The notes under the pieces were generated by a model that was not told where the DNA came from, did no database searches, and was given only the letters and a program-made list of their open reading frames with translations. From Planotetraspora phitsanulokensis (GTDB lineage Bacteria; Actinomycetota; Actinomycetes; Streptosporangiales; Streptosporangiaceae): 64,000 bases of DNA. Made by a program: the position numbers and the translations under genes. The DNA lies in contig NZ_BOOP01000001.1 of the NCBI RefSeq assembly GCF_016863295.1, positions 248,001-312,000 of the forward strand, written 5' to 3'. Of this stretch, positions 1 to 64,000 are shown one piece after another (within the stretch, counting starts at the first letter, position 1; every line of letters begins with the position of its first letter).

Positions 1-63
1 GGGGGAGTCGTCCGTAGGCATCTGGATACGGCGTCGGAACACGCCGCCCAGCCTACCGGGAGT

Positions 64-89
64 GCAACTTAGTGACGCCCTCGCGCGTT
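64..89 (+). promoter_or_regulatory. possible ECF-sigma promoter of the psp operon
   Basis: GCAACTT at 64-70 and CGCGTT at 84-89 keep the AAC / CGT elements about 17 nt apart, the usual geometry of promoters read by extracytoplasmic-function sigma factors such as SigE. The site is about 100 bp upstream of the pspA start, and psp genes are commonly under envelope-stress sigma control. This is visual matching only; a second GGAAC lies at 46-50 and could serve instead. Confidence 0.3.
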
Positions 90-187
90 ATGCGTAGGGT
101 GAACCCAGGCGGTTGAACCGCTTATCGGATGGCTGGAACGGCTGGGGTCACCCACGCACAACCTTGAGAAGGGGACGGCCGACGCGC

Positions 188-985
188 ATGAGCGTGATGA
201 AGAGACTTTCCATGATCTTCAAGTCCAAGGCCAACAAGGCTTTGGACAAGATGGAAGATCCTCGGGAAACCCTTGACTATTCCTACCAGCGGCAGCTGGA
301 GTTGCTCCAGAAGGTGCGCCGGGGCGTGGCGGACGTGGCCACCAGCCGCAAGCGGGTGGAGCTGCAGATCAACCAGCTTGAGGGTCAGGCCTCCAAGCTG
401 GAGAACCAGGGCCGGCAGGCCCTGTCGGCCGGTCGCGAGGACCTGGCGCGCGAGGCGCTCAGCCGCCGCAACGGCGTGAACACGCAGATCGCCGATCTTC
501 GCATCCAGTACGGCAACCTCCAGGGCGAGGAGGAGAAGCTCACCCTCGCCAGCCAGCGGCTGCAGACCAAGGTGGACTCCTTCCGCACGAAGAAGGAGAC
601 CATCAAGGCCACCTACACGGCCGCCGAGGCGCAGACGCGGATCAACGAGGCGTTCTCCGGCATCTCCGAGGAGATGGGCGACGTCGGCCTGGCGATCCAG
701 CGCGCCGAGGACAAGACGGCCCAGATGCAGGCGCGCGCGGGCGCGATCGATGAGCTGCTCGCCAGCGGCGCCCTCGACGACTTCACCGGCCAGCGCGACG
801 ACATCCAGGCCGAGCTCGACCGTATGGGCGGCGGCTCGGACGTGGAGCTCGAGATCGCCAAGATGAAGGCCGAGCTGGGCCAGGGCCCGGCGCCGAAGAG
901 CGCCATCGAGGCGGGCCAGCCCGGCCAGACCGGGCAGCCGGCGCAGCAGCCCACCCAGCAGTACCGCCAGGGGGAGGGACTGTGA
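188..985 (+). CDS. pspA: PspA/IM30 (Vipp1) family envelope-stress protein
   Basis: 265-aa phage-shock protein A homologue, a peripheral inner-membrane protein that forms large oligomers and protects the membrane under stress. The N-terminus (MSVMKRLSMIFKSKANKALD) is the typical amphipathic membrane-binding helix, followed by DPRETLDYSYQRQ and about 180 residues of charged coiled coil. The tail after residue 235 is Gln/Gly/Pro-rich and probably disordered. The ATG at 188 is chosen over an in-frame ATG at 113 because homologues begin here and GAAGGGGAC lies upstream. First gene of a four-gene operon; its stop overlaps the next start as GTGA. Confidence 0.95.
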   Translation: MSVMKRLSMIFKSKANKALDKMEDPRETLDYSYQRQLELLQKVRRGVADVATSRKRVELQINQLEGQASKLENQGRQALSAGREDLAREALSRRNGVNTQIADLRIQYGNLQGEEEKLTLASQRLQTKVDSFRTKKETIKATYTAAEAQTRINEAFSGISEEMGDVGLAIQRAEDKTAQMQARAGAIDELLASGALDDFTGQRDDIQAELDRMGGGSDVELEIAKMKAELGQGPAPKSAIEAGQPGQTGQPAQQPTQQYRQGEGL

Positions 986-1260
986 TCGTTCGCATCATGG
1001 GTGAGGGGCAGGTCGAGATCGGCGCGGCCGACATCGACGTCCTGAACACCCTGGACGTGGAGCTCGAGGCGGCCATCGAGTCCGATGACGAGGACGTCTT
1101 CCGCACCAAGCTGCACGCGCTGCTGGAGAAGGTCCGCCAGGTGGGCAAGGCCCTTCCCGACGACTCGCTCGAGCCGTCGGAGCTGATCCTTCCTCCCGCC
1201 GACGCTTCGATCGAGGAGGTGCGGGAGATGCTCGGGGACACCGGGCTCATCCCTGGCTGA
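982..1260 (+). CDS. pspAA: PspA-associated protein PspAA
   Basis: 92-aa acidic protein of the PspAA family, a small alpha/beta domain known almost only as a genomic partner of PspA in actinobacteria and archaea; it is thought to act with PspA in envelope stress, but its biochemistry is poorly known. The GTG start overlaps the pspA stop by 4 nt (GTGA), and its own stop overlaps the htpX start (TGATG), so translation is coupled along the operon. No signal peptide or membrane segment. Confidence 0.88.
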   Translation: MIVRIMGEGQVEIGAADIDVLNTLDVELEAAIESDDEDVFRTKLHALLEKVRQVGKALPDDSLEPSELILPPADASIEEVREMLGDTGLIPG

Positions 1261-2153
1261 TGGCTCGCACCAGATTCGCGCCCGATCGCGGTCTGTCCGT
1301 GCGGATGACCGTGACGATGTTCCTGCTCGGCCTGCTCTACGTGATCTTCATGGCCGTCTTGATCTCGCTGGGTGTGCAGGCCGTCGCGGTCCTGGTGATC
1401 GCCGCGGGCCTCCTGCTCGTGCAGTACTTCTTCTCGGACAAGATCGCGTTGTTCGCGATGCACGGACGGGAGGTCTCCCCGCAGGAGGCGCCCGAGCTCC
1501 ACGGCATCATCGACCGGCTCACGGCGATGGCCGACATGCCGAAGCCCCGGGTGGCGATCGCCGACTCGGACATGCCCAACGCCTTCGCCACCGGGCGGAA
1601 CCAGAAGAACGCGGTCGTCTGCGTGACCACGGGGATCCTGCGCCGGCTGGACGCCAACGAGCTCGAGGGCGTCCTCGCCCACGAGATGTCCCACGTCGCC
1701 CACCGGGACGTCGCGGTGATGACGATCGCCTCGTTCCTCGGGATCGTCGCCGGGCTCATGACGCGGTTCGCGCTCCTCACCGGCCTCGGGGGTCGCCGGG
1801 ACAGCAACAACGGGCCGCCCATCGGCCTGATCATCCTGCTCGTTTCCGGGCTCGTCTACGCCGTGAGCTTCCTGCTGACGCGGGCCCTGTCCCGGTACCG
1901 CGAGCTCGCCGCCGACCGGGCGGGGGCCTACCTCACGCAGCGGCCGTCGGCACTCGCGAGCGCCCTGGTGAAGGTCAGCGGGGAGATCGCCCGCATCCCC
2001 ACGCGGGACCTGCGCGAGGCCCAGCCTTTCAACGCGTTCTACTTCACCCCCGCGCTGTCCGGCCAGAGCGTCGCCGCACTGTTCTCCACCCATCCGCCGC
2101 TGGAGCGACGGCTGGACCAGCTGGCGCAGATCTCCGCCGCTCTGGGCCGCTGA
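1260..2153 (+). CDS. htpX: M48B-type zinc metalloprotease, HtpX family
   Basis: 297-aa integral-membrane protease that degrades damaged membrane proteins. Two hydrophobic segments (about residues 15-35 and 38-58) precede the catalytic motif HEMSH at 141-145; the third zinc ligand is probably Glu215 in SRYRELAADRAGA. Another hydrophobic pair lies at about 152-175 and 188-207. Lies between pspAA and pspAB with TGATG overlaps on both sides, which makes a quality-control role in PspA-dependent membrane stress likely. Length is usual for the family. Confidence 0.93.
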   Translation: MARTRFAPDRGLSVRMTVTMFLLGLLYVIFMAVLISLGVQAVAVLVIAAGLLLVQYFFSDKIALFAMHGREVSPQEAPELHGIIDRLTAMADMPKPRVAIADSDMPNAFATGRNQKNAVVCVTTGILRRLDANELEGVLAHEMSHVAHRDVAVMTIASFLGIVAGLMTRFALLTGLGGRRDSNNGPPIGLIILLVSGLVYAVSFLLTRALSRYRELAADRAGAYLTQRPSALASALVKVSGEIARIPTRDLREAQPFNAFYFTPALSGQSVAALFSTHPPLERRLDQLAQISAALGR

Positions 2154-2701
2154 TGGGCTGGCTCGACACGCTGCTCGGACGTTCCAAGCCCGCCCAGCCG
2201 GATCTCGACGCCCTGTTCGCGCTGCCGTCGGCGGCCGTGTCACTGCAGGCCGCCATGGGCTTCACGCCCACAGGCGCCGGCTCCGTGGCGTTCCGGGCCG
2301 CGGAGGGCGGCGCGTTCGCGCAGGTGGAGAAGGACGTCGAGGCCCTGCTGGGCAAGGTCGAGGTGTCCCAGGACTCCTACGGCTACACCTGGCTCCTGGT
2401 GCGCAACCCCGACGTGCCCGCCCTCGTCACCGACCTGCACGGCGTCAACTCGTCGCTGGAGGCCGCGGGCTTCGGGCCGTCGCTCCTGTGCTCGATCGTG
2501 ACGTTCTCCGACCCGTCGGGCCGCACGCTCGCGATCGTGTACCTCTACAAGCAGGGCACGTTCTACCCCTTCGCCCCCACGCGGGGCACACAGCGCGACA
2601 ACGCCCTGGAACTGCAGGTTCGCGGGGTCCTGGCAGGCGAGCTCAAGATCGAGTCCGACCTGTCCCGCTGGTTCCCCGTCTGGGGCGCCCCGGGCCTGTG
2701 A
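2153..2701 (+). CDS. pspAB: PspA-associated protein PspAB
   Basis: 182-aa soluble protein beginning MGWLDTLLGRSKPAQPDLD and matching the PspAB family, which accompanies PspA, PspAA and HtpX in actinobacterial operons. Function unknown; the context implies a role in envelope-stress response. No catalytic motif or membrane segment recognised. Starts inside the htpX stop codon (TGATG) and is the last gene of the operon, followed by a hairpin shared with the convergent nadA. Confidence 0.85.
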   Translation: MGWLDTLLGRSKPAQPDLDALFALPSAAVSLQAAMGFTPTGAGSVAFRAAEGGAFAQVEKDVEALLGKVEVSQDSYGYTWLLVRNPDVPALVTDLHGVNSSLEAAGFGPSLLCSIVTFSDPSGRTLAIVYLYKQGTFYPFAPTRGTQRDNALELQVRGVLAGELKIESDLSRWFPVWGAPGL

Positions 2702-2708
2702 GCCGCCC

Positions 2709-2733
2709 CGCCGTACGGAGGTCCCGTACGGCG
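2709..2733. terminator. hairpin between convergent pspAB and nadA
   Basis: Perfect 10-bp inverted repeat CGCCGTACGG / CCGTACGGCG with a 5-nt loop (AGGTC), placed 8 bp after the pspAB stop and 15 bp after the nadA stop. No clear U-tract; the position suggests a bidirectional terminator. Confidence 0.55.
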
Positions 2734-2747
2734 AGGCGTGCCGCTCG

Positions 2748-3902
2748 CTACGGAAGGGCGAGCATCCGGTCGAGCGCCACCTTCGCCCAATGTGTGGTGT
2801 CGGGATCGACGGTGATCTGGTTGACGACCTCACCGGCGGCCAGCGACTCGAGCGCCCAGACCAGGTGAGGCAGGTCGATCCGGTTCATGGTCGAGCAGTA
2901 GCACACGGTCCGGTCGAGGAAGGTGACCGTCTTGTCCGGGAACATCTGGCCGAGGCGCTTGACCAGGTTCAGCTCGGTGCCCACGGCCCACGCGGACCCG
3001 GCGGGGGCCTCCTGCAGGGTCCGGATGATGTACTCGGTCGAGCCCACGTAGTCGGCCTTCGTCACGACCTCGTGGCGGCATTCGGGATGCACGAGGACGT
3101 TGACGCCAGGAATGCGGCCGCGCACCTCGTCGACGCAGTCGGCCGTGAACCTGCCGTGGACCGAGCAGTGTCCCTTCCACAGGATCATCTTGGCGTTCTC
3201 GAGCTGTTCCCGGGTGAGCCCGCCGTTCGGCCGGTGCGGGTTGTAGACCACACAGTCGTCCAGGGACAGCCCCATCTCCAGCACCGCGGTGTTGCGCCCG
3301 AGATGCTGGTCGGGCAGGAACAGGACCTTCTCGCCCTGCTCGAAGGCCCATTCCAGCGCCCGCCTGGCGTTGGAGGAGGTGCACACGGCACCCCCGTGGC
3401 GCCCGCAGAAGGCCTTGATGTCCGCGCTGGAGTTCATGTAGGTGATCGGGACCACCCGCTCGGCGATCCCGGCGTCCTCCAGCGCGTCCCAGCAGTCCTC
3501 GACCTGGGTGAAGGTCGCCATGTCGGCCATCGAACAGCCGGCGGCCAGGTCGGGGAGGACGACCTTCTGGTCGTCTCCGGTCAGGATGTCGGCCGACTCG
3601 GCCATGAAGTGCACGCCGCAGAACACGATGTACTCGGCGCCGGGCCGCGCCGCGGCGTCACGGGCCAGTTTGAAGGAGTCTCCGGTCACGTCCGCGAACT
3701 GGATGACCTCGTCGCGCTGGTAGTGGTGCCCCAGCACGAACACGCGGTCGCCGAGCCGTTCCCTGGCCGCGCGGGCACGCTCGACCAGAGCCGGGTCGGA
3801 GGCGGGCGGGAGATCTCCCGGGCAGTCCACGCCACGCTCGCTGTGCGGGTCGGTGCCCTGGCCCAGGACGAACAGCGGAAGTCCGGTCTCAGCGATCGTC
3901 AC
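2748..3902 (-). CDS. nadA: quinolinate synthase NadA
   Basis: 384-aa [4Fe-4S] enzyme condensing iminoaspartate with dihydroxyacetone phosphate to quinolinate in de novo NAD synthesis. Recognisable family sequences: VLGHHYQRDEV near residue 60, FCGVHFMAES (Cys about 95), KGHCSVHGRF and CYCSTMNRID, which supply the three cluster cysteines. The GTG at 3902 is preferred over in-frame upstream codons because GAAGGGGGTG lies about 7 nt before it and homologues start near here. The usual nadB and nadC partners are not in the window. The next gene on the other strand, erpA, carries Fe-S clusters, a plausible functional neighbour. Confidence 0.95.
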   Translation of the reverse strand: MTIAETGLPLFVLGQGTDPHSERGVDCPGDLPPASDPALVERARAARERLGDRVFVLGHHYQRDEVIQFADVTGDSFKLARDAAARPGAEYIVFCGVHFMAESADILTGDDQKVVLPDLAAGCSMADMATFTQVEDCWDALEDAGIAERVVPITYMNSSADIKAFCGRHGGAVCTSSNARRALEWAFEQGEKVLFLPDQHLGRNTAVLEMGLSLDDCVVYNPHRPNGGLTREQLENAKMILWKGHCSVHGRFTADCVDEVRGRIPGVNVLVHPECRHEVVTKADYVGSTEYIIRTLQEAPAGSAWAVGTELNLVKRLGQMFPDKTVTFLDRTVCYCSTMNRIDLPHLVWALESLAAGEVVNQITVDPDTTHWAKVALDRMLALP

Positions 3903-4133
3903 GGACAACACCCCCTTCGGGGACTTATCGTCGAACTGACGACTAAGCATTGCACACGCGTCCGGCAGCCCCCGCCCGGGGTGGTGGAAAGGGGGCGGAC
4001 GGGGGCCTCCGGGAACTCGGGGGCGCGGGCAGGAATGTGTATCGATCGGCGGGTGTTGGTAGCGTCTAAGTAGGACGTCGGAATCAATCGACCGCTCCGG
4101 GTGGGCGGTTGGCGCAGACGCGGGAGTCAGCAC

Positions 4134-4487
4134 ATGACGATTGAGAGCAGCGAGACGACGCAGCAGGGCCTCCTCCTGACTGACGCGGCCGCCGCCAAGG
4201 TCAAGAGCCTGCTGGAGCAGCAGGGCGAAGAGGGGCTGCAGCTGCGCGTCGCGGTCCAGCCGGGCGGCTGTTCCGGCCTTCGCTACCAGCTCTTCTTCGA
4301 CGACCGCTCCATGGATGGAGACGTCGTCTCGGACTTCGGCGGCGTGGGCGTCGTCACCGACCGCATGAGCGCGCCGTACCTCGTCGGCGCGACGGTGGAC
4401 TTCGTCGACACGATCGAGAAGCAGGGCTTCACGATCGACAACCCCAACGCGACGGGCTCCTGCGCCTGCGGCGACTCGTTCAGCTAA
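4134..4487 (+). CDS. erpA: iron-sulfur cluster insertion protein ErpA/HesB family
   Basis: 117-aa A-type carrier that delivers Fe-S clusters to apo-proteins. The three conserved cysteines are visible in PGGCSGLRY and GSCACGDSF at the C-terminus. The ATG at 4134 is chosen over an in-frame ATG 11 codons upstream because homologues begin MT-x-E and CGGGAG precedes it. Equivalent to Rv2204c of M. tuberculosis, also near adoK and the cytochrome genes. Divergent from nadA, itself an Fe-S enzyme. Confidence 0.93.
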   Translation: MTIESSETTQQGLLLTDAAAAKVKSLLEQQGEEGLQLRVAVQPGGCSGLRYQLFFDDRSMDGDVVSDFGGVGVVTDRMSAPYLVGATVDFVDTIEKQGFTIDNPNATGSCACGDSFS

Positions 4488-4562
4488 GCGCACCGCCTGG
4501 ACGACCAGACGACTTACAGGGGCGACAGGGGCTCGGCAGAGCACACCTGAACCCGTGTGACC

Positions 4563-4590
4563 GGCCTCGTACGGATTCCCGTACGGGGCC
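4563..4590. terminator. hairpin downstream of erpA
   Basis: Inverted repeat GGCCTCGTACGG / CCGTACGGGGCC (12 pairs including one G-U) with loop ATTC, between erpA and adoK. No U-tract, as is common for actinobacterial terminators. Confidence 0.5.
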
Positions 4591-4674
4591 GTCGTCGTGT
4601 CGACAGGGTACGCTCGACAGGTTCGGCAAGATTGCCACCTATCCCCAGATGCTGACAACGAGGAGAACGACCCC

Positions 4675-5661
4675 GTGCGCATCGCCATAACCGGCTCGAT
4701 CGCTACCGACCATCTGATGACTTTCCCCGGTCGTTTCGGCGACCAGCTCATCGCAGAGCAGCTCGACCGGGTTTCGCTGTCGTTCCTCGTGGACGAGTTG
4801 CAGATCCGACGAGGCGGTTGCGCCGCCAACATCTCTTTCGGGATGGGCTGCCTCGGCCTGACGCCCGTCCTCGTGGGCGCCGTGGGCACCGACTTCGCCG
4901 ACTACCGGTCATGGCTCGAGCGGCACGGCGTCGACTGTGATTCCGTGCACATCTCAGAGGTGCACCACACGGCCCGGTTCCTTTGCACCACCGACGAGGA
5001 CCACAACCAGATCGCGTCGTTCTACACCGGCGCGATGGCCGAGGCCCGGGAGATCGAGCTCGGCCCGATCGCCGAGCGCGTCGGCGAGCTCGACCTGGTC
5101 CTGGTGGGCCCCAACGACCCCGACGCCATGCTCCGGCACACCGACGAGGCGCGCACCCGAGGGATCGCCTTCGCGGCCGACCCGTCGCAACAGCTCGCGC
5201 GGATGCCCGGTGAGGAGATCCGCCGGCTGGTCGACGGCGCGGCCTATCTGTTCAGCAACGACTACGAGCTCGGGCTGATCATCCAGAAGACCGGCTGGTC
5301 GAACGAGGAGATCCTCGACCGGGTCGGCGTCCGCGTCACCACCCTCGGCCCCAAGGGCGTCAGGATCGACCGCAAGGGCGAGCCGTCCCTGCACATCTCA
5401 CCGGCCCCCGAGCTGGGCAAGGCCGACCCCACGGGCGTCGGCGACGCGTTCCGCGCGGGATTCCTGTCCGCGCTCGCCTGGGGGCTGTCGCTGGAGCGCT
5501 GCGGCCAGGTCGGCAACCTGACGGCCACCCACGTCCTCGAGCGGGTCGGCGGCCAGGAGTACGAGCTCGGCCAGAAGGTCTTCGTCGAGCGCTTCGCGGC
5601 CGCGTACGGCCAGGCCGCGGCGGACGAGGTCGCCGCCCACGCCCGCTGCCACTACGCCTGA
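4675..5661 (+). CDS. adoK: adenosine kinase, PfkB family
   Basis: 328-aa ribokinase-family enzyme closely resembling mycobacterial AdoK (Rv2202c), which phosphorylates adenosine to AMP in purine salvage. Family features: N-terminal TGSIATDHLMTFPGRF, RRGGCAANIS near residue 47, and the PfkB signature DPTGVGDAFRAGF with catalytic base Asp257. The GTG at 4675 follows a good ribosome site (GGAGAA) and fits the mycobacterial N-terminus; an in-frame ATG 26 codons upstream has none. Bacterial adenosine kinases of this ribokinase-like type are mostly actinobacterial. Confidence 0.9.
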   Translation: MRIAITGSIATDHLMTFPGRFGDQLIAEQLDRVSLSFLVDELQIRRGGCAANISFGMGCLGLTPVLVGAVGTDFADYRSWLERHGVDCDSVHISEVHHTARFLCTTDEDHNQIASFYTGAMAEAREIELGPIAERVGELDLVLVGPNDPDAMLRHTDEARTRGIAFAADPSQQLARMPGEEIRRLVDGAAYLFSNDYELGLIIQKTGWSNEEILDRVGVRVTTLGPKGVRIDRKGEPSLHISPAPELGKADPTGVGDAFRAGFLSALAWGLSLERCGQVGNLTATHVLERVGGQEYELGQKVFVERFAAAYGQAAADEVAAHARCHYA

Positions 5662-5812
5662 CACCCACAGCCGACCTGCAGTCGGAGGAACGCCGGTCGG
5701 GGCGTGCTGCCCGCATCCTGGGAGCCGCTCTCGATCGGCTGCTCCGGCATGCCCGGCCCGGGCACAGTCGCGCCCGATCGGCCCCTCCGGCGTGCCCGGC
5801 GACGGGCCGGGG

Positions 5813-6136
5813 TCAGTAGTTGCGGCGGACGTGGATCGACCAGCCGCCCCGCGGCAGGTCATAGGTGGCCACGTGCGCGTGCGACTTGAGACGGCACCAG
5901 GCGGGGATGTCGGTGAACGCGGCGGGATCGTCGGCGTGCACGGCGACCACCCCGCCGAGCGGCACGACGTTGATCTGCTCGGCGAGCATGATGATCGGGA
6001 TGGGGCACTTGCGGCCCAGCGCGTCGATCATCAGGTCCGACGGGGGCTCCGTCTGCGTCTGACGCGTCTCCGGGGCCTCGGGGGCCTCACGGGTCTCGGC
6101 GGCGGATCCGCCGCCGTTCGACCGCCTGCGCCACAT
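5813..6136 (-). CDS. TusA/SirA-like sulfurtransferase
   Basis: 107-aa protein with a low-complexity N-terminus (about 35 residues rich in Glu, Pro, Thr) followed by a TusA-type domain beginning near MIDALGRKCPIPIIM. The Cys of CPIP is the expected persulfide carrier. Starts inside the stop codon of the upstream cysteine desulfurase gene (TGATG), so the two are translated together and probably pass sulfur from cysteine to TusA and on to an unknown acceptor. Final residues are Trp/Arg-rich. Confidence 0.85.
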   Translation of the reverse strand: MWRRRSNGGGSAAETREAPEAPETRQTQTEPPSDLMIDALGRKCPIPIIMLAEQINVVPLGGVVAVHADDPAAFTDIPAWCRLKSHAHVATYDLPRGGWSIHVRRNY

Positions 6137-7269
6137 CAGTGAACCCCCAAGCTCGCCCGAATCCGCCGCACGATGTCCGGAAGCACGGCGAGAAAGCGAT
6201 CGACGTCGCCCTCGGACACGCCACGGGGCAGCGATACCCGGACGTTCCCGTGTGTAAGCACTCCCATCGCCTCCAGAACATGCGATGGGCGAAGCGTACT
6301 CGCCGTACACGAACTTCCGGACGAGATGGCGAACCCGGCCTTGTCCAGTTCTGTCAGGAGCGCCTCACCCTCCACGTAGAGGCAGGAGAACGTCACGATG
6401 TGCGGCAGCCGGGCCACCGGGTCGCCGATGACCTCCACGTCGGGCACGAGGCGGGGGACCTCGCGGCGGATCCTGTCCACCAGCGCCGACAGGCGGGGGC
6501 CCTCCGCGGCCTCCTCGGCGGCCCTGGCGCGCAGCGCGGCGGCGGCTGCGACGATCGCGGGGACGTTCTCGAACCCGGGCACCCGGCGGCGCTCCCGCTC
6601 GTCCTCCGGGTACGGCGAGCGCCAGCGCGTGCCCTTGCGGACGGCCAGCACCCCGACGCCCGCCGGGCCTCCCCACTTGTGCGCGCTGGCCGTCAGCACC
6701 GACCAGCCGCCGGGGATCGGGAGGCGGCCCGCCGACTGCGCGGCGTCCACCAGGAGCGGCACGTCCGCGGCGGCGCACGCGGCGGCCACCTCCTCGACCG
6801 GCTGGAGGGTGCCCACCTCGTGGTTGGCGGTCTGGAGACAGGCCAGTGCCGTCCCCGGCCGGGAGACGGCCTCGGCGAAGGCGGCGGCGTCCGCGCGCCC
6901 GCTCCGGTCCACGCCGACGGTCTCCACCTCTCCGTCGTCGTGTTCGTGCACCGCGGCGGCGTTGAGCACGCTCGAGTGCTCGACGGCGTTCACCACCAGC
7001 CGCCGCCCCGCCCGGCGGCGTCCCCGCAGGGTTCCGAGGACCCCGAGATGCACGGCCTGCGTCCCCGACGACGTGAAGGAGACCTCGTCGGCCCGCGCCC
7101 CGACGATCTCGGCCACCTCTGCCCGCGCCTGATCCAGTAACATCTGGGCCCGGCGGGCCGTGCCGTACAGGCGGGCGGGGTCCGCCCAGCCGGAGTCCAG
7201 GGCGGTCATCAGCGCCTCACGGGCCGCCGGGTGCAGGGGTTCGGTGGAAGCCGCGTCCAGATAGGCCAC
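6136..7269 (-). CDS. cysteine desulfurase-like class V aminotransferase
   Basis: 377-aa PLP enzyme of the NifS/IscS group that removes sulfur from cysteine. Seen: YLDAASTEPLHP at the start, the PLP lysine in TASAHKWGG (Lys198), the substrate histidine in NAVEHSS and the persulfide cysteine in SSGSSCTAS (about 321). The GTG at 7269 is taken as start because homologues begin just before YLDAA; it has no ribosome site, but TAGTGT about 7 nt upstream would fit a leaderless transcript. An ATG at 7305 is the alternative. Coupled to the TusA-like gene; divergent from ctaC. Confidence 0.88.
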   Translation of the reverse strand: MAYLDAASTEPLHPAAREALMTALDSGWADPARLYGTARRAQMLLDQARAEVAEIVGARADEVSFTSSGTQAVHLGVLGTLRGRRRAGRRLVVNAVEHSSVLNAAAVHEHDDGEVETVGVDRSGRADAAAFAEAVSRPGTALACLQTANHEVGTLQPVEEVAAACAAADVPLLVDAAQSAGRLPIPGGWSVLTASAHKWGGPAGVGVLAVRKGTRWRSPYPEDERERRRVPGFENVPAIVAAAAALRARAAEEAAEGPRLSALVDRIRREVPRLVPDVEVIGDPVARLPHIVTFSCLYVEGEALLTELDKAGFAISSGSSCTASTLRPSHVLEAMGVLTHGNVRVSLPRGVSEGDVDRFLAVLPDIVRRIRASLGVH

Positions 7270-7456
7270 GGTTAGGACACTAACGGGGGCTGCTCGGAGG
7301 GGCATGGCCGGTCCGCGCTAATGTGTCCCCCAGCGTGAAGTGACCAAGTAAAGGGGGGACCGGCGACAGGACAGTGCCGGTCGTCCCGAGAGCGCAAAAT
7401 GTGAAAAACCGCCCAGGAGAAGGACTCTTGGGCTTCATTTGTGGGGTAGGCGATCC

Positions 7457-8287
7457 GTGAGTCCGACCCGCCGTACGACACGGCGACAGTTGGCCCGCCG
7501 CCGGTTGACCGGCGGCGTCGCCGCGGCGCTGCTGCTGGCGACCGCTACTGCGTGCAGCAGCGATGCCGTTGACCAGTGGAGCCGCGGAGGGATGCCGGAA
7601 GGCGTCACCAAGCAGTCGACCATCATCCAGACGCTCTGGAACGGAGCCTGGATCGCGGCACTCGCCACCGGCGTCGTCGTCTGGGCGTTGATCCTGTGGG
7701 CGGCGGCGTTCCATCGTAAGAAGAAGAACTCGGTCGACCAGCTTCCCCCGCAGGTGCGGTACAACCTGCCGATCGAGATCCTCTACACCGTCGTACCGGT
7801 GATCATGGTGGCGGTCTTCTTCTTCTTCACCGCGCGTGACGAGACCGCGATCATGAAGGTCGACGGCGACGCGCCGGTCAAGGTGGCCGTCGAGGGTTAT
7901 CAGTGGAGCTGGCGCTTCACCACAGACTTCCAGGGCCAGAAGGCGGTCACCGCCGGCGTGCCCGTCGACCTGAGCAAGCAGAGCCTGCAGACCCCGCAGG
8001 GTCCCCAGCTCGTGCTGCCGGTCGACACCAAGATCCAGTTCGACCTGCACTCCCCGGACGTCATCCACTCCTTCTGGGTGCCGGCCTTCCTGTTCAAGCA
8101 GGACGTGTTCCCGGGGAACGTGCACAACAAGTTCGAGATCACGACGCTCAACCGGACGGGCGTCTTCTTCGGCCGATGCGCCGAGCTCTGCGGTGTCGAT
8201 CACAGCAGGATGCTGTTCTCCGTGAAGCTCGTGCCGCAGGCCGAATTCGCCCAGTACATCAAGACCCAGGCGGGGAGTGCGCAGTGA
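7457..8287 (+). CDS. ctaC: cytochrome c oxidase subunit II
   Basis: 276-aa subunit of the aa3-type terminal oxidase carrying the CuA centre. An Arg-rich N-terminus and hydrophobic stretch end in a lipobox-like LLATATAC, so the mature protein may be a lipoprotein. Two transmembrane helices follow (about 55-80 and 105-125). The CuA ligands lie in [12 protein letters not shown] near the C-terminus. The GTG at 7457, after GGGGTAGG, is preferred over an in-frame TTG six codons earlier. Its stop overlaps the ctaD start (GTGA). Confidence 0.94.
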
Positions 8288-9948
8288 CCGCCATTCAGGA
8301 ACCGGTTCGCGTCGCCGCGAGGCCGTACACCAAGGGCACGGTCGTCGCCAAGTGGCTGTCCTCGACCGACCACAAGGTGATCGGGCACCTCTACCTGATC
8401 ACATCGTTCGTGTTCTTCCTGATCGGCGGCGTCATGGCGCTGGTCATGCGGGCCGAGCTCGCCCAGCCGGGCCTGCAGTTCGTGTCGAACGAGCAGTTCA
8501 ACCAGCTGTTCACGATGCACGGCACGATCATGCTGCTGATGTTCGCGACGCCGCTGTTCGCGGGCTTCGCCAACGAGCTCATGCCGCTGCAGATCGGCGC
8601 GCCCGACGTGGCCTTCCCGCGGCTGAACATGGTGAGCTACTGGCTCTACCTGTTCGGCAGCACGATCGCGGTGAGCGGCTTCTTCACCCCGGGCGGCGCC
8701 GCGGCCTTCGGCTGGACGGCGTACGCGCCGCTGTCGAACGCGGTGACCTCGCCCGGCCTCGGCGGCGACCTGTGGGTCCTCGGACTGGCGCTGTCCGGTC
8801 TCGGCACGATCCTCGGCGCGGTCAACTTCATCACGACGATCATCACCATGCGGGCTCCCGGCATGACGATGTTCCGGATGCCGATCTTCACCTGGAACAT
8901 CCTGCTCACCAGCATCCTGGTGCTGCTGGCCTTCCCGGTCCTCGCCGCCGCGCTGCTCGCGCTGGAGGCCGACCGCAAGCTGGGCGCCCACATCTTCGAC
9001 TCGCCGACAGGCGGCCCGATGTTGTGGCAGCACCTGTTCTGGTTCTTCGGCCACCCCGAGGTGTACATCATCGCGTTGCCGTTCTTCGGCATCATCACCG
9101 AGGTCCTGCCGGTCTTCAGCCGTAAGCCCGTCTTCGGCTACATCGGCCTGGTCGGCGCGACCATCGCGATCGCCGGTCTGTCCGTGACGGTCTGGGCGCA
9201 CCACATGTTCGTCACCGGTCAGGTGCTGCTCCCGTTCTTCTCGTTCATGACGTTCCTCATCGCGGTGCCCACCGGCGTGAAGTTCTTCAACTGGATCGGC
9301 ACGATGTGGCGAGGCCATCTGGTCTTCCACACGCCGATGCTGTTCGCCGTCGGCTTCCTGGTGACCTTCCTGTTCGGTGGCCTGACCGGCGTCATCCTGG
9401 CCTCGCCGCCGCTGGACTTCCAGATCAGCGACAGCTACTTCGTCGTCGCCCACTTCCACTACGTGGTCTTCGGCACCGTCGTGTTCGCGATGTTCTCGGG
9501 CTTCTACTTCTGGTGGCCCAAGTTCACCGGCAAGATGCTCGACGACAAGCTGGGCAAGTTCCACTTCTGGACGCTGTTCTTCGGCTTCCACCTGACGTTC
9601 CTGGTGCAGCACTGGCTGGGCGTCATCGGCTTCCCGCGTCGGTACGCCGACTACTCGGCGGCCGACGGCTTCACCGACCTGAACATGATCTCCTCGGTGG
9701 GCGCGTTCCTGCTCGGCGCCTCCACGCTGCCGTTCCTCTACAACGTGTGGCGGACCTGGAAGAAGGCGCCCAAGGTCATGGTCGACGACCCGTGGGGCTT
9801 CGGCGGCTCGCTGGAATGGGCCACCTCGTGCCCGCCGCCGCGGCACAACTTCACGTCGCTGCCGCGGATCAGGTCCGAGCGTCCCGCGTTCGACCTCAAG
9901 TACCCGCACCTCGCGGCGAACAAGCCTGAGCTGGAGGATGTCCGATGA
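8284..9948 (+). CDS. ctaD: cytochrome c oxidase subunit I
   Basis: 554-aa catalytic subunit of the aa3 oxidase, with twelve expected transmembrane helices. Diagnostic motifs: TMHGTIMLL (low-spin heme ligand), [13 protein letters not shown] (CuB histidine, cross-linked Tyr and the start of the K channel), WAHHMF (CuB ligands) and HFHYVVFGT (heme a3 and heme a ligands). The GTG at 8284 overlaps the ctaC stop; upstream in-frame sequence is antisense to no gene and belongs to ctaC in another frame. Stop overlaps ctaF (ATGA). Confidence 0.97.
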
Positions 9949-10340
9949 AGATCCAGGGCTGGATGTTCCTGCTCTGCGGCGTCTTCTTCGCCGCCGCCGA
10001 CGTCGTGTACTGGTTCTGGTCCAAGGAGCCGACCGGCACCACGGCCATGGCGATCTCCGTCGGGCTCGCGTTCATGATCGGGTACTACCTGCTGTTCACG
10101 GCACGCCGCATCGGCGACCAGCCGGAGGACAACAAGGAGGCCGAAATCAGCGACGGCGCCGGCGAGCTGGGCTTCTTCAGCCCGCACAGCTGGTGGCCGC
10201 TGTTCGTGTGCCTCTCGGCCGCGCTGACGTTCTTCGGCTTCGCGATCGGCTGGTGGCTGTTCTTCATCGGGCTGTTCGCCACGATCATGAGCACCATCGG
10301 TTTCGTGTTCCAGTACTACCGGGGCAACTTCTCCCACTGA
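9945..10340 (+). CDS. ctaF: cytochrome c oxidase subunit IV, actinobacterial type
   Basis: 131-aa membrane protein with four predicted helices (about 3-25, 30-48, 80-100, 103-125) matching the small actinobacterial oxidase subunit CtaF. ATGA overlap with ctaD. It stabilises the bcc-aa3 supercomplex in studied actinobacteria. Last gene of ctaC-ctaD-ctaF, followed by a strong terminator. Confidence 0.92.
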
Positions 10341-10354
10341 CTCGGTGAGGCCTC

Positions 10355-10403
10355 ACGTCGCGGCCGGTCGACCTCTGCGTCGACCGGCCGCGACGTCTTT
10401 TTT
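10355..10403 (+). terminator. rho-independent terminator of ctaCDF
   Basis: Perfect 18-bp inverted repeat (10355-10372 with 10379-10396), loop CTCTGC, followed by TCTTTTTT. The strongest canonical terminator in the window. Confidence 0.93.
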
Positions 10404-10490
10404 GCCGGGAATCAGGACGGCCCGGTACAGGCCCTGAACGTGCTCAGGGAATAACCCCGGGAAACTGATCACGGCCGGGGGGAGATCGAC

Positions 10491-11660
10491 GTGCGCGCTG
10501 GTGCAGGGGCGCTGGCCCTACTCATGGCGACCGGCTGTTCCGCCGCGGTTGAGGACGGCTCGTCGTCCACGCCGAAGACGGCGATCAGCATCACTCCGCT
10601 CAACGGCGGGCAGGGGCTGTCCACGGAGACGCCCATCATGGTGGGCACCACGGTCGGAACGTTGAAGAACGTCACCGTAAGGGCCGGAGGGCAGCCTGTG
10701 GCGGGCGTTTACAGCGCCGACAGGACCCAGTGGCGCAGCGAGCGCCCGATGGCTCCTGGGCTCTCCTACAGCGTCACGGCTGTTGCGGCGGGACCCGACG
10801 GCGGAACCGTCGAGAAGACCAACACGTTCTCCACGGCCAAGGCGACCACGTCGTTCGGCATCGACACGCTGCTCCCCAACAAGGACACCGGCCTCACGGT
10901 GGGCGTGGGCATGCCGATCATGATCACGTTCGACAAGCCCGTGAAGGACAGGGTCTCGGTCGAGCGCAACCTCTCCGTCCAGGCGTCCAACCCCGTCGAG
11001 GGGGCCTGGCACTGGTTCGACGACAAGAACGTCGTCTTCCGGCCCAAGAACTACTGGCCGCCTCACACCAAGGTGCGCTTCGTCGCCAATCTCAAGGGCG
11101 TCAAGGGCGCCGACGGCATGTACGGCAAGCAGGACTACACCCGCGACTTCACGATCGGGCGGTCCCAGATCAGCGTCGCGAACACCCAGACCCACCACAT
11201 GAAGATCGACCGTGACGGCACGCAGATCAAGAACTTCCCGATCAGCGCGGGCATGGGCGGCGTCATGCGGCACTACACGACCAGCGGCATCCACCTGGCG
11301 ATGTCCCGCGAGGACGTGACCGTCATGACCTCGCCCGACGCCGGCCCCGGGCAGTCCGGCTACTACCAGACCACCGTGTACGACACCGTGCGGATCTCCA
11401 ACAGCGGGGAGTACGTCCACGGGGCGCCGTGGTCGGTGGGGGACCAGGGCAACTCCAACGTCAGCCACGGCTGCATCAACGTCAGCCCCTCGAACGCGAA
11501 GTGGTTCAAGGAGAACACCCTGATCGGCGACCCCGTCATCGTCGAGGGCACGCCGCGGAAACTGGAGGCGACCAACGGCTGGGGCCACTGGCAGGAGTCC
11601 TGGAAGGACTGGCTCAAGTGGAGCCGCCTGCGGGCCGACATGACGGGCCCGCTCACGTAG
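10491..11660 (+). CDS. L,D-transpeptidase lipoprotein (Ig-like plus YkuD)
   Basis: 389-aa secreted enzyme that makes 3-3 cross-links in peptidoglycan. The GTG start after GGGGGGAGA gives a signal peptide ending in a lipobox-like LLMATGC. Two Ig-like segments (about 35-240, LdtMt2-like) precede the YkuD domain, whose catalytic motif reads HGAPW...NVSHGCINVS with nucleophile Cys328. The C-terminal tail is Trp-rich (WGHWQESWKDWLKW), typical of actinobacterial enzymes. Lies between the two cytochrome operons and shares a terminator hairpin with qcrB. Confidence 0.93.
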   Translation: MRAGAGALALLMATGCSAAVEDGSSSTPKTAISITPLNGGQGLSTETPIMVGTTVGTLKNVTVRAGGQPVAGVYSADRTQWRSERPMAPGLSYSVTAVAAGPDGGTVEKTNTFSTAKATTSFGIDTLLPNKDTGLTVGVGMPIMITFDKPVKDRVSVERNLSVQASNPVEGAWHWFDDKNVVFRPKNYWPPHTKVRFVANLKGVKGADGMYGKQDYTRDFTIGRSQISVANTQTHHMKIDRDGTQIKNFPISAGMGGVMRHYTTSGIHLAMSREDVTVMTSPDAGPGQSGYYQTTVYDTVRISNSGEYVHGAPWSVGDQGNSNVSHGCINVSPSNAKWFKENTLIGDPVIVEGTPRKLEATNGWGHWQESWKDWLKWSRLRADMTGPLT

Positions 11661-11680
11661 GACGGCCGCCGGTGCGCGGA

Positions 11681-11726
11681 ACGTGAAACGGCCCGGGTGG
11701 GGGATCCCACCCGGGCCGTTTCACGT
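11681..11726. terminator. bidirectional hairpin between ldt and qcrB
   Basis: Perfect 21-bp inverted repeat (11681-11701 with 11706-11726) with a 4-nt loop, 20 bp after the transpeptidase stop and about 30 bp after the qcrB stop. Convergent placement and GAAAC/GTTTC flanks inside the arms support termination on both strands. Confidence 0.85.
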
Positions 11727-11755
11727 GCGGGCGACCGTGCCGGCCGCCCCTGTTC

Positions 11756-13387
11756 TCAGTGCCCGTCCCGGTGACCGTCGGAGTGGTCTCCGGCACCGAT
11801 GGCGGCGTGCTCGTCGTGGCCGTGTCCCTCCTCGAGGGGGACGTGGTCCGTGCCGTACGCCTCACTGGCCTTCGCGCGCAGGCGCCCGAGAGCCGTGCGG
11901 GCCCCCTTCGGCGGGATGCCCTCGCCGTCGACGCCGCTCTCGATGATCGGGATCTCCGCCTTGCCCCGGATGTGGTCGGCGATGTCCTGCGCCGCCGGGG
12001 TGTGGACCTCGATGTACTCACCGTGGGGCAGGCGCTTGATGACGCCCGACTCCACGCCGTGGGACAGCACCTCGGCGTCCTTGCGCTGGAGGCCGATGCA
12101 GATCCGGTACGCGACGACGTAGGCGATCGCCGGGACCAGGAAGATCGCGAAGCGCCCGAAGATCGTCGTCTCGTACAGGCTGATGTGGAAGTTGGCCGAG
12201 ATCTCGTCGTTGGCTCCGAGCAGCCACAACACGCCGTAGAACGCGATACCGCTGAAGCCGATCGCGGTGCGGTGCGGGTTGTTGCGGGGACGGTCGGCGG
12301 TGTGGTGCTCCCGCCGGTCGCCCGTGACCCACTGCTCGATGAACGGATACAGCGCCAGGCCGGTCATGACGATGCCCAGCGGCACCAGGGCCGGGATCAG
12401 CACGCTCAGCGACACCGTGTGATCCAGGAAGTTGATCTCCCAGGCGGGCATCAACCGCAGCGAGCCCTCCAGGAATCCCATGTAGAAGTCGGGCTGGCTG
12501 CCCGCCGAGATGTCCGCCGGCGTGTAGGGACCGAACAGCCAGATCGGGTTGATCTGGGCGAAGGTTCCCAGCAGCGCGATGACACCGAACGTGAACAGGG
12601 TGAACGCGCCCGCCTTGGCCATGAAGGTCGGGTAGAAGGGCGCGCCGACGACGTTCTTCTCGGTGCGGCCGGTGCCCGGCATCTGCGTGTGCTTCTGCAC
12701 CCACATGAGAACCAGGTGGGCCGAGATGAGCGCCAGGAGGATGCCCGGGATCAGCAGGATGTGGATCGTGAAGAACCGCGAGATCACGTCGTGCCCGGGG
12801 TACTCGCCCCCGAACAGCAGGAACGTGAGGTAGGTGCCGACCACCGGGATGCCCAGCATGACGCCCTCGGTGATCCGCAGGCCGGCGCCGGAGAGCAGGT
12901 CGTCGGGGAGGGAGTAGCCGGTCAGGCCCTCCAGCAGCGCCAGCGTGAGCAGGCCCACGCCGATGAGCCAGTTCAGCTCACGCGGCTTGCGGTACGCGCC
13001 GGTGAAGAACACCCGCAGCATGTGGACCATCATGCCCGCGATGAACAGCAACGCCGCCCAGTGGTGGATCTGCCGGATCAGCAGGCCGCCGCGGACGTCG
13101 AAGCTGATGTTCAGCGCCGAGGCGTAGGCCTCGGACATCTTGACGCCCACCAGAGGCTGGTAGGAGCCGGAGTACACGACTTCGCCCATGCTCGGCTTGA
13201 ACCAGAACGTCAGGAACGTGCCGGTCAGCAGCAGGATGATGAACGAGTAGAGCGCGATCTCGCCCAGCAGGAACGACCAGTGGTCCGGGAAGATCTTCCG
13301 CAGGTTGCGCTTGAGGAAGTTGCCCGGCCCGATGCGGTCGTCGAGGAAGGTGGAGACTCCTGCGATGGCCTTGGGAGTGGTGTCCAT
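11756..13387 (-). CDS. qcrB: cytochrome bc1 complex cytochrome b subunit
   Basis: 543-aa membrane subunit that oxidises menaquinol and carries two b hemes. Seen: HHWAALLFIAGMMVHMLRVFFTGAYRKPRE, a helix with heme-binding histidines, and TIHILLIPGILLALISAHLVLMWV with the second pair. About eight helices, then a roughly 110-residue cytoplasmic tail ending in a His/Asp-rich stretch (GHGHDEHAAIGAGDHSDGHR) that could bind metal. Its ATG overlaps the qcrA stop (TGATG). Last gene of ctaE-qcrC-qcrA-qcrB; target class of drugs such as telacebec in mycobacteria. Confidence 0.96.
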   Translation of the reverse strand: MDTTPKAIAGVSTFLDDRIGPGNFLKRNLRKIFPDHWSFLLGEIALYSFIILLLTGTFLTFWFKPSMGEVVYSGSYQPLVGVKMSEAYASALNISFDVRGGLLIRQIHHWAALLFIAGMMVHMLRVFFTGAYRKPRELNWLIGVGLLTLALLEGLTGYSLPDDLLSGAGLRITEGVMLGIPVVGTYLTFLLFGGEYPGHDVISRFFTIHILLIPGILLALISAHLVLMWVQKHTQMPGTGRTEKNVVGAPFYPTFMAKAGAFTLFTFGVIALLGTFAQINPIWLFGPYTPADISAGSQPDFYMGFLEGSLRLMPAWEINFLDHTVSLSVLIPALVPLGIVMTGLALYPFIEQWVTGDRREHHTADRPRNNPHRTAIGFSGIAFYGVLWLLGANDEISANFHISLYETTIFGRFAIFLVPAIAYVVAYRICIGLQRKDAEVLSHGVESGVIKRLPHGEYIEVHTPAAQDIADHIRGKAEIPIIESGVDGEGIPPKGARTALGRLRAKASEAYGTDHVPLEEGHGHDEHAAIGAGDHSDGHRDGH

Positions 13388-14466
13388 CACGCCTTCTGCT
13401 CCCTTGCTTCCGCCTCGGCGTCGCCGCGCTCCCAGAAGCTGGGGCCGACGGGGACGTTGAAGTCGGACTTGGCGACGAGGTAGCCCTCGCTGTCGATCGC
13501 GATGGGCAGCTGAGGCAGCGGCCGGGCCGCGGGACCGAAGATGACCTTCGCGCCGTCGGCCGCGTCGAACGTCGACTGGTGGCACGGGCAGAGGATGTGG
13601 TGCGTCGTCTGCTCGTAGAGCGCGGCCGGGCAGCCCACGTGGGTGCAGATCTTGGAGTACGCGACGATGCCGTCGTGCGTCCAGTTCAGGTTGGTGCCGG
13701 ACTTGATCTCGTCCGGGCGGAACTTGAGCAGGATCAGCGTGGCCTTGGCCAGCGCGTTCAGATCCTCCTCGTAGCCCTCGGGGATCACCGAGAGGATGCC
13801 GCCGGGAGAGTTGAAGTCGGCCGCGCGGATCGGTTGGCCCGTGCCCTCGACCACGAGGCGGCGTGGCTTGCCGTCCTTGGTCGGGACGCCCCACACCGTG
13901 TGCCGCAGCGCCGTGCCGGGCAGCGGGCCCATGTCCTTGAGCAGCACCAGCGGGGCAAGCCCCAGCGGCGCGGCGGCCAGCAGCAGCGTCCGGCGCAGCA
14001 GCTTGTGCTTGACGAAGCCGCTCTCGTTCGCACCCTGGAGGAACGTCTCCTCGACGTACTCCTTGGTGTCGGCGTCGGAGGCCATCGGGTGGCGCTCCTG
14101 CACGAGGTTGTACTTCGGCATGATCTGGCGGACCCACACCACGATGCCGGCCGCCAGCGAGAGCAGCGCGATGCTGAGCGAGCTGCCCAGCGCGTAGTTG
14201 GAGGCGGCCGTCCTGTCGATCGTGCCGACCTGGAAGATCACGTAGGACGCGATGAACGCCGCGCCCGCCAGGAAGGTGATCGTGAACAGCAGCGCGACGA
14301 TCCGCTCCGCCCGCTTGGCGACGGCCGGGTCGGCGGGAATGACTCCGGGTACGCCCTTCTCCTCGTGGACGATCTCGTCCCCGAGGATGGGGCCGTTGGA
14401 GGGCGGGGTGCCGATGACGCGCGCAGGCACGCGGCCCTCAGGCTGATCGTTGATGTTGTCTGTCAT
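13387..14466 (-). CDS. qcrA: Rieske iron-sulfur subunit of the bc1 complex
   Basis: 359-aa subunit moving electrons from menaquinol to the diheme cytochrome c. Three predicted transmembrane helices (about 62-82, 97-117 and 165-185), the actinobacterial arrangement. Rieske motifs CTHVGC and CPCHQS give cluster ligands Cys274, His276, Cys293 and His296 and the disulfide Cys279-Cys295. ATGA overlap with qcrC, TGATG overlap with qcrB. Confidence 0.96.
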   Translation of the reverse strand: MTDNINDQPEGRVPARVIGTPPSNGPILGDEIVHEEKGVPGVIPADPAVAKRAERIVALLFTITFLAGAAFIASYVIFQVGTIDRTAASNYALGSSLSIALLSLAAGIVVWVRQIMPKYNLVQERHPMASDADTKEYVEETFLQGANESGFVKHKLLRRTLLLAAAPLGLAPLVLLKDMGPLPGTALRHTVWGVPTKDGKPRRLVVEGTGQPIRAADFNSPGGILSVIPEGYEEDLNALAKATLILLKFRPDEIKSGTNLNWTHDGIVAYSKICTHVGCPAALYEQTTHHILCPCHQSTFDAADGAKVIFGPAARPLPQLPIAIDSEGYLVAKSDFNVPVGPSFWERGDAEAEAREQKA

Positions 14467-15296
14467 GCGTGCGTCCGTCGCTTCTTCGCCGTGATCCAGA
14501 TGGAGGCCAGGATGAGAAGGCTGAGACCCACGATCCACGCCACAAGGCCTTCGGTCACGGGCCCGATCCGGCCGAGACCGGAGCCTCCCGGGTCGACCTG
14601 CGACCGCACGTGGGTGATGTAGGCGATCATGTCCCGCTTCTGGTCGGGGGTGATCGTCGAGTCGTTGAAGACCGGCATCGCCTGCGGACCCGTTGCCATC
14701 GCCTCGTAGATCTGGGTCGGCGTGGCCGGGTTCAGCGGGGGAGCGTACTTGCCGTAGGTCAGCGCGCCGCCCGCGCCGACGAAGTTGTGACACTGGATGC
14801 AGTTCGCCCGGAACAGCTCACCGCCCTTCGCCGGATCGCCCTTGGCGGGATCGACCTGCTCGGCCGCGGGCCGGGTCGGTCCTCCGCCCAGCGACTGGAC
14901 GTACGCCGCGAGGTCGCTGATCGCCTGCGGGGTGGCCCACTCGCCGAGAGGCTTGCGGGGCGCCTGCGGGCCCGCGTCCGCGGCCGGCATGCGGCCGGTG
15001 CTGACCTGGAAGTCCACGGCGGCCGCGCCCACGCCCACCAGGGTGGGAGCCTTGGCGCTGCCCTCGGCGTTCAGGCCGTGGCAGCTGGCGCAATGGGCCA
15101 CGAACAGGCTCTTGCCCTGCGCCACGTCGTCGGCCTTGCCCGACGCGATCGCCGCGTCCGCGCTGCCGCCTCCCGGCGCGGCCACGGCGTAACCGCCGCC
15201 GAGCAGGCCGAGTGCGAGCGCCACGACGGCATATCGTGCGAGAGGATGGCGCCGTCGGGCGGTGATGGAGTTCACCGAATTTCCCGTTCCGATCAT
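14463..15296 (-). CDS. qcrC: diheme cytochrome c subunit of the bc1 complex
   Basis: 277-aa membrane-anchored protein with two heme c sites, CASCH (69-73) and CIQCH (166-170). It replaces the soluble cytochrome c, so electrons pass directly to CtaC in a bcc-aa3 supercomplex. An N-terminal hydrophobic signal/anchor (about 20-40) and a C-terminal helix (about 250-270) flank the heme domains. The ATG at 15296 overlaps the ctaE stop (ATGA); a GTG at 15275 with GGGAAA upstream is possible. Stop overlaps qcrA. Confidence 0.95.
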
Positions 15297-15910
15297 TTGA
15301 TGATGTAGATGGTCGCGAAAAGGCCGATCCAGACCACGTCCACGAAGTGCCAGTAGTAGGACACGACGATCGCGGCGGTCTTCTGCTCAGTGGTCAGGCG
15401 CTTCGCGGCGTACGTGCGTCCCAGCAGGAACAGGAACGCGATCAGGCCACCCGTCACGTGCATGCCGTGGAAACCCGTGGTCAGGTAGAACACCGAGTCG
15501 TACGGCGAGTGCGAAAGGACGTGACCCTCGTGCGCGAGGTTCGCGTACTCCCAGAGCTGACCGCCCACGAAGAAGGCGCCCATCAGGAAGCTGATGAGGT
15601 ACCACATACGCAGCTTCTTGACGTCACCCCGCTCCACTGCCCACACGCCAAGCTGGCAGGTGACACTCGACAGGACCAGGACGGTCGTGTTGAACGTCGC
15701 GAAGGGGATGTTGAGGTGCGCCTCAGGCCAGGGACTGTTCTCCCCGAGGCTGACCGACCGGATGGTGAAGTACATCGCGAACAGCGCCGCGAAGAACATG
15801 AGCTCAGAGGACAGCCACACGATCGTCCCGACCTGAACCAGGTTCGGCCGGTTGTACGCGTGTGGTCTCGTCGTCGTAGTAGTTGCGGATGCTGTCGCCA
15901 CGGGCGCCAT
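15293..15910 (-). CDS. ctaE: cytochrome c oxidase subunit III
   Basis: 205-aa membrane subunit of the aa3 oxidase with about five helices. Recognised by [28 protein letters not shown], the FHGMHVTGG motif and the C-terminal [14 protein letters not shown]. The ATG at 15910 gives the usual length; an in-frame ATG 24 codons upstream adds an atypical extension. First gene of ctaE-qcrCAB, so the third oxidase subunit is co-transcribed with the bc1 complex rather than with ctaCD, as in mycobacteria. Confidence 0.95.
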
Positions 15911-16072
15911 TATTGCGGTTCTGGAGGCCGGGTCGCCGCACGACCCCCCGTTAGGGCCCCATCCGGCGTCTAAAACGGGCATTGCACAGCAATAACCCCG
16001 CGACTACGCGCCTGGCGGCCACGCCGGTAGCATCACGATGACCATACCCCGCGATTCGACAGTGAGCGTGAC

Positions 16073-16486
16073 ATGAGGGTTCTCGTCTACAGCGACGACG
16101 CCGGCACCCGGGAGAAGGTGCGGCTGGCCATCGGGCGGCGTCCCGCCGCGGACGTGCCACTGGTCGAGATCGTCGAGTGCGCGACGCAGCCGGCGGTGAT
16201 CAAACTGCTGGACGCCGGGGACATCGGCGTCGCGATCCTCGACGGCGAGGCCGTCCCCGCCGGGGGGATGGGCGTCAGCAGGCAGGCCAAGGACGAGGTC
16301 CACAACTGCCCGCCGATCCTGCTGCTCATCGCGCGCCGCGACGACCGCTGGCTCGCGAACTGGTCCCGGGCCGACGCCGTGGTCGCCCACCCGATCGACC
16401 CGGTGGTCCTCGCGGAGGCGGTCGCAGGCCTCATGCGCAGCCGCCTCAGCATCTCCGGCACGAACTCGACAAACCATTCCGTCTGA
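16073..16486 (+). CDS. CheY-like receiver, probably a pseudo-receiver
   Basis: 137-aa single-domain protein with a response-regulator fold: [16 protein letters not shown] carries the acidic pair and [12 protein letters not shown] the position of the phospho-accepting Asp. The usual Thr/Ser switch is not evident (LLLIARR), and the invariant Lys of the K-P motif is His (VVAHPIDP), so normal phosphorylation-driven switching is doubtful. No output domain. Lies 23 bp upstream of trpD in the same direction; whether the two work together is unknown. Confidence 0.7.
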
Positions 16487-16509
16487 CATCTGAGACCGCG
16501 GAGCCCACC

Positions 16510-17553
16510 ATGGACACGCGCACCACATGGCCCTCGCTGCTGAACGCACTGATCTCCGGCGAACACCTGACGTCCGACGAGACGTCGTGGGCCATGGGCG
16601 AGATCATGTCCGGCAGGGCGACGTCCGCCCAGATCGCCGCCTTCGTGGTGGCCTTGCGGGCGAAGGGCGAGACGGTGGCCGAGGTGACCGGGCTCGCCCG
16701 CGCCATGCTCGACCGCGCGACCCCGCTCACCGTGGAGGGGCCGGTCGTGGACGTCGTCGGCACCGGCGGCGACCGGGCCCACACGGTCAACGTCTCGACC
16801 ATGGCCGCCGTGGTCGCGGCCGCGGCGGGAGCGCGGGTCGTCAAGCACGGAAACCGGGCGGCCTCGTCCCTCTGCGGCGCGGCGGACGTCCTCGAGCACC
16901 TGGGCGTCACGCTCAACCTGCCCCCGGAGATCACGGCCAGGGTGGCCGTCGAGGCGGGCATCGCCTTCTGCTTCGCGCCCGTCTACCACCCCGCCCTGCG
17001 GTTCGTCGGCCCGGCGCGCAAGGAGATCGGCGTCCCGACGGTCTTCAACTTCCTCGGCCCGCTGACCAATCCGGCCAGGCCCGACGCCCAGGCGATCGGC
17101 GTCTACGACGCCCGGATGCTGCCGGTGATCGCCGGCGTGTTCGCCGAGCGCGGGGTCTCCGCCCTGGTGTTCCGGGGGGAGGACGGTCTCGACGAGTTGT
17201 CCACCGCCGCGCCGTCCACCGTCTACGTCGTCCGGGACGGCACCGCCACCCAGACCCTGTTCGACCCCGCGGAGATCGGCATCCCGCGCTCGCAGCCGGG
17301 AGATCTGCGCGGCGGTGACGTGGAGTTCAACGCGGCGGCCGTGCGCGACCTGGTGAACGGCAAGACCGGGCCCGTGCGTGACGCGGTGCTCCTGAACGCC
17401 GCCGCCGCGCTGGTCGCGCTCGAGCGGCCGGACGGCGACCTGGTCACGGTCATCGGCGCGGCCTTCGAACGCGCCGCCGACGCGGTCGACTCCGGCAGGG
17501 CCGCGTCGACGCTCGACCGGTGGGTCGAGGTCAGCCGGTCCCTGACCCCCTAG
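16510..17553 (+). CDS. trpD: anthranilate phosphoribosyltransferase
   Basis: 347-aa enzyme joining anthranilate to PRPP in tryptophan synthesis. Motifs: [17 protein letters not shown] (PRPP binding), [19 protein letters not shown] and [20 protein letters not shown]. The ATG at 16510 gives the usual N-terminus. It is separated from other trp genes and sits next to ctaE-qcrCAB, as in M. tuberculosis (Rv2192c beside Rv2193). No leader peptide or attenuator was seen in front of it, unlike aroF at the other end of the window. Confidence 0.96.
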
Positions 17554-17754
17554 ACCGTCCGAGGTGCACGCCGCCGACCGGGTGGCGCGCATCTCGGGTA
17601 TCCGGTGTGGGTGCCGCGAGGGAGGGCCGTCGGCGCGTTTCGCACGTGGTGACGTCGCTCAGCGCCGGGCGGGCCACCGAGCTGTGGCGGGGCCACCGAC
17701 CTGTGGTGGCGGTCGCCCTCCTGGCTACGTTCGACGCGGGAGGGTTTTCGGGGG

Positions 17755-18042
17755 TCAGTCGGATTCGCCCAGGCCGATGGAGAAGGCGGCCTCGAGGTCG
17801 TGACGTGAGTACGTCCGGAAGGCGATGTGCGTCTCGGTGTGGCTCACGCCGGGCACCTTGTTGACCCGGCCGGGGATCACTTCGGCGATCTCCTCGTACC
17901 GCTCGACCCGGACCATGGCCAGCAGGTCGAACTCGCCGGTGATCGAATAGACCTCGCTGACGCCCTCGATCTCGGCGATGGTCTGGGCGACCTCGGGGAT
18001 CCGGTGGACATCGGCCTTGATGTGCACGATCGCGGTGACCAT
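17755..18042 (-). CDS. stand-alone Lrp/AsnC ligand-binding (RAM) domain protein
   Basis: 95-aa protein consisting only of the alpha/beta ligand-binding domain of Lrp/AsnC regulators (VTAIVHIKADVHRIPEVAQ, then EVYSITGEFDLLAMVRV). No helix-turn-helix, so it does not bind DNA by itself; such proteins form oligomers that bind amino acids and may modulate full-length Lrp proteins. GGAGAG precedes the ATG. Position between trpD and a DNA-repair-like gene gives no clear function. Confidence 0.85.
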   Translation of the reverse strand: MVTAIVHIKADVHRIPEVAQTIAEIEGVSEVYSITGEFDLLAMVRVERYEEIAEVIPGRVNKVPGVSHTETHIAFRTYSRHDLEAAFSIGLGESD

Positions 18043-18093
18043 TGGGGTCTCTCCTGCTTTGTGGCGAGTACGGCTGTGGTCCCGACCCTAGCG

Positions 18094-19824
18094 TCATCGC
18101 AGCGGCCTGCCCTCACGCGGCTGGCGCGGATGCAATCCCTGGTAGGCGCGCTCGATGCGGTCCCGCAACCGGCCGGCGCCGTACGCGGGGACGCTCCAGG
18201 TGCCGTCGACCTGGACCAGCCGGACCCCGGGGGAGTCGAGCCAGCGCAGGACGCACTCGGTCTCCTCGGCGCTGGCCGCCGGGGTGGGCCCCGGTCCGGG
18301 GACGACCGTCTCCGCCGTGGCCACCAGCGCGTCCACATAGGGCGTGGGATGGGCGCCCCGCGGCATCACCCCGGCGGCGGCGAGCCTGCCGTACCGGATC
18401 ACGTGGATGTCCCAGCCGCCGTCGAAGGCCGGGCTCGCCGCCACCATCTGGGAGATGGCCGTGAGCGATCTCAGCCGCTGCATGCGGGCCGCCGTCCTCA
18501 CGTAGGAGGCGAGCCGGTCGCGGTCGATCGCGGCCTCCTCATACCGCTGCTCGGCGGACAGCCGGCGCATGCGGGCCTCCAGCGCGGAGAAGACCGCCTC
18601 GGCGTCGTGCTCCATGGCCCGCTTGGCGCCGCGGACGTGCCGCGCGTAGGCGTCCTCGCTCTCGCGGCCCTCACATGGGGCTCCGCACCGGCCCAGCTCG
18701 GCGAGCGTGCAGGCGTTTCGCAGGGTCCGAGGCGAGAGCCGCTCGGTGCACTGGCGCAGCGGCAGCGCCTCGTGCATGGCCGTCCTGGCGTCGTCGGCGG
18801 CGCGGCTGCTGCCGAACGGCCCGAGGTAGGTGGCGCCGTCGTCCTTGACCTCCCGGACGACGCTGAGCCGGGGGAACGGCTCGTTGGTGAGCTTGAGCCA
18901 CACCGCGCGCTCGGGGAACCGGGATCTCTTGTTGTAGCGGGGCTTGGTGGATCCGATCATCCTGAGCTCGCGGATCTCGGCCTCGAGCCCGGTGGCGCAA
19001 ATGATGGTTCTGACCCGCTCGGCGATGCCGACCATCTCGCGGATCCGGGAGCGCGTCTCGCTGGCGGTGAAGTAACTGCGGACGCGGTTGCGCAGATTGG
19101 AGCTCTTGCCGATGTAGAGGGCCTCGCCCCGCGAGTCCTCGAAGATGTAGACGCCCGGGGCGCTGGGAACCCCCTCGGCGAGGTGGCGCTTGCGCTGTTG
19201 CTCGGGCGTGGGCGTCCGGGCGAAGCTCCGCAGCTCCTCCAGCGTGTGGACGCCGAGCGAGCCGACCCGGGCGATGAGCCCGTGCAGGACGTCCACGGTG
19301 GCCTTGGCGTCGGCGAGCGCCCGGTGGCACGGCTCGGTGGTGCTGCGGAACAGCCGGGCCAGCGTGCCCAGCTTGCAGTTGGGCGTCTCGTCGCGGGTCA
19401 GCACCCGCCGCGCGAGGTCGGCGGTGTCGACGATCGGGTTCGCGGGCGGCGGGTATCCGCCGGCCGCGCAGGCGGCGCGGATGAACGACATGTCGAAGGG
19501 CGCGTTGTGGGCGACCAGCGTCGCCCCCTTGATGAACTCCAGAAAGCTCGGCAGGACCTGTGAGAACGGCGGAGCCGCCATGACCATGGCGTCGGTGATG
19601 CCGGTCAGCACGGAGATGAACGGGGGGATCGGGCCGCCGGGGTCGACGAGGGTCGCGAACTCGCCCAGCACCTCGCCGCCGCGGACCTTGACCGCGCCGA
19701 TCTCGGTGATCGCGTGCTCGGCGGCCGACCCGCCGGTGGTCTCCAGGTCGAAGACCACGAAGGTGACCTCTCGCAGGGGAGTGCCGAGCTCGTCCAGGGT
19801 GCCCTGTACCGCGTCCACGGCCAT
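18094..19824 (-). CDS. DnaQ-like 3'-5' exonuclease fused to UvrC-type GIY-YIG nuclease
   Basis: 576-aa fusion. Residues about 20-185 are a DEDD exonuclease (FDLETTGG with Asp26 and Glu28, later HNAPFD and HRALADAKAT). Residues about 225-305 are a GIY-YIG endonuclease (GVYIFEDSRGEALYIGKSSN) followed by UvrC-like sequence with a Cys pair (CTLAELGRCGAPC) and a UVR-like helix. Resembles Rv2191 of M. tuberculosis and the Cho/UvrC family; a role in nucleotide excision repair is inferred. The ATG at 19824 has AAGG upstream; an in-frame TTG at 19848 is less likely. Confidence 0.88.
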   Translation of the reverse strand: MAVDAVQGTLDELGTPLREVTFVVFDLETTGGSAAEHAITEIGAVKVRGGEVLGEFATLVDPGGPIPPFISVLTGITDAMVMAAPPFSQVLPSFLEFIKGATLVAHNAPFDMSFIRAACAAGGYPPPANPIVDTADLARRVLTRDETPNCKLGTLARLFRSTTEPCHRALADAKATVDVLHGLIARVGSLGVHTLEELRSFARTPTPEQQRKRHLAEGVPSAPGVYIFEDSRGEALYIGKSSNLRNRVRSYFTASETRSRIREMVGIAERVRTIICATGLEAEIRELRMIGSTKPRYNKRSRFPERAVWLKLTNEPFPRLSVVREVKDDGATYLGPFGSSRAADDARTAMHEALPLRQCTERLSPRTLRNACTLAELGRCGAPCEGRESEDAYARHVRGAKRAMEHDAEAVFSALEARMRRLSAEQRYEEAAIDRDRLASYVRTAARMQRLRSLTAISQMVAASPAFDGGWDIHVIRYGRLAAAGVMPRGAHPTPYVDALVATAETVVPGPGPTPAASAEETECVLRWLDSPGVRLVQVDGTWSVPAYGAGRLRDRIERAYQGLHPRQPREGRPLR

Positions 19825-20054
19825 GACCTTAGGGAGTCCGACCGACAATCGGCGCGATCACCCCGCTCAGTGCGGGTACGCCGACCCGTTGATCGGATAT
19901 GGCCACCTTCCAGACTTCGGGTGGAGATCGAGTGTTTCGGGAAGGGCGGAGGGCGCGGCGCCGGCGGTCAGGGGCGGCCGGCTCTGATCGGCGACTCGGA
20001 CAGGGGTCTGCCAGCCGTACCCTTGACGAAAGGACAAGTACAAGGAGCGACAGG

Positions 20055-21371
20055 ATGAGTTCAGCCGGAGAGGGCCTGTCTCGTCCGTTGCCCGAGCAGG
20101 TCCGGTTACAGGTGGTGGAGCTCGCGGCCCAGGTGCTCGGTTCCATGTCCGCGACCACGGTGCCGGGGCCGTTGCGCGGGATCGCCAAGTTCGACCCCCG
20201 CAAGCGCGCCCGGCTCGGCAGCGCCCCGATCGCCGCACAGCTGGAGAACGACAAGGAGTTCCGCGAGCTGGTCGCCGAGACCCTGCAGGAGGCCTGGCCC
20301 GAGCTGGTGGCCGCCCTCTCGGAGGGCACGGCGCCCCCGGCGGCGGAGCCGGTGATGGTCGCGGCCGCGGCCTATCTGACGCGCCCGCCGGGATGGCCGG
20401 ACCTGGTCGAGATGGCGCGGGCCGACATCGAGCACGCGGCGGCCGCCGGGTCCCAGCGCGAGCAGGCGGAGGTGCGGCTGCGTGAGCAGCTCGCGGCCCA
20501 CCGGGCGGCGGCCAAGGAGGAGATCGAGCGGGTCCGCGAGCAGCTCAGGTCGGCGCGGGCGGAGAACGCGGAGCTGCGGCGCAAGCTGCACGACTCCCGT
20601 GAGCGGGTCAGGGCCGCCGAGGCCAGGTCGGCCGGGCTGCAGGCGGAGGCGGCCGAGGCGACGAGCAGGGCCGCCAGCGCGAGCGGCGCGGCGGAGACCG
20701 AGCTGCGGAGGCTGAAGGAGCGTCTCGCGGAGGCGGAGAGCCAGCTCGAGGAGGGCCGCCGCGCGGCGCGCGAGGGCCGCAGCGTCGAGGACACCCGCAT
20801 CCGCGTGCTCATGGACGCCCTCCAGGACGCGGCCGCCGGCTTGCGCAAGGAGCTCGCCCTGCCCACCTCGATCACCCGGCCGGCCGACTACGTCAGCGGG
20901 GTCAAGCCGGGCGAGCCGGGGGTGAGCGCGGTGCCCGCCAGGGCGCTGGCCAGCGACGACCCCCAGCTGCTCGACCAGTTGCTGGCGATTCCCAACCTGC
21001 ATCTGATCATCGACGGCTACAACGTGACCAAGACGGGATACCCGTCGCTCACCCTGGCCGACCAGCGGGCCCGGATCCTCACCGGGCTCGGCGGCCTCGC
21101 CGTGCAGGCGCGGGTCGAGGTGACGTGCGTCTTCGACGGCGCCGAGCTGAACGGCCCCGTCCACGTCTCCGCACCCCGGGGTGTCCGGGTGATGTTCAGT
21201 GCGCCCGGGGAGATCGCCGACGATCTCATCCGGCGCCTGGTGCGCGCCGAGCCCTCCGGGAGGGCGGTCGCGGTCGTCTCGTCCGACCGCGAGGTGGCCG
21301 AATCCGTGCGACGGATGGGGGCCCGGCCCGTGCCGTCGACCCTCCTGTTGCGCCGCCTCGGCCGGGCCTGA
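20055..21371 (+). CDS. coiled-coil protein with C-terminal NYN (YacP-like) RNase domain
   Basis: 438-aa protein. Residues about 1-120 are uncharacterised, about 125-265 are a long Arg/Glu/Ala coiled coil, and 315-438 form a PIN-like NYN domain beginning LHLIIDGYNV (Asp320) with further acidic sites in CVFDGAEL, IADDLIRR and VVSSDREV, as in the YacP/Rae1 group of ribonucleases. Substrate unknown; ribosome-linked mRNA cleavage is known for Rae1 of Bacillus. The ATG at 20055 follows AAGGAGCGACAGG. Divergent from the DnaQ-UvrC gene. Confidence 0.82.
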   Translation: MSSAGEGLSRPLPEQVRLQVVELAAQVLGSMSATTVPGPLRGIAKFDPRKRARLGSAPIAAQLENDKEFRELVAETLQEAWPELVAALSEGTAPPAAEPVMVAAAAYLTRPPGWPDLVEMARADIEHAAAAGSQREQAEVRLREQLAAHRAAAKEEIERVREQLRSARAENAELRRKLHDSRERVRAAEARSAGLQAEAAEATSRAASASGAAETELRRLKERLAEAESQLEEGRRAAREGRSVEDTRIRVLMDALQDAAAGLRKELALPTSITRPADYVSGVKPGEPGVSAVPARALASDDPQLLDQLLAIPNLHLIIDGYNVTKTGYPSLTLADQRARILTGLGGLAVQARVEVTCVFDGAELNGPVHVSAPRGVRVMFSAPGEIADDLIRRLVRAEPSGRAVAVVSSDREVAESVRRMGARPVPSTLLLRRLGRA

Positions 21372-21546
21372 TCCGGGGGCCGTCGGAGACGGGCCGGCGC
21401 ATTGGACCGTGCCGCTGATCACCCTTCGAACGGTGTATGTCGCAATCTGTGACGATTGCCGTGAATAGCTGGGAATAGGTTGAAGCTCCAAGATCGCCCC
21501 AGTAAAGTCGCGCCCGCTGGTTAGGGTCGATCCCGAGGGAGCCTCG

Positions 21547-22512
21547 ATGCGAGGGCGTGTACCGGTGGCCACTGGCTTGGCCGCCGCGGTTCTGCTGCTG
21601 CCGATCACGAGTGCGCAGGCGGATCCGAAACCCACGATCGCCGAGGCTCAGGCCAAGCTGAAGAAGCTCAACTCCAAGGCCGACAAGATCGTTGACGACT
21701 ACAACGCCGCCAACGAGAAGTACAAGAAGGCCAAGAAGAAATACGACAGCGTCAACGACGACTACCAGAAGCAGTACCACCAGGTCGACGCGCTCAGGCA
21801 GTCCGTCGTGTCCATCGCCGTGAACAGCTACCAGACCGGCGACGTGGCGCTGATGGGAGGCGTCTTCTACAGCTCCGACCCGGAGTCGGCGCTCAGCGGC
21901 ATGGCCGCGCTCGACCAGCTCTCGCAGGGGCGGGCCCAGCAGCTCGCCGAGTACGAGGCCGCGATCAAGGGGCTCAAGGACAAGCGGGACCAGCAGAAGA
22001 CGGCCTACGACGACGCCGCCAAGACCAAGTCCGACCTGGGGAAGAAGAAGTCGGAGGCGGAGAAGCTCGTCAAGGAGCAGAAGTCGCTGCTCACCAAGCT
22101 CGGCGCGTACAACGCGGGCAACACCAACAGCGCCGGCATCACCTACACCGGCCCGGCGTCGGGCAACGCGCTGACCGCCCTCCAGTTCGCGTACAAGCAG
22201 GTCGGCAAGCCGTACCGGTACGGCGGCACCGGCCCGGGTTCGTGGGACTGCTCGGGCCTCACTCAGGCGGCCTGGGCCGCCGCCGGGGTGAGCCTGCCGC
22301 GCACCACCTACGAGCAGTGGTCGTGGGGGGCGAGCCGCCGGGTGTCGCTCAGCAAGCTCGAGCCCGGCGACCTGCTCTTCCACCCGGGCATCGGGCACGT
22401 CGGCATCTACGCGGGCGACGGCAAGGTCGTGCACGCGCCCCAGACGGGTGATGTCGTGAAGGTCGTCAGCCTGTCCGGCTACGGCAGCATCGCCGGCGCG
22501 GTCCGCCCCTGA
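21547..22512 (+). CDS. secreted NlpC/P60 peptidoglycan endopeptidase
   Basis: 321-aa cell-wall hydrolase of the RipA-like type that cuts between D-Glu and meso-DAP. A signal peptide (residues 1-26, ending SAQA) is followed by a coiled coil rich in Lys and Ala (about 30-195) and the NlpC/P60 domain, with catalytic Cys235 in SWDCSGLTQ and His284 in GIGHVGIY. The coiled coil probably keeps it inactive or binds an activator. Corresponds in position to Rv2190c. No riboswitch is visible upstream, unlike the next hydrolase. Confidence 0.92.
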   Translation: MRGRVPVATGLAAAVLLLPITSAQADPKPTIAEAQAKLKKLNSKADKIVDDYNAANEKYKKAKKKYDSVNDDYQKQYHQVDALRQSVVSIAVNSYQTGDVALMGGVFYSSDPESALSGMAALDQLSQGRAQQLAEYEAAIKGLKDKRDQQKTAYDDAAKTKSDLGKKKSEAEKLVKEQKSLLTKLGAYNAGNTNSAGITYTGPASGNALTALQFAYKQVGKPYRYGGTGPGSWDCSGLTQAAWAAAGVSLPRTTYEQWSWGASRRVSLSKLEPGDLLFHPGIGHVGIYAGDGKVVHAPQTGDVVKVVSLSGYGSIAGAVRP

Positions 22513-22530
22513 CCTCCTCGCATCCCGAGC

Positions 22531-22706
22531 GTGATCATGCACAGGTTCGGAGGCGCGGCCGGTGAGCTGCGCTTCCACCGATCGTGATCATGCACGTATT
22601 CGGGTGTGATGGTCTGGGCCAAGGCGTCTCCTCTTCGTGATCACGCGTGAGCTCGTCTCCCGGCTGCCGGGTGGAGGGCCGTACCCGCCGATCGCGATCA
22701 CGGGAT
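22531..22706. repeat. degenerate tandem array, about 53-bp unit, after the NlpC/P60 gene
   Basis: GTGATCATGCACAGGTTCGG at 22531-22550 recurs as GTGATCATGCACGTATTCGG at 22584-22603, then in decayed form as GTGATCACGCG at 22637 and GCGATCACGGG at 22694. Spacing is 53, 53 and 57 bp. The array starts 18 bp after the hydrolase stop. The same core recurs at 37068, 37121 and 62580-62647. Confidence 0.75.
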
Positions 22707-23099
22707 CGCGCTGAGGACGTCCTCGGAGGATCCAGGCTTTCTGTCGTGCTGCGCATGCACCGCTGCGTGCACTGCTCGTGTCCCGTGCACCGCCGCCGTA
22801 GCGGCTCCTGTGCGGCATGCGTCGTGCTGTTACGGCATCGTCTGTGCCTCGCGCGCCTGATTCGTGTCCTCGGACCTCGGCGCGCAGGCCGTTCGAGCTC
22901 TCTGTACGGCCAGGCATGCCGTATCGGTATGTATGCCGTTCGGTTATGCATGCCGCTTCCGTATGGCTGACCTGGTCCGCGCTTGCTGTAGCCCAGCCCC
23001 TCGGGGGGGATTCGGTACGCCGCCGTCCCCGATCGAGGCCCTCGTCGGGCCGGCCTGATCGCATCCCCGTGCCCCACGAAGATCACGAACTGGTGTGAC
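22707..23099. other. long non-coding stretch between the two NlpC/P60 genes
   Basis: No convincing gene. It contains three 17-bp imperfect repeats at 22914-22964 (GCATGCCGTATCGGTAT and variants) and a short Cys-rich frame at 22755-22970 whose codon use is not gene-like. Lower GC than the flanking genes from about 22910 onward. Confidence 0.5.
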
Positions 23100-23245
23100 G
23101 GATGTTACTGATGTGACGTCGTTCAGCATTTGTTTTATTAAGTGTGAGCAGAGTCACATTTAGCGTAGATATCCATTAGATATCCAGCAGTTTTGTTTTC
23201 GTGATCAGCAAAAGACGATCTACATTTTCATGTGCTGGTTTTGCC
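23100..23245 (+). promoter_or_regulatory. AT-rich island with direct repeat AGATATCCA
   Basis: A sharply AT-rich segment in otherwise about 70 percent GC DNA. It holds two exact copies of AGATATCCA (23167-23175 and 23178-23186), 11 bp apart, i.e. one helical turn, each containing the palindrome GATATC. It also holds GTGAC/GTCAC half sites (TGTGACGTC near 23112, GAGTCACATTT near 23151). It lies upstream of the c-di-AMP riboswitch, so it probably contains the promoter and operator for the following hydrolase transcript. Confidence 0.45.
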
Positions 23246-23396
23246 GAAACGCGCGATCGATGGATAGCTTCTGGCGTCGCGACGAGCACGCCATGCGCGT
23301 CGCAGGGGTCGGCGAGCCGATTCCGGAACCACCATCCATGCGTCGCCGTCGCCATCGACTCGATCACGCCTGGGCCCTGTGAGGCCCGCAGGCGGC

Positions 23397-23540
23397 GGTG
23401 ACCTGCCGAGTCCGTGCAGTCAGGAGGCACGGAGCCGGGGACCCATTCGACCTTCCGTGAAGGTCCGGGGTGAATCGGCGCCAAGTGCGCCGTAGGGCGA
23501 CTTCCCCGCCCGAATCCGTCAGCTAACCCGGTAGGCGCAA
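23397..23540 (+). ncRNA. c-di-AMP riboswitch (ydaO/yuaA type)
   Basis: The segment carries the conserved blocks of the ydaO class in order: TGCCGAGTCCG (23404), GGAGCCGGGGACCCA (23431), GGGGTGAATCGGCGCC (23467), GTAGGGCGACTT (23492), CCGAATCCGTCAGCTAACCC (23510) and GGTAGGCG (23530). In actinobacteria this RNA senses cyclic di-AMP and turns off cell-wall hydrolase genes such as rpfA. It ends just before the ribosome site of the NlpC/P60 gene, consistent with control of that gene. Recognised by eye, not by covariance search. Confidence 0.9.
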
Positions 23541-23562
23541 GTGGAAGACCGTAGGAGAGATC

Positions 23563-24144
23563 CTGTCCAGCACTCCCGTAAGTCTGTCCCGTCGTGCCCT
23601 CGTCTCCCTTGGGGGCGTGGCGCTGACAGCCTCCGTCGGAGCCTTCTCCGCACCACCGGCGTCGGCCCAGACGGTGACGGCCGCCAAGGTGGCCACAGCG
23701 ACGGTGGCGACGACCACCGCCGCCACCAGGACCGCCACGAAGGCCGTCAAGAAGAAGAAGCTGAGCAAGGCCGCCCTGCAGCAGGCCAAGGCCAGGCGGG
23801 CCATCTCGACCGCGAAGAAGCACATCGGCGACCCGTACCGCTGGGGAGCCACCGGACCTCACGCGTTCGACTGCTCGGGTCTGGTCAAGTACGCCTGGCG
23901 TAAGGCCGGCGTGAAACTGCCGCGGACGACCTACTCCCAGAAGAAGGCCGTCAAGAAGAAGGTGAGGTGGGGTCACTTCAAGATCGGTGACCTGATCTTC
24001 ACCAGCGGCGGCGGCCACGTCGGCATGTACGTCGGGCACGGCAAGATGATCCACTCGCCGCACTCCGGTTCGCGGGTCCGGATCGACAAGCTGAACTCCT
24101 ACCGCAAGCGGACGTTCGTGGGAGCGGTTCGGCCGGGTCTGTAG
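23563..24144 (+). CDS. secreted NlpC/P60 endopeptidase under riboswitch control
   Basis: A compact cell-wall hydrolase: signal peptide, short Lys/Ala/Thr linker, then NlpC/P60 domain with catalytic Cys104 (FDCSGLVKY) and His152 (GGGHVGMYV). The start is unusual. The signal peptide reads LSRRALVSLGGVALTASVGAF... but no ATG, GTG or TTG occurs in frame between the stop at 23524 and GTG 23617, which would cut the signal peptide and lose its basic part. GTAGGAGAG at 23551-23559 points to CTG 23563 (or ATC 23560). 193 aa from the CTG, 175 aa from the GTG. Confidence 0.85.
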   Translation: MSSTPVSLSRRALVSLGGVALTASVGAFSAPPASAQTVTAAKVATATVATTTAATRTATKAVKKKKLSKAALQQAKARRAISTAKKHIGDPYRWGATGPHAFDCSGLVKYAWRKAGVKLPRTTYSQKKAVKKKVRWGHFKIGDLIFTSGGGHVGMYVGHGKMIHSPHSGSRVRIDKLNSYRKRTFVGAVRPGL

Positions 24145-24172
24145 ACCTGTAGGTTCTCAGCTCGGATGACCT

Positions 24173-24217
24173 TTCTCAGTGGAGATGTCCGCGACTTCTG
24201 GACATCTCCACTGAGAA
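24173..24217. terminator. hairpin terminator after the riboswitch-controlled hydrolase
   Basis: 18-bp inverted repeat (24173-24190 with 24200-24217), core TCTCAGTGGAGATGTCC, loop of 9 nt, 28 bp after the hydrolase stop. Confidence 0.8.
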
Positions 24218-24376
24218 GGGCGACCGGTTCCACGGTGCCTCGTGACGGATGTCTGAGAGGCTGTCACCGCGCTCAAGCGCTCGCTGGACCGCTTCGCAGT
24301 AGCTCTTCGCGCTCGTAGCCGACTCGTTCAGCGGTCTGCCGCGAGGCGGGTCCGAGCCGGAGTTCGGGGCCGCAGG

Positions 24377-25105
24377 TCACCGAGGCCGGTGGCCCTTTCT
24401 CTTACGGCCGGCTGGCGCGGCCCGGCGACCGGAGCCGCTCTGCGGGGGTTTTTGTGCCTGCCGCTGTGCAGGTTTCTCCGCAGGGGAGGCGGGGGTACGG
24501 CCCCGCGAGCTGTTCACTGTCCGGCCGCGGACGATGCCGATGAAATCTTCCACCAGGTCAGTGGTCGCGTCCGTGGGCCAGGTCAGCGCGACCTGAGACT
24601 GCGGCGCGTCCGGCACCGGCCGGTAAGTGAGATCCCTGCGGTGGTGGAGGCGTGCCAGCGACTGCGGAACCAGGAGAATCCCAGCGCCGGCCGCTACCAG
24701 TTCGACCGCGTCCGCCGTTGTCGCCGGGCGGGTGAACGCGGGCAGCCCGGGCCGGACCGTCCACTCGATGGGGTCGTCCAGAGGATGGAACACCTCGTCG
24801 TCGATGAGGTCGGCGATGGCCACTTCATCGGCGGCGGCCGCCGCATGGTCCTTAGGCACCACGACCACTGTGGTCTCCACGTAAAGAGGAATCACGCTGA
24901 GCCCGTCCCGGTCGACCGGCAGCCTGACGAGTCCGGCGTCGGCGCCGCCATTCCGCAGGAGTCCCACCACCTCGGCGGCGGGAACCGTGACGAGGCTAAC
25001 CGGCACGCCGGGCATTCTCTCGGTCCAGATGTTGACCCATTTCGCGGGTGTCACCCCGGGCACGTACGCCAGCCGAAACACCCTGCCGGTCTCTCCGTCA
25101 GTCAC
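24377..25105 (-). CDS. LysR-type substrate-binding domain protein without HTH
   Basis: 242-aa protein that aligns with the effector-binding half of LysR regulators (RLAYVPGVTPAKWVNIWTER through ALTWPTDATTDLVEDFIGIV) but has no N-terminal DNA-binding domain. A basic, Pro/Gln-rich tail of about 45 residues (…SSRGRTPASPAEKPAQ… GRKRKGHRPR) could bind nucleic acid. GTG start. Divergent from a DUF5997 gene 55 bp away, a pairing I recall from other actinobacteria. A small-molecule sensor acting through a partner is inferred. Confidence 0.8.
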   Translation of the reverse strand: MTDGETGRVFRLAYVPGVTPAKWVNIWTERMPGVPVSLVTVPAAEVVGLLRNGGADAGLVRLPVDRDGLSVIPLYVETTVVVVPKDHAAAAADEVAIADLIDDEVFHPLDDPIEWTVRPGLPAFTRPATTADAVELVAAGAGILLVPQSLARLHHRRDLTYRPVPDAPQSQVALTWPTDATTDLVEDFIGIVRGRTVNSSRGRTPASPAEKPAQRQAQKPPQSGSGRRAAPAGRKRKGHRPR

Positions 25106-25160
25106 TTCCTCAGGGTAGCGATGTCAGGGGAACCCGTTCCGACTGACTACTCTTGGCGCC

Positions 25161-25535
25161 ATGACCTCGTCCAAACCAAAGAGCATCCAGACGATGAAGC
25201 CTGCGACCGCGGCCAAGAAGCTGGGTGTCCTCCTCTCGGCAACTCCCGCCGAGTTCCAGGAGGGTGTCGTCTCCAGGGACGAGCTGAACGAGTTGCAGTC
25301 GACGCCGCCCGCCTGGCTCGCTGACCTGCGTCGCAACGGCCCGCACCCCAAGCAGGTCATCGCCGCGAAGCTCAGGGTCTCCATTTCCGGCCTGATCAGA
25401 AGCGGGATCACCGGACCGCTCACCACTGCTGAGATCGATGCGCTGAAGACGGAGAACCCGGCGTGGCTTGAGCGCGAGCGGTCCATCCAGGCCGAGGCCC
25501 GCAAAGAAGCACTCCGCCTCAAGCAGCAACCCTAG
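25161..25535 (+). CDS. DUF5997 family protein
   Basis: 124-aa basic soluble protein matching DUF5997, a family of unknown function. Its core (TAAKKLGVLLSATPAEFQ, PAWLADLRRNGPHPKQVIAAKL, GITGPLTTAEIDAL) is helical and may bind nucleic acid, an inference only. Divergent from the HTH-less LysR sensor gene with 55 bp between the starts, so the two probably share a control region. Confidence 0.8.
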   Translation: MTSSKPKSIQTMKPATAAKKLGVLLSATPAEFQEGVVSRDELNELQSTPPAWLADLRRNGPHPKQVIAAKLRVSISGLIRSGITGPLTTAEIDALKTENPAWLERERSIQAEARKEALRLKQQP

Positions 25536-25606
25536 ATAGACGAGGTCCTGCGGGTCTCCGACCCCAGACGCGTCTCCAGCCTGCCGTCACCGCCCGACAC
25601 CGTTCG

Positions 25607-26800
25607 TCACGGGGACGAGATCACCCGCGCTGCGGAGCTCGGCTGCCCGGGACGCGTGCCTCCCTTCATCCAGATGACGGAACCCGGCTTCTGGGCCTCG
25701 CGGCGGATCCTCGACACCGCGAACTTGCAGACCACCTCCTTGATCACCGCGCCCATGCGGCCGCCGACGTAGACGTTCACCGCGGTATCGTCCTTGCGGG
25801 CGACCTGTCGTACAGCGACGCGCCGGCCGAGGCTGACACACGCCCCCGAGAAGGCCAGGGTGATCAACGCCGGTTCGGTCCCCGCGATGCGGCTCAGCAC
25901 GGTGTTGGCGGCCTGCGCCCCGAGCGGGCCGGCGGCGTAGCAGCTCATCCGCAGCGGCTGGCCCGACGGGGCGGCGGCGTCCCCGGCCGCGACAATGCGG
26001 TCGTCGTCGACGCTGGTCAGCGTCTCGTCGGTGAGCAGCCGGCCGAGCGCGTCGGTCTGCAGCCCGCTCGCGGCCGCCAAGTCCGGTACGCCGAAACCGG
26101 CCGCCCAGATGGTCAGTGCGCTCGCATGTACCGCACCGTCGGCGAAGACGACCGCGTCCGGCCGGACCTCGCTCACCACGTCCGCCTCCAGCACCGCGAC
26201 ACCGTGCCGGGACAGCCACGTGGCCACGGATCGGCGCCCCGGTGCGCTGAATGACGGCGCCAGGGTCCGGCCGCACACCAGCGTGACCGTGCGTCCTTGC
26301 TCGGCGAGCTCGGCGGCCGTCTCGATGCCGGTCAACCCGCCGCCGACCACGGTGACCGGAGCATCGGGGGGCAACTCCTCCAGCCTGGCGCGCAGCCGCT
26401 GCGCGGATTCGAATTCAGCGATGTCGAACGCGAATTCGGCCGCGCCGGGCACCGAGGACGGAATCGCCGCGGTGCTGCCGACCGCGTAGATGACGTAGTC
26501 ATAGTCCAGCGCGCGGCCCGACGCCAGCTCCACCGTGCGGGCGGCGGTGTCGATGCGCGTGGCGTTGTCGACGACCAGCCGGACGCCCTCGCCGAGCAGC
26601 GTGCCGTAGTCAATCAGGGCCTCGCCGGTGCCGGCCACGAACTGGTGCAGCCGGACTCGTTCGACGAACTCCGGGCGTGGATTGACCAAAGTGATGTCGA
26701 CGTCGGCGCGCATCCGCAGATGGTTGGCCGCGAGCGTTCCGGCGTAACCGCCACCGATGACGACGACCTTGTTGAGAGTGTGGTGCCCGGGCGTGGACAT
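25607..26800 (-). CDS. FAD-dependent oxidoreductase, NDH-2-like
   Basis: 397-aa two-dinucleotide-fold flavoprotein. The FAD site is VVVIGGGYAGTLAANHL near the N-terminus; the NAD(P)H site is VTVVGGGLTGIETAAEL (about 150); the second FAD contact is RIVAAGDAAA. No C-terminal membrane segment is obvious. Relatives occur as targets of ECF sigma factors together with DoxX proteins. The next upstream gene here is DoxX-like and both genes carry the same duplicated leader, so co-regulation is likely. GAGAAGGGA precedes the ATG. Confidence 0.85.
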   Translation of the reverse strand: MSTPGHHTLNKVVVIGGGYAGTLAANHLRMRADVDITLVNPRPEFVERVRLHQFVAGTGEALIDYGTLLGEGVRLVVDNATRIDTAARTVELASGRALDYDYVIYAVGSTAAIPSSVPGAAEFAFDIAEFESAQRLRARLEELPPDAPVTVVGGGLTGIETAAELAEQGRTVTLVCGRTLAPSFSAPGRRSVATWLSRHGVAVLEADVVSEVRPDAVVFADGAVHASALTIWAAGFGVPDLAAASGLQTDALGRLLTDETLTSVDDDRIVAAGDAAAPSGQPLRMSCYAAGPLGAQAANTVLSRIAGTEPALITLAFSGACVSLGRRVAVRQVARKDDTAVNVYVGGRMGAVIKEVVCKFAVSRIRREAQKPGSVIWMKGGTRPGQPSSAARVISSP

Positions 26801-27012
26801 GGCGAGGTTTCCCTTCTCGATCTCAGCGAGGGTTTGAGGCCCTGCGACCAGGTGGAGTCAGTCCTCCGTCTGAAAGGGCCGGCCGCGGGGACGATCACGC
26901 GTCGGTTGACGGCTGTCCGCGTACCTGCCGGAGGTCGCTGAGCTTTCCTGCGTGGTGAATCGTGTCTCAGTAGTCGGACGGCACAATCGCTGGGAATAGG
27001 AGGCGACGCGTC
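26801..27012 (-). repeat. leader repeat, copy A (blocks 26801-26849 and 26964-27012)
   Basis: Two blocks directly upstream of the oxidoreductase gene are repeated at 27498-27597. Block 1 shares CCCTTCTCGATCTCAGCG and flanks; block 2 shares CAGTAGTC, GACG and GCTGGGAAT. Copy A has about 114 extra bp between the blocks. Read toward the gene, block 2 contains ATTCCCAGC and CGTCSGACTACTG, which could be an ECF promoter with a CGTC -10 element. Confidence 0.6.
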
Positions 27013-27057
27013 GATCGTCATGCTGCGGAGGCCAGGCGAGTGAGCCTGTCTCCACGA

Positions 27058-27411
27058 TCACGACCAGTGGTAGACCAGGTCCGCGGCTAGTGCGGCCACC
27101 GCAGTGGCGAAGAATCCGGCCCAGTTCGCGAGGTTGTGGGACTCCACTCGCAAGTGCGCAAGGAGCGCGCCGATGAAATACAGCACGAGGCCGGCGGCGG
27201 CCAATGTCCCCAGCATTGGCAGGGCGAACCCGCCCAACAGCCCCAAAGAGCCCGCCGCCAGCAACATGCCCAATACCGGCGCCCACGACCGTGGCAAGCG
27301 CTTCATGTCCAGCTGAGCCTTCGGAAATTCGTGGCCGATCAGGTAGACGACGGCGGCGCTGCCGTACAGCAGCGAGGCGAAGATGGTGATCGTCGCATAA
27401 ACGGCGAACAT
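27058..27411 (-). CDS. DoxX-like membrane protein
   Basis: 117-aa protein with four hydrophobic helices (about 2-24, 42-64, 66-86, 95-115), matching the DoxX family. Such proteins often partner small oxidoreductases. ACAGGAGGGCTT directly before the ATG at 27411 decides this start over an ATG 21 codons upstream. Lies upstream of, and in line with, the NDH-2-like gene. Confidence 0.75.
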   Translation of the reverse strand: MFAVYATITIFASLLYGSAAVVYLIGHEFPKAQLDMKRLPRSWAPVLGMLLAAGSLGLLGGFALPMLGTLAAAGLVLYFIGALLAHLRVESHNLANWAGFFATAVAALAADLVYHWS

Positions 27412-27497
27412 AAGCCCTCCTGTGTAGTTGTTTGCTTCAAGAACTTCGGTTGGGAAAGCCGGCCAGGGCATCATTGATCGCTGCGCGTCTTCGGCAG

Positions 27498-27597
27498 GGC
27501 GAGGTCTCCCTTCTCGATCTCAGCGGTGTTCGAGCCTTGCGACCCGGTCTCCCAGTAGTCCGACGAAACGACTGCTGGGAATGTCAGGTGACGCGCC
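27498..27597 (-). repeat. leader repeat, copy B
   Basis: Compact copy of the two blocks found upstream of the oxidoreductase gene (27498-27544 and 27546-27597), here about 90 bp upstream of the DoxX-like start. Copy B lacks the 114-bp insert of copy A. It includes the same GAGAAGGGA ribosome-site-like sequence, here not followed by a canonical start codon. Confidence 0.6.
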
Positions 27598-27874
27598 AAC
27601 CGGAGAATCCGGGGCGCTGGCTGTTCGAACCGGTGAGGCGGGTGCGAGCAGGGCCCGCGGACTGGAGCAGGTTCGGCACCTGGTGTGCCTCAGTCGGACG
27701 GACGCCATTGGCCGCCCGCAGCGGCTCTCGGATGGCTGGAAATCCACTGCACCCAGCGCTGCGATCGCCCTTCGGTACGCGCTCACCCTCGGGACCGAGT
27801 TTCGACCGTCAGATTGTCGGGGCTAAGGCGTAGGTTTCCGATGAGTTCTTGATACGGAAGGGGTCTACACCGCT
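27598..27874. other. intergenic region upstream of the alpha/beta hydrolase
   Basis: No gene or structured element recognised apart from the probable hydrolase promoter near its 3' end, where GAAGGGG serves as the ribosome site. Confidence 0.5.
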
Positions 27875-28744
27875 ATGACTACGCAGATGCTCAAGACTCC
27901 CGATGTCGACCTCGCCTACGACGTCCACGGCCCGCTGCCGACCGCCGACGGACGCCCACCGCTGGTCATGATCGGGCAGCCCATGGACGCCAGCGGCTTC
28001 GGCACGTTGGCGTCGCTCTTCCCCGACCGCACGGTGGTCACCTACGACCCGCGCGGCCTCGGCCGCAGCACCCGCAAGGACGACCGGTTCGACCATGCGC
28101 CCACGATCCAGGCCGCCGACGTGCACGCCGTCATCGAGGCGCTCGGCGCGGGACCGGTCGAGATGTTCGCGAGCAGCGGCGGTGCGGTGACCGCGCTCGC
28201 CCTCGTCGCGGCGTACCCCGATGACGTGACCATCCTGGTGGCGCACGAGCCGCCGCTCATTCCGGTGCTCCCCGACGCCCAGGCCGCCGAGCGCGCCCGT
28301 GCCGAGGTCCGGGATGCGTACGAAGACAAGGGGTGGGGTGCCGGCATGGCGGCCTTCATCACGATGACGTCGTGGCGGGGCGAGTTCACCGACGACTACT
28401 TCGCCCAGCCCGTGCCGGATCCCGCCGCTTTCGGGATGCCGACCGAGGATGACGGCTCCCGTGAGGACCCGCTGCTCTCCGACCGCTCATGGGCGGTCAG
28501 CAGCTACCGGCCCGACGTCGACGCGCTTGCCGCCGCGCCGACGCGGATCGTGATCGCAGTGGGCGAGGAGTCCCTGGACACCTTCACCGGACGCACCGCG
28601 GTGGCGGCGGCCACGCTGTTCGGTCAGCAGCCGACGGTCTTCCCGAGCCACCACGGCGGCTTCATCGGTGGCGAGTTCGGCTACGCCGGGCAGCCTGAAG
28701 CCTTCGCGCGCAAGCTGCGCGAGGTTCTCGACGCCGCCGGCTGA
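27875..28744 (+). CDS. alpha/beta-hydrolase
   Basis: 289-aa alpha/beta-hydrolase fold protein. Oxyanion-side sequence MIGQPMDASGF (about 32), strand DPRGLGRST and nucleophile elbow FASSGGAVTAL (Ser about 109), where the usual G-x-S-x-G is A-S-S-G-G. A late His in PSHHGGF (about 262) is the expected catalytic base. Substrate unknown. Start chosen at ATG with GGAAGGGG upstream. Confidence 0.85.
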   Translation: MTTQMLKTPDVDLAYDVHGPLPTADGRPPLVMIGQPMDASGFGTLASLFPDRTVVTYDPRGLGRSTRKDDRFDHAPTIQAADVHAVIEALGAGPVEMFASSGGAVTALALVAAYPDDVTILVAHEPPLIPVLPDAQAAERARAEVRDAYEDKGWGAGMAAFITMTSWRGEFTDDYFAQPVPDPAAFGMPTEDDGSREDPLLSDRSWAVSSYRPDVDALAAAPTRIVIAVGEESLDTFTGRTAVAAATLFGQQPTVFPSHHGGFIGGEFGYAGQPEAFARKLREVLDAAG

Positions 28745-28846
28745 CGGTCGCCCTTCTCCTCGTCACGCGATGTTCGCCGGAACCTTGTGATCCGCGTCAC
28801 CCCACATGTAACACTCGGACATGATCACGGAGAAAGGCGGTATCCG

Positions 28847-29002
28847 ATGAACTCTCGTGGCTTCAAGGCCCGGCTCCTCGCCGGGGCGGCGACGGCCGTG
28901 ACCGTCGCCGTACTCGGCCTCGCGGCAGCCCCCGTGGCCGCTGCGGCGGCCGGCAACGGCGGCCCGGTCATGCACACCGACGGCAACATCATGGGCAGCT
29001 AG
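28847..29002 (+). CDS. small secreted peptide precursor, unknown function
   Basis: 51-aa product: a clear signal peptide (MNSRGFKARLLAGAATAVTV… ending about residue 35) followed by only about 16 residues, GNGGPVMHTDGNIMGS. GAGAAAGGCGG lies just upstream of the ATG, and codon use is GC-rich as in real genes. I do not recognise a family. It could be a secreted signalling or structural peptide, or a remnant of a longer exported protein; no continuation is visible in another frame. Confidence 0.6.
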   Translation: MNSRGFKARLLAGAATAVTVAVLGLAAAPVAAAAAGNGGPVMHTDGNIMGS

Positions 29003-29275
29003 CCCACCCGGGCGCGGGTCGTGACTGTTTCGGCAGCGGGGCGGCATCATGCCGTACCAGGTCGAGCTCGGCGCTCGCCGGGGGCGGCTCCTGCCGCAGA
29101 CCGTGCGGCATGGCCCGCGCCCGGGTCTCCGCCCGGTATGGCTCAGCGTGATCGAGGCGGACCTGACATCGCCCATCCGGCGGCGGCTTGACGACGAGAT
29201 CGGATCGTGGGCTGAGATCTGGCCGGGGTCAAGGTCGGCCGCATCGTTGACCGCGGAGTCCGTACGCTACGTCCC

Positions 29276-29806
29276 ATGTCTACAGAAGGCCTGGGTTGTC
29301 GGTGCATCCTCTGCCACGACTACGGGGACCGTGACGAGTGGGACATGGGTGATCGGCGGGCCGTGGAGCACGTCCAGACTCGCGGCTGGAGCGTGTGGAT
29401 GATCCCGGAGGACGACGTCGGACCGGGATTCTCCTACACGGTCGGTCTGTGGCATACCTACCGGTCGCCTGAGCTGGCCATGTTCGGTCTGGACGTTCAT
29501 CTCATGCACGAGTTGTTGAACCGCCTCGGTGACGGGATCGCGGCGGGTGAGTTCGTCGCGGCGGAGCAGGAGCGGCGCGACCTCATCGAGCGTTATCCCG
29601 TCGTCCTCAAGCAGGTCGACATGAGGTGGTACCGCGAGTACTTCGGACGAGCGATCGCGTTCTATCGGCGCCCACCGTTCCCGATCCTGCAGGTCCTGTG
29701 GCCCGACGCCGATGGCCGATTCCTCTGGCACCCCGAGTACGCGGAGCGGTGTCGCGAGCTACAGCCTTCACTGTGGCTGTGGCCGGGTGACGAACGGGGT
29801 GAGTGA
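29276..29806 (+). CDS. DUF4262 domain protein
   Basis: 176-aa soluble protein of DUF4262, function unknown. The family signature GPGFSYTVGLWHTYRSPEL is at about 49-67 and the domain continues through FGLDVHLMHELLNRL. The N-terminus has a Cys pair (CRCILCHDYGD) and the C-terminus is Trp-rich. Isolated between the small secreted peptide and the molybdenum hydroxylase subunit. Confidence 0.85.
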   Translation: MSTEGLGCRCILCHDYGDRDEWDMGDRRAVEHVQTRGWSVWMIPEDDVGPGFSYTVGLWHTYRSPELAMFGLDVHLMHELLNRLGDGIAAGEFVAAEQERRDLIERYPVVLKQVDMRWYREYFGRAIAFYRRPPFPILQVLWPDADGRFLWHPEYAERCRELQPSLWLWPGDERGE

Positions 29807-29928
29807 TCGTCCGACGCGACGTCAGGGACGGCCGATCCTGGGGAGGGATTCCCAGGACGTCTTGACGGCGCCCCATCAGGACTACCTCCTCGGCCCTGCA
29901 AGCGGAGGCAAACCCCGGCTCGTCGGTC

Positions 29929-32010
29929 TCACCGCACCAGACGGTCGAGGCGGATGGGAAGGTCCCGCACCCGGATGCCGGTGGCGTGATGGACCGCGTT
30001 GGCGACGGCCGCGGCCGTGCCGACGATGCCGATCTCGCCGATGCCCTTGGAGCCCATCGGATTGATCTCCGGGTCCTCCTCATCGATCCAGTGGGCCTCG
30101 ATGTCGGGCACGTCGGCGCACGCGGCGATGTGGTACTGGGCGAAGTCGTGGTTGAGGTAGTCGCCGAACTCCACGTCCATCACGCTCTCCTCCATCAACG
30201 CCATGCCGATTCCCATCGTCATGCCGCCGATGAACTGCGACCTCGCCGTCTTCGGGTTGATCACCCGGCCGACGGCGAAGACGCCGAGCATGCGGGACAC
30301 CCGTACCTCGCCGGTGTCCATGTCGACCCCGACCTCGGCGAACTGCGCGCCGAAGGCGTGACGGGACAGCCGTGACTGCGACGCGATCTCGTCGGCCGTG
30401 TCGACGCGGACTTCGAGCGGCCGGACGCCGCTGCGGTCCATCTCCGCCAGCAGCGCCTCACAGGCCCGCACGACAGCCGTCCCCCATGAGGCGGTGCCCA
30501 TGGACCCGCCGGCGATGGGCGCGGTGGGCAGGCGGCTGTCGCCGACCTCGACGCGAACGTGATCCGGGGAGACCCGCAGGGCGTCGGCGGCGATCTGGGT
30601 CAGCACCGTCCGCGCTCCCGTGCCGATGTCGGCGGCGGCGACGCCCACCGTGAACCGGCCGTCGGCCTCCACCCGGGCCGTGGCCTGCGACGGGCGGCGG
30701 ATGACGGGGTACGTCGAGGAGGCCACGCCGGTCCCGACCAGCCGGCGACCGTCCCTGCGCACTCCCGGCGTGGGGTCGCGGTCCGCCCACCCGAACCTGG
30801 CCGCTCCCTCGCGCAGGCATGCGACGAGACCGCGGGAGCTGAACGGCAGGCCGGTCTCGGGGTGCAGCGCGGGTTCGTTGCGGACGCGCAGCTCGATCGG
30901 GTCCATCCCGCAGGCGATGGCCAGCTCGTCCATCGCCGACTCGAGGGCGAACATCCCCGGGCACTCGCCCGGCGCACGCATGAAGGTCGGAGTCGGCACG
31001 TCGAGGGCGGTCAGCCGGTGGGTCGTCCGCCGGTTGGGCGAGGCGTACATGACGCGGGTCGGGGTCGTCGTCTGCTCGGCGAACTCCTTGACGGTCGAGG
31101 TCTGCTCGAAGGCGTCGTGAATGATGGCCGTCAGCCCGCCGTCCCGGCCGGCGCCCAGGCGGACCCGCTGGATGATCGGCGTACGGTAGCCGACCAGGGA
31201 GAACATCTGCTGCCGCGTCGTCGCCACCTTCACCGCCCGGCCGGTCACCTTCGCGGCGATGGCGGCGAGGACCACCGGCGGATGGGGCGCCAGCTTGGAC
31301 CCGAAGCCGCCGCCGACATGCGGGGCGATCACACGCACCCGGTCGGGAGGGAGCTCGAACAGCCTGGCCAGGACGTCGCGGACCGCCGACGAACCCTGGT
31401 TGGAGTCGTACAGCGTGAGGCCGCCGTCCTCCCAGACGGCCACCGTCGAGTGCGGCTCCATCGGGTTGTTGTGCTGCGCGGGAGTGGTGTAGGTCAGGTC
31501 GACGCTGACGGCGGCCTCCCGCAGCGCCGTGTCGGGGTCGCCGCGTTCGGTGTCGGTCGGGTAGTTGGGGGCCACCTTCGGCGGCTTGTACATCGTGGGG
31601 TCGTCGGCCCGCAGCACCACGTCGTGCCGCTCCTGCCGGTATTCGATCCGCACCTGACCGGCCGCCTCGCGGGCCGTCTCGATCGTCTCCGCGACCACCG
31701 CCGCCACGATCTGACCTCGGTACGCCACCCAGTTCGACTGGAAAAGGGCGAGTTCGCCGTCGTCCGAAGGGCCCAGGCGGGGCGCGTTGCCGTACCAGAT
31801 CACCGCGATGACGCCCGGCAGGGTGAGCGTGGCGCCGGTGTCCACGCTGACGACCTCGCCCCGGGCGACGGCCGCCTGCACCGGCGCGGCGTAGGCGATG
31901 TCGCGGCCGGGTGCGTGCTCGAACGCGTAGCGGGCCGTCCCGGTGACCTTCTCCCGCGCCTCGATCCGGCTCAGGTGCGCCCCGACCGCCTGTGTCCCCG
32001 TGAGCGTCAT
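29929..32010 (-). CDS. molybdopterin-binding subunit, xanthine dehydrogenase family
   Basis: 693-aa catalytic subunit of a molybdenum hydroxylase, closest in layout to PaoC/YagR-type aldehyde oxidoreductases. Moco-binding features: HVGGGFGSKL, FMRAPGECPGMFALE, GTGARTVLTQIA and the catalytic Glu659 in KGIGEIG. Active enzymes need a FAD subunit and a [2Fe-2S] subunit, normally immediately upstream in the operon. Here the upstream 170 bp hold no partner and the next gene is a formate dehydrogenase. It is therefore an orphan subunit, using partners elsewhere or decaying. The frame is intact. Confidence 0.88.
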   Translation of the reverse strand: MTLTGTQAVGAHLSRIEAREKVTGTARYAFEHAPGRDIAYAAPVQAAVARGEVVSVDTGATLTLPGVIAVIWYGNAPRLGPSDDGELALFQSNWVAYRGQIVAAVVAETIETAREAAGQVRIEYRQERHDVVLRADDPTMYKPPKVAPNYPTDTERGDPDTALREAAVSVDLTYTTPAQHNNPMEPHSTVAVWEDGGLTLYDSNQGSSAVRDVLARLFELPPDRVRVIAPHVGGGFGSKLAPHPPVVLAAIAAKVTGRAVKVATTRQQMFSLVGYRTPIIQRVRLGAGRDGGLTAIIHDAFEQTSTVKEFAEQTTTPTRVMYASPNRRTTHRLTALDVPTPTFMRAPGECPGMFALESAMDELAIACGMDPIELRVRNEPALHPETGLPFSSRGLVACLREGAARFGWADRDPTPGVRRDGRRLVGTGVASSTYPVIRRPSQATARVEADGRFTVGVAAADIGTGARTVLTQIAADALRVSPDHVRVEVGDSRLPTAPIAGGSMGTASWGTAVVRACEALLAEMDRSGVRPLEVRVDTADEIASQSRLSRHAFGAQFAEVGVDMDTGEVRVSRMLGVFAVGRVINPKTARSQFIGGMTMGIGMALMEESVMDVEFGDYLNHDFAQYHIAACADVPDIEAHWIDEEDPEINPMGSKGIGEIGIVGTAAAVANAVHHATGIRVRDLPIRLDRLVR

Positions 32011-32180
32011 GGGATCACCGGTCCGGCAGGAGGCCGCGTCGGTGGAGTTCGACCATCACGGGCGGATCTCTACCCTCGCGTCGGCAATCTCCATCTACAG
32101 GAAACCGTGAGCCTGTTTGACCTGAATGAGGGACGCCGCCCCGGTGGAGGCACCACGTCTCCACCGGGGCGGATCCACGG

Positions 32181-33341
32181 TCAGGCGCGGGTGGAGTAGG
32201 AATGGGCCCCGGCGCCGGCGAGACCCCCGCCCTGGACGATGAGGTACTCGTCGCGGATCGGCGTCCCGTCGAACCAGGCCTCGAGGATCTCCCGGGTACC
32301 GGCCGCGTAACGCGCCTGGGCGGACAGCGACGACCCCGAGATGTGCGGGGTCATGCCGTGGTGGGGCATGGTCCGCCAGGGGTGGTCGGCCGGAGCCGGC
32401 TGGGGGTACCAGACGTCGCCCGCGTACCCGGCCAGTTGCCCGCTCTCCAGCGCCCGGACGACGGAGTCGCGGTCGGCGATCTTCGCCCGGGCCGTGTTGA
32501 TCAGGTACGCGCCGCGCTTCATGGTGGAGATGAGCTTGTCGTCGAACAACCCCTCGGTCTCGGGATGCAGCGGGGCGTTGACCGTCACCACGTCGCAGAA
32601 CGGGACCATGTCCTGGGTGCTCTCGTGCCAGGTGAGGCCGAGCTCCTCCTCGATCTCACGGGGCAGCCTGTGCCGGTCGGTGTAGTGCAGGTGCACGTCG
32701 AACGGCTTCAGCCTGCGCAGCACGGCCAGGCCGATCCGCCCGGCGGCGACCGTGCCGATGTGCATGCCCTCGACGTCGTAGGAGCGGCTCACGCAGTCGG
32801 CGATGTTCCACCCTCCGTCGAGCACCACCTGGTAGGAGGGCAGGTAGTTGCGCACCTGCGACAGGATCATCATGACGACGTGCTCGGCGACGCTGATGCT
32901 GTTGCAGTACGTCACCTCGGCGACGGTGACGCCGTGCGCGATGGCCGCGTCGAGGTCCACGTGGTCGGAGCCGATTCCGGCGGTGACGGCGAGCTTCAGC
33001 TTCGGCGCCCTCGCGATGCGCTCGGCCGTGAGATAGGCCGGCCAGAACGGCTGGGAGATCACCACGTCCGCGTCGGGCAGTTCGCGGTCGAAGACCGAGT
33101 CCGCGCCTTCCTTGTCGGAGGTGACGACCAGGGTGTGGCCGCGCTCCTCGAGGAAGCGCCGCAGGCCGAGCTCGCCCGAGACGCTCCCGAGCAGGTGGCC
33201 GGGGGTGAAGTCGACGGCCTTGGGAGTCGGCAGGGTCTGGCCGCCGGGGTAGCCGTCGACGACCGGCAGGTCGTCCCTGGCATACGTGGCCGGGTATCCG
33301 CCGGTCGGGTCGTCGTACAGAACGCAGAGCACTTTCGCCAT
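32181..33341 (-). CDS. fdh: NAD-dependent formate dehydrogenase
   Basis: 386-aa D-2-hydroxyacid dehydrogenase-fold enzyme oxidising formate to CO2 with NAD. Near-identical in key stretches to the Pseudomonas sp. 101 type: GTVAAGRIGLAVLRRLKPFD, LHYTDRHRLP (Asp favouring NAD over NADP), NAPLHPETEG, AGYAGDVWYPQPAP and catalytic His333 in MTPHISG. The ATG at 33341 has GAGGAG upstream. A LysR gene lies upstream in the same direction and is the obvious candidate regulator. Confidence 0.95.
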   Translation of the reverse strand: MAKVLCVLYDDPTGGYPATYARDDLPVVDGYPGGQTLPTPKAVDFTPGHLLGSVSGELGLRRFLEERGHTLVVTSDKEGADSVFDRELPDADVVISQPFWPAYLTAERIARAPKLKLAVTAGIGSDHVDLDAAIAHGVTVAEVTYCNSISVAEHVVMMILSQVRNYLPSYQVVLDGGWNIADCVSRSYDVEGMHIGTVAAGRIGLAVLRRLKPFDVHLHYTDRHRLPREIEEELGLTWHESTQDMVPFCDVVTVNAPLHPETEGLFDDKLISTMKRGAYLINTARAKIADRDSVVRALESGQLAGYAGDVWYPQPAPADHPWRTMPHHGMTPHISGSSLSAQARYAAGTREILEAWFDGTPIRDEYLIVQGGGLAGAGAHSYSTRA

Positions 33342-33442
33342 GATGTCGGCTCCTCGTCGAGGCCGGGGGCAGGTGCCCTCCACACTCCGCGCGGACGTAT
33401 TCGCACGTCAAAGCGAAAGTTCCTATCGCGAGATAGGGCGCT

Positions 33443-33547
33443 TCTATGAGCTCTCCGCCCGCGCTCGCTCTGTGAGTTCTCCGCCTGCGCTCGCTCTGTG
33501 AGTTTCTCCGCCCGTGCCCGCTCTATGGGTTCTCCGTCCGCGCCCGC
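33443..33547. repeat. four 26-27-bp tandem repeats overlapping the LysR 3' end
   Basis: Units at 33443-33468, 33469-33494, 33495-33521 and 33522-33547 follow TCTRTGRGYTCTCCGCCYGC with few differences. The last unit contains the stop and final codons of the LysR gene; the other three extend into the spacer toward fdh. Confidence 0.88.
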
Positions 33548-34491
33548 GGTGGCACGGCCGTCGGCAGCGGCGCGAGGGCGTCGCGCAGCAGCCGGTCCAG
33601 GGTGTCGCGCAGGTCCAGCCCGCGGGTGATTTCCAGCAGCGCGGTGGCGAGCACCGGTTCGGGGCTCCGATCCGCGACGACCAGGCCGACCCGTGGCACC
33701 TGCGCGGGCCGTTCCATCCGGACGATCCGCGTGCCTTCCGGCACGCCGAACATGTGCAGCCAGGCATGCGCGATGACGCTCGACCACCGGTGCGTGGCCA
33801 CATGGGCGTACAGGGCCGAGACGGTGTCGGTCTCGATGGCGGGCACCACGACGGCGCCGGCGGCGCGGAAGATGCCGTCCAGGATGCGCCGGTTGCGCAT
33901 CTCGGGAGCCAGCAGGCACAACGGCAGCGCGGCGACCTCCGCCCAGCGGACGACGTCCCGGCCGGCCAGCTCGCCGTCGTCAGGGGTGAGCAGCAGGTAG
34001 CGCTCCTCGTACAGCGGGGTCGCGCGCACGTTGCCGAGCTCCTCGTCGTCGAGGTACGTCATCGCCACGTCGAGCTCGAACTCCGCGAGTTGGCGGTTGA
34101 TCTCGCGGGACGACAACGACGACAACGAGACCCTGGCGTGCGGGTGACGCTCGCAGAACGGCGTCGTCAGCAGCGATACGGCCGTCAGCGCGGTCGGTAT
34201 CGCGCCCACGCGCAACGTGCCCGACAGGCTCTCGCGCATCACCGACAGGTCGTCCCGCAGCCCGTCGCACTCGGCCAGGATGCGGTGAGCCCACAACAAC
34301 ACGCGGTCGCCCTCGGGGGTCAGCCCGGCGAAACGCCGGCCCCGCCGTACGAGAGGCACGCCGAGCTCGCGCTCGAGCTTGCGGATGGCGGCCGACAACG
34401 ACGGCTGTGAGACGTGACAGGCGGCGGCGGCACGGGCGAAGTGTCGTTCCCTCGCCAGGGCGACCAGATATTCCAACTGGCGTAACAGCAC
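33523..34491 (-). CDS. LysR-family transcriptional regulator
   Basis: 322-aa regulator with an N-terminal winged HTH (RQLEYLVALARERHFARAAA, SQPSLSAAIRKLERELG) and a C-terminal effector domain from about residue 90. GTG start; the third codon is TTA, a rare codon in this GC range. It lies upstream of fdh in the same direction with 180 bp between, mostly tandem repeats. Likely regulator of fdh, as this pair occurs together in other actinobacteria to my knowledge. Confidence 0.87.
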   Translation of the reverse strand: MLLRQLEYLVALARERHFARAAAACHVSQPSLSAAIRKLERELGVPLVRRGRRFAGLTPEGDRVLLWAHRILAECDGLRDDLSVMRESLSGTLRVGAIPTALTAVSLLTTPFCERHPHARVSLSSLSSREINRQLAEFELDVAMTYLDDEELGNVRATPLYEERYLLLTPDDGELAGRDVVRWAEVAALPLCLLAPEMRNRRILDGIFRAAGAVVVPAIETDTVSALYAHVATHRWSSVIAHAWLHMFGVPEGTRIVRMERPAQVPRVGLVVADRSPEPVLATALLEITRGLDLRDTLDRLLRDALAPLPTAVPPRARTENP

Positions 34492-34553
34492 CCCCCACAG
34501 GATGGCGCGTCCGCCGCCGCCTCGTCTAGATCGTCACGGTCTCAGCGCCGGTC

Positions 34554-35954
34554 TCAGTGCCGGTCCGCCGCCGCGGTGCGAGGCAGCCACGGCAGGCACA
34601 ACGCGCAGAGCACGGTCACGCCGAGTACGGCGAGCAGGACGGTGAACATGGCGGCACGCACGCCGTGTGCGGCGCCGACGGTCAGGAAGACCGCCGAGAT
34701 GCCCGCCGCGCCGACGGAGTTGGAGAGTTGCTGGGCCGCGTTGAGTGTTCCGCCGGCGCTGCCGGATTCCTCCACGCCGACGTCGCCCAGCGCGACGGCG
34801 AAGACGGAGCCGAAGCAGCAGCCCATTCCCAGTCCACACAGGAACAGCGGCGCGGTCAGCGGCCAGATCGACCGGCCGTCGGCACCGAGGACGGCCAGGT
34901 AACAGAGCACTCCCGCGCCCGTCAGGGCCAGGCCCGCCGCCACCAGCCGGCGCCCGTGCCGTGCGATGAGGCCTCGTGCCGAGAACGAGGCGACGATGAT
35001 GCCGACGGACAGGGGTGCCATCGTCTCCGCGGTCCGGAACGGCACGAGCCCCCGGCCGTCCTGCAGATACAGCGAGGTGACGTAGAGCAGCCCCGAGACG
35101 ACCGAGGAGAACAGCGCGCCCAGCAGGACGCCGACGACGAAGCCCCGGTCGCGGAACAGCGCCCGGGCCAGCAGCGGGGTGGCGCTGCGGAGCTGGCGAC
35201 GGGTGAACATGGCCAGCCCCGCGAGACCCGGGCCCACCGCGAGAAGCGACGGCCCGTCCCAGCCGTGGTCCGCGCTCCGGACGAGGCCGCCGAGCACGCC
35301 GAGGACGCCGAGCGTCAGCAGGACCGACGCAAGCGGATCGATCACCACAGCTCGCCGTCCCGGGTCCCGCGGCAGGACCCGGCCGCCGGCGAGGGCCACC
35401 GCGAGGCCGAGCCCGGCGTTGGCGGCGAAGACGCCCCGCCAGCCCAGCCCGAACGGGTCCGCCTGGATCAACAGCCCGCCCACGACCGGGCCGCTGATCG
35501 AGCACACGGCCATGAGCGGGCCGAAGAGGCCGAAGGCCCGGCCGACTTCGGCGCGGGGGAAGACGCGGAGCAGGATGCTGAAGCCCTGCGGGATCAGCAG
35601 GGCGCCGAACACGCCCTGCGTCAGCCGGGCGGCGACGAGGAACGCCGGGTTCCCGGCGAGCGCGCAAAGCAGCGCGGCGGCGGCGAACCCCGCGCCGCCG
35701 GCGAGGAACGACCGGCGGTGGCCGTACCTGTCGCCGATCCTGCCTCCGATCACCAAGACGGAGCCGAGCGTCAGGGCGTACGCCGACCCCAGCCAGGGCG
35801 CCAGAGTCGGGGGAGCGTGCAGGTCGCGCAGGATGGAGGGCGCGGCGATGTTGGTGACCGTCGTGCTCAGGAGATCGAGGACGTCGGCGACCAGGATGAC
35901 GGTGAAGATCCACCATCGGAGGCAGGCGCGGACGATGGTGCCGGTTTCTGGCAT
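34554..35954 (-). CDS. MFS drug-exporter-type transporter (DHA2 group)
   Basis: 466-aa membrane protein with about 12-14 helices. The A-like motif GGRIGDRYGHRRSF (about 70) between helices 2 and 3 and the C-motif region GPLMAVCSISGPVVGGLL mark a drug:H+ antiporter. No adjacent TetR/MarR regulator; the upstream LysR gene reads in the same direction. Substrate unknown. Start at ATG 35954, where the first helix follows a short cytoplasmic N-terminus. Confidence 0.85.
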   Translation of the reverse strand: MPETGTIVRACLRWWIFTVILVADVLDLLSTTVTNIAAPSILRDLHAPPTLAPWLGSAYALTLGSVLVIGGRIGDRYGHRRSFLAGGAGFAAAALLCALAGNPAFLVAARLTQGVFGALLIPQGFSILLRVFPRAEVGRAFGLFGPLMAVCSISGPVVGGLLIQADPFGLGWRGVFAANAGLGLAVALAGGRVLPRDPGRRAVVIDPLASVLLTLGVLGVLGGLVRSADHGWDGPSLLAVGPGLAGLAMFTRRQLRSATPLLARALFRDRGFVVGVLLGALFSSVVSGLLYVTSLYLQDGRGLVPFRTAETMAPLSVGIIVASFSARGLIARHGRRLVAAGLALTGAGVLCYLAVLGADGRSIWPLTAPLFLCGLGMGCCFGSVFAVALGDVGVEESGSAGGTLNAAQQLSNSVGAAGISAVFLTVGAAHGVRAAMFTVLLAVLGVTVLCALCLPWLPRTAAADRH

Positions 35955-36130
35955 GGCGAAGAACTCTCTGGTGAGAGAGACCTGACGTCACCTGTCGCGG
36001 TGACGTCGTGCCGGCCGGAGGTCCCGGCACGAGACCACGCCGTACGTGGCTCGCCGCACCTTGCGGATCAAGGGTAACGGGCCGGGCCGGTGTTCCGTAC
36101 CCGCCGGGGTTCTGAGGCTCGGGCAATACC

Positions 36131-36991
36131 ATGCTCGGCATGCGTGCTCTCGCACGGCCGAGGGCGGCACCCGTGCTGGCGGCCGTCCTGGTGGCGTTCG
36201 CCGTCGCCGGGCCGTCCTCCGCCGCTCCGCCCGACACCCTGCTGCCGGCGGCGCGTGCGATCGCGCGGGAGCATCCCGGCATGTGGACGCAGGCGGCCGT
36301 GGCCAGGGGCGAGCGGACCATCGTCATCGGCCGCTCCACGCGGCAGGTCGCGGAGATCGCCGCTGTCGCCGACCGGGCCGGCCGTACGGTGGCACGGGTC
36401 TGGGGGCCGGTCGACGCGGTCGTGCTGGTGCCCGGCACTGAGGCGCAGGCCGCGGAGCTGGCGGCGCCCGCGCACGTCGAGGGATTTGCGGCCTTCGCGG
36501 GAGTGGGGCGCGTCATCGTCGACCCGTCCGGCTTCGGGCGGCTCAGCGAGACCGGTCGGCAGGTGGTGCTCACCCATGAGCTGACCCACGTCGCCACCGG
36601 TGCCGCGCTCACGGGAGACATGCCTGCGTGGCTGGTTGAGGGGTTCGCCGACTACGTCGGGTACCTGGACGCCCCGCTGAGCGTGCGCGCCGTCGCGGCC
36701 GAGCTCGCCGAGGAGGTGCGCGCCGGGTCGCCGCCGCGTGAGCTGCCCGGGCGCGCGCGGTTCCAGGCCGGATCGGCACGGCTCGCGCAGGCGTACGAGG
36801 AGGCGTGGCTGGCGTGCCGGTACATCGCCGAGCGGTTCGGTGAGCACGCGCTCGTGAACTTGTATCGTGCCGCCCTGCGGTCCGGTGTAACGGCCGCGCT
36901 CGAGGACACGCTGGGCATGACGCTTCCCGCCCTGACCGAGGCGTGGCGGGGTTATGTGGTGCGCCAGCTCGGTCCTGCGGCCGCCTCGTGA
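36131..36991 (+). CDS. secreted HExxH zinc-protease-like protein
   Basis: 286-aa exported protein: signal peptide (residues about 1-33, ending SSAAPP), an unassigned domain, and HELTH (about 140-144) followed 20-odd residues later by VEGFADYVG, whose Glu is the expected third zinc ligand of a gluzincin. Overall it resembles the peptidase MA-like/M1-related single-domain proteins found beside pimB in related genomes. ATG 36131 and ATG 36140 are both possible starts. Substrate unknown. Confidence 0.75.
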   Translation: MLGMRALARPRAAPVLAAVLVAFAVAGPSSAAPPDTLLPAARAIAREHPGMWTQAAVARGERTIVIGRSTRQVAEIAAVADRAGRTVARVWGPVDAVVLVPGTEAQAAELAAPAHVEGFAAFAGVGRVIVDPSGFGRLSETGRQVVLTHELTHVATGAALTGDMPAWLVEGFADYVGYLDAPLSVRAVAAELAEEVRAGSPPRELPGRARFQAGSARLAQAYEEAWLACRYIAERFGEHALVNLYRAALRSGVTAALEDTLGMTLPALTEAWRGYVVRQLGPAAAS

Positions 36992-37015
36992 GCGCGCGAT
37001 CGCGGCACGACCGGT

Positions 37016-37150
37016 CCGGACACGGCGCGATCACGTGAGGGGTTCGCCCTGATGGGCGGGGGAGTTGCCGAAGGTGTGCATGATCACGCGAGATGAAGGG
37101 GCCGGTCAGAGGTGGTAATCCCGAATGTGCGCATGATCACGGGGAAGAGG
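37016..37150. repeat. degenerate tandem array, about 53-bp unit, upstream of pimB
   Basis: CCGAAGGTGTGCATGATCAC at 37068 and CCGAATGTGCGCATGATCAC at 37121 lie 53 bp apart; a weaker copy with CGCGATCACG starts at 37016, 52 bp earlier. The core is the reverse complement of the array at 22531. It fills the gap between the HELTH gene stop and the pimB ribosome site. Confidence 0.72.
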
Positions 37151-37158
37151 GGGTGGTG

Positions 37159-38370
37159 ATGGGGAGGACGCTGATCGTCACCAATGACTTCCCCCCGCGG
37201 GCCGGGGGGATCCAGGCGTTCGTCCATGGGCTCGCCTCGCGGCGGCCGGCGGACTCCGTGGTCGTCTACGCGCCCCGTTGGAGGGGATCGGACTCCTTCG
37301 ACCGGGGGCAGCCGTACGAGGTGGTCAGGCACCCCGGGACCCTCATGCTTCCCACACGCGGCGTCGCGCGCAGGGCGGCCGAACTGGCCGGCGGCTGCGA
37401 CACCGTGGTCTTCGGCGCCGCCGCCCCCTTGGGCGTGCTCGCGCCCGGCCTGCGCGCGGCCGGCGTGGGCCGGGTCGTGATGCTCACCCACGGGCACGAG
37501 GCGTCGTGGGCCCGGCTTCCCGTCGCCCGGGACGTGCTCCGCCGCATCGGCCGGGGCGCCGACGTGGTGACCTATCTCGGCGACTACACGCGGCGCAGGC
37601 TCGCGACGGTGATCCCGGAGTCCACGCTGGTGAGGCTGGCGCCCGGAGTGGACACGACGGCCTTCCACCCGGGCGGCGGCGGCGCCGGCGTCCGCAAGTC
37701 GCTGGGCCTGGGGGACCGGCCGGTGGTCGTGTGCGTCTCCCGGCTGGTGCCGCGCAAGGGCCAGGACATGCTGATCAGGGCCTGGCCGCGGGTGCTGCGC
37801 GCGGTCCCCGACGCCGTGCTGCTGCTCGTCGGCGGCGGCCCGTCCCGCAAGGCGCTCGAACGGTCGGCGGCCCGTGTCGCGAAGGGATCGGTCGTGTTCA
37901 CCGGGTCGGTTCCGTGGGCGCGGCTCCCGGCCCACTATGACGCGGGCGACGTGTTCGCCATGCCGTGCCGCACCCGCCTGGCCGGGCTGGACATCGAAGG
38001 CCTCGGCATCGTCTACCTGGAGGCGTCGGCCACCGGGCTTCCCGTGGTCGCCGGCGCGTCGGGCGGCGCCCCCGACGCCGTACGGCACGGCGAGACCGGC
38101 CTGGTCGTCGACGGGACCTCGGAGGCGGAGATCGCCGAGGCGCTGACCGGGCTGCTGGCCGACCCGGACCGGGCCCGCGCGATGGGGGAGCGGGGCCGGG
38201 CCTGGGTCGAGGAGGAGTGGGGCTGGGACCGGGTCGCCGCCCGTTTCGCCGCCATCCTCACCCCGACCGAGACCTCGACCGAGACGTCGGCCGAGACGTC
38301 GGCCGAGACGGCGACCGCGACGGCGACGGCGACCGCGACGGGGACGAAGCCCGCCGCGGATCGCCGATGA
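37159..38370 (+). CDS. pimB: GDP-mannose-dependent phosphatidylinositol mannoside mannosyltransferase, GT4 family
   Basis: 403-aa GT-B glycosyltransferase matching PimB' (Rv2188c), which adds the second mannose to PIM1 at the inner membrane. N-terminal TNDFPPRAGGIQAFVHGLA, donor-site region VVCVSRLVPRKGQDMLI and the GT4 motif DIEGLGIVYLEASATGLPVVAG. The last 35 residues are Thr/Glu/Ala repeats (TETSTETSAETSAETATAT…) encoded by short DNA repeats, absent from typical homologues. GAAGAGGGGG precedes ATG 37159. The neighbour fadD15 also matches the mycobacterial order. Confidence 0.9.
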   Translation: MGRTLIVTNDFPPRAGGIQAFVHGLASRRPADSVVVYAPRWRGSDSFDRGQPYEVVRHPGTLMLPTRGVARRAAELAGGCDTVVFGAAAPLGVLAPGLRAAGVGRVVMLTHGHEASWARLPVARDVLRRIGRGADVVTYLGDYTRRRLATVIPESTLVRLAPGVDTTAFHPGGGGAGVRKSLGLGDRPVVVCVSRLVPRKGQDMLIRAWPRVLRAVPDAVLLLVGGGPSRKALERSAARVAKGSVVFTGSVPWARLPAHYDAGDVFAMPCRTRLAGLDIEGLGIVYLEASATGLPVVAGASGGAPDAVRHGETGLVVDGTSEAEIAEALTGLLADPDRARAMGERGRAWVEEEWGWDRVAARFAAILTPTETSTETSAETSAETATATATATATGTKPAADRR

Positions 38371-38415
38371 CGTAGCCGGTAACGGAGCCGGTGACGCCCT
38401 CGTGGACGGAGGGGG

Positions 38416-40200
38416 TCAGCCGTAGAGCTCGTCGATCTGCTTGGCGAAGTCGCGCATCACGAGCGCGCGCTTGACCTTCAGGGACGGCGTGAGGTGGCCG
38501 GTCTCCTCAGTCAGGTCGTTCTCCAGGATGACGAACTTCTTGATCTGCTCGGGCTTGGAGACCATGCGGTTGGCCACGTCGACGGCGCCCTGCACCTCGG
38601 CCAGCAGGGCGGGGTCGTCCGTCGAGTACCCGGTCCTGCCGTTGGCCTGCTTCCACTGCTCCATCGCCTCGGGATCGAGCGTGACGAGCGCGGCGATGAA
38701 CGGCCGGTCGTCGCCGACCACCATGACCTGGCTGATCAGCCGGTGCGCGCGGATGGCGTCCTCGAGCGGGGCGGGCGCCACGTTCTTGCCGCCCGCGGTC
38801 ACGAGGATCTCCTTCTTGCGGCCGGTGATCTTCAGATAGCCGTCCTCGTCGAGCTCGCCCACGTCGCCCGTGTGGAACCAGCCCTCGGCGTCGACGGCCT
38901 CCTTGGTGGCGCGCTCGTTGTTCCAGTAGCCGTCGAAGACGTGGCGCCCCTTGACCAGGATCTCGCGGTCGTCCGCGATCTTGATGCTCACGCCGGGGAA
39001 CGGCTTGCCGACCGTCCCGATCTTGTTGGCGCCCGGGATGTTGACCGTCGAGGGCGCGCTCGTCTCGGTGAGGCCCCACCCCTCGAGCACCTCGATGCCG
39101 ACGCCGCGGAAGAAGTGGCCGAGCCGCTCGCCGAGGGCCGAACCGCCGGAGACCGCCGTGTTCAGGGCGCCGCCGGTCGCCGCGCGCAGCTTGCCGTACA
39201 CGAGCTTGTCGAACAGCGCGTGCTTGAGCCGGACGCCGAGCCCCGCGCCGCCCGAGCTCTCCGCGCGGCTCCAGTCGATCGCGGTGCGGACGGCGGCGTG
39301 GAAGATCTTGCCCTTGCCCTCGGACACCGCCTTCTGCTCGGCGGCGTTGTAGACCTTCTCGAACACGCGCGGCACGCCCAGCAGGAACGTGGGCTTGAAC
39401 CCCTGCAGGTCGGGGGCGACGTTCTTCATGTTGGGGGTGTGCGCGAGGACCGTGCCCGTCTCGATCAGCACCACCTCGATGATCCGGGCGAAGCTGTGGG
39501 CGAGGGGCAGGAACAGCAGCGCCGCCCGGGCGTCCACGTCGAACATCGACTCGAGCGGACCGCGCGAGACGTTGCGCGCCGTGAAGAGCAGGTTGTCGTG
39601 GGTGAGCCGGCAGCCCTTCGGCATGCCCGTGGTGCCGGACGTGTAAATGATCGTGGCGAGGTCGCGGCCGCCCCTGCTCGCGCGGCGTTCGGCGAGGGTG
39701 TCGTCGGATACGCCGGACCCGAGGGTCTTCAGCTCGTCGAGCCCGCCGTCGTCGATCCGCCAGATCAGGGGGAAGTCCGGCAGGGCCTCCCGCACCGCCT
39801 CCTCGTGGGACGCCAGTTCGACGACGACGGCCTTGGCGCCGCTGTCGGACAGGATCCACTTCACCTGGTCGGGGGAGGAGGTCTCGTAGATCGGCACGCC
39901 CACGGCGCCGGCCGCCCAGATGGCGTAGTCGGTGACGGTCCACTCATAGCGGGTCCGGGACATCAGGCCCACCCGGTCGCCGGCCTCGACGCCGGCGGCG
40001 ATCAGCCCCTTGGCGACGGCGGCGACGTCGGCGCGGAAGCCCGCGGCGGTGATGGGGGTCCAGGGGGCGTCCGCGGCGGTGCCGTCCTTGCGGCGGATCA
40101 CGACGGTGTCCGGTTCGTCCACCGCGCGCTGGAACACCACGTCGGTGCAGTTGGCAGACGGGGGCACATCCACCAGCACGGGAACACTGAACTCGCGCAC
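38416..40200 (-). CDS. long-chain fatty-acid-CoA ligase, FadD15-like
   Basis: 594-aa AMP-forming acyl-CoA synthetase that activates long-chain fatty acids. The P-loop reads TIIYTSGTTGMPKGC; the adenylation motifs GWGLTETSAPSTVN and the hinge/lysine region LKITGRKKEILVTAGGKNVAP follow. GAGGAG lies 5 nt before GTG 40200, preferred to GTG 40206. The order HELTH-pimB-fadD-phosphoesterase corresponds to Rv2188c-Rv2187 with extra genes. Confidence 0.92.
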   Translation of the reverse strand: MREFSVPVLVDVPPSANCTDVVFQRAVDEPDTVVIRRKDGTAADAPWTPITAAGFRADVAAVAKGLIAAGVEAGDRVGLMSRTRYEWTVTDYAIWAAGAVGVPIYETSSPDQVKWILSDSGAKAVVVELASHEEAVREALPDFPLIWRIDDGGLDELKTLGSGVSDDTLAERRASRGGRDLATIIYTSGTTGMPKGCRLTHDNLLFTARNVSRGPLESMFDVDARAALLFLPLAHSFARIIEVVLIETGTVLAHTPNMKNVAPDLQGFKPTFLLGVPRVFEKVYNAAEQKAVSEGKGKIFHAAVRTAIDWSRAESSGGAGLGVRLKHALFDKLVYGKLRAATGGALNTAVSGGSALGERLGHFFRGVGIEVLEGWGLTETSAPSTVNIPGANKIGTVGKPFPGVSIKIADDREILVKGRHVFDGYWNNERATKEAVDAEGWFHTGDVGELDEDGYLKITGRKKEILVTAGGKNVAPAPLEDAIRAHRLISQVMVVGDDRPFIAALVTLDPEAMEQWKQANGRTGYSTDDPALLAEVQGAVDVANRMVSKPEQIKKFVILENDLTEETGHLTPSLKVKRALVMRDFAKQIDELYG

Positions 40201-40392
40201 GGTCACTCCTCTGTCACGCTCCGCCGGTTCCGCGAGGCCGGAACGGCGGTCGCGGACGTCATCCCTGAGATCTCCCCGGACGTTACCGCGCAAAGTTACG
40301 GACCGGTAGATCCGTCATATAGGCGTTATCCCGGGTCAAGCGCACGCTATCAGTGTCGCTCGGACCGGGTGGGGACAAACGTCTGACCTGTG

Positions 40393-40406
40393 ATCAAGCG
40401 CTTGGT
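40393..40406. promoter_or_regulatory. KstR2-like palindrome between fadD and phosphoesterase genes
   Basis: ATCAAGCGCTTGGT fits AnCAAGnnCTTGnT, the site known for the TetR regulator KstR2; related palindromes are used by other acyl-CoA-responsive TetR proteins. It lies 25 bp upstream of the phosphoesterase start and 190 bp upstream of fadD. Confidence 0.4.
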
Positions 40407-40430
40407 TGGTCAGATCGGGGCGGTACTACG

Positions 40431-41207
40431 ATGTCGACCATGCGGGTACATGTCGTCAGCGACGTCCACGGCCGGGTCGACGCCCTGGCCCGTGCGGGAG
40501 ACGGCGCCGACGCGCTCGTCTGCCTGGGCGACCTGATCCTCTTCGTCGACTACCAGGATCACTCCCAGGGCATATTCGCCGACCTCTTCGGCCCGGAGAA
40601 GGCCACCGAGTTCATCGGCCTGCGCACGGCCGGCCGGTTCGACGACGCAAGGGCGATGTCGACGGCTCTGTGGTCCGAGCTCGGCGGCGACCCGCGCGGG
40701 CACATCGAGTCGGCGGTGCGTAAACAGTACGAGCAGATCTTCGCCGCCATGCCCGAGCCCGCGTACCTGACCTACGGCAACGTCGACCTGCCGCTTCTCT
40801 GGAAGGACTATCTGCGGGCGGGCCACCAGGTGCTCGACGGCACGAAGGTCGAGATCGGCGGGCTGACCTTCGGCTTCGTGGGCGGCGGCCTGCGCACCCG
40901 GTACCGCACGCCGTACGAGATCGACGACGAGGACTACGCGCGGAAGGTGGAGGCGGTCGGCCAGGTCGACGTCCTGTGCTGCCACATCCCGCCGGCCGTC
41001 CCGGAGTTGTTGTACGACGTCGTGGCCCGCCGCTTCGAGCGGGGCAGCGAGGCGACGCTGGAGGCGATCAAGGCCACCCAGCCCAGGTACGCCCTTTTCG
41101 GGCACGTGCACCAGCCCCTGGTCAGCAGGACGCGGATCGGCCGGACGGAGTGCGTGAACGTCGGCCATTTCCGCGGCCGCGGCACGCCTTTCGCCCTGGA
41201 ATGGTGA
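40431..41207 (+). CDS. metallophosphoesterase
   Basis: 258-aa calcineurin-like phosphoesterase with the motif set SDVHGRVDAL, CLGDLILF, TYGNVDLP, CCHIPP and FGHVHQP, giving the two-metal site. Start ATG 40431 (an ATG at 40440 is possible); no ribosome site, and TACTAC just upstream may be a -10 for a leaderless transcript. First gene of a run with the SRPBCC, ArsA-like and DUF5304 genes. Substrate unknown. Confidence 0.88.
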   Translation: MSTMRVHVVSDVHGRVDALARAGDGADALVCLGDLILFVDYQDHSQGIFADLFGPEKATEFIGLRTAGRFDDARAMSTALWSELGGDPRGHIESAVRKQYEQIFAAMPEPAYLTYGNVDLPLLWKDYLRAGHQVLDGTKVEIGGLTFGFVGGGLRTRYRTPYEIDDEDYARKVEAVGQVDVLCCHIPPAVPELLYDVVARRFERGSEATLEAIKATQPRYALFGHVHQPLVSRTRIGRTECVNVGHFRGRGTPFALEW

Positions 41208-41221
41208 AGTACGGTTAGCCC

Positions 41222-41659
41222 ATGGCTGATCGCACCACCTCCAGTGTCACCATCCGCGCCGACCGACCGGCGATCATGGCCGTGATCGCGGACTTCCCCT
41301 CCTATCCCGAATGGGCAGGCCAGGTGAAGACCGCGGACGTCCTGGAGGTCGGGCAGGACGCCAAGCCCGCCAAGGTCCGGTTCGTCATCGACGCCGGCGT
41401 GATCAGCGACCAGTACGTCCTCGCCTACGACTGGGTCGACGACACGGTGGTCAGCTGGGAGATCGCCGAGGCGGGCCGGATGTTGTCCCGCCTGAGCGGC
41501 AGCTACCGCCTCGCCGACGGAGGCGACGGCACCGACGTGACGTACGAGCTCGCCGTGGAGCTCAAGGTCCCCATGATCGGCATGATCAAGCGCAAGGCGG
41601 AGAAGGTCCTCGTCGACACCGCGCTGAACGGGCTCAAGAAGCGCGTCGAGAGCCTATGA
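41222..41659 (+). CDS. SRPBCC (START-like) family protein
   Basis: 145-aa helix-grip protein of the polyketide-cyclase/dehydrase group, resembling Rv2185c. Typical strand/helix pattern: SSVTIRADRPAIMAVIADFP then YPEWAGQVKTADVLEV. Probably binds a hydrophobic ligand; no catalytic residues can be assigned. Overlaps the ArsA-like ATPase start (ATGA), implying linked function. Confidence 0.85.
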   Translation: MADRTTSSVTIRADRPAIMAVIADFPSYPEWAGQVKTADVLEVGQDAKPAKVRFVIDAGVISDQYVLAYDWVDDTVVSWEIAEAGRMLSRLSGSYRLADGGDGTDVTYELAVELKVPMIGMIKRKAEKVLVDTALNGLKKRVESL

Positions 41660-42816
41660 GGATCCTCCTCTTCACGGGGAAGGGGGGCGTCGGCAAGACC
41701 ACCGTGGCCGCCGCCACCGCGACCCTCGCCGCGGCGCGCGGGCTGAAGACGCTGGTCGTGTCGACCGACACGGCCCACTCCCTGGCCGACGCCCTCGCCG
41801 TCCCCGCGTCGGAGGAGCCCGTCGAGGCCGCCCCCGGCCTCTTTCTCCAGCAGGTCGACACCCAGAAGTCGCTCGAACGGCACTGGGGCGAACTGCGGGA
41901 CTACATCAGGAACCTGTTCGGTGAGCTGGGCCTCGACGAGATCACCTCCGAGGAGATCACCGTCCTCCCCGGGGCAGAGGAGATCATCGCCCTGCTCGAG
42001 CTGCGCGAGCAGGCCCGCACGGGCACCTGGGACGTCATCGTGGTCGACTGCGCGCCGACCGCGGAGACGTTGCGGCTGCTGGCCCTGCCCGAGGCGTTCG
42101 ACTGGCACGTCAACCGCCTCCTCCCGGTCGGCCGGCGCGTGCTCAGGGCGGTCTCCCCGATGTTGCGGCACGTCGCGAAGGTGAGCGCCCCGCAGGGAGA
42201 GGTCATCTCGGCGGGGGAGCGGCTGCACCGCGCCCTGCTGGACATCCGCGAGCTGCTGACCGGCGGGGACGCCTCCGTCCGGCTGGTGCTCACGCCCGAG
42301 GCGGTCGTGGTCGCCGAGGCCCGCCGCACGCTGACGTCCCTCAGCCTGTACGGCTACCGCGTCGACGCCGTGATCGCCAACCGGGTCTTCCCCGCCGACG
42401 GCGCCGACGAGTGGCGCAGGGGCTGGGTCGAGGCGCAGGCCAGGCAGCTCACCGAGGTCCACGAGTCGTTCGCGCCGCTGTCCGTCAGGACCGTGCCGTA
42501 CCTCGCCGCCGAACCGGTCGGCCCCGCCGCCCTCGCCGGCGTCGCGGAGGAGCTGTACGGCTCCGCCGACCCGTTCGCCCGGCCGCAGGCCGAGCCGCCG
42601 CTGCGCCTGACGGCCGACGAACTGGTGCTGGACCTGCCGCTCGCGGACAAGGCCGACGTCGACCTGGCCCGAAAGGGCGACGAGCTGATCGTCACGGCCG
42701 GTCCCTACCGGCGGGTGATCGCCCTGCCTTTGGCCCTCGCCCGGCGGGGTATCTCCTCCGCGACGCTCTCCGAGGGCCGCCTCCGGGTACGGTTCGAGGC
42801 AGGAGGGGCGAAATGA
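41656..42816 (+). CDS. ArsA/GET3-type P-loop ATPase
   Basis: 386-aa single-domain ATPase of the ArsA family, like Rv2184c. The deviant Walker A KGGVGKTT is at residues 9-16, with VSTDTAHSLADAL and VVDCAPTAETLRLL (switch regions) and a C-terminal HSP20-like strand domain (about 315-386). No ArsB, ArsC or ArsD genes nearby, so arsenite export is unlikely; roles in protein targeting or envelope biogenesis are more plausible. ATGA overlaps on both sides. Confidence 0.88.
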   Translation: MRILLFTGKGGVGKTTVAAATATLAAARGLKTLVVSTDTAHSLADALAVPASEEPVEAAPGLFLQQVDTQKSLERHWGELRDYIRNLFGELGLDEITSEEITVLPGAEEIIALLELREQARTGTWDVIVVDCAPTAETLRLLALPEAFDWHVNRLLPVGRRVLRAVSPMLRHVAKVSAPQGEVISAGERLHRALLDIRELLTGGDASVRLVLTPEAVVVAEARRTLTSLSLYGYRVDAVIANRVFPADGADEWRRGWVEAQARQLTEVHESFAPLSVRTVPYLAAEPVGPAALAGVAEELYGSADPFARPQAEPPLRLTADELVLDLPLADKADVDLARKGDELIVTAGPYRRVIALPLALARRGISSATLSEGRLRVRFEAGGAK

Positions 42817-43301
42817 CAGACGACAAGGACACCAGCGGAGCCGGCGCGAGTGGCGCGGGCCGGCGGCAGGACCCGCTCGGATCGGCCGCCGAAGAGGCGA
42901 TGAAGCTGCTCGACGCGCTCCAGCAGCGAATGGGCCGCGAGTTCGGCAAGGGCGTCGTGAAGGGAAGCGCCAACGGGTTCGGGATCAACTTCGGCGGCGG
43001 CGACCGGCGGAACCGCGACCACGACGTGTGGGGCGAGGCGGTGTCGGAGCCGCACGGCGACGAGTACATCTGCCGCGCGTGCCCGGTGTGCCGGGTCATC
43101 GCCGCCCGCAAGGAGTCGGGCGGAGACGTCGCCGACCATCTGATCGCGGCGGGAGGAGAGCTGTTCGCCGCGGTGAGGCAGGCGTTCGACGCCCTGCAGC
43201 GGCCGTCGTCCGGGTCGCCGGGGTCGTCTTCGGGATCATCTGCGGGGTCGTCGGGCCCACGGCAGGGGGAACCCCGAGTGGAACACATCGATCTCGGCTG
43301 A
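42813..43301 (+). CDS. DUF5304 family protein with Cys cluster
   Basis: 162-aa protein matching DUF5304, unknown function. Central feature is YICRACPVCRVIAARK, a CxxCxxC motif that could hold zinc; a Ser/Gly-rich linker precedes the acidic end RVEHIDLG. ATGA overlap with the ArsA-like gene. Conserved co-occurrence with SRPBCC and ArsA-like genes suggests one functional unit. Confidence 0.82.
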   Translation: MTDDKDTSGAGASGAGRRQDPLGSAAEEAMKLLDALQQRMGREFGKGVVKGSANGFGINFGGGDRRNRDHDVWGEAVSEPHGDEYICRACPVCRVIAARKESGGDVADHLIAAGGELFAAVRQAFDALQRPSSGSPGSSSGSSAGSSGPRQGEPRVEHIDLG

Positions 43302-43459
43302 TTGGATCGGCTCGATCAGATTTGACCGGGCCTGGCTTCGGTCGGTTCCGGCGACGCGGTCTCCTGGCGAGGGCACTCCTCGTGCGGCCGTACGGTGTCT
43401 CGAAGACCTGTGCCGGTCCGTGCCGTGAGCCGGACGCCTGAGGGCGAGAGGAAGACACC

Positions 43460-44401
43460 ATGGCGCTGACCATCGGCGTGGACGTAGGCGGCACCAAGAT
43501 CGCATCTGGGGTCGTGGACGACGACGGGCGGATTCTCGAGCGGTGCCTCAGGCAGACTCCGGCGGACAACCCGGAGAAGGTGGCCGTGACGATCGCCGAC
43601 GTGGTGTCGGAGCTGGCCGGACGGCATGAGGTCGAGGCCGTCGGCGTGGGCGCCGCCGGGTTCGTGGACGAGACGCGGTCGTTCGTCAGGTTCGCGCCGA
43701 ACCTCGCCTGGCGCGAGGAGCCGCTGCAGGAGAAGGTCAGCGAGCTCGTCGGCCTGCCCGTGGTGGTCGAGAACGACGCCAACGCCATGGCGTGGGGCGA
43801 GTACCGCTTCGGCGCCGGCCGCGGCGAGACCCACGTGGTCTGCGTGACGGTCGGCACCGGCATCGGTGGCGGCGCCGTGTTCGGCGGCGAGCTCTACCGG
43901 GGGCGCTGGGGAATGGGCGCCGAGTGGGGTCACATGCAGGTGATCCCGGATGGCCGGCCCTGCGGCTGCGGCCACCGCGGTTGCTGGGAGAAGTACGCCA
44001 GCGGGAGTTCCCTGCTGATCGACGCCCGGGCGAGCGCCGAGGCCGACCCCTCGTCGGCCGTCCATCTGCTCGAGCTGGCCGGCTCCGTCGACGTCCTGCG
44101 GGGCGAGCACGTGACGGAGGCGGCGCGGAGGGGCGACCGGGCCGCCCTCGACGCGTTCGACTCCCTCGCGCAATGGCTGGCGCAGGGGCTGGCCGACCTG
44201 GCCGTGATCCTCGATCCCGGGCGGTACATCATCGGCGGGGGCGTCTCCGCCGCCGCGGACCTGTTCATGGACAAGGTTCGCGAGGCCTACGCGGAACGGC
44301 TGATCGGCCGGGGCCACCGTCCCCTCGCCGAGATCCGGGTGGCCGAGCTCGGCCCCTCGGCGGGCCTGGTCGGCGCGGCGGACCTGGCCCGGCAGCGCTG
44401 A
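43460..44401 (+). CDS. glkA: ROK-family glucokinase
   Basis: 313-aa ATP-dependent glucokinase, the main source of glucose-6-phosphate in many actinobacteria. N-terminal phosphate loop GVDVGGTKIASGVVD, sugar-binding ENDANAMAWGEYRFG, ROK signature with the zinc site CGCGHRGCWEKYASG, and the C-terminal IIGGGVSAAADLF. GAGAGGAAG precedes the ATG. pfkA, the next committed step, is 15 kb downstream. Confidence 0.93.
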   Translation: MALTIGVDVGGTKIASGVVDDDGRILERCLRQTPADNPEKVAVTIADVVSELAGRHEVEAVGVGAAGFVDETRSFVRFAPNLAWREEPLQEKVSELVGLPVVVENDANAMAWGEYRFGAGRGETHVVCVTVGTGIGGGAVFGGELYRGRWGMGAEWGHMQVIPDGRPCGCGHRGCWEKYASGSSLLIDARASAEADPSSAVHLLELAGSVDVLRGEHVTEAARRGDRAALDAFDSLAQWLAQGLADLAVILDPGRYIIGGGVSAAADLFMDKVREAYAERLIGRGHRPLAEIRVAELGPSAGLVGAADLARQR

Positions 44402-44419
44402 CGTGGACCTGGTCCCCTC

Positions 44420-45118
44420 GTGTCCGACGTGCTGACCGTCGTCTCCTACAACGTCCGGTCGCTGCGTGACGACCGCGACGCGCTGGTCCGCGTCATCCGG
44501 GCGGTGCGGCCCGACGTGTTGTGTCTGCAGGAGGTGCCACGCGGTCCCTCCTGGAGGCGTCGGCGGGAGGCGCTGGCCCACGACGCCGGGATGAGCGTCG
44601 CCGCGGGGGGCAGGGTCGGAGGGGTGTCCGTCCTCGCCGGCCCCGGCGTGCGGGTCGTCCGCGGGCAGGGGGACAGGCTGCGCTGGATCCCCGGCCTGGA
44701 GTGGCGGGCGCTGGCTCTCGCGGTCGTCGAGAAGGAGGGCGCCCGGTTCGCCGTCGGCTCGGCCCACCTCGACCTCGTCCCGCGGGCCAGGTTCCGGCAC
44801 GCCGCGCAGATCGTCCAGATCCTGGACGACGCGGCGCGGACGTCGGGTGCGAGAGCCGTACTGGCCGTGGACGTGAACGAGCGGCCGGGAGAGCCGGTGT
44901 GGACGTACCTCGCGGAGCGTTTCACCGACGGCCACGCCCGGGCGCCGCGCGGGGAGGGCCGCACGTTCCCGGCGCGCGACCCCGCCATGCGCATCGACGC
45001 GATCTTCGTGGATCCCGCGCTGGCCGTCCTCGCCTGCGGCGGCGCGGAGGCCGCCCGTCAGGATCTGCGTGACGCGAGTGACCATCTGCCCGTGGTCGCC
45101 GACATCGCGCCTGCTTAG
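44420..45118 (+). CDS. endonuclease/exonuclease/phosphatase family protein
   Basis: 232-aa EEP-superfamily hydrolase. Motifs: TVVSYNVRSLRDD, CLQEVPRGPSW (catalytic Glu), GSAHLDLV, AVDVNERPGEP and the terminal DHLPVVADI (Asp-His pair). GTG start 18 bp after glkA, so probably co-transcribed. Substrate (DNA, phospholipid or inositol phosphate) cannot be told. Confidence 0.85.
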   Translation: MSDVLTVVSYNVRSLRDDRDALVRVIRAVRPDVLCLQEVPRGPSWRRRREALAHDAGMSVAAGGRVGGVSVLAGPGVRVVRGQGDRLRWIPGLEWRALALAVVEKEGARFAVGSAHLDLVPRARFRHAAQIVQILDDAARTSGARAVLAVDVNERPGEPVWTYLAERFTDGHARAPRGEGRTFPARDPAMRIDAIFVDPALAVLACGGAEAARQDLRDASDHLPVVADIAPA

Positions 45119-45222
45119 AGGGGTTCCGGGGTACTCCGAGCGGGTCGCGGACAGGCATCGCTTCGGGTGCGGAATCGTGACCTCTTGACCGATGCGCTCT
45201 CCGTTCCCCGTACGATCAATTC

Positions 45223-46401
45223 ATGACCTGCCGCCCGGTACGGCGTGCGGTGCCGATGTGTGTGCTGTTCGTCGGACTTCTGGCCGGCTCCCTCCTGCGC
45301 GCCACATCGGTGGCCCACGCGCATGCAGACCCGGGCCGCCAGAAGGCGGACCGGAAGACGGCTCAGCAGGAGGTCGCCCAGGGCGCCTCGTCAGCCAGGT
45401 TGCAGCCCGACGGATCGTTGTCCGACGTGGCGGGATCGTCCGCGCACGACATCTGGGCCGTGGGCCAGCAGAGCGTCTGGGACATCTGGATGAACCGCGG
45501 TGTGATCACACACTGGAACGGCACCTCGTGGACCGAGGTGGGGATCCGGGGGGACACCACGGGAGCGGGCCACCTGCGCTCGGTGGCCGTGTCGTCCGCC
45601 AACGAGGTCTGGGCGGTCGGCGAAGGCCACGACGGCCTGCCGTACGTCGCGAAGGGGTCGCGTGACGGGTTCGACCGCGTCACCGTGCCGCAGTTCCGCA
45701 CGGGAGACTGGCTGGGCGGCGTGGCGGCCTCGACCGGCAGGGTCGTCGCGGTGGGCAGCAGGGGCGACCGGGTGCTCATGGCCGCGTCCAGCGGCCCGGC
45801 CAAGGGCGGCACGTGGACGACGGCGCTGGGCCCCGAAGGCGTCCTGTACGGCGTGGCGGTCACCGGCAAGTCCGATGGATGGGCGGTGGGCGACACCGGC
45901 GATCAGCCGCTGATCATGCGGTTGTCCGGCACCGGGTGGAAGAGCGTGCACCTGCCCTCCATCGAGGGCGGCTACCTCCGCGACATCTACGTGGCGGACC
46001 GCAAGCACGCGATCGCCGTCGGCGGCGTCTACCGGAGCAGCGGCAAGATCGTCCCACTGGTCCTCCGATGGGACGGCAGGCGCTGGATCCGGAGCGACCC
46101 CCCGGCGAAACAGGCCGAGCTGTACGGCGTGACCGGCGACGGCGACGGCACCTACTGGGTGTCGGGATACGATGCGGGCCACGCGGCCGAGGGTTTCCTG
46201 CTCCGATACGACGGAACCAAGTGGACGACGGTACGCGGCAACGCGGCGTCGTCGGACCGGACGGTGCGGCTCCAGGCCGTCACCCACGTCGCGGGTCTCA
46301 CCCTGGCGGTCGGTCACGCGCTCGGCGCAGACGACCACTACACCGATCTCGTCGAGCGGTTCGGACCCCCGGGCGGCCAGCGCGGGAACGCCGCCGAATG
46401 A
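45223..46401 (+). CDS. secreted beta-propeller-like repeat protein
   Basis: 392-aa exported protein: signal peptide to about residue 34, then repeats with the recurring strand D-x-W-A-V-G (HDIWAVGQQ, NEVWAVGEG, SDGWAVGDT, GTYWVSGYD), each followed by W-x-x-V. This is the pattern of WD-like/YCF48-type propeller blades. No catalytic residues or anchor. Function unknown; surface binding is inferred. Confidence 0.75.
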   Translation: MTCRPVRRAVPMCVLFVGLLAGSLLRATSVAHAHADPGRQKADRKTAQQEVAQGASSARLQPDGSLSDVAGSSAHDIWAVGQQSVWDIWMNRGVITHWNGTSWTEVGIRGDTTGAGHLRSVAVSSANEVWAVGEGHDGLPYVAKGSRDGFDRVTVPQFRTGDWLGGVAASTGRVVAVGSRGDRVLMAASSGPAKGGTWTTALGPEGVLYGVAVTGKSDGWAVGDTGDQPLIMRLSGTGWKSVHLPSIEGGYLRDIYVADRKHAIAVGGVYRSSGKIVPLVLRWDGRRWIRSDPPAKQAELYGVTGDGDGTYWVSGYDAGHAAEGFLLRYDGTKWTTVRGNAASSDRTVRLQAVTHVAGLTLAVGHALGADDHYTDLVERFGPPGGQRGNAAE

Positions 46402-46442
46402 CCCACGCGCCCGCTGTCGCCGGGCGGGGCGTCGCCCTCGGA

Positions 46443-46632
46443 TGACGGAGCCGTGCCCACGATGAGGGGTTCGCCTCAGGTGACGGCGCCGTGCTCAGGT
46501 CGAAGGGCCGGCATCGGGTGACGGCGCCGTGCTAACGGCGAAGTGCGTGTTTCAGATGACGGCGCCGTGCTAACGGCGAAGCGCGTGCTTCAGATGACGG
46601 CGCCGTCGTCCCAGCCGGAGTCGGGAGGCGGG
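46443..46632. repeat. five 38-bp tandem repeats overlapping the 3' end of the next gene
   Basis: Units start at 46443, 46481, 46519, 46557 and 46595, an exact 38-bp period. Units 3 and 4 differ at two positions; all begin TGACGGMGCCGT. The fifth unit is the end of the coding sequence on the minus strand (…WDDGAVI, stop at 46590). Confidence 0.93.
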
Positions 46633-47054
46633 CCGTCGCCCATGCGGACCACCAGCGTCACGAACCCGCCGATGAACGCGGCGACGGCGGTGAACACGAT
46701 CCAGCCCTCCATGGGCCAGTCCAGCAGGGCGGCGAGTAAGAGGTAGGCCGGGCCACCGAACAGCGCCACCCAGGAAAGCCGGCTGAGGGCGTCACCGCGG
46801 GGAAGAGGCGGCGGGGGCGGGGGGACGTAGTGACCCTCGTCGTCGGCCTGCTCCGCGGAGCCGTCCGTCTCGTCGTCGGCCTCGTCGCGAGGTTCGTCTT
46901 CGCGCTCGGGCGCTTCGCCGTCCTCGTGGACGGTCTCGACGGCGACGTTCTCGCGGTCAGGCCATGGCTGATCGGCCGAGGCGTCCTCGGCCTTCTCATT
47001 GAATGAGGCGACGATCTGACGCCAGACCTCGTCCTCGTCACTTTGCGGCGTCAC
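46590..47054 (-). CDS. acidic two-helix membrane protein, unknown function
   Basis: 154-aa protein: an acidic, Glu/Asp-rich cytoplasmic half (about 1-80), a Pro run (YVPPPPPPLPRG), two transmembrane helices (about 92-112 and 118-138) and a short tail ending WDDGAVI. GTG start. Similar small membrane proteins precede the lipase/acyltransferase pair in related genomes; no function known. Its last codons form the fifth unit of a 38-bp tandem array. Confidence 0.78.
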   Translation of the reverse strand: MTPQSDEDEVWRQIVASFNEKAEDASADQPWPDRENVAVETVHEDGEAPEREDEPRDEADDETDGSAEQADDEGHYVPPPPPPLPRGDALSRLSWVALFGGPAYLLLAALLDWPMEGWIVFTAVAAFIGGFVTLVVRMGDGPPPDSGWDDGAVI

Positions 47055-47066
47055 TTCGATCCCGGG

Positions 47067-47831
47067 TCACAAGTCCTTCGTCAAGGGTACAGAGGCGTGA
47101 GAGCGGATGAAGTCGAGGCTACCCTCGAAGATCGCGGTTGCGTCGTTGTCGAGGGTGGCGACGTGGTAGCTGTCCAGAAGTTCCCTGATTTCAAGGTTGT
47201 CCCCCATCCTGGCTCTGAGGAACGCCGTACTCGCGGGTTTGACCACATGGTCATCCTTGCTGTGGAAGACCAGGACCGGCTGAGTGATCTTGTCGAGGTC
47301 GGTCTGCACCAGCTTCCACAGGCGCGGCAGCGTGGCGGCCGCCCGCACGGGGGTCCTGGCGTAGCCGAGCTCGGTCACACCGTCCATCTTGATGTCCCCC
47401 GCGACGCCGGGGACCGACGGCAACACCCACTTCAGCGCCGGAGCGAGCCGCAGGATGGGCGTGTCGTTCACGACCGACGGGTTCACCGCCACCACGCCCT
47501 GGACGGCGGCGCCGTGGATCTCGGCGAGGCGAAGCGCCATGCACCCGCCGAGCGACAGGCCCATGACGAACGTCTCGGAGCAGCGGCCGCGCAGGTCCGC
47601 GAAGGCCTTGTCCAGCGCGGCGTACCAGTCCTCCCACCGGGTCCTGCTCATCTCCTCCCACGTGGTGCCGTGACCGGGCAGTCGGGGGAGCGAGACGGTG
47701 AGTCCGGCCTGAGCGAGATGCTCCGCCCATGGGCGCAACGCCTGAGGTGAACCGGTGAATCCGTGACACAGCAGGACGCCCACCGCCCCGCCGTCGTGGT
47801 GGTACGGCTCCGCGCCCGGCAGCACTGGCAT
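47067..47831 (-). CDS. alpha/beta-hydrolase, carboxylesterase/monoacylglycerol-lipase type
   Basis: 254-aa hydrolase with LLCHGFTGSPQAL (oxyanion hole), nucleophile motif GLSLGG (Ser about 96), acid in VFHSKDDHVV and base in LDSYHVATLDND. Matches Est30-like carboxylesterases acting on short acyl esters or monoacylglycerols. GGAGGTG before ATG 47831 decides the start over an ATG 35 codons upstream. Divergent from the acyltransferase gene, suggesting lipid metabolism. Confidence 0.88.
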   Translation of the reverse strand: MPVLPGAEPYHHDGGAVGVLLCHGFTGSPQALRPWAEHLAQAGLTVSLPRLPGHGTTWEEMSRTRWEDWYAALDKAFADLRGRCSETFVMGLSLGGCMALRLAEIHGAAVQGVVAVNPSVVNDTPILRLAPALKWVLPSVPGVAGDIKMDGVTELGYARTPVRAAATLPRLWKLVQTDLDKITQPVLVFHSKDDHVVKPASTAFLRARMGDNLEIRELLDSYHVATLDNDATAIFEGSLDFIRSHASVPLTKDL

Positions 47832-47958
47832 GGACACCTCCGCGTGGCAGAGCCGAAAACCCCGGCTGTTTCGCCCGATAGTCGCATGTAAGTCGTCGTT
47901 AGTGCGAGGGGGTGAGCCATGCGAAGATGACTTCACGTCCGACCTTGGAGGTGCCTGA

Positions 47959-48657
47959 GTGTTCTACTGGGTGTTGAAGGCCGTCCTTTGGCCGATCCTC
48001 CACTTCGTGTTCCGCCCGTGGGCGGAGGGTGTGGACAACGTGCCCAAGGAGGGGCCGGTCATTCTTGCGGGCAACCACCTGTCGTTCGCCGACCATTTCT
48101 TCGGCGCGCTGCCGTTGCCTCGCAAGGTCATCTCCCTGGGGAAGGCCGAGTACTTCACCGGCCGGGGCATCAAGGGCATGTTCAGCCGGCTGTTCTTCTC
48201 CGGCGTCGGCACCGTCCCGATCGACCGGTCGGGCGGCAAGGCCAGCGAGGCCGCCCTGCGGACGGGCCTGCGCATCCTGAAGGACCAGCAGGTGCTCGGC
48301 ATCTACCCCGAGGGCACCCGCTCGCCGGACGGCCGGCTGTACAAGGGCAAGACCGGCGTGGCGCGTCTCGCGCTGGAGTCCCGCGCACCCGTGATCCCCT
48401 GGGCGATGATCAACACGTTCGAGATGATGCCGCCGGGCCGTCCCCTGCCCAAGCTCGGCATCCGCCCCGGCGTGCGGTACGGCAAGCCCCTCGACTTCTC
48501 CCGTTACTACGGCATGGAGAACGACCGCCTCGTCCTCCGGGCGGTCACCGACGAGATCATGTACGCCCTCATGGAACTGGCCGAGCAGGAGTACGTCGAC
48601 AAGTACGCCACGAGCGCCAAGGTCGAGATGTTGCGCGCGGCCCGGGAGAATTCCTAG
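47959..48657 (+). CDS. 1-acyl-sn-glycerol-3-phosphate acyltransferase
   Basis: 232-aa PlsC-type enzyme making phosphatidic acid, like Rv2182c. The HX4D motif is NHLSFAD (about 36-42), the acceptor motif YPEGTRSPDG (about 115) and a third block APVIPWAMIN. GTG start with GGAGGTG 7 nt upstream. A membrane-associating N-terminus (FYWVLKAVLWPILHFVF). Confidence 0.92.
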   Translation: MFYWVLKAVLWPILHFVFRPWAEGVDNVPKEGPVILAGNHLSFADHFFGALPLPRKVISLGKAEYFTGRGIKGMFSRLFFSGVGTVPIDRSGGKASEAALRTGLRILKDQQVLGIYPEGTRSPDGRLYKGKTGVARLALESRAPVIPWAMINTFEMMPPGRPLPKLGIRPGVRYGKPLDFSRYYGMENDRLVLRAVTDEIMYALMELAEQEYVDKYATSAKVEMLRAARENS

Positions 48658-48724
48658 CGGAAACCGTCGGGGTTGGGGAGTAGCGTGGCCACGTCGCCCC
48701 CCGTTACCCAGAACGGAAAGCCGC

Positions 48725-50263
48725 ATGAGCGTTCGCGAGGAACAGGAAACGGTCTCCGGATACCTTCCCCATCGGCAGATCATGATCGTGCTCACGGGTG
48801 TGGCAGCCGGAATGCTGCTCGCCGCGCTCGACCAGAGCATCGTCGGCACGGCTCTGCCGCGCATCGTCTCCGAGCTCGGGGGGCTGGACAAGCTCTCCTG
48901 GGTCGTCACGGCCTACCTGCTCACCTCGACCGCCGCGACTCCGCTCTGGGGCAAGATCTCCGACCTGTACGGCAGGCGCGTCATCTTCCAGGCGGCCATC
49001 GGCATCTTCCTCGTCGGCTCGGCGCTCGCCGGGCTGAGCCAGAACATCGGCCAGCTCATCACGTTCCGGGCGATCCAGGGGCTGGGCGGCGGCGGGCTCA
49101 TGGCCCTGGCGTTCAGCATCATCGGTGACGTCATCCCGCCCAGAGAGCGCGGCCGCTACCAGGGATACTTCGGCGCGGTGTTCGGCACGTCGAGCGTCGC
49201 GGGGCCGCTGCTCGGCGGCTTCTTCACCGACGGTCCCGGCTGGCGGTGGATCTTCTGGATCAACCTGCCGGTCGGCGTGATCTCGCTGATCGTGACCTCG
49301 GTCGCCCTGAAGATCCCGCTGGTGCGCCGCCCTCACAAGATCGACTACCTGGGCGCCCTGATGATCGTCGCGGGGGTCTCCTGCCTGCTGCTCTACCTCG
49401 ACTGGGCGGGCAACGAGTTCGGCTGGACGGCGCCGGGGTCGCTCGCGCTCATCGCGGGCTTCGTGGCGCTCGCGGCGCTGTTCGTGCTCGTCGAGTTGCG
49501 GGCGGCCGAGCCGATCATCCCCATGCGCCTGTTCCGCAACGCGATCTACAGCGTGGGCAACGCCTACACCTTCCTCGCCGGCCTCGCGATGTTCGGCGGG
49601 CTGATCTTCCTGCCGGTCTACCTGCAGGCCGTCCAGGGCATGTCGCCCACCAGGTCCGGCCTGGCGCTGCTGCCGGCCGTTTTCGGCATCTTCTCCACGG
49701 CGATGACCTCGGGGCAGCTGATGTCGCGGACGGGCCGTTACAAGATCTTCCCGATCATCGGGGCGATCGTGCTCATCGTGGCGCTGGGGTTGTTGGCCAC
49801 CATCCGCGTGGACTCGCCGTACTGGCAGGTCGCGATCTACGCGTATCTGTTCGGCGCGGGCCTCGGCTTCACCATGCAGACGATCGTGACCGCGGTCCAG
49901 AACGCGGTCGACCGGGCGGACATGGGCACCGCCACCAGTTCGACCACGTTCTTCCGCATGATGGGTGCGGCCATCGGCACCGCGATCATGGGTGCGGTCC
50001 TCACGAACCGGCTCACACACCACCTCGCCGCGGAGTTCGGCGGCCGGGCTCCCGCGGGAGGGATGGACGCCAACAACGTCCAGGCCATCCAGCAGCTGCC
50101 GCCTCCTATCAAGGAGCATGTGCTGGTGGCGTTCACGAGCGCGATCGACGACGTCTTCCTGGCCAGCATTCCGTTCGTGGTCTTCGCTTTGGTCGTCGGC
50201 TTCTTCCTCAAGGAGATTCCGCTGGCGAGCCGCGCGGACCAGCCCGCCGTGATGGGCGGCTGA
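48725..50263 (+). CDS. MFS multidrug exporter, DHA2 (EmrB/QacA) family
   Basis: 512-aa transporter with 14 predicted helices. Helix-1 motif LLAALDQSIVGTALPRI, A-motif GKISDLYGRRVIF, motif B-like FRAIQGLGGGGLMALAFSII and motif C GPLLGGFFT identify a 14-helix drug:H+ antiporter. No regulator next to it; it follows the acyltransferase by 67 bp and may be co-transcribed. Substrate unknown. Confidence 0.9.
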   Translation: MSVREEQETVSGYLPHRQIMIVLTGVAAGMLLAALDQSIVGTALPRIVSELGGLDKLSWVVTAYLLTSTAATPLWGKISDLYGRRVIFQAAIGIFLVGSALAGLSQNIGQLITFRAIQGLGGGGLMALAFSIIGDVIPPRERGRYQGYFGAVFGTSSVAGPLLGGFFTDGPGWRWIFWINLPVGVISLIVTSVALKIPLVRRPHKIDYLGALMIVAGVSCLLLYLDWAGNEFGWTAPGSLALIAGFVALAALFVLVELRAAEPIIPMRLFRNAIYSVGNAYTFLAGLAMFGGLIFLPVYLQAVQGMSPTRSGLALLPAVFGIFSTAMTSGQLMSRTGRYKIFPIIGAIVLIVALGLLATIRVDSPYWQVAIYAYLFGAGLGFTMQTIVTAVQNAVDRADMGTATSSTTFFRMMGAAIGTAIMGAVLTNRLTHHLAAEFGGRAPAGGMDANNVQAIQQLPPPIKEHVLVAFTSAIDDVFLASIPFVVFALVVGFFLKEIPLASRADQPAVMGG

Positions 50264-50280
50264 CGGAATCCTCGCCGGTC

Positions 50281-50388
50281 GCCGCGGCGGTTCTCGGCCG
50301 CGGGAGCCGGTCCCCGGCCGTCGCGGCCGTTCTCAGCTGGGGGAGTCCCGCCCGGCCGCCGCGGCGGTTCCTCAGCTGAGGTGTGACC
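50281..50388. repeat. three 39-bp tandem repeats overlapping the mmuM 3' end
   Basis: GCGGCGGTTCTCGGCC (50284), GCGGCCGTTCTCAGCTGG (50323) and GCGGCGGTTCCTCAGCTG (50361) recur with a 38-39-bp period. The last unit contains the stop codon of mmuM (50372-50374). Confidence 0.75.
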
Positions 50389-51226
50389 TGATCTCGCTGA
50401 TGTGCGCCGGGGTGGTCCGGCAGCAGCCGCCGATGTGCGTGGCACCCAGCGCGCGCCATTCGGCGGCGGCTTCGCCGTACTCGACGGGGTCGGTGAGACC
50501 CGTCCAGCGCTGCGCCGCGGCATCCCATGTCTCGCCGGAGTTGGGGTAGACGACCGTCGCCCCCTGCTCGATGAGGCTGGAGATGAACCGCGGGGCGGTG
50601 CAGTTCGCGCCGACGGCGATCACATTGGTGAGATCTTCGAACAGCGCGGCGGACTCCTTGAAGGGTGTTCCGTCGCTGATGTGCTCGCCGTCGCGGCAGG
50701 AGAAGCTCACCCACGCCTGTACCGAGGGCGTCTCGCGCAACAACGTCGCGAGGGCCCGGGCCTCGTCGAACGACGGAATCGTCTCGCAGGCCAGCACGTC
50801 GGCGCCCGACTCGGCGAGGATCTCGAACCGATCCCGATGCCACTCGAGCAGGCCGCCTTCGTCCAGGTCGTAGTCCCCGGTGTATTCGGCGCCGTTGGCC
50901 AGGTACGCGCCGTACGGTCCCACGCTGGCGGCGACCAGGCCATGGCCGACGGCGTCCCGGGCCTGTACGGCGAGCGTCACCGACAGCCTGATCAGGTCAC
51001 GGGCCTGGCCGGTCGTCAGCCCTCGGCGGACGAACCCCGGGATGCTGGCCTGATAACTGGCGGTGGTCGCCACGTCGGCGCCCGCCAGGAAGTAGTCGAG
51101 ATGTGCCCGGCGGATCACGCCGGGATCCTCCATCAGCAACTTCGCCGACCACAATGCGTCGCTCAGGTCGCAGCCGAGCGCTTCCAGATGGGTGGCAAGA
51201 CCGCCGTCGAGAACCAGGGAACTCAC
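50372..51226 (-). CDS. mmuM: homocysteine S-methyltransferase
   Basis: 284-aa zinc enzyme moving a methyl group from S-methylmethionine (or similar) to homocysteine. Opening LVLDGGLATHLEALGCDLSD; zinc cysteines in VGANCTAP and HIGGCCRTTP near the C-terminus. GTG start without a ribosome site; TAGTGT close upstream may support a leaderless mRNA. Stands alone, with no methionine-cycle genes beside it. Confidence 0.93.
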   Translation of the reverse strand: MSSLVLDGGLATHLEALGCDLSDALWSAKLLMEDPGVIRRAHLDYFLAGADVATTASYQASIPGFVRRGLTTGQARDLIRLSVTLAVQARDAVGHGLVAASVGPYGAYLANGAEYTGDYDLDEGGLLEWHRDRFEILAESGADVLACETIPSFDEARALATLLRETPSVQAWVSFSCRDGEHISDGTPFKESAALFEDLTNVIAVGANCTAPRFISSLIEQGATVVYPNSGETWDAAAQRWTGLTDPVEYGEAAAEWRALGATHIGGCCRTTPAHISEIRSHLS

Positions 51227-51530
51227 TCAACAACACTATGCGTTCTTCGCACATGGGGCTTAAAGGGCTCATTGATCGTGTGCTGCGCCGTCGTTCGCGC
51301 GTCCCCGCCGGTGGACGTGATGATCGACCCGACACGGGAGGGGTGCGGGAGCCCAGGCGACCCGTTCCCACCCCGCCATCCGATGTCATCCGCCTACCTG
51401 ACCCGAACTGATCCCTCTGTTCCTCCAGTGATCGGTCTCCCCGAGTCGACGTGACCCGGCTTGCCGGATCCCCAGTGATCCCCAGTGATCGCCGATGGTC
51501 CCCGGCGGGTCCCGGCTGACCGACGGGTGC
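51227..51530. other. intergenic region between mmuM and the vWA gene
   Basis: No gene seen. Contains GATCCCCAGT repeated twice in tandem (51467-51486) and probably the mmuM promoter at its left edge. Confidence 0.5.
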
Positions 51531-51557
51531 CGGGCGCCGGTTAGCCCGGCGCCCGGT
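51531..51557. terminator. hairpin after the VIT/vWA gene
   Basis: CCGGGCGCCGG / CCGGCGCCCGG, 11 bp with a 5-nt loop, 10 bp beyond the vWA stop on the minus strand. No U-tract. Confidence 0.55.
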
Positions 51558-51567
51558 CGGGCAGCGG

Positions 51568-54183
51568 TCAGCCGCGCTTCCAGAAGGCTCCGCGGCGCGT
51601 TCCCCGCGAGTCGGGGCCCGGCGATCCAGAGGGCGTCCCTCCGGGCTCGGGCGAGCCCGGATCCCGCTCGGGCTCCGGCCGGCTCGGCTCGGGTGAGCCG
51701 AGCTCAGGGGCGGACGCCGAGCCGGTGCCCATCGTGATCGCGGTCAGGACGTCGACGGCCCGTCGCCAGAGTGCGTCGAGGCTCGCCGTCGCCCTCTCGG
51801 CGGTTTCGAGCTCGGCGGCCAGGGCGGCCAGCTCGGAGTGACCGCCGATCATCAGGTCGATCACCTTGAGGCGGCTGGCCAGGTCCGCGAGGTAGCGCCG
51901 TCTGTCCTGCTCCGGCAGGGCCTGTGCCGAGCGAAGCCGGACGAGCTCCTCTGACAGCAGCGGGCGCACCCCGTCGAGGTCGGTCTCCGGGGCTCTCCCG
52001 TGCGGAAGCGGCGGACGCGCGCCCACGGAGAAGCCACGTCCGCCTGATGCCGGGCCGACGGGCGGGACGGTTCCGCCAGGCGCACCGGCCATGCCCGGGC
52101 CGGTGTACGCGCCGGGAGCCGGCGGGACCGCGCCGCTCTCAGGGAGGTGAAGAGCCTCGTCGGCCGTCCACGCGATGGACTCGGTCCTGGAGAAGGAGGC
52201 CAGCTTCACCATCGGCGCACCGGTCGCCATCAACGGCGCGGCGACGGGCTCCTCCCAGCCGCTCGGCATCTCGACGGGCTGGATCACGCGGTGTTCCGGC
52301 CCGCCATCGGCGACCACACGCGTGTCCACGGCGACGAAGGCCGTGAACCTGCAGAGCACGCCGTATGTGAGCGACGCCTCGATGATCTGCTGCTCCAGCG
52401 AACGGTCGCCGGCCAGATACCGGTCCTCGAGGCGCCTCACATGGGCCCGGGCCCACAGCGGGCGCGCGGCGGAGTCGTGCGCGGTGTGGCCGTTCAGACT
52501 GGTCTCCCAGGGACTGCCGCCCGACGCGAGGCCGCGCACGGTCATGGCTCCGGATGGCGCCCCCCGATAGCGCCCGGAGACGGACAGCGGCACCCCGGGG
52601 TAGAGGCTGCCGACGTGGGTGACGGTCTCCGCGACGATGTCGAGGCCTTCCGGCTTCAACACGATGTCGGTCACGAGCGGCGAGCCGATCCTGCGGTGGA
52701 TGTGCTCCATCGCCGCGTCGAGGCGATCCTCCGACTCGACCAGCTCGCACCGGCCGGACCCGAGCAGGGCCAGCCTGCCGAGGAATCCGGCGTTCACCGC
52801 CCGGTCGATGCCGACCGTGTGGACCCGGATGCCGCCGAGCCGCGCCGCGGTCCGTTCGATGATCTGGTCCTCGTTGCCCACCTGCCCGTCGGTGACGAGC
52901 ACGAGCACACGGTCCCGGCCGCCTCCGGACCGAGCTTCGCCGTGGCCGGTCGGTCCCGCGCTCTGCCCGGCCGGGGACGGAGCACGATCGACCGTGCCGT
53001 CCTCGGCGAACTCGCCGGAGAGCAGCCGCAGCGCCTCCTCCATGGGGGCGAGGATCTCGGTGCCGCCGCGTGCGTCCAGCCTCGCGAGATGCTCCACCGC
53101 CCGGTACCGGTTGCGGTCGGTGGCCTCGACGAGCCCGTCCGGGAAGGGGCGCTCGACCACCGAGTCGAAGGACAGGACGGCGAATCTGTCGTGGGAGGTG
53201 AGCGTGTCGACGATCCGGGCGGCCGCACGCCGGGCGGCGACCATCTTCCATCCGCTCATGCTGCCCGACCGGTCGAGAAGGAGCACCACGTCGCGTGCCG
53301 TCGCCGTGGCCACGGTGTCCGGCGGCGGGATGACGGTGAGCGTGAAGGTCCCCTCCTCGCCGGGGTCGGCGGGGTGCTCGTCCGGCGCCAGGGCGAGTGA
53401 CGCCGAGGCCTCGAACGGCAGCCGGAGGATGAAGTCGCGGTCGAGCCGCTCGCCGGGCCGGAGGCTGATCGTGTCTCCCTCCAGGGCGACCTCGTGGAGG
53501 CTGGAGCGGATCTCCCGCAGCTCGAGACCCGCCGCGTCGATGGTCGCCGCCAGCGACAGCCGTACGGGATCGGGGAAGCCGGGAAGGAGCACGGGAGGGG
53601 TGATCCGCGACGCGTCGGGCACGGCGTCGGTGTCCGGCACGACCCCGGCACCTGTCGGCGGACCTTCCAAGGGCGCACCGGGGATGTAACGGGGCGCAAC
53701 CACGAGCGGGAATCGGAATTCGGCCGCGCCGTCCTCGTAGGGGAGCGGCTGGCTGAGGCTCAGCCGTACCTTGACGTGCTCTCCGGGCACGATGTTGCCC
53801 ACCCGGATGGTGAACACGTCGGGACGGTCCTCCTCCGCGATGGCGGCGCGTCTGCCCTCCGCCATGGCGCGGTCGTAGTCCGCGCGCGCCTGGCCGCGCT
53901 CCTTGAGCACTCCCTCGATCACCCGGTCGTCGGCCTCCATCCGGAAGGAGGTGACGGCGGCTCTGGGCGGCAGCGGGAAGACGTACGTCGCCTCGAGCGA
54001 CACGTCGAACGGGTTGCGGAAGCCCTGGACCACGTCGACCCCGGCCACGAGGCCGGTGATGTGCGCCGCGACGTCGAGGCTCTCGAGCGGCAGGTTGCCC
54101 CTTCCGGTCTCCAGCGTTCCCAGCCCGGCGTCCGGAGCAGGATGGCATTCCTCTGGCCTCAGCGGCGTGATGGGAACGGTCAT
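51568..54183 (-). CDS. VIT and von Willebrand A domain protein
   Basis: 871-aa soluble protein. A VIT domain covers about 20-160 (LPLESLDVAAHITGLVAGVD, FPLPPRAAVTSFRM), then a vWA domain about 300-480 with an intact MIDAS start (LLDRSGSMSG) and GGTEIL; the last 250 residues are Pro/Gly-rich and helical. Similar to inter-alpha-trypsin-inhibitor-like bacterial proteins; role unknown, probably metal-dependent protein binding. No signal peptide. ATGA overlap with the upstream MerR gene shows they form one operon. Confidence 0.9.
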   Translation of the reverse strand: MTVPITPLRPEECHPAPDAGLGTLETGRGNLPLESLDVAAHITGLVAGVDVVQGFRNPFDVSLEATYVFPLPPRAAVTSFRMEADDRVIEGVLKERGQARADYDRAMAEGRRAAIAEEDRPDVFTIRVGNIVPGEHVKVRLSLSQPLPYEDGAAEFRFPLVVAPRYIPGAPLEGPPTGAGVVPDTDAVPDASRITPPVLLPGFPDPVRLSLAATIDAAGLELREIRSSLHEVALEGDTISLRPGERLDRDFILRLPFEASASLALAPDEHPADPGEEGTFTLTVIPPPDTVATATARDVVLLLDRSGSMSGWKMVAARRAAARIVDTLTSHDRFAVLSFDSVVERPFPDGLVEATDRNRYRAVEHLARLDARGGTEILAPMEEALRLLSGEFAEDGTVDRAPSPAGQSAGPTGHGEARSGGGRDRVLVLVTDGQVGNEDQIIERTAARLGGIRVHTVGIDRAVNAGFLGRLALLGSGRCELVESEDRLDAAMEHIHRRIGSPLVTDIVLKPEGLDIVAETVTHVGSLYPGVPLSVSGRYRGAPSGAMTVRGLASGGSPWETSLNGHTAHDSAARPLWARAHVRRLEDRYLAGDRSLEQQIIEASLTYGVLCRFTAFVAVDTRVVADGGPEHRVIQPVEMPSGWEEPVAAPLMATGAPMVKLASFSRTESIAWTADEALHLPESGAVPPAPGAYTGPGMAGAPGGTVPPVGPASGGRGFSVGARPPLPHGRAPETDLDGVRPLLSEELVRLRSAQALPEQDRRRYLADLASRLKVIDLMIGGHSELAALAAELETAERATASLDALWRRAVDVLTAITMGTGSASAPELGSPEPSRPEPERDPGSPEPGGTPSGSPGPDSRGTRRGAFWKRG

Positions 54184-55073
54184 GGCGTCATCCCTTCAGG
54201 GTGGTCGGACCGGTCCGTGAGCCCGAGCCGGGCCAGCATGGACAGAAGTGGTTCGGCGGCCTGGCGCAGCGCCAGAGCCTCGGCGGAGGTGACCGGCCGG
54301 CCCGCGGAGTCGAGCGTCACGGTCACGCCGGGGGCGAGCCGCAGGCCGTAGACGACGTCGGCGGGCGCCGATCCGGCCGAGGCCGGGTGGCCCGACGCGC
54401 GGCGGATCACGTCCGGCCCGGTCAGCAGTGGTTCGGCCGCGACGGTCGCGTCGCGGCCGGCTGTGAGGTCCTGCCGCGACGGCGCGAACGGCGCGGGAGG
54501 CGGCATGACGGGAGACCCGGAGACGGGTGCGGGCGGCGCCGTGGCCGCGGTCGCGGGAGCAGGCGGTGGAGTCCGGACGGCGAGCGGCGGGGTATCGGGT
54601 GGCTGCCGCGTCCAGAACCGCTCGCGTGTGGCCTCGACCGGATCGCCCCCGACCGTGCCCTCGGCTCCGGTGTGGTCCGTGAAACCGTCTCCCGCCGCGC
54701 CGGCGACCGGAAGGCCCGGAGCGGCCGGCAGGTCGGAGCTGCCGGGCAGGTCCGGGTAGTCCGGGGTCGGGAGGCGGGCCGCCCGCAGGAGCATGGCCTC
54801 GGTCGCGCCGGCCAGCTCCGCCTGGATGGCGGCGATGGACAGGCCGTCCGCTTGGCGGCGCTTGACGGCGACGAGCTGGAGCAGGTGACGCCGCCCGTAC
54901 AGGGCGATCCTGCCCCGGCGGGCGAGGGGCGGGTCGAGCAGGCCGATCGTCGTGTACCACCGGATGAGGCGCTCGTTGGGCACCTCGCGGACCCGGCCGT
55001 TGACAGGGCCGGCCGAGTCGAGCAGGCTCGCCGCCCGCTCGGCCAACTCGCTGATGGTCCAGGGCTCTCGCAT
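54180..55073 (-). CDS. MerR-like regulator with long Pro/Ala-rich linker
   Basis: 297-aa protein. Residues 1-95 are a MerR-type winged HTH (WTISELAERA, RLIRWYTTIGLLDPP, GRRHLLQLVAVKRRQADGLS). Residues about 100-215 are low-complexity Pro/Ala, and 220-285 form a small C-terminal domain (DVVYGLRLAPGVTVTLD) that may sense a ligand or bind the vWA partner. Translationally coupled to the VIT/vWA gene. Two palindromes over its own promoter suggest autoregulation. Confidence 0.85.
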   Translation of the reverse strand: MREPWTISELAERAASLLDSAGPVNGRVREVPNERLIRWYTTIGLLDPPLARRGRIALYGRRHLLQLVAVKRRQADGLSIAAIQAELAGATEAMLLRAARLPTPDYPDLPGSSDLPAAPGLPVAGAAGDGFTDHTGAEGTVGGDPVEATRERFWTRQPPDTPPLAVRTPPPAPATAATAPPAPVSGSPVMPPPAPFAPSRQDLTAGRDATVAAEPLLTGPDVIRRASGHPASAGSAPADVVYGLRLAPGVTVTLDSAGRPVTSAEALALRQAAEPLLSMLARLGLTDRSDHPEGMTP

Positions 55074-55083
55074 GTATTCAGAA

Positions 55084-55108
55084 TGACACTGTCACGATGA
55101 CACTGTCA
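55084..55108 (-). promoter_or_regulatory. double palindromic operator of the MerR-vWA operon
   Basis: Two exact copies of the palindrome TGACACTGTCA (55084-55094 and 55098-55108), centres 14 bp apart. On the minus strand they overlap TTGACA (a -35) and lie 11 bp from the MerR start codon. Placement over the promoter fits binding by the encoded MerR protein. Confidence 0.75.
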
Positions 55109-55588
55109 ACGTCGTTCACCGCTCCAACCGCCATGGTTAGCGCAAAGTTTGGCCTCCGGAAGGACGTGGCTTCCCGCCGCGTTCACCGCCTTCGGGTCCA
55201 CTGGACCGTGGTCGTGGCCGCTTGACCTGCTGGAAGGCGCGATAGTGGACGAAGAGCCGGCGCGCCGCGCGCCGACACTCGGGACGGGGCCTCGCGCTTG
55301 CGGGCCTCACGCCCGCGGCCGCAGGCATCGGTTCACACCACGACGTCACATCACGGCGTCGCACAACGAGGGCGCGAGCACATCGGCGCATCGGCAGGCC
55401 GGACGCACAACGTCGCACCAGGACGTCACACCACGACGTCGGACCACGCGCCGTGCCGAGCCCTCCCACCGCGGACGGCGCGACCGCGCGGAACGGCCCG
55501 CAGGCGCGCACGTGGCACGGCGGAACCGCGGGCACGCGGATCACAGACGCATACGCAGTGGAAACGCGCAGATGGAGGAGGGATCACG
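55109..55588. other. long upstream region of the PhoX-like gene
   Basis: No gene recognised. CACACCACGACGTC occurs at 55335-55348 and again at 55427-55440, amid further ACGTC/CGTCGCAC sequences between 55330 and 55450; these may be regulator sites. GGAGGAGGG at its end is the ribosome site of the next gene. Confidence 0.45.
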
Positions 55589-56788
55589 GTGAGCCGTACG
55601 TTCGTCCGGTCCAGAGCGCTGGCCGTCCTGTCGGGTTCGCTCTGGCGTTCGGCGTGCACCGCGACGTCCCCCCGGGCGGCGCGCCCGGGAACGGGCGGCG
55701 CGGAGTCCGAGTCCGTTCCCGTCGAGACGCCGGCGCCGTACGGCGGCCTCCGGGCGCCGGACGGCAACGGCCTCGCGCTCGCCGAGGGTTTCACCAGCAG
55801 GGTCATCGGCCGATCCGGCCATCGCGTCGGCGGGGTGACGTGGCACGCCGCGCCGGACGGCGGCGCCTGTTTCCTCGACGGCGAAGGATGGATCTACGTC
55901 TCCAACTCGGCCGTGCCGCTGCTCGGCGGGGTCTCGGCCGTGCGGTTCGAGCCGGACGGGACGATCGGCGGCGCCTGCCGGATCCTGTCGGGAACCGATC
56001 TGAACGGCGCGGGCGCGGCGACGCCCTGGCAGACGTGGTTGTCGGGGGAGAAGACCTCACAGGGGCGGGTCTTCGAGTGCGACCCGTACGGCCAGCGCGC
56101 CGCGATGCCGCGCCTGGCCATGGGGCAGTTCAGGCATGACGGGCTCACCTGTGATCCCGACCGCGGAGTCGTCTATCTCACCGAGGACGAGCCCGACGGC
56201 TGTTTCTACCGCTTCCGTCCCGGCGACTGGGGGGATCTCACCACCGGCACGCTCGAGGTGATGGCCGGGTCGCCGGACTGCGAGGCGGTGACCTGGCAGC
56301 GGGTGCCCAACCCCGCGGCGATGTTCGAGCCCGTTCGCGAGCAGGTCGCCGGGGCGAGACGTTTCAACGGCGGTGAAGGCTGTCACTATTCAGAGGGTTT
56401 CTGCTACTTCACCACCAGAGGCGACGATCGCATGTGGGCCTACGACGCCACCGGCGACCGGATCACCGTCCTCTACGACGGGCGCGCGGAGTCGTACGGG
56501 ACGGAGAGCCGGACCGGCGGCGCCCAGAGCGACGCCGAGCGCGACACGGTCGTGAGGTCGGGTGACGCCTACGTCGCCGAGGACGAGGGCATCACGGAGA
56601 TCACGGTCATCAGCCCCGGGGGCATGGTCGAGCCCTTCGTCCGCGTGGTCGGTCACGAGAGGTCGCGGATCACGGGACTGGCCTTCTCGCCTGACGGGCA
56701 CAGGCTCTACTTCTCGGCCCAGTGGGGTGGGACGGGCGCGGGGGCGGGTGGGATCACCTACGAGGTGGCAGGCCCCTTCCGCGGCTGA
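55589..56788 (+). CDS. PhoX/DUF839 family protein
   Basis: 399-aa protein of the PhoX-like DUF839 beta-propeller family, which includes calcium/iron alkaline phosphatases. Seen: GLALAEGFTSRVIGRSG, HDGLTCDPDRGVVYLTEDEPDG, FNGGEGCHYSEGFCYFTT and ITGLAFSPDGHRLYFSAQWGG. The N-terminus (SRTFVRSRALAVLSGSLWRSACT) looks like a weakened Tat signal, with R-T rather than R-R and a short hydrophobic core, so export is uncertain. GTG 55589 follows GGAGGAGGG. Phosphatase activity is inferred only from the family. Confidence 0.83.
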   Translation: MSRTFVRSRALAVLSGSLWRSACTATSPRAARPGTGGAESESVPVETPAPYGGLRAPDGNGLALAEGFTSRVIGRSGHRVGGVTWHAAPDGGACFLDGEGWIYVSNSAVPLLGGVSAVRFEPDGTIGGACRILSGTDLNGAGAATPWQTWLSGEKTSQGRVFECDPYGQRAAMPRLAMGQFRHDGLTCDPDRGVVYLTEDEPDGCFYRFRPGDWGDLTTGTLEVMAGSPDCEAVTWQRVPNPAAMFEPVREQVAGARRFNGGEGCHYSEGFCYFTTRGDDRMWAYDATGDRITVLYDGRAESYGTESRTGGAQSDAERDTVVRSGDAYVAEDEGITEITVISPGGMVEPFVRVVGHERSRITGLAFSPDGHRLYFSAQWGGTGAGAGGITYEVAGPFRG

Positions 56789-56847
56789 CGGCGGCCGGCC
56801 CAAGGTGACCGCCTGCCGGCCCCGGTGAACGGTCCCGACGGCGGCAC

Positions 56848-57756
56848 CTAGAGGGCGCGAGTCCAGATCTCGTCGACGACGGCCTGGCCGGACTCCTCGC
56901 CCTCGTGCCGCTCGGTGAGCTCGAATCCCGCGCCTGCGTAGATGCGGCGCGCACTCGTCAGGTTCTCCCTGGTCCAGAGCATGATCTCCCGGTATCCGGC
57001 GTGGCGGGCGAACGCCAGGCACTCCTCGACGAGCCGCCTGCCGATCCCCATCCCGCGCGCGGACGGTTCCACCAGCAGAAGTCGGAGCTGGGCCGTCTCG
57101 TCGTCCTTGCGCATGCAGAACACGCAGCCGGCGGGCTCGCCCTCCACCTCCGCGATCCAGCCTGACTCGCGCCGCGGGTCGTGGCCGTCCACGTAGTCGG
57201 CGAGGATCCGGGCCACGAGGGCCTCGAAGCCCGTGCCCCAGCTGTACTCCTGGCTGTAGAGGACGCCGTGCCGGTGCACCACCCAGCCGAGGTCTCCCGG
57301 CCGCAGCGGTCTGATGACGTACGGCCCCCGCGGGTCGTGCCGGTCGAGGAGGGCGCGGATCGCCGTCATGTGCGAGACCAGCTTGCGGCGCTCCTCCGGG
57401 GTCAGCGCGGCGAGCATGCTCCTCACCTCGGCGGACGAGCGGTCGTCGAGGAGGCCGTACGCCCTCGCGCCGGAGTCTGTGATCCGCACGATCTGGCGGC
57501 GGCCGTCCTCGGCCGACCGTTCCCGGGCGATCAGCCCGTCGGCCTCGAACCTCGTGAGGATCCTGCTGAGGTAGCCCGGGTCGAGATCGAGCAGGTTGCG
57601 AAGGACGGTGACCTCCGCCGCGTCCCGGGTGCCCAGCTCGAAGAGCACTCTGGCCTCGGTCAGGGAGTAGTCGGTGTCCAGGAGGCCCACCTGGAGGACC
57701 CCGATGACCTCCGTATAGAAGCGGTTGAACGCTCTGACCTCGGACACCATATCCAT
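56848..57756 (-). CDS. MarR regulator fused to GNAT acetyltransferase
   Basis: 302-aa fusion. Residues about 1-135 are a MarR winged HTH (VRAFNRFYTEVIGVL, LDLDPGYLSRILTRFEADGL, RRQIVRITDSG); about 147-300 are a GNAT domain with acetyl-CoA loop EPSARGMGIGRRLVEE and LWTRENLTSARRIYAGAGF. Such bifunctional proteins are common; the acetylated target is unknown. GAGGTGGG fixes the start at ATG 57756 rather than an ATG 11 codons earlier. Confidence 0.9.
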   Translation of the reverse strand: MDMVSEVRAFNRFYTEVIGVLQVGLLDTDYSLTEARVLFELGTRDAAEVTVLRNLLDLDPGYLSRILTRFEADGLIARERSAEDGRRQIVRITDSGARAYGLLDDRSSAEVRSMLAALTPEERRKLVSHMTAIRALLDRHDPRGPYVIRPLRPGDLGWVVHRHGVLYSQEYSWGTGFEALVARILADYVDGHDPRRESGWIAEVEGEPAGCVFCMRKDDETAQLRLLLVEPSARGMGIGRRLVEECLAFARHAGYREIMLWTRENLTSARRIYAGAGFELTERHEGEESGQAVVDEIWTRAL

Positions 57757-58049
57757 TGCCCACCTCAACGAACTAATTGACTCCGTCAAACATATCGGAA
57801 CGCAAGTCGTACGTGAAGTACGCCGAGGAGTGGGAGACTGTGAATCCCGCAGGCCGCCGGGCCCGGCTGACCAATGGTGTTCACCTGGGCGTGCCCTGCG
57901 TTGTTGTGACCGGTTCCGTCGCGTAGCCTCACTGATGGTCTAGACCATTGTTGGCGGCTGGGGCAGAATGCGTTCCGGCGACGAGGTGACGTTCACACCA
58001 GTCTGGCCGCCTATCTCATATGCGCGTAACTCATGTGGAGGATCCCGTC

Positions 58050-59075
58050 ATGCGTATCGGAGTGCTCACCGGAGGCGGCGACTGCCCCGGGCTCAACGCC
58101 GTGATCCGCGCCGTCGTCCGCAAGGGCGTGGGCGTTTACGGGCACGAGTTCGTCGGTTTCCGCGACGGCTGGCGCGGCCCCCTCGAGGGCGAGACCATGC
58201 CGCTGGACATCCAGGCCGTCCGGGGCATCCTCCCGCGCGGCGGCACCATCCTCGGCTCCTCCCGCACCAACCCGATCAAGATCGAGGGCGGCGTGGAGCG
58301 GATCAAGGAGAACCTGGTCACGCACGGCGTCGACGCGTTGATCGCCATCGGCGGCGAGGACACCCTGGGTGTGGCCAAGCAGCTCTACGACCGGGGCGTG
58401 AACGTCGTCGGCGTGCCCAAGACGATCGACAACGACCTCAACGCGACCGACTACACGTTCGGCTTCGACACCGCGGTCAACATTGCGATGGAGGCCATCG
58501 ACCGGCTTCACACCACGGCGGAGTCCCACCACCGCGCGCTCATCTGCGAGGTCATGGGCCGCCACGCGGGCTGGATCGCGCTGCACGCAGGCATGGCCGC
58601 GGGAGCCAACGTCATCCTGATCCCGGAGAAGCCGTTCGACATCGACAAGGTCTGCTCCTACGTCGAGTCGCGCTTCAAGACCCGCTACGCGCCGATCATC
58701 GTCGTCGCCGAGGGCGCCCACCCGATCGAGGGCCAGATGGCCCTGCAGGCCGGCGAGCTCGACGCCTTCGGCCACGTACGGCTCGGCGGCATCGGCGAGC
58801 TGCTCGCCCAGGAGATCGAGAAGCGCACGGGCAAGGAGGCCCGCACGACCGTCCTCGGCCACATCCAGCGGGGCGGCACCCCGACGGCCTACGACCGCGT
58901 GCTGGCCACCCGGTTCGGCCTCGGCGCGATCGACGCCGTCCACGAGGGCGACTTCGGCAAGATGGTCGGCCTGAAGGGCACGGACATCGTCCGGGTCGGC
59001 CTCGGCGACGCCACGGCCGAGCTGAAGACCGTCCCCGCCTCCCGCTACGAGGAGGCCGAGGTCTTCTTCGGCTGA
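58050..59075 (+). CDS. pfkA: 6-phosphofructokinase, probably pyrophosphate-dependent
   Basis: 341-aa group III phosphofructokinase, the glycolytic step from fructose 6-phosphate to fructose 1,6-bisphosphate. N-terminal LTGGGDCPGLNAVIR, active site PKTIDNDL, and MGRHAGWIAL. Residues decisive for the phosphoryl donor: GGED puts Asp at 104 and GVPK puts Lys at 124; Gly104 is usual for ATP enzymes, while Asp104/Lys124 are typical of PPi enzymes. GGAGGA lies before ATG 58050. A terminator follows. Confidence 0.92.
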   Translation: MRIGVLTGGGDCPGLNAVIRAVVRKGVGVYGHEFVGFRDGWRGPLEGETMPLDIQAVRGILPRGGTILGSSRTNPIKIEGGVERIKENLVTHGVDALIAIGGEDTLGVAKQLYDRGVNVVGVPKTIDNDLNATDYTFGFDTAVNIAMEAIDRLHTTAESHHRALICEVMGRHAGWIALHAGMAAGANVILIPEKPFDIDKVCSYVESRFKTRYAPIIVVAEGAHPIEGQMALQAGELDAFGHVRLGGIGELLAQEIEKRTGKEARTTVLGHIQRGGTPTAYDRVLATRFGLGAIDAVHEGDFGKMVGLKGTDIVRVGLGDATAELKTVPASRYEEAEVFFG

Positions 59076-59096
59076 TCGAGCGGATCCCTCTCCGTA

Positions 59097-59131
59097 CGGG
59101 CCTGCCCGGACACGACGTCCGGGCGGGCCCG
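59097..59131 (+). terminator. terminator after pfkA
   Basis: 14-bp inverted repeat (59097-59110 with 59118-59131, one G-U pair), loop CACGACG, 21 bp after the pfkA stop. No U-tract. Confidence 0.7.
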
Positions 59132-59356
59132 TCCCGTCGTACGGCACGGCTGCGACCCGGCCGCGACGGCGTTCAGGAGTCACCATTCTTCTCCCTTTCG
59201 ACCTCATTGACCCTCTATTCGTCTTGTGGGCGAATCGGATATGTCTTGTGTCGCACGTGCGGGGCGCGTTCCGGGATATACCGCTGAGAGAAACGAAATC
59301 GGTGACGGCCGCCGTGCCGTACGAAATCGCCGTGCGCCGATGGTGGGGAGGGACAT

Positions 59357-60559
59357 TTGGGGATCGAGGGACCGTTCTGGCGCGCTATCGCGGTCTTCAG
59401 GATCGCCTCCGTCGTGTACGCGGCCATCCTGCTGGCACGCGCCGGCGGTTACGGACATCCCGTCGCCGGATGGCTCGTCATCGTGGTCATGGCCACCTGG
59501 ACCGCCTTCACGGCCGCGGCCTATCCCTCCGCCCGGGCGTCGTGGCCGCTGCTCCTCGCCGACCTGGCCGTGACCGCCGGGTGCCTGCTCTCGGCGCCGC
59601 TCGTGCAGGACCGGGCCGCCATCTCCGGCGGAGTGATGCCGATCACCGCGACGTGGGTCGCCGGTCCCGCACTGGCGTGGGGCGTCGCCCGGGGCCGCCG
59701 GGCCGGGGCGGCCTCCGCCGCGATCCTGTCGGCCGCCGACCTGTGGTTGCGCGGGTCACAGGGCATGAACTTCGCCTCCCTCCCGGTGAACGGCGCGGTG
59801 CTGCTCTTCCTCGCCGGGGTCGTCGTCGGCCATGTCGCCCAGCTCGCGAGGGAGGCGGAGGAGCTCATGCGGCGGGCCGTTCAGCTCGAGGCCGCCGGCC
59901 GGGAGCGCGAGCGGTTGGCCCGCGGGATCCACGACTCCGTGCTCCAGGTCCTCGCTCTCGTGCAGAGGAGGGGCGCCGAGATCGGCGGCGAAGCGGCGGA
60001 GCTCGGCAGGCTGGCCGGGGAACAGGAGTCCGCCCTGCGGGCTCTCGTCCAGGTCCCGGCGCCCACGGACGATCTCGCCGAAGACGGCCTCACAGGTCAG
60101 CGAGGACCCAGGCAGCGTGCTCTCCGGGTTCCCGGGAAGGGCGGGCCCGCCGACCGGGTCGACCTGCGCGACCTCCTCAGACCGTACGGCAGCGCGCGGG
60201 TGACGGTCTCCGCCCCCGCCACTCCGCTGTTCCTGTCGGCGGGGACGGCGCACGAGGTGGGCGCGGCCGTCGGCGCAGCGCTCGACAACGTCTCGAAGCA
60301 CTGCGCGGAGGGCACCCGCGCGTGGGTGTTCGCGGAGCAGGACGGGGAGGCGGTGACGGTGTCCGTACGGGACGAGGGGCCCGGCATTCCCGACGGACGG
60401 CTGGAGCAGGCCGCGGCCGACGGCCGGATGGGCGTCGCCCGGTCGATCCGGGGCCGCATCGCGGACATCGGGGGAACGGTGGAGATCACCTCCTCGCACG
60501 CGGGCACCGAGATCGAGCTGTCGGTCCCCGCGGACGCCGGCCGTTGGTGGCGTGTATGA
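59357..60559 (+). CDS. macS: sensor histidine kinase, MacS-like
   Basis: 400-aa NarL-group kinase. About five transmembrane helices in residues 8-160, a HisKA_3 dimerisation region with phospho-acceptor His192 in ARGIHDSVLQVL, then an ATPase domain with N-box DNVSKHC and G-box DEGPGIPDG. Resembles the MacS family, whose MacRS system affects development and antibiotic production in Streptomyces. TTG start with GGGAGGGAC upstream. Overlaps the regulator gene (ATGA). Confidence 0.87.
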   Translation: MGIEGPFWRAIAVFRIASVVYAAILLARAGGYGHPVAGWLVIVVMATWTAFTAAAYPSARASWPLLLADLAVTAGCLLSAPLVQDRAAISGGVMPITATWVAGPALAWGVARGRRAGAASAAILSAADLWLRGSQGMNFASLPVNGAVLLFLAGVVVGHVAQLAREAEELMRRAVQLEAAGRERERLARGIHDSVLQVLALVQRRGAEIGGEAAELGRLAGEQESALRALVQVPAPTDDLAEDGLTGQRGPRQRALRVPGKGGPADRVDLRDLLRPYGSARVTVSAPATPLFLSAGTAHEVGAAVGAALDNVSKHCAEGTRAWVFAEQDGEAVTVSVRDEGPGIPDGRLEQAAADGRMGVARSIRGRIADIGGTVEITSSHAGTEIELSVPADAGRWWRV

Positions 60560-61233
60560 ATGTCCGAGATCCTGGGGAGGCGGGGCCGGTCATGCGGGTC
60601 ATGGTGGTGGACGATCATCCGATGTGGCGGGACGCCGTCGCCCGCGACCTGGGCGAGGCCGGCTACGAGGTGGTGGCCAGCACGGGGGAGGGGCGGCAGG
60701 CGCTCCGCGTCGCGGCGGCCGTACGGCCCGACGTGGTGGTGCTGGACCTTCAGCTGCCGGATCTGCCGGGAGTGGAGGTCGCCAGGGGGCTCGGCGCCTC
60801 CGACGATCCGCCCCGTGTCCTCGTCCTGTCGGCGAGTGCCGAGCCTGAGGACGTCCTCGAAGCCGTCAAGGCGGGCGCATCCGGATATCTCGTGAAATCG
60901 GCGAGCAAGGAGGACTTCCTGGACGCGGTGCGGCGTACCGCGGAGGGCGACGCCGTCTTCACGCCGGGGCTGGCCGGCCTGGTGCTGGGGGAGTACCGGC
61001 GGCTGGCCGCGCAACCCGCGGCACCGGAGGGTCCGGTTCTGACCGAGCGGGAGACCGAGGTGCTGCGGCTGGTGGCCAAGGGTCTGTCCTACAGGCAGAT
61101 CGCGGCCAGGCTCGTGCTGTCCCACCGTACGGTCCAGAACCACGTGCAGAACACGCTCAGCAAGCTCCAGCTCCACAACCGGGTCGAGTTGGTGCGCTAC
61201 GCCATCGAGAAGGGCCTGACGGAACGGGACTGA
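60556..61233 (+). CDS. macR: response regulator, NarL/LuxR type, MacR-like
   Basis: 225-aa regulator: receiver domain (MRVMVVDDHPMWRDAVARDL, phospho-Asp64 in VVVLDLQLPD, Lys in GYLVKSA) and LuxR-type HTH (LTERETEVLRLVAKGLSYRQ, HRTVQNHVQNTLSKLQ). ATG 60556 overlaps the kinase stop; ATG 60592 after GGGGAGG is an alternative. Cognate partner of the kinase. Confidence 0.9.
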   Translation: MNVRDPGEAGPVMRVMVVDDHPMWRDAVARDLGEAGYEVVASTGEGRQALRVAAAVRPDVVVLDLQLPDLPGVEVARGLGASDDPPRVLVLSASAEPEDVLEAVKAGASGYLVKSASKEDFLDAVRRTAEGDAVFTPGLAGLVLGEYRRLAAQPAAPEGPVLTERETEVLRLVAKGLSYRQIAARLVLSHRTVQNHVQNTLSKLQLHNRVELVRYAIEKGLTERD

Positions 61234-61345
61234 CACCAGCGGGGGCGGACGAGCCCATGTCGTACGGCACTACAGTGGGGAAGTTCCCGCTGGGCCGGCG
61301 CGTTGTCGCCCGTGGCATGAAATGTCCGTCCGGAGGTTCCCACCT

Positions 61346-62548
61346 ATGTCGATGACCACACTCGGAGAGCCCTGCGTCCTGCTCAAGTTAGGCGAAGTCG
61401 TCCTCAAGGGCAGGAACCGCGAGCTGTTCGAGATGCGGCTGCGGGCGAACATCAAGGCGGCGCTCAAGGACTTCCCGGTGGAGATCCGTCAGCGGCACGG
61501 CGTCATCGCGTTGTTCCTCCCCGCCGGAACGGGCGTCGAGGTGGCCGAGGCGGTCGCCAAGCGGGTGTCCGACGTGCCCGGCCTGGTCCTGATCCACCTC
61601 GCGTGGCGGGTCGCCAAGGACCCCGAGGTCGTCACCAAGGCGGCCATCGAGCTCGTCAAGGACAGCGACGAGGTGGCACGCAAGGCGCACTTCGCCGTGC
61701 GGTCGCGGCGGCGGGACAAGCGGTTCCCGCTGCGCTCCAACGAGCTGGACCGCCTCGTCGGCGGCGCGATCAACGACACCTACGGCCTGCCGGTGAGCCT
61801 GAAGAACCCCGAGCTGACCGTGCACATCGAGGTCGACAGGGACGAGGTGTTCCTGTTCACCGGCGGCATCGCCGGCCAGGGAGGCCTGCCGGTCGGCTCC
61901 AGCGGCCGTGGCCTGGTGCTCATGTCGGGCGGCATCGACTCCCCGGTCGCCGCGTACCGCATGATGCGCCGCGGGCTCCGGGTGGACTTCCTGCACTTCT
62001 CCGGCATTCCGTTCACGACGTCGGAGTCGATCTACAAGGCGTACGCGCTGGTCAGGAACCTCGACAAGTTCCAGGGCAAGTCCCGCCTGTGGGTCGTGCC
62101 GTTCGGCAAGGCCCAGCAGTCGATCAGGGCGTCGGGCCAGGACCGGCTCGCCATGATCGCCCAGCGGCGGCTGATGCTGAAGACGGCCGAGGAGGTGGCC
62201 CACCGGATCCACGCCGAGGCGCTCGTCACGGGCGACTCGCTCGGTCAGGTCTCCTCCCAGACGCTGACGAACATCACCGCGCAGGACAACGCCGTCGACC
62301 TGCCGATCCTCCGGCCCCTCATCGGGCTGGACAAGACCGAGATCATCGCGGAGGCGCGGCGGATCGGCACCCTGGAGATCTCCGAGCTTCCCGATGAGGA
62401 CTGCTGCACGCTGCTGGCTCCCCGTTCCGCCGAGACCCGGGCCAAGATCGAGGACCTGAAGCTGATCGAGAAGCGCCTGGACGCCGAAGACCTGGCATCC
62501 CAGCTGGCCGACTCCATCCGCCCCTACCGCCTGGACGCCGACACCTGA
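61346..62548 (+). CDS. thiI: tRNA 4-thiouridine synthase ThiI
   Basis: 400-aa enzyme forming s4U8 in tRNA and often supplying sulfur for thiamine. Ferredoxin-like and THUMP domains (about 1-165) then a PP-loop ATPase with SGGIDS at 194-199. Cys in DEDCCTLLAP corresponds to the E. coli catalytic Cys344. There is no C-terminal rhodanese domain, so sulfur must come from another protein such as a cysteine desulfurase. GGAGG before ATG 61346 sets the start. Confidence 0.92.
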   Translation: MSMTTLGEPCVLLKLGEVVLKGRNRELFEMRLRANIKAALKDFPVEIRQRHGVIALFLPAGTGVEVAEAVAKRVSDVPGLVLIHLAWRVAKDPEVVTKAAIELVKDSDEVARKAHFAVRSRRRDKRFPLRSNELDRLVGGAINDTYGLPVSLKNPELTVHIEVDRDEVFLFTGGIAGQGGLPVGSSGRGLVLMSGGIDSPVAAYRMMRRGLRVDFLHFSGIPFTTSESIYKAYALVRNLDKFQGKSRLWVVPFGKAQQSIRASGQDRLAMIAQRRLMLKTAEEVAHRIHAEALVTGDSLGQVSSQTLTNITAQDNAVDLPILRPLIGLDKTEIIAEARRIGTLEISELPDEDCCTLLAPRSAETRAKIEDLKLIEKRLDAEDLASQLADSIRPYRLDADT

Positions 62549-62579
62549 TTCGTTGTGATCACGCCACCTCGATTTGGTT

Positions 62580-62647
62580 GTGATCATGCACAGGTTCGGC
62601 GATGTGCGCAGGTCAATCCACGCATTACCGAGCCTGTGCATGATCAC
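62580..62647. repeat. inverted pair of the TGATCATGCAC repeat between thiI and aroF
   Basis: GTGATCATGCACAGGTTCGG (62580-62599) and its reverse complement with one difference (62628-62647), 28 bp apart, between convergent genes. A shorter relative (GTGATCACGCC) lies at 62555. It can form a 20-bp stem, so it may also end transcription on both strands. Same core as at 22531 and 37068. Confidence 0.8.
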
Positions 62648-62665
62648 CCGAGAGAGGGGGGTGGA

Positions 62666-63691
62666 TCAGGCGCCTTGGGCGAGGGTTCGGGACATGAGCT
62701 TGGGGAACTCCTGCATGATCATGGCGAGCTCGTCCAGGTCGCCGTTCACCAGAGCCTGCGGGCCGTCGCACAGGGCCTGCTCGGGATGCGGGTGGACGTC
62801 GATGATCACTCCGTCCGCCCCGACGGCGATGGCAGCCCGGGTGAGGGGCAGCACGAGGTCCCGGCGGCCGCCCGAGTGGGACGGGTCGATGATGACCGGA
62901 AGGTGCGACAACCGCTGCACCACCGGCACCGCCGAGATGTCCAGGGTGTTGCGGGTCGCCGTCTCGTAGGTCCTGATGCCCCGCTCGCACAGCACGATGT
63001 CGAGGTTGCCCCGCTGCGCGATGTACTCGGCCGCCATCAGCCATTCCTCGATCGTGGCGGTCATGCCCCGCTTGAGCATGACCGGCTTGCCCGCGGCGCC
63101 CACGGCCTGGAGCAGCGCGAAGTTCTGGGCGTTGCGGGTCCCCACCTGCAGCATGTCCGCGTAGGAGGCGACCAGCGCCACGTCGTGGGCGTCGACCACC
63201 TCGGTGACGATCGGCAGGCCGGTCTGCTCCCGGACGTCCGCGAGGATGCGCAGGCCCTTCTCGCCGAGCCCCTGGAAGGCGTACGGCGAGGTCCTCGGCT
63301 TGAACGCCCCGCCGCGCAGCAGGGTCGCGCCCGCCGCCTTCGCCATCTTGGCGGCCTCGAGGGTCTGTGCCGGGGTCTCGACCGCGCACGGGCCGGCGAT
63401 GAGGGTGACGGTGTCCGGGCCGATCGGGACCCCGCGCACGGTCACGGTGGACCGTTCGGGATGGTTGTCCCTGCTGACCAGCTTGTACGGCGTGGAGACG
63501 CGCACCACGTCGGCCACGCCGGCCAGTCCCCGGAGGTTCAGCGCCGCGAACCGCTCCACGTCGCCGATCAGTCCGATGATCGTGCGGCTCACTCCGCGGC
63601 TGACGAAGGCCTCGCCCCCGGCGGAGGCGACGACGGCGACGACCGACTCGATGTCGTCCTGTGTGGCCCCGGGGGCCATGACGATGACCAT
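62666..63691 (-). CDS. aroF: 3-deoxy-7-phosphoheptulonate synthase, type I beta
   Basis: 341-aa first enzyme of the shikimate pathway, joining PEP and erythrose 4-phosphate. An N-terminal ferredoxin-like (FL) domain (1-75), the usual allosteric module, precedes the TIM barrel with IAGPCAVET, LLRGGAFKPRTSPYAFQGLG, MLKRGM and IIDPSHSGGRRD. AGAAGGAGCGTCAC precedes the ATG. A leader peptide and terminator hairpin lie directly upstream, so expression is probably controlled by attenuation. This is the KDO8P-synthase-like class, unlike the type II enzyme of M. tuberculosis. Confidence 0.94.
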   Translation of the reverse strand: MVIVMAPGATQDDIESVVAVVASAGGEAFVSRGVSRTIIGLIGDVERFAALNLRGLAGVADVVRVSTPYKLVSRDNHPERSTVTVRGVPIGPDTVTLIAGPCAVETPAQTLEAAKMAKAAGATLLRGGAFKPRTSPYAFQGLGEKGLRILADVREQTGLPIVTEVVDAHDVALVASYADMLQVGTRNAQNFALLQAVGAAGKPVMLKRGMTATIEEWLMAAEYIAQRGNLDIVLCERGIRTYETATRNTLDISAVPVVQRLSHLPVIIDPSHSGGRRDLVLPLTRAAIAVGADGVIIDVHPHPEQALCDGPQALVNGDLDELAMIMQEFPKLMSRTLAQGA

Positions 63692-63791
63692 GTGACGCTC
63701 CTTCTGACTCCGCGCCGCGGACTGACTCCGTGCGACGGAAACCCGGTGGGACTCGGTGGAACCCGTGATCTGTGGAACCCGTGAAAACGCA

Positions 63792-63825
63792 GAAGGCCCC
63801 GGATCCTTTCGGACCCGGGGCCTTC
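63792..63825 (-). terminator. attenuator hairpin in the aroF leader
   Basis: GAAGGCCCCGG / CCGGGGCCTTC with extra pairs at the tip and a UUUC-type loop, followed on the minus strand by TGCGTTTTC. It lies 14 bp after the leader-peptide stop and about 100 bp before aroF, the position of an attenuator. Confidence 0.82.
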
Positions 63826-63839
63826 GTTCGCCTTGGCTG

Positions 63840-63908
63840 TCAGCGCAGCACGTGGAGGCGATCGGTCCTCACGGGTCCGTCGCCATACCAAAACGAGAAA
63901 CTGCGCAT
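63840..63908 (-). CDS. aromatic leader peptide of aroF
   Basis: A 22-codon reading frame starting MRSFSFWYGDGP and ending in TGA before the attenuator. Four of its first eight residues are aromatic: Phe4, Phe6, Trp7, Tyr8. Stalling at these codons when Phe, Trp or Tyr is scarce would let the ribosome choose between hairpins. TATATT at 63916-63921 (minus strand) ends 7 nt before the ATG, so the transcript may be leaderless. Such leaders are known before aro and trp genes of actinobacteria. Confidence 0.82.
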   Translation of the reverse strand: MRSFSFWYGDGPVRTDRLHVLR

Positions 63909-64000
63909 GTCCCGCAATATATCCCATACATGGAAGCCCGCGTCCCCAGGCCATGGGGCCGTGGTGAGTGATCTACCCCTAGGTGACAGTATTGGTGCGT

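Follow-up and report, generated by a model that had tools for sequence, protein, structure and literature searches.

The question raised by this locus is how the aroF gene lying near the end of the window (the whole analyzed stretch of DNA, 64,000 nucleotides from Planotetraspora phitsanulokensis) is controlled, and whether the short ORF with clustered aromatic codons upstream of it belongs to an attenuator, as the initial annotation had proposed. The source genome is 9.17 Mb in size; by comparison of AroF, Planotetraspora kaengkrachanensis (98%) and P. mira (97%) are its nearest named relatives. All features described below are located on the minus strand. The aroF gene (62666..63691, 341 aa, ATG at 63691, ribosome-binding site AAGGAG at 63698..63703 by sequence) encodes, as had been stated, a DAHP synthase, which belongs to the B. 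subtilis type, with profile matches of 470 bits (NF006421) and 388 bits (TIGR01361), both above the cut-off. Upstream of it, in the order of reading, are the hexamer TATATT, resembling a −10 element (63916..63921) and placed 7 nt before the leader ATG at 63908; the presumably leaderless leader ORF of 22 aa, MRSFSFWYGDGPVRTDRLHVLR followed by a stop codon (63840..63908), with the control codons TTC TCG TTT TGG TAT for Phe4, Ser5, Phe6, Trp7 and Tyr8 (63885..63899); a spacer of 14 nt; the intrinsic terminator hairpin (63792..63825), followed by TGCGTTTTCA; and 100 nt leading to the aroF start codon. The peptide, the hairpin 14 nt downstream and the distance of about 100 nt were thus found as claimed. 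The hairpin, which was also the consensus hairpin of the alignment of leaders, is strong (15 pairs, 11 of them G-C, and a loop of 4), whereas its tail, previously described as U-rich, is a modest U-tract (TTTT). Consequently, two hallmarks of an attenuator are present, namely, a leader ORF with clustered codons for the products of the pathway and an intrinsic terminator between the leader and the structural gene.

It should be noted that a search against Rfam at E ≤ 1 over positions 60000–64000 gave three matches, none of which lay at the leader or came anywhere near its gathering score; no curated covariance model of a T-box or another Rfam cis-regulatory RNA matched there. The direct repeat CACGGGTTCCAC (63783–63772 and 63767–63756) lies between the terminator and aroF; among the 95 leader regions described below, two copies were found in one (the window's own) and at least one copy in two. 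The same genome also carries a second DAHP synthase gene, of type II (L336, G000:C40:81315-82613), before which the leader scan found no aromatic leader.

Conservation of the leader was assessed on 107 oriented aroF loci, comprising a first set (28 of 31 genomes with a match) and 80 loci kept of 445; the set includes the window's own locus, and some genomes are represented twice. A leader with an aromatic block was present in 103 of these loci, giving 95 distinct sequences. It was absent from L018 and L023, where contig ends cut the upstream region to 28 and 82 nt, and from L015 and L102, where aroF has a different neighborhood. The record containing L102 is titled as a Spirochaetaceae MAG, its AroF is 80% identical to that of the window, and it is probably a mis-binned actinobacterial contig. 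Some relatives also possess a divergent second AroF paralogue (52–55% identity; L032 and places in G109, G319 and G162). The motif TAnnnT, corresponding to TATATT of the window, was found 6–9 nt 5' of the leader start in all 95 distinct leaders (at 6–8 nt in 92), a count that is not independent of the choice of the start, which was made with TAnnnT in view; at 6–8 nt before the 694 other ATG/GTG codons of the same upstream regions, it did not occur. We infer that the leader transcript is leaderless and starts at or adjoining the leader ATG. Phe, Trp and Tyr codons were all present in 89 of the 95 leaders, and the other six had Phe and Tyr without Trp. The comparison of leader peptides in relatives, which the initial annotation had named as a test, therefore revealed conserved aromatic codons, spacing and terminator.

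Folds were computed for six leaders with the ribosome set on successive codons, and they include the alternative pairing before aroF that the initial annotation had suggested looking for: an antiterminator exclusive with the terminator, seen in the alignment as well. Directly 3' of the Tyr codon in the window, the strand GGCGACGG (63884–63877) is predicted to pair with CCG-A-TCGCC (63865–63857), forming a pause hairpin (63857..63884) that competes with the antiterminator. The main helix of the antiterminator, P1, pairs GGACCCG (63872..63878) with CGGGTCC (63811..63817), the latter being part of the terminator 5' arm. P1 usually encloses P2 (GTTCGCC with GGCGAAC) and P3 (GCTG with CAGC). In the window, P2 consists of GATCGCC (63857..63863) and GGCGAAC (63826..63832, just before the terminator) and contains one mismatch, while the inner hairpin P3 (63836..63849) spans the stop codon, and this pairing may be the reason for the conserved Leu-Arg-stop. 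When the transcript ended at the terminator 5' arm and carried no ribosome, the pause hairpin formed in L004 (the window), L022 and L103, whereas the antiterminator was already formed in L037, L080 and L056. With the ribosome on Phe or Trp, P1 formed; the inner helices of L022 and L103 were different, and L103 lacked P1 at its last Phe. The predicted energy of the window antiterminator was −30.4 to −30.7 kcal/mol for Phe and Trp stalls compared with −23.1 kcal/mol for the Tyr stall, in which part of P1 lies under the ribosome at the last Tyr. The folds suggest that Phe and Trp stalls would be more effective than Tyr stalls. With the ribosome at the stop codon, no antiterminator was possible. 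In full-length folds, the terminator was part of the minimum-energy structure for every ribosome state; to prevail, the antiterminator therefore has to form while the 3' arm is still unsynthesized, a matter of timing as in other attenuators.

The pairings were further evaluated in the alignment of the 95 leaders (91 distinct rows). The antiterminator was paired in 81.2% of cells (P1 94.5%, P2 70.1% and P3 77.1%) compared with at most 47.4% in slid controls, and the pause hairpin in 89.3% compared with at most 59.7%; the covariation scores were 0.128 versus at most 0.078 and 0.164 versus at most 0.146, respectively. Two of the five antiterminator covariation measures were not above the shuffles (both-side changes, 134/500; further pair types, 297/500). 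Column 138 of the terminator arm co-varied with both of its partners, column 48 in the leader and column 150 in the terminator 3' arm, the combinations of columns 48/138/150 being A-T-A in 68, G-C-G in 17, G-T-A in 5 and other in 5 of the 95 leaders; such joint variation is needed if the structures are to compete. Mapped on the AroF tree, the covariation goes back to two to four changes, not enough for a sign test, and the column pair 46/140 changed equally often in the opposite direction. With two to four independent changes, the covariation therefore supports the pairing without proving it.

Putative leaders of a similar kind also precede chorismate mutase genes, as well as aroF of other actinobacterial families. 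The covariance model R1, built from 36 leaders, gave full-length matches in family f20/g48, where f20 is probably Streptomyces. The genome of the window contained 15 matches to R1 at E ≤ 10, of which one was the leader, one lay on the opposite strand of the leader place and the others were partial or terminator-like. In total, 204 of 394 genomes had R1 matches, many of them to the terminator only, and they were therefore left out of the leader counts. The gene 3' of the f20 leaders encodes chorismate mutase, and PF01817 was found in all three proteins scanned (one each from f20, f48 and f50). The f20 leaders, mostly F-x-F-T-Y-G, were recorded for the chorismate mutase genes L151–L155 and L171–L200, an F-x-F-T-Y leader with a strong hairpin being present in 37 of 39 scanned. 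Genes were sampled by AroF matches at E ≤ 1e-60 (127 of 394 class genomes) and by matches to the f20 chorismate mutase at E ≤ 1e-5 (121 of 394). The leader rule was applied to 76 aroF genes (87 genomes outside f1 had a match) and to 70 chorismate mutases, with families f6 and f19 covered in part, and it identified aromatic leaders before 25 and 48 of them, respectively. No leader was found by the rule before 51 of the 76 aroF genes outside f1, and thus the device is not universal; in family f21, the rule found none before the 17 aroF genes scanned (L232, L261–L263, L268, L270–L274, L277, L280–L283, L285 and L286). These counts are affected by the rule missing some leaders, for example L160, and by the f23 aroF locus L233, which passes the rule and was kept but looks like a false positive. 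Most f20 leaders, which have CATACT as the box, escaped a stricter rule that demanded TAnnnT and a better-scoring hairpin; the two limits were relaxed after these misses had been observed, and the loosened rule was then used on both control genes. It found no leader among the 30 best-scoring loci of either type II DAHP synthase (184 of 197 genomes with a match) or prephenate dehydratase (193 of 197), and both were rejected as further members. The prephenate dehydratase loci came mostly from f19 and f28, with none from f1 or f20, so this control is narrower than it appears.

For the stalled state, leaders were compared with dinucleotide shuffles as to how much of the terminator 5' arm was paired with upstream sequence. 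The paired fraction was 0.70 versus 0.50 in the 95-leader set of aroF (n = 92; mean energy z −3.2), 0.71 versus 0.55 in other aroF leaders (n = 25; z −2.4), 0.88 versus 0.57 in f20 chorismate mutase leaders (n = 37; z −2.2) and 0.71 versus 0.53 in other chorismate mutase leaders (n = 8; z −2.1), two loci (L169 = L026 and L170 = L027) being counted in both aroF groups here and in the P1-length test. For single leaders outside f20 the test was weak: the proportion of shuffles that paired as well as the leader itself averaged 0.22, 0.36 and 0.28, compared with 0.06 in f20. The length of the P1 helix alone, compared with codon shuffles, was not above them in f20 chorismate mutase leaders (0.54), and the value for the 95-leader set of aroF was 0.13; outside that set, the length-only test was weak. 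The third hallmark of an attenuator, an antiterminator exclusive with the terminator, is thus present in the predicted structures, with pairing above the controls for the leaders as a group.

The two kinds of leader differed in their Trp codons. The tally combined the 95-leader set, less two shared genes, with the 25 further aroF leaders, and the 48 chorismate mutase leaders with four found by the model. Trp within residues 2–16 was encoded in 102 of 118 aroF leaders (it was missing from 16) but in only 4 of 52 chorismate mutase leaders; by family majority, it was present in 10 of 13 aroF groups and in 1 of 11 chorismate mutase groups (Fisher p = 0.0013). The exceptions included the aroF leaders of f28 (Trp in 0/5) and f30 (1/4), as well as 3 of the 37 f20 chorismate mutase leaders. 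Trp is made from the common pathway and not from the chorismate mutase branch, and the pattern is therefore that expected of a sensor of pathway products.

A further regularity concerned the choice of synonymous codons. In the 95-leader set, UUU made up none of the 566 Phe codons of aroF but 102 of 175 in the leaders, and UAU 4 of 437 Tyr codons of aroF but 94 of 108 in the leaders; in 24 long GC3-rich ORFs of the window, unchecked as genes, the corresponding frequencies were 3/273 and 21/204. The choice was positional: the first Phe was UUC in 54/60, the second Phe UUU in 84/86 and the last Tyr UAU in 81/91. UUU and UAU occupied the equivalent places in 37 of 37 f20 chorismate mutase leaders, while in other families the habit was common, although not strict. 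One explanation is slow wobble decoding; another is an unpaired U-rich stretch or an effect on RNA polymerase. Retention of UAU for pairing between the Tyr codon and GCCAU failed as an explanation, because of 56 leaders lacking that AU, 50 retain UAU (80 of the 95 leaders were classable). We tentatively consider, at somewhat less than even chances, that these leaders constitute an attenuator family extending over many actinobacterial families, in which the control codons would encode the wiring of the pathway (Phe, Trp and Tyr for DAHP synthase, Phe and Tyr for chorismate mutase) and the last Phe and Tyr codons would be held as rare wobble UUU and UAU, built-in slow spots setting the position of the ribosome and the sensitivity of the switch.

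With the anatomy, the conservation, the exclusive pairings in the folds and the tie of Trp to aroF rather than to chorismate mutase computed, it is highly probable that aroF is controlled by a leaderless ribosome-mediated transcription attenuator, of which the start site, termination, stalling, timing and response to each amino acid are the predicted parts. With Phe-, Trp- and Tyr-tRNA charged and plentiful, the ribosome would reach the stop codon and cover the antiterminator strands, and the terminator would end transcription upstream of aroF. With Phe or Trp (less effectively Tyr) in short supply, the ribosome would halt within F-S-F-W-Y, and the pause hairpin would be blocked because the front edge of the stalled ribosome would cover GGCGAC. 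Ahead of the synthesis of the 3' arm, GGACCCG and the remaining ORF would then pair with the terminator 5' arm and the flank upstream of it, and, with the 5' arm sequestered, transcription would proceed into aroF.

In a narrower version of this model, the attenuator would effectively respond to Phe alone, or perhaps to Phe together with Trp, and the remaining aromatic codons would be tolerated or have a structural role. The weaker antiterminator predicted for a Tyr stall, which masks part of P1, is in agreement with such a restriction, as is the lack of effect of Tyr availability on aroR of C. glutamicum described in the accessible part of a review (PMC11802643); however, of the 95 leaders, 91 have Tyr and 4 have Phe as the last aromatic residue of the block, and Trp is tied to the aroF leaders, so that we regard the restriction as possible but rather unlikely. 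The conserved peptide might instead act itself, for example as a nascent chain halting the ribosome, the terminator being a fixed partial block, and the conservation of its C-terminal half beyond the aromatic block in the 95-leader set is compatible with this. Nevertheless, this half varies in amino acids with the pairing retained (where GDGP is replaced by GYRP, GGACCC has become CGGCCC and the terminator arm has changed to match), and the f20 chorismate mutase leaders have other ends (often GCHGRAA before the stop codon). RNA pairing is therefore the better account of the conserved C-terminal half, and an active peptide is very improbable. We attach a similarly slight probability to a terminated leader transcript that forms a small RNA in its own right, with aroF transcribed from its own downstream promoter: the terminator is separated from aroF by 100 nt in the window, but a simple sigma-70 pattern found no promoter-like site in that gap, and the hairpin ends at most 30 nt from the aroF start codon in 30 of the 92 leaders measured, where any promoter would consequently overlap the terminator.

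Among known systems, trpL and pheL of enteric bacteria respond to one amino acid each and have a ribosome-binding site on the leader. The leader of the window resembles them in the control codons within the leader ORF and in the exclusive pause, antiterminator and terminator pairings, whereas it differs in the number of amino acids, the ribosome-binding site and the unrelated sequence. The nearest known system is aroR of C. glutamicum; its aroR–aroF attenuator, with a leaderless start, was reportedly described by Neshat et al. in 2014, a study cited in PMC11802643. In the available parts of two sources, aroR, located before aroF, encodes Phe-Tyr-Phe and reads more than one amino acid (Mentz et al. 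2013, PMC4046766; PMC11802643), and a response to Phe is reported in the review (PMC11802643). In both, a DAHP synthase gene is preceded by a short leader ORF that contains aromatic codons; as likened by description, aroR lacks Trp, whereas Phe, Trp and Tyr occur together in 89 of 95 leaders here, which additionally have a conserved pause hairpin and the UUU/UAU codons. The ilvB1 attenuator of M. tuberculosis, according to the part of the source available (PMC13236596), has an LVVI block through which several amino acids are read and exclusive hairpins; it is similar in these respects but concerns branched-chain amino acids and a different gene. Since aroR and ilvB1 both read several amino acids, the multi-aromatic character put forward in the initial annotation stands, but reading several amino acids is not new in itself. 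The leader peptides of Streptomyces lividans are mostly described, in the accessible portion of the paper, as leaderless with hairpins after the ORF, and the eight listed there precede leuS, leuA, trpE, trpS, alaS, ilvBHC, metN and thrS, with none before aroF or chorismate mutase (PMC8079986). In the section available of a 2005 survey of Actinobacteria, no conserved RNA structures were noted upstream of Phe/Tyr operons (PMC1262725), and neither "chorismate" nor "aromatic" occurs in the main text, as available, of the S. clavuligerus Term-seq paper (PMC8269248). Among open-license PMC papers searched by title and abstract, no prior report of the aroF leader was found. Beyond the claim of the initial annotation, the analysis adds the leaders in other families and before chorismate mutase, the tie of Trp to aroF as opposed to chorismate mutase leaders, and the rare UUU and UAU codons at fixed positions.

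Thus, the leader and the terminator very probably form a switch that would raise DAHP synthase when Phe, Trp and Tyr run short. This provides a candidate switch in soil actinobacteria for the entry enzyme of aromatic metabolism, and one of similar design for chorismate mutase. The way in which Trp codons are gained or lost according to the gene that follows amounts to a natural experiment on leader sensing, and the UUU and UAU codons at set positions allow a direct test of how wobble decoding acts in attenuation.
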